Shown: positions 1-8,314 of the stretch, piece by piece
Layout of the letters: every line of letters begins with the position of its first letter
Numbering within the stretch: the first letter of the stretch is position 1
Source of the DNA: Deltaproteobacteria bacterium
GTDB lineage: Bacteria > Desulfobacterota > Desulfobacteria > C00003060 > C00003106
Direction: 5' to 3'
Length of the DNA: 8,314 bases
NCBI GenBank assembly: GCA_019314005.1
Contig: JAFDAE010000085.1
Span: 1-8,314, forward strand
Notes under the pieces: model-generated
Seen by the model: only the letters and a program-made list of their open reading frames with translations
Told to the model about the DNA's origin: nothing
Database searches by the model: none
Translations under genes and position numbers: made by a program

Positions 1-85
1 CATGATCTGTATTTTCGGTTATAATCCTTGTCAAAAGGACCAGCATGTCCTTTTCATCATCAACAACTAATATTCTTCCTGCCAT
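1..85 (-). CDS. Response regulator, N-terminal fragment (runs off the window edge)
   Basis: Only the first 28 codons lie in the window. They read MAGRILVVDDEKDML and onward, the first beta strand and acidic pocket of a receiver domain (Asp9-Asp10 of the VVDDE motif, which coordinate Mg2+ in this family). The phospho-acceptor Asp and any output domain lie outside, so whether it is a single-domain regulator or a DNA-binding one cannot be told. The ATG is well placed: GAGGAAA precedes it by 5 nt and overlaps the stop of the upstream histidine kinase, whose last base is 12 nt away. The tight spacing suggests translational coupling and makes this regulator the likely cognate partner of that kinase. 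Confidence 0.85.
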   Translation of the reverse strand, partial: MAGRILVVDDEKDMLVLLTRIITENTDH

Positions 86-97
86 GATTTTTCCTCG

Positions 98-1420
98 TCA
101 CCTTTTTACTTTTAGCGCAACCGTAAACGTAGTTCCTCGAGGTTTCTTAGAGGAATCCACCGTACTGCTTTCGCAGGTGATAGACCCTTCGTACTTGCTT
201 ATAATCCCGTGGCTCACAAAGAGACCCAGTCCCGTCCCTTCTCCTTCCTTCTTGGTAGTAAAAAACGGGTCAAAGATTTTGTCCATATTTTCTTCCGGAA
301 TACCGTGACCGCTATCCCGGACCATTACCACTACTTTGTCACGATTTGCATTTAGAGAGGTTTTAACCTCTAAGACTCCTGTCTCTTTAATAGCTGCCGC
401 CGCGTTATTGATGAGATTCAGAAAGACCTGCTGCATTTGACGCGAATCACCTTTTACTCTGGGAAGACCGGATGCCAGGCCTAAGCGAAGTTCAATGTCG
501 TTCATGTCGAGCGAATGTTTGACCACGTTAATGATAGCCTTAATAGCTTCATTGATATCACAATGCTCGGATACACCTTCACCATGGTGGGCAAAGCTCA
601 GCAGGTTTGCCACTACTGCCTTGCAATGTAGGCTATGTCGTTCGATAGTTCTCAAGTCCTCATAACTCTGACTGCCCTTGTCAGTTTTTTCCAAAAGGAG
701 ATCAGTAAACCCGAGTATGATGCCAAGGGGGTTGTTGACCTCATGTGCCACGCCCGCAGCTAAGGTTCCCATGGAGGCAAGCTTTTCGGTATTCACCAGT
801 TGGTTTTCCAGTTTCTTACTTTCAGTAATATCTCTGGCAATGCATAGAACCGATACCACCTTTCCTTGTTCGTTTTTGCGAGGCATGAAATTGGCGCTGA
901 GCCATGTCTGATGTTCCCCTGTGGTTACCATAAATTCATCCCTCACGCTTTTCCCAAACTTAAAAACCAGTCTGATGAGCTTGAGCTGTTGTTCGGCAAT
1001 CTCCGGTGAAAAAAGCGCTGACAAGGGTTTGCCTACAAATTGGGAAGGGGTACCCCCAAAAAAAACCGCGGTAAAGTTGTTGAGAGACCGAAAACGGCCC
1101 GAGGCGTTTACCGTGAAAATAAAGTCCTCGGCGCTCTCCACCAGACTTCGATATCTTTCTTCAGACCTTCTGAGTGCTCTGGTTTTTCCGGATAACTGAT
1201 TCAGAAGTCTGCGAAAGCCCCATTGGTCATAAAATAGGGCGCCTCCTATTCCCGCAAGGAGTGTAAAAATCCCCAAACCATGAAGCCAAAAAAAGCTGTG
1301 AACGCTTTCATGGGGTGATCGAATACTTATCATCAGCGTTGAGACAAAACAGAGCAGGCTGATAGACCAGGCAGTTATAATAGTAGCCTTGATGATTTTG
1401 AGTGAGTTTTGGAAGTCCAT
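98..1420 (-). CDS. Membrane-bound PAS-domain sensor histidine kinase
   Basis: A 440-residue hybrid-free sensor kinase that should autophosphorylate on His226 and pass phosphate to a receiver, probably the regulator encoded 12 nt downstream. Two hydrophobic segments (about 15-33 and 43-64) are joined by only about 9 residues, so there is almost no periplasmic sensor and the signal is probably cytoplasmic or within the membrane. A PAS domain follows at about 86-205 (starting SEERYRSLVESAEDFIF, ending CIARDITESKKLE). The HisKA H-box is around AAGVAHEVNNPLG (221-233). The HATPase_c domain shows the N-box NLINNAAAAI (335-344), G1 box DSGHGIP (369-375), F-box FDPFFTTK (383-390) and G2 box GEGTGLGL (393-400), all intact. 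No good Shine-Dalgarno lies just before the ATG; with a 24-nt gap to the preceding gene, translation may depend on that gene. The ligand cannot be predicted. Confidence 0.92.
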   Translation of the reverse strand: MDFQNSLKIIKATIITAWSISLLCFVSTLMISIRSPHESVHSFFWLHGLGIFTLLAGIGGALFYDQWGFRRLLNQLSGKTRALRRSEERYRSLVESAEDFIFTVNASGRFRSLNNFTAVFFGGTPSQFVGKPLSALFSPEIAEQQLKLIRLVFKFGKSVRDEFMVTTGEHQTWLSANFMPRKNEQGKVVSVLCIARDITESKKLENQLVNTEKLASMGTLAAGVAHEVNNPLGIILGFTDLLLEKTDKGSQSYEDLRTIERHSLHCKAVVANLLSFAHHGEGVSEHCDINEAIKAIINVVKHSLDMNDIELRLGLASGLPRVKGDSRQMQQVFLNLINNAAAAIKETGVLEVKTSLNANRDKVVVMVRDSGHGIPEENMDKIFDPFFTTKKEGEGTGLGLFVSHGIISKYEGSITCESSTVDSSKKPRGTTFTVALKVKR

Positions 1421-1444
1421 TTGTTTTTTCTATTGAGACTGCCT

Positions 1445-4054
1445 CTATTGGGTGAGTTTCGCCTTGCACTCCTCGTCAAGATTGTAATTCCCTTCCATGA
1501 AGGCCTGAACCACACAGTCAATACTCGATTCACTCGTCATTAACATATCCATCTGACGAGTGAACTGGTTGAGCCGCCCTAACATATCGAGCTTTTTCTC
1601 GATTATTTCCTGTTCATGCTTTTTGATTCGAGCGTTAAGCAGATCTTCCTTCACATCGACCGCAAACCCCAGATTTCCCAGGATCTTGGCGATAGCCCTG
1701 ACCCTTCTTGTGCGTCGGGTATGGTCGGCCGCTCCCCCTTTGAAACGGAAGCTTATGTAATTCTTGTTCGGTTTCAGGCCACAGTAGGTATCAATGGTGG
1801 CAAAGTGATAGCCGATTCTCGAACTAAAATTTAAATATTTGTCTGAGATAATAGCATAGCTCTTGTCTCCCAGGCTGCGCCCAAGGTCAGGAGACTTGAA
1901 CATCTGTCGTCCCATAACAGAGAGAAAACCCTTGATATCTATAGATCGCGGTTCGTGCCATCGGATACCTTTGTGAGTCATCCCCTTGAGCAATGCCTTC
2001 AGCGGGATGGAGGTAATATCCCCCAGAGTCGCTTGTCTTGTCTCGTACGTTTTTTGATCGGTCAGCCCCCCTCCCATATCAATAACGTAGAGCTTTATTG
2101 GAAGCGCCACATCTAAATGGATGGCTATATTCTCCTCGTCGCTCAATACGTCACTAATTTTGAACATTTGCGCGAAAGACTTTTCATGAACATAGCGGGC
2201 GATATCATGGATAGAACCACAGAACCGGGGGGCAAACTTTTTGTTTTCGGTGTCGGTTAAGTGGAGCGGGATGACATAGTGACAAATTCTTTTTAACGTC
2301 TGATATACCGGGGTATTCTTCATATAGGTTTCGGCGACATGATCCAAACGGAGAAGTTCCATGACTTTCCCCTGGTAGACCCGACCTGTGTAGGCATCAA
2401 CGGTTATTTCCATCTCTGCGGGAATCTTTTCCGAGGCCGCCTGGGCGCCAACAATTGTGGGAACCTTGAACTCTCTGGCCAGAGAGGCCATGTGACCCGC
2501 GATTCCTCCAGCGTCGGTCACAATAGCCTTGGCCTTGTTCATGAGGCGGACAAACTTTGGCGAAGAATATCTCGCCACAAGGACGCCTCCCTCAGGAAAA
2601 TTGATTATGTCTTCGTCCCTGTATACATGGTAGGCCTGACCGTAGCCCACACCCGGATAGGCAATTGAACCTTTTTCGATTAACACGGGGTAGCCGGATA
2701 TTTTCGCGTAGGTATCTTTAAGCCCGCTTTTTTCGTAAGTAGAAACACTTAACGGACGGGACTGCAGAATGATTAACTCTTGTTTAGAATTCAGGGCCCA
2801 TTCCACATCCTGGGGCGATCGAAAATGCCTTTCCAGGGCCACAACCACTTTAGCCAAGGTACGAATTTCAGCATCGGTGAGACAGGATTGATTCTTGCTT
2901 TCATCCGGAACAGGGATTTCTATGAGACCACCTCCGGGATTGCTGCTCAATTGGACATCTTTCACCGGGGCCTTGCTTTCGAGGATCGTAAAGTTTTCGT
3001 CTTTACTTACGACGTACACATCCGGTTGGACGGCGCCGTCAACAGCATAAGGTCCCAGGCCCCATACGGCATTAATAATAATGTTGTCTTCTATAGGGCT
3101 GTATGGATGTCGGGAATAGGCGACTCCGCTGACCACCGAATCGACCATTTCCAGACAGCCGACACTCATCGCTGTATCTCTTTCCCTAATTCCCTTGTTC
3201 AGGCGGTAGAAGATAGCCCGTTGTGTATAGAGGCTGGCAACAACATATTTATATGACTGAACTATTTTTTCACGCGGAACATTGAGCATTGAGAGATATT
3301 GACCGGCATAAGAAAGCTCACTGTCTTCCCCTACTGCGCTGCTTCTCAAAGAAACCCGCGGCGTGTGGCCCAATCTATCCGAAAGTTCTTGGTAGGCGCC
3401 TAAGATGGCCTCTTTCATTTTTGTGGGGATACGGGCTGTAATGATTAGGTGTTGAATTTCTTCACTTACCCGTTCAATGCTCCGAGGATCGCTCAGGTCT
3501 AACTGCATATTTCTTTTGTTAATTTCGTCTTGAAGGTTATTTTGCTCCCAAAAGTACTGATAGGCGGAGGTAGTAATAATGAACCCGTCGGGTATGGTCA
3601 AGTTGACCTTGTTCTTGATTTCTCCCAGATTGGCATTCTTGCCGCCCATACTATCGAACATGTTCCTGTTGACCGCTGTGTATGGAACAATCAGTTCAAT
3701 AATGGGTATTTCCTTTTGCTGATAAAGTTCCGTCTTTATATTTTTATTTATTTGTTCCAGGGCATCATAGAGAGGCAGGTATTTGTCTCCGGAGATAATG
3801 TTTAGATTTTTGACCATACGGAAGGCATGGAAGGCGGCCCTTGTGGCTGTAGAACGGATGTAAGACATGCCGAATACGTCATGCCCGGCTAATTTTTTTT
3901 TCAGATCTGCTACTATTACAAGGATTTCATCATTAGAAGAAATAAGCTCTCTGAAATAGACGTATTTTAGTTTAAACTTTGCCTGCAGGTCGGCTCGGAG
4001 GGAAGGGGGGCGTTTCCTGCTCCGGCGAAAGAGTTTTTGAAAATACTTAATCAT
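1445..4054 (-). CDS. PEP-synthase/PPDK-like protein with ATP-grasp and phosphohistidine domains but no PEP-binding barrel
   Basis: Numbering is from the ATG at 4054 (869 aa). Residues 1-120 form a helical, basic N-terminal extension. Residues about 122-438 form a PPDK_N-type ATP-grasp domain: GGKNANLGE (Lys139), LRSSAVGED (Arg237), EMVDSVVSGVAYSRHP (Glu302), DVEWAL (Glu418) and LQSRPLS, all matching nucleotide-binding positions of PEP synthase and PPDK. Residues about 489-562 form the mobile phosphohistidine domain with His521 in GGIAGHMA. After it, PEP synthase normally has a TIM barrel with a GTNDLTQ-type motif. I see none; instead about 300 residues of unrecognised sequence include VIDMGGGL, a basic stretch SFRFKGGAADHTRRTRRVR (about 768-786) and a charged helical end. 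The frame extends upstream to a TTG at 4120 (891 aa), but that TTG has no Shine-Dalgarno and lies just below a possible -10; the ATG also lacks one, so the start is uncertain. Lead gene of an operon with a kinase and regulator; a signalling or phosphotransfer role is inferred. Confidence 0.85.
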   Translation of the reverse strand: MIKYFQKLFRRSRKRPPSLRADLQAKFKLKYVYFRELISSNDEILVIVADLKKKLAGHDVFGMSYIRSTATRAAFHAFRMVKNLNIISGDKYLPLYDALEQINKNIKTELYQQKEIPIIELIVPYTAVNRNMFDSMGGKNANLGEIKNKVNLTIPDGFIITTSAYQYFWEQNNLQDEINKRNMQLDLSDPRSIERVSEEIQHLIITARIPTKMKEAILGAYQELSDRLGHTPRVSLRSSAVGEDSELSYAGQYLSMLNVPREKIVQSYKYVVASLYTQRAIFYRLNKGIRERDTAMSVGCLEMVDSVVSGVAYSRHPYSPIEDNIIINAVWGLGPYAVDGAVQPDVYVVSKDENFTILESKAPVKDVQLSSNPGGGLIEIPVPDESKNQSCLTDAEIRTLAKVVVALERHFRSPQDVEWALNSKQELIILQSRPLSVSTYEKSGLKDTYAKISGYPVLIEKGSIAYPGVGYGQAYHVYRDEDIINFPEGGVLVARYSSPKFVRLMNKAKAIVTDAGGIAGHMASLAREFKVPTIVGAQAASEKIPAEMEITVDAYTGRVYQGKVMELLRLDHVAETYMKNTPVYQTLKRICHYVIPLHLTDTENKKFAPRFCGSIHDIARYVHEKSFAQMFKISDVLSDEENIAIHLDVALPIKLYVIDMGGGLTDQKTYETRQATLGDITSIPLKALLKGMTHKGIRWHEPRSIDIKGFLSVMGRQMFKSPDLGRSLGDKSYAIISDKYLNFSSRIGYHFATIDTYCGLKPNKNYISFRFKGGAADHTRRTRRVRAIAKILGNLGFAVDVKEDLLNARIKKHEQEIIEKKLDMLGRLNQFTRQMDMLMTSESSIDCVVQAFMEGNYNLDEECKAKLTQ

Positions 4055-4125
4055 AAGCAGATTATAAAAAAATTGAGATACCTTTTGGGGGTAGTTTACA
4101 TTTTTCCAACCAAAGTTCAATAGAA

Positions 4126-4131
4126 ATTATA
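4126..4131 (-). promoter_or_regulatory. Candidate -10 element (TATAAT) for the PEP-synthase-like operon
   Basis: The minus strand reads TATAAT exactly. No good -35 hexamer sits 16-18 bp upstream (nearest is ATGCTT). If real, transcription would start near 4119, on top of the alternative TTG codon, which favours the ATG at 4054 as the translation start. Confidence 0.3.
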
Positions 4132-4172
4132 ACGATGCAAAGGTCTCAAAGCATACCTGGACGCTTTGCCTA

Positions 4173-4200
4173 TTGCAAGAGTAAACCAAAGTGTTATATG
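4173..4200 (+). promoter_or_regulatory. Candidate sigma-70-type promoter for the response regulator-kinase operon
   Basis: TTGCAA (4173-4178), a 16-bp spacer and TATATG (4195-4200) give a weak -35/-10 pair, predicting a leader of about 90 nt before the ATG at 4299. Each hexamer matches consensus at 4 of 6 positions. The palindrome at 4202-4215 would lie over the start site. Confidence 0.25.
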
Positions 4201-4201
4201 A

Positions 4202-4215
4202 GATAGAAATCTATC
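4202..4215. promoter_or_regulatory. Palindrome GATAGA-AA-TCTATC, possible operator
   Basis: Perfect 6-bp half-sites around a 2-bp centre, in the divergent intergenic region and just below the candidate plus-strand -10. The size suits a dimeric regulator, but no second copy was seen in the window and no regulator can be named. Confidence 0.25.
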
Positions 4216-4298
4216 AATTCAGGTTGTTTTTACTATTTTGGTATGAGAGCACTTAGTATGCTTGTGGACGGAAACCAACCATTAACGGGAGTCATAGT

Positions 4299-4745
4299 AT
4301 GGAGCGTTTCAGGGTTTTGGTTGTTGACGATGAAGTCGATTTTCTTGAAACAATGGTTAAGCGGTTGAAAAAGCGTAACCTTGATGTGATGGGTGTAAAG
4401 AGCGGAGAGGAGGCCCTTCAGATTTTGGACAAAGAACCTGTTGACGTGGTAGTCCTGGATGTCAAGATGCCGGGTATGGATGGGGAGGATACGCTGCGGG
4501 AAATAAAAAGAAGAAAGCCTCTTGTTCAGGTTATTATGCTCACTGCCCACGGTTCAGTAGATTCAGGCATTGAAGATATGACACTCGGGGCGTTTGATTA
4601 CATTGTGAAACCGGCAGATCTCGACGGCTTGATGCAAAAGATGGAGCAGGCCTATAAAAAGAAGTTGATTCACGAGGAAAAGATTCGCCGTGCTAAGATT
4701 GTAGCGCTTGACCATGGCAGCGCTCCTGTCAAAAATCGCGGCTGA
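4299..4745 (+). CDS. Single-domain response regulator (CheY-like receiver)
   Basis: A 148-residue protein that is essentially one receiver domain. The acidic pocket is Asp10-Asp11 (LVVDDE), the phospho-acceptor is Asp54 (VVLDVKMPGMDG), the switch Thr is Thr82 (MLTAHG) and the conserved Lys is Lys104 (YIVKPAD), so it should be phosphorylatable. After about residue 122 there is only a short charged tail (KKLIHEEKIRRAKI and on to residue 148), with no DNA-binding or enzymatic output, so it probably acts by protein contact or as a phosphate relay or sink. GGGAG at 4287-4291 lies 7 nt before the ATG. The soluble histidine kinase starts 21 nt after its stop, making it the likely partner; the sigma-54 activator further on is a second candidate receiver for the same kinase. 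Confidence 0.93.
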   Translation: MERFRVLVVDDEVDFLETMVKRLKKRNLDVMGVKSGEEALQILDKEPVDVVVLDVKMPGMDGEDTLREIKRRKPLVQVIMLTAHGSVDSGIEDMTLGAFDYIVKPADLDGLMQKMEQAYKKKLIHEEKIRRAKIVALDHGSAPVKNRG

Positions 4746-4766
4746 TGGTCATGGAAGGAGAATCCA

Positions 4767-5876
4767 TTGTTTGAAACTATGACAAGAGAGGTGCCTCTTC
4801 CTCTGGCGATTGTCGACAACAGCGGACAGATAATATTTGCCAACAAATGCTCGGAAGAGCTTTGCGGATACAGTCGGGGGGAATTCGTAGGGATGAACTT
4901 GCGAGATCTGTGTGCGCCTTACGAACAGAACCGATATATCTTCACAAAGTTGTCTAACATCCAAAAAACGATGGAGGTCGATATTGACCTTAAGCGGAAA
5001 AGTGGCGAGACCTTCACAGCAAACGTCTCCTTCGCCCCCTTTCACCATCATGGGACACCATACCTCTTTCTAATTTTCAGAGACGTAACCACAAGGCGGG
5101 TGCAGGAAGGAAAAACTCGAGAAGATGAGGAGCGGTACCGCAGACTACTTGAAGAACGGAACATATTGCAGGATCAGCTCCATCGGTCCAGTAAGGTTGC
5201 CTTTATGGGTGAGTTGGCCGCTGGTATTGCCCATGAAATCAACAATCCTCTTGGGATTATCCTCGGATTTGTCCAGGATATTTTAGAGGAAATTTCTTCG
5301 GATAATCCTATCTTTGAATCGATTAAGATTATTGAACAAGAGACGGCTCGGTGTGCGGATGTGGTGAAGGAATTTTTGGACTTTGCCCGGTTAAAACCCC
5401 CGGAGAGGACATCTGTGGACATCGTCGAACTTCTTGAAGATTCCATTGTATTACTTACGCCCAGAATTAAGCAAAACAGGGTCGGCATCAAAAGGGCTTT
5501 TGGGGAAGGACTACCTGCCATTGAGCTTGATCCACAACTCATACAGCAAGTTTTCCTTAATGTAATGATTAATGCGATTCAAGCAATGCCTGACGGGGGG
5601 AATCTTGACCTTGGGATCGATCTTGTTCGCATTCGTCAGGCGGGAGAACCCGAAGAGTACGTGAGGATAACGATATCGGATACAGGCTCCGGGATATCTG
5701 ACAAAGATTTTTTTTTTTTTTTTTATCCCTTTTTCACGACTAAGGGAAGCAAGGGGACAGGATTGGGGCTTTCGGTTTGCCAGCGTGTCATGGAAGACCA
5801 CCAAGGGAAGATTGAAATAAATCGTCGTAAGGGATCCGGAACCACGTGCAGTCTCTATTTGCCGATAAAGGATTGA
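4767..5876 (+). CDS. Soluble PAS-domain sensor histidine kinase (TTG start, T17 run in the ATP-binding domain)
   Basis: A 369-residue cytoplasmic kinase without membrane segments. The PAS domain is at about 5-110 (LAIVDNSGQIIFANKCSEEL through IFRDVTTRR), then a charged helical linker (112-140), HisKA with His156 in AAGIAHEINNPLG, and HATPase_c with N-box NVMINAIQAM (265-274), G1 DTGSGI (305-310), F-box YPFFTTK (320-326) and G2 KGTGLGL (329-335). The TTG start is chosen because GGAAGGAG (4753-4760) sits 6 nt upstream; an in-frame ATG at 4779 is less well placed. Just before the F-box a run of 17 T (5708-5724) encodes five consecutive Phe where the family has a mixed helix such as the PEENMDKIF of the neighbouring kinase. 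The distance from G1 to F-box is unchanged, so the frame is intact. It lies between two receiver genes and probably phosphorylates one or both. Confidence 0.92.
   Translation: MFETMTREVPLPLAIVDNSGQIIFANKCSEELCGYSRGEFVGMNLRDLCAPYEQNRYIFTKLSNIQKTMEVDIDLKRKSGETFTANVSFAPFHHHGTPYLFLIFRDVTTRRVQEGKTREDEERYRRLLEERNILQDQLHRSSKVAFMGELAAGIAHEINNPLGIILGFVQDILEEISSDNPIFESIKIIEQETARCADVVKEFLDFARLKPPERTSVDIVELLEDSIVLLTPRIKQNRVGIKRAFGEGLPAIELDPQLIQQVFLNVMINAIQAMPDGGNLDLGIDLVRIRQAGEPEEYVRITISDTGSGISDKDFFFFFYPFFTTKGSKGTGLGLSVCQRVMEDHQGKIEINRRKGSGTTCSLYLPIKD
5708..5724 (+). repeat. Homopolymer run of 17 T inside the kinase gene
   Basis: Seventeen uninterrupted T residues within the HATPase_c coding region, producing DKDFFFFFY. 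Any single-base slip would frameshift the kinase before its F and G2 boxes and destroy ATP binding. It may be a slippage-prone switch or a sequencing or assembly artefact. Confidence 0.95.
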
Positions 5877-5926
5877 GGAATTTAGGGATTGAGGAATTTA
5901 GGGATTGAGGAATTGATGGGCTTAGG
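5871..5926 (+). repeat. Octamer tandem repeat overlapping the kinase stop codon
   Basis: Five clean 8-bp units alternate GATTGAGG and AATTTAGG (5871-5910), followed by decayed units AATTGATG and GGCTTAGG up to 5926. The higher-order unit is 16 bp, GATTGAGGAATTTAGG, present twice exactly plus a partial third. The first unit contains the kinase's last codon and TGA stop. The tract fills much of the 146-nt gap before the sigma-54 activator gene. Confidence 0.9.
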
Positions 5927-5933
5927 GGTTGCG
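5918..5933 (+). promoter_or_regulatory. Weak -24/-12-like element upstream of the activator gene
   Basis: GGGC (5918-5921) and TTGC (5929-5932) put GG and GC at the 12-bp spacing of sigma-54 promoters, but the T before GG and the A/T after GC are missing. It could mean autoregulation with a leader of about 80 nt, yet it lies at the edge of the octamer repeats and may be chance. Confidence 0.18.
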
Positions 5934-5935
5934 AA

Positions 5936-5963
5936 TTGTTTTAGCAGGTTATGCATCTATAAA
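5936..5963 (+). promoter_or_regulatory. Candidate sigma-70-type promoter for the sigma-54 activator gene
   Basis: TTGTTT (5936-5941), a 16-bp spacer and TATAAA (5958-5963) form a plausible -35/-10 pair about 60 nt before the ATG at 6023. With the 146-nt gap it would let the activator be transcribed separately from the upstream kinase. Confidence 0.3.
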
Positions 5964-5985
5964 ATTGAATAATTCAGCAAAATTT

Positions 5986-6005
5986 GACTTTTTACGACAC
6001 CATCA
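5986..6005 (+). repeat. 20-bp repeat copy (GACTTTTTACGA core) before the activator gene
   Basis: GACTTTTTACGA at 5986-5997 recurs exactly at 8216-8227, and the next 8 bases match at 5 positions, giving 17 of 20. Both copies lie in leaders shortly before a gene start and in the same orientation. Confidence 0.6.
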
Positions 6006-6022
6006 CTCTTGAAGGGGAAACA

Positions 6023-7387
6023 ATGTTGGCAAAGATTTTAGTGGTGGATGATGAAGAGCATATGCGCAAGCTCTTTGAAAAAATCCTTACCAAGGAAGGG
6101 CATGAGGTGCGAACCGCTGCCAACGGAAACGAGGCTATCGGCATGTTGGAAGACGAGACATTTGATTTGATGATCTCTGATCTCATGATGCCTGTCCTTG
6201 GCGGCATGGACCTGTTGAAAGAGGTCAAGGCCAGACATTTGGACATTCCGTTTATTGTGATCACCGCCTACGGGACTATTGGATCAGCTGTTGAGGCTAT
6301 GAAGGCAGGGGCATTCGACTACCTGACCAAGCCCTTTCAGAAAGATGATATCCGCCTGGTAGTGAGTAAGGCCTTACAATACTGCGAGCTTCGTAATGAG
6401 GTCAGACGACTCCGCGAGGAGTTAATAGGGAAGGACGGAGTCGAAGAGATTATTGTCAAAAGCAAGGCCATGCAAGAGGTGTTCAAACTCGTTGCCAAGG
6501 TAGCGGACAGTCAGGCCACAGTTCTTCTCCAGGGAGAGAGCGGCACAGGCAAGGATCTGGTTGCCAGGTCTATTCACAACCTGAGCAGTCGGAGAAACAA
6601 ACCGTTTATCGCTGTGGATTGTGGTGTTTTTCCGGAACACCTTCTGCAAAGTGAGCTGTTCGGCCATGTTAAAGGGGCGTTTACCGGTGCGGTCAAAGAT
6701 AAAAAAGGGCTGTTTATCGCGGCAGACGGCGGCACGCTCTTCCTGGACGAGATTGGCAGCATCTCTCCGGCCATGCAATTGAACCTGCTACGTGTTCTTC
6801 AGGAAAAGGAGGTAAGGCCGGTAGGAAGCATCAAGAGTATTAAAGGAGATGTTCGGGTGGTGGCGGCCACAAATATAGACCTTGAGCAGGCCATACATGA
6901 GGGGAGGTTCCGAAAGGATCTTTATTACCGATTGGCTGTTGTCACCGTCAAGGTGCCTCCGCTCAGGGAAAGAAAGGAGGCTATTGCCTCGATAGCCTAT
7001 CACTTTATGCGAAAGTATGCTGCTATTTACAATAGGGACCTTTCTGATATCACTCCGGAAGCTATGCACGCCATCATGGAAAACTCTTGGCCCGGAAATG
7101 TTAGAGAGCTTGAGAACGTCATGGAACGCGCGGTTCTTCTGAGTACCGGACCACTCATTGATGAGGCGTCGCTCCCCTCATCTATCATGCAAGGTTTGGA
7201 CGGAGACAAGGGGGCGCAGCCTCTCAAGAGCGCAACCAGGAGTGTAAGCCGTAAGGCGGAAAGAGAGGCCATACTAAAGGCCTTGAGAGATTCAAAGGGG
7301 AACAAGACCAGGGCCGCTCAGATTCTGGGCATCAGTCGAAGTTCCTTGTATAATAAAATAGGAGAACTTGACATAGGGAAACCATAA
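6023..7387 (+). CDS. NtrC-family sigma-54-dependent response regulator
   Basis: A 454-residue transcription activator that, when phosphorylated, should hydrolyse ATP to open sigma-54 promoter complexes. Receiver domain 3-120: VVDDEE (Asp9-Asp10), phospho-acceptor Asp53 (ISDLMMP), Thr81, Lys103. AAA+ domain about 142-378: Walker A GESGTGKD (171-178), the sigma-54 contact loop GAFTGA (218-223), Walker B GGTLFLDEI (236-244), arginine region RFRKDLYYRL (295-304), sensor II WPGNVREL (356-363). A Fis-type helix-turn-helix is at about 412-447 (NKTRAAQILGISRSSLYNKI). All key motifs are intact. The frame extends to a TTG at 5984, but the ATG at 6023 is preferred: AAGGGGA (6012-6018) lies just before it and the receiver begins two residues later. 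The family resembles AtoC/ZraR types, but no specific name is justified. The dyads 20 nt and about 510 nt beyond its stop are its likely targets (inference). Confidence 0.95.
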   Translation: MLAKILVVDDEEHMRKLFEKILTKEGHEVRTAANGNEAIGMLEDETFDLMISDLMMPVLGGMDLLKEVKARHLDIPFIVITAYGTIGSAVEAMKAGAFDYLTKPFQKDDIRLVVSKALQYCELRNEVRRLREELIGKDGVEEIIVKSKAMQEVFKLVAKVADSQATVLLQGESGTGKDLVARSIHNLSSRRNKPFIAVDCGVFPEHLLQSELFGHVKGAFTGAVKDKKGLFIAADGGTLFLDEIGSISPAMQLNLLRVLQEKEVRPVGSIKSIKGDVRVVAATNIDLEQAIHEGRFRKDLYYRLAVVTVKVPPLRERKEAIASIAYHFMRKYAAIYNRDLSDITPEAMHAIMENSWPGNVRELENVMERAVLLSTGPLIDEASLPSSIMQGLDGDKGAQPLKSATRSVSRKAEREAILKALRDSKGNKTRAAQILGISRSSLYNKIGELDIGKP

Positions 7388-7406
7388 AAGGGCGCAGTTG
7401 GAAAGA

Positions 7407-7433
7407 GTGTCCAAACAGATGGACAGTATCCAA
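7407..7433. promoter_or_regulatory. Activator-binding dyad A (TGTCCA-N6-TGGACA plus third half-site)
   Basis: TGTCCA (7408-7413) and its inverse TGGACA (7420-7425) are separated by 6 bp, with a degenerate direct half-site TATCCA (7427-7432) one base on. The 18-bp dyad has the size of NtrC-type enhancer sites. It starts 20 nt after the stop of the sigma-54 activator. An extra TGGACA lies at 7458-7463. The same arrangement recurs at 7900-7924. Confidence 0.6.
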
Positions 7434-7480
7434 GCTACGCCAACGCATCATTCAATTTGGACAACCAAGGCTAACATGTC

Positions 7481-7530
7481 GTGTAATAATAAGAAGTTGT
7501 GAAACCCTGCCTTAACGATTTAACGAATTC
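7481..7530 (+). repeat. AT-rich repeat following dyad A
   Basis: TAATAATAAG-AAGTT, followed by TTAACGATTTAACGAATTCC (7511-7530), matches the segment after dyad B: TAATAATAAGTAGTT (7975-7989) and TTGACGATTCGATGCGTTCC (8005-8024, 14 of 20 identical). With the dyads, this defines a diverged direct repeat of about 130 bp. Confidence 0.55.
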
Positions 7531-7586
7531 CCGAGCCTATTATTGATGACTATCTTTTCCCACCGGCGACCGCCTCACCATTAGCG

Positions 7587-7606
7587 ATTATCTGTAAATA
7601 CAATAA
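7587..7606 (+). repeat. 20-bp repeat ATTATC..AATACAATAA, copy 1
   Basis: ATTATCTGTAAATACAATAA matches ATTATCAGTCAATACAATAA at 8091-8110 in 18 of 20 positions. Both are followed after a short gap by CTCTAT and then by a sigma-54-type promoter candidate. Confidence 0.75.
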
Positions 7607-7623
7607 AACAAGTTTCACGCCTC

Positions 7624-7636
7624 TATCAATTTATTG
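7624..7636 (+). promoter_or_regulatory. Candidate IHF-binding site
   Basis: TATCAATTTATTG fits the consensus WATCARNNNNTTR at every position. It lies between dyad A and the -24/-12 element at 7715-7732, where IHF bending is typically used to bring a sigma-54 activator to the polymerase. Confidence 0.45.
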
Positions 7637-7642
7637 AAATAT

Positions 7643-7682
7643 CAGTGCTTTTCATATGTAATTGTTGAAAATTGTTGCACTG
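7643..7682 (+). other. Interrupted hairpin before the first sigma-54-type promoter
   Basis: CAGTGC pairs with GCACTG (7643-7648 with 7677-7682), and inside it TTTTCA pairs with TGAAAA (7649-7654 with 7666-7671), leaving a 5-nt bulge on the right arm and an 11-nt loop. TTTTATTGG follows. It could be a weak terminator for the activator gene or simply a binding dyad. Confidence 0.3.
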
Positions 7683-7684
7683 TT

Positions 7685-7720
7685 TTATTGGTTTAATCGG
7701 TCTTATTGGTTGAATTGGTT
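7685..7720 (+). repeat. Nonamer tandem repeat (four units)
   Basis: TTATTGGTT, TAATCGGTC, TTATTGGTT and GAATTGGTT follow each other without gaps. The last unit supplies the TTGG of the -24 element at 7715-7732. Confidence 0.7.
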
Positions 7721-7732
7721 CAAAACTTGCTT
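7715..7732 (+). promoter_or_regulatory. Sigma-54-type promoter candidate P1 (TTGG-N8-TTGCT)
   Basis: TTGGTTCAAAACTTGCTT has GG (7717-7718) and GC (7729-7730) at the required 12-bp offset, with a full TTGC and A/T following. The centre of the -24 box departs from GCACG. A start near 7742 is predicted. No gene follows until about 8313, so it would make a leader of roughly 570 nt or a non-coding transcript. Confidence 0.4.
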
Positions 7733-7898
7733 CAAAATGGGGTTTTGGAGTTGTAACTTACTGAAACTACACAACCGCAAAATAGAAAAGGTAGGATTTG
7801 GATCAGCTTTTGACGAAATAAAACGAATGGAACCAATAAAACTGTAACGTAACGACAGGTTATCCCAAGAAATATGGAGTGGTGAGCACCCACAGAAA

Positions 7899-7925
7899 GT
7901 GTCCAACTAAATGGACAGTGTCCAA
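7899..7925. promoter_or_regulatory. Activator-binding dyad B (TGTCCA-N6-TGGACA plus third half-site)
   Basis: TGTCCA (7900-7905), TGGACA (7912-7917) and a perfect third half-site TGTCCA (7919-7924) repeat the geometry of dyad A exactly, including the 6-bp and 1-bp gaps. Relative to the start predicted from the promoter at 8142-8158 it lies about 245-270 bp upstream, a normal enhancer distance. Confidence 0.65.
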
Positions 7926-8025
7926 AAGGCGTCGGAGTGTTCGTCAGTTTGAGCAGTAACATTTATCATTGTCAATAATAATAAGTAGTTAACGAAGACA
8001 TATATTGACGATTCGATGCGTTCCA

Positions 8026-8035
8026 GTGTCCAAAA
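8026..8035 (+). promoter_or_regulatory. Single TGTCCA half-site upstream of promoter P2
   Basis: GTGTCCAAAA repeats the 10 bases at 7918-7927 exactly (12 identical bases counting CA before it). It lies about 140 bp before the predicted P2 start and may be a low-affinity or remnant activator site. Confidence 0.4.
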
Positions 8036-8060
8036 TGCTAAGTGAAAAAATACCCCGCCA

Positions 8061-8076
8061 CTGCCAGGTCAGGCAG
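8061..8076. other. Short dyad CTGCC-N6-GGCAG
   Basis: Perfect 5-bp arms with a 6-bp centre, about 95-110 bp before the predicted P2 start. No T-run follows, so it is not a terminator; it could be a protein site or chance. Confidence 0.3.
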
Positions 8077-8090
8077 CATTAACATTCATA

Positions 8091-8110
8091 ATTATCAGTC
8101 AATACAATAA
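8091..8110 (+). repeat. 20-bp repeat ATTATC..AATACAATAA, copy 2
   Basis: Second copy of the motif at 7587-7606 (18 of 20). The sequence around it (TAACATT ... GTCAATA.AATAAGT.GTTA.CG.. GACAT) also resembles 7957-8000, so this AT-rich element occurs in several diverged forms. Confidence 0.7.
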
Positions 8111-8141
8111 GTTATCGTTCGACATCTCTATTGCCTCTCCC

Positions 8142-8158
8142 TTGGTATACTCCCTGCT
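8142..8158 (+). promoter_or_regulatory. Sigma-54-type promoter candidate P2 for the gene at the window end
   Basis: TTGGTATACTCCCTGCT has GG (8144-8145) and GC (8156-8157) 12 bp apart with TTGG and TGCT intact, a common form of the -24/-12 consensus. Transcription would start near 8169, giving a leader of about 145 nt to the start codon at 8313. Its position downstream of dyad B and the 8026 half-site, and beside an NtrC-type gene, supports it. Confidence 0.5.
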
Positions 8159-8196
8159 ATGTAAAACAATAAGAACTGCCAAGCTTGATGATTTCA

Positions 8197-8224
8197 TAAA
8201 AAGTCGTTCACACAAGACTTTTTA
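8197..8224 (+). other. Hairpin TAAAAAGTC/GACTTTTTA in the leader
   Basis: A perfect 9-bp inverted repeat around a 10-nt loop, within the leader predicted from P2. The right arm is the start of the GACTTTTTACGA repeat shared with 5986-5997. The stem is AT-rich; it resembles a weak terminator or attenuator, or a dispersed repeat element. Confidence 0.5.
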
Positions 8225-8235
8225 CGAAGCCGTCA
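8216..8235 (+). repeat. 20-bp repeat copy (GACTTTTTACGA core) in the final leader
   Basis: Matches 5986-6005 in 17 of 20 positions, including 12 consecutive bases. Here it is preceded by an inverted copy of its first 9 bases, forming the 8197-8224 hairpin; the upstream copy lacks that arm. Confidence 0.6.
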
Positions 8236-8300
8236 AATATAGTCACATTAAATGTTTTTATATTTCCAACATCTCTAGCGCTTATAAGCTACACCGAAAG

Positions 8301-8314
8301 TAAGGAGGGAAAAT
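8301..8314 (+). promoter_or_regulatory. Strong ribosome binding site and first bases of the next gene
   Basis: TAAGGAGG (8301-8308) is a near-perfect Shine-Dalgarno. The window ends in AT at 8313-8314, correctly spaced to be the first two bases of an ATG. The coding sequence lies outside, so the product is unknown. Confidence 0.65.

Follow-up and report, generated by a model that had tools for sequence, protein, structure and literature searches.

Why does the DNA just downstream of an NtrC-type activator gene carry the same array of half-sites twice, and does this doubling imply one promoter or two? The question is raised by an 8,314-nucleotide contig (JAFDAE010000085.1, assembly GCA_019314005.1) from a deltaproteobacterium related to sulfate reducers, which was analysed as a whole and is called the window here. 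No convincing gene is found in the 925 bp that follow the activator gene, and the gene that probably starts at 8313 runs beyond the contig end (Table 1). An earlier note, made from the letters alone, had proposed a tandemly duplicated sigma-54 enhancer-promoter module that would provide dosage or two-promoter control of that gene. The reading that we prefer, with a probability of about 0.7, is that the activator would act through a duplicated enhancer feeding a single predicted sigma-54 promoter, at 8142-8158, for a CheY-DASS operon predicted at 8313.

Table 1. Genes, half-site arrays, promoter candidates and repeats of the window, with the basis of each assignment or a remark
Feature	Positions	Strand	Basis or remark
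Second kinase	98-1420	-	profile match
PEP-synthase-like protein	1445-4120	-	profile match
Receiver-only response regulator, 148 aa	4299-4745	+	Pfam PF00072
PAS-HisKA-HATPase histidine kinase	4767-5876	+	Pfam
NtrC-type sigma-54 activator	6023-7387	+	receiver, AAA+ with GAFTGA, Fis-type HTH
Distal array, TGTCCA-N6-TGGACA-N1-TATCCA	7408-7432	+	20 bp after activator stop codon
Isolated half-site	7458-7463	-	hexamer scan
Distal AT-rich copy (CACCATTA...AATACAATAA)	7572-7606	+	repeat D2
Broken -24/-12 remnant, TTGAAATATCAGTGC	7634-7648	+	aligned to 8142 element
Stretch between 29-nt imperfect inverted arms (I1)	7679-7845		inverted-repeat scan
Upstream -24/-12 candidate	7715-7732	+	consensus 11/13, equal to 8142
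Proximal array, TGTCCA-N6-TGGACA-N1-TGTCCA	7900-7924	+	identical 25-mer in G016
Lone half-site	8027-8032	+	116 bp before -24 TGG
AT-rich element, AATACAATAAGTTATCGTT, kept in family	8076-8119	+	alignment of 6 promoters
Predicted sigma-54 -24/-12 promoter, TTGGTATACTCCCTGCT	8142-8158	+	consensus 11/13, conserved in relatives
Dispersed inverted-repeat element (I3) in leader, outside promoter module	8185-8236		
Ribosome-binding site AAGGAGG and first two bases of probable ATG at 8313	8302-8314	+	sequence

The activator scores above the Pfam cut-offs for PF00072, PF00158 and PF02954, which qualifies it as an NtrC-type protein, and in an alignment with five orthologues of 75-78% identity the receiver residue D53 is invariant and GAFTGA is present in the window protein. 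The activator with GAFTGA and a Fis-type HTH that the earlier note had placed just upstream of the arrays is thus borne out. As for its identity within the NtrC type, it falls below the NCBIfam equivalog cut-offs for AtoC (496 against 714 bits), NtrC (425 against 559), ZraR (416 against 760) and GlrR (408 against 763). Structure-sequence searches found nothing more specific than general relatives of the NtrC and SLC13 types. Among the relatives that could be located, the best matches come from five deltaproteobacterial MAGs with activators of 75-78% identity, one of them labelled Desulfobacterales and one Eth-SRB1. Eth-SRB1, first described from its partnership with archaea that degrade ethane, forms one family of Desulfobacterales together with Seep-SRB1a (PMC10553843, 2023). 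Two proteins, P0003 and P0004, are 92% and 87% identical to the window activator and are both recorded with a longest contig of 39,255 bp, a hint that some close relative has two activator copies on one contig.

A kinase homologue is encoded upstream of the activator gene in all seven related loci examined, including L027 and L058, and the kinase encoded at 4767-5876 is probably the partner of the activator. Inside this kinase gene there is an in-frame run of 17 T at 5708-5724; the site reads DFFFFFYPFFTTK in the window and ALDRVFDPFFTTK in the relative L027, and it represents either an error of sequencing or assembly or a genuine change of the F box. The receiver-only protein encoded just before the kinase shares 61% identity over 137 aa with a receiver encoded in the L005 permease cluster. 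Related loci also encode, after the activator gene, a receiver protein of 187-201 aa with a cysteine-containing C-terminal region (L005:11593-12156, with equivalents in L003, L004, L027 and L058). The window lacks such a gene, and the idea that it retains a vestige of one (the 188-aa receiver encoded between activator and array in relatives) was discarded, as tblastn gave only chance matches of 10-11 aa there.

That the half-sites are not a chance accumulation is readily established. TGTCCA or its inverse TGGACA starts at 7408, 7420, 7458, 7900, 7912, 7919 and 8027, i.e. seven times in 625 bp, and six more times in the remaining 7.4 kb of the window. The earlier note had estimated about 0.3 occurrences by chance; the 2000 dinucleotide shuffles of 7388-8314 contained 0.50 on average and never more than 4, which confirms the enrichment. 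None of these shuffles contained an exact TGTCCA-N6-TGGACA dyad, of which the region has two, at 7408-7425 and 7900-7917, each followed after one base by a third half-site (TATCCA and TGTCCA, respectively). The claim of identical N6/N1 geometry therefore stands, as does that of the same AT-rich motifs following each dyad in the same order, at two pairs of blocks (7485-7503 and 7974-7992; 7572-7606 and 8076-8110). With the dyads left out, the flanks 7434-7700 and 7926-8180 align with a score of 50, none of 500 shuffles exceeding 45, which shows the duplication to be real. By this alignment, an ancestral array-promoter module was duplicated in the window, where the dyad-to-dyad spacing is 492 bp.

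The two copies have not remained alike. The proximal one holds a further internal duplication (repeat D7, approximately 7916-8023 and 8024-8117, with a shift of 108-123 bp), of which the lone half-site at 8027 is a product. In the distal copy, the element at 7572-7606 also aligns with the promoter region of L005, above all 500 shuffles. Between array and promoter, the string AATACAATAAGTTATCGTT at 8101-8119 is conserved in six promoters of the family and fades outside it. The sigma-54 promoters of the Desulfovibrio vulgaris orp genes need IHF (PMC3897727), and an IHF site between array and promoter was considered and rejected, the best score for WATCARNNNNTTR in the proximal copy being reached by 200 of 200 shuffles. 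A full match to WATCARNNNNTTR is found in the distal copy, at 7624-7636, and was reached by 6 of 200 shuffles.

We scored -24/-12 elements out of 13 against a sigma-54 consensus, for which elements of at least 11/13 are expected 0.08 times per region on both strands together (400 shuffles). The two candidates listed in the earlier note are indeed present, each with 11/13. As judged from the sequence, the one at 8142-8158, with GG and GC at the fixed spacing, is a conserved promoter of the sigma-54 type, since elements of 11-12/13 are found downstream of the array in nine other loci (L003, L004, L005, G016, C32, G057, G246, G316 and G041). The place in the distal copy that aligns with it, 7634-7648, has lost the GG, its spacing is one base short, and the consensus scan found no element of at least 9 there.

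The candidate at 7715-7732 does not lie at the site homologous to the 8142 element. It overlaps short tandem repeats of 9, 12 and 18 bp at 7682-7737, inside the stretch 7679-7845, for which the family offers only a 27-bp match in one of 17 genomes and which is possibly an insertion. Were it functional, two tandem sigma-54 promoters would operate here, with 7715-7732 working from the distal array to yield a leader of about 570 nt or a small RNA besides the 8142 transcript. Such an arrangement would agree with a score equal to that of 8142, rarely expected by chance, and with our finding no plus-strand terminator-like site in 7380-8314. Against it, the candidate has no counterpart in the 17 family genomes, is situated 308 bp from its dyad instead of the 133-138 bp seen in relatives, and has no gene of its own behind it, no plus-strand ORF of more than 61 aa starting downstream of it within the window. 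The only two Rfam matches in the intergenic region are far below gathering scores and were taken as chance. We thus regard two promoters as rather unlikely. Of the module proposed by the earlier note, the duplication and the promoter at 8142-8158, which is conserved, are supported, whereas 7715-7732 as a second promoter is not; in place of dosage or two-promoter control, the distal copy is most likely a second enhancer, or a relic, given the lack of an intact promoter at the homologous place.

Downstream of the predicted promoter, the leader contains an element that is not part of the module. Matches to 8160-8314, mostly to 8200-8239, are found in 16 of the 17 family genomes, with 41 in G017 alone. 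The inverted repeat at 8185-8236, centred on GACTTTTTACG, is a dispersed intergenic repeat, and a similar string GACTTTTTACG also stands before the activator gene, at 5986-5996.

How the arrays relate to the activator can be judged from other genomes. The bare dyad was abandoned as a sufficient marker, because in five genomes searched two of its six places were inside ORFs (at L003 13046 in a CheY-like gene, and in a 541-aa ORF of L014), and the triple half-site took its place. Among 291 genomes of the order, exact matches to TGTCCA-N6-TGGACA-N-TGYCCA are found at five places in four genomes, and the reversed-pattern control has none. G003, G005 and G016 contribute one place each and G004:C32 two, all five upstream of CheY-DASS operons; the L004 array, with two mismatches over its three half-sites, is not among them. 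The earlier note had held that dyads inside genes would speak against its reading: in these relatives this applies to some of the bare dyads and to none of the triple half-sites. With up to two mismatches allowed, the pattern also matches two unrelated places, G005:C40 and G006:C116, the latter in a genome without an activator orthologue, and the reversed control yields three matches. In the 17-genome family the elements are nested, seven genomes having an activator orthologue (75-78%), five the permease (77-100%) and four the exact triple array; the permease gene of the fifth starts at base 246 of its contig, so that its promoter is out of view.

The order of genes and the distances are similarly maintained. 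The loci L003, L004, L005 and G016 share the succession of activator, small receiver, array, -24/-12 element, CheY-like protein, small protein and DASS-type permease. The array is separated from the TGG of the -24 element by 134 bp in L003, L005, G016 and G246, 138 bp in L004, 136 bp in G057 and 133 bp in G316, i.e. by 133-138 bp in all seven loci with a non-degenerate array beside an activator orthologue, the window excepted. There, 243 bp lie between the complete proximal dyad and the -24 element; the third half-site of L003 and L005, at 115 bp, corresponds in place to the window half-site at 8027. A fourth half-site makes two dyads 19 bp apart in several arrays (L003 and L005, each with one mismatch, as well as G057 and G316). 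The gene following the promoter is CheY-like in L003, L004, L005, G016, C32, G057 and G246, and G316 has a CBS gene followed by a CheY-like gene. G246 has the gene order of the window, i.e. receiver, kinase, activator, array, promoter, CheY and DASS, and its sole array overlaps the end of the activator ORF by 11 bases; that of G316 begins 19 bp past the stop codon, and the distal array of the window is found at the same location.

When the activator protein was used as query against 389 genomes of the order (E <= 1e-170), 12 genomes gave a match, the seven already known and five outside the family (G057 74%, G246 71%, G289 71%, G041 67% and G316 64%). G001 and G002 end too soon to judge, which leaves ten readable genomes. 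In seven of them (G003, G004, G005, G016, G057, G246 and G316) the three half-sites of the array together have at most two mismatches; the array of G041 is degenerate and separated from its -24 element by 239 bp. The array is absent from the other two, G009 and G289; no permease was detected in G009 at E <= 1e-80, nor in the 10 kb read in G289. All eight arrays beside an activator orthologue, including the degenerate one, are followed by a DASS-type permease gene; the interval between promoter and permease in G041 gave no match to a CheY-like gene. Against the association, related genes also occur without the array: a second CheY-DASS operon of G057 has a -24/-12 element and no array (best dyad with four mismatches), G014 has a permease of the C32 type (81%) without array or close activator (best 45%), and G010 has a CheY-like gene (79%) without array. 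The L005 permease passes Pfam PF00939 and scores 154 against an NCBIfam DASS cut-off of 199. On plasmids, every match to the permease was below 60% identity.

Taken together, conserved linkage, co-occurrence and spacing to the promoter support the earlier proposal that the adjacent activator probably targets the arrays. With its palindromic structure and near-fixed promoter distance in relatives, the array is probably an enhancer of this protein. Might the arrays instead be sites of another regulator, such as a different NtrC-type protein, or terminator-like hairpins, and be merely linked to 6023-7387? In favour of this, each family genome has two to nine activator-like matches at E <= 1e-100, and minus-strand terminator-like hairpins were scored at 7900-7917 and 7912-7924. 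Nevertheless, the exact triple array was found only in genomes with the orthologue, arrays adjoin it from 78% down to 64% identity, and the spacing to the -24/-12 element is kept. Even the array pair of C32, which is unlinked to the activator gene, is in a genome that has the orthologue. These observations make mere linkage quite improbable and favour binding by the adjacent activator.

Is the distal copy still in use? G004:C32 offers a comparison, with two arrays 498 bp apart, followed by a CheY-like gene and by a DASS permease that differs from the one in L005 (26% identity). The distance from its proximal dyad to the TGG, 252 bp, is near the 243 bp of the window, and its distal copy retains the AT-rich element (0 of 500 shuffles as high, compared with L005) and no intact -24/-12 element according to the consensus scan. 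The inter-dyad sequences of the two loci no longer align (139 of 500 shuffles as high), and for that reason we do not take the 498 and 492 bp as a conserved equal spacing. A TGG-N6-TGC string in C32 was considered as a broken promoter and set aside, as two alignments place it differently; only the absence of an intact element is claimed. Independent promoter losses in the window and C32 are likewise not claimed, since the C32 remnant is not firmly placed.

One version of our explanation is that the distal copy is a dead relic and that only the proximal array and promoter act. The missing promoter at the homologous place would suit a relic, as would the one mismatch in its third half-site (TATCCA). 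However, the distal dyad is still exact both in the window and in C32 despite the unalignable sequence between the dyads, which suggests retention, in two loci only. We regard a relic as possible but less likely. The exact dyads without intact promoter in these two loci rather point to a second enhancer.

We propose the following sequence of events for the duplicated enhancer with a single promoter. The kinase encoded at 4767-5876 would phosphorylate the activator, which would then bind the tandem arrays just 3' of its own gene, as conserved linkage and co-occurrence suggest. Looping of the DNA from a remote site to RNA polymerase-sigma54 is the established mechanism of the NtrC-type family, and would here bring the activator into contact with the polymerase at 8142-8158. 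The operon starting at 8313 would be switched on, and synteny predicts that it comprises a CheY-like gene followed by one for a DASS-type anion permease. The distal copy would most likely serve as a second remote enhancer of the same promoter, or be a relic.

The regulation of anion and sulfate uptake in sulfate reducers is still largely a matter of inference. Control of DASS clusters by two-component systems was proposed in 2025, with no sigma-54 activator named in the text concerned (PMC11887813). The locus described here offers a candidate activator and a 25-bp site, together with a promoter geometry that is almost constant and a target operon open to testing, and the activator-site pairing could be traced across activator identities of 78% to 64%. 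Its array layout is the one that relatives use ahead of an operon for anion, possibly sulfate, uptake. It is tempting to speculate that a hitherto undescribed sigma-54 regulon for DASS (possibly sulfate) uptake exists in Desulfobacterales including Eth-SRB1, and that its module was doubled in one branch, with the upstream copy retained as a promoter-less enhancer in two lineages; this broader proposal is tentative. A doubled array with one surviving promoter is also, on a small scale, nature's own test of whether enhancers in bacteria can be retained independently of promoters.

Several known systems resemble this one in part. The DASS sulfate-transporter clusters of Desulfobacteraceae are associated with two-component systems, CBS proteins and WalR-type regulators (PMC11887813). 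Similarly, the relatives L005 and G316 have the DASS permease gene near those for two-component response regulators and CBS-domain proteins; the section of that study on such clusters names neither a sigma-54 activator nor an enhancer. D. vulgaris, which belongs to a different order of bacteria, has mostly small sigma-54 regulons, nine operons of which include TSUP or PSE transporters (PMC4641369, Kazakov 2015; PMC3333781, Rajeev 2011). As proposed for the window, its NtrC-type activators are often encoded beside their own sigma-54 targets. One group of their motifs has TGT and ACA 12 bp apart (PMC4641369), which is the spacing of TGTCCA-N6-TGGACA, and DVU2956 has three conserved half-sites, like the triple array (PMC4641369; PMC3333781). 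Neither main text contains the strings TGTCC or GGACA, the motif logos being figures, and a duplicated array-promoter module is not noted there for these regulons. The enhancer consensus of GlrR/QseF, TGTC-N10-GACA, includes TGTCCA-N6-TGGACA as one case, and several putative sites precede the glmY promoter, as in the window (PMC8745638). The window protein differs from GlrR in its score, as given above, and in its target. The text of the literature searched yielded no earlier description of the array site or its regulon. What we regard as new is thus the particular site, the predicted regulon and the duplicated module, set in an NtrC-type/sigma-54 arrangement that is already well known.
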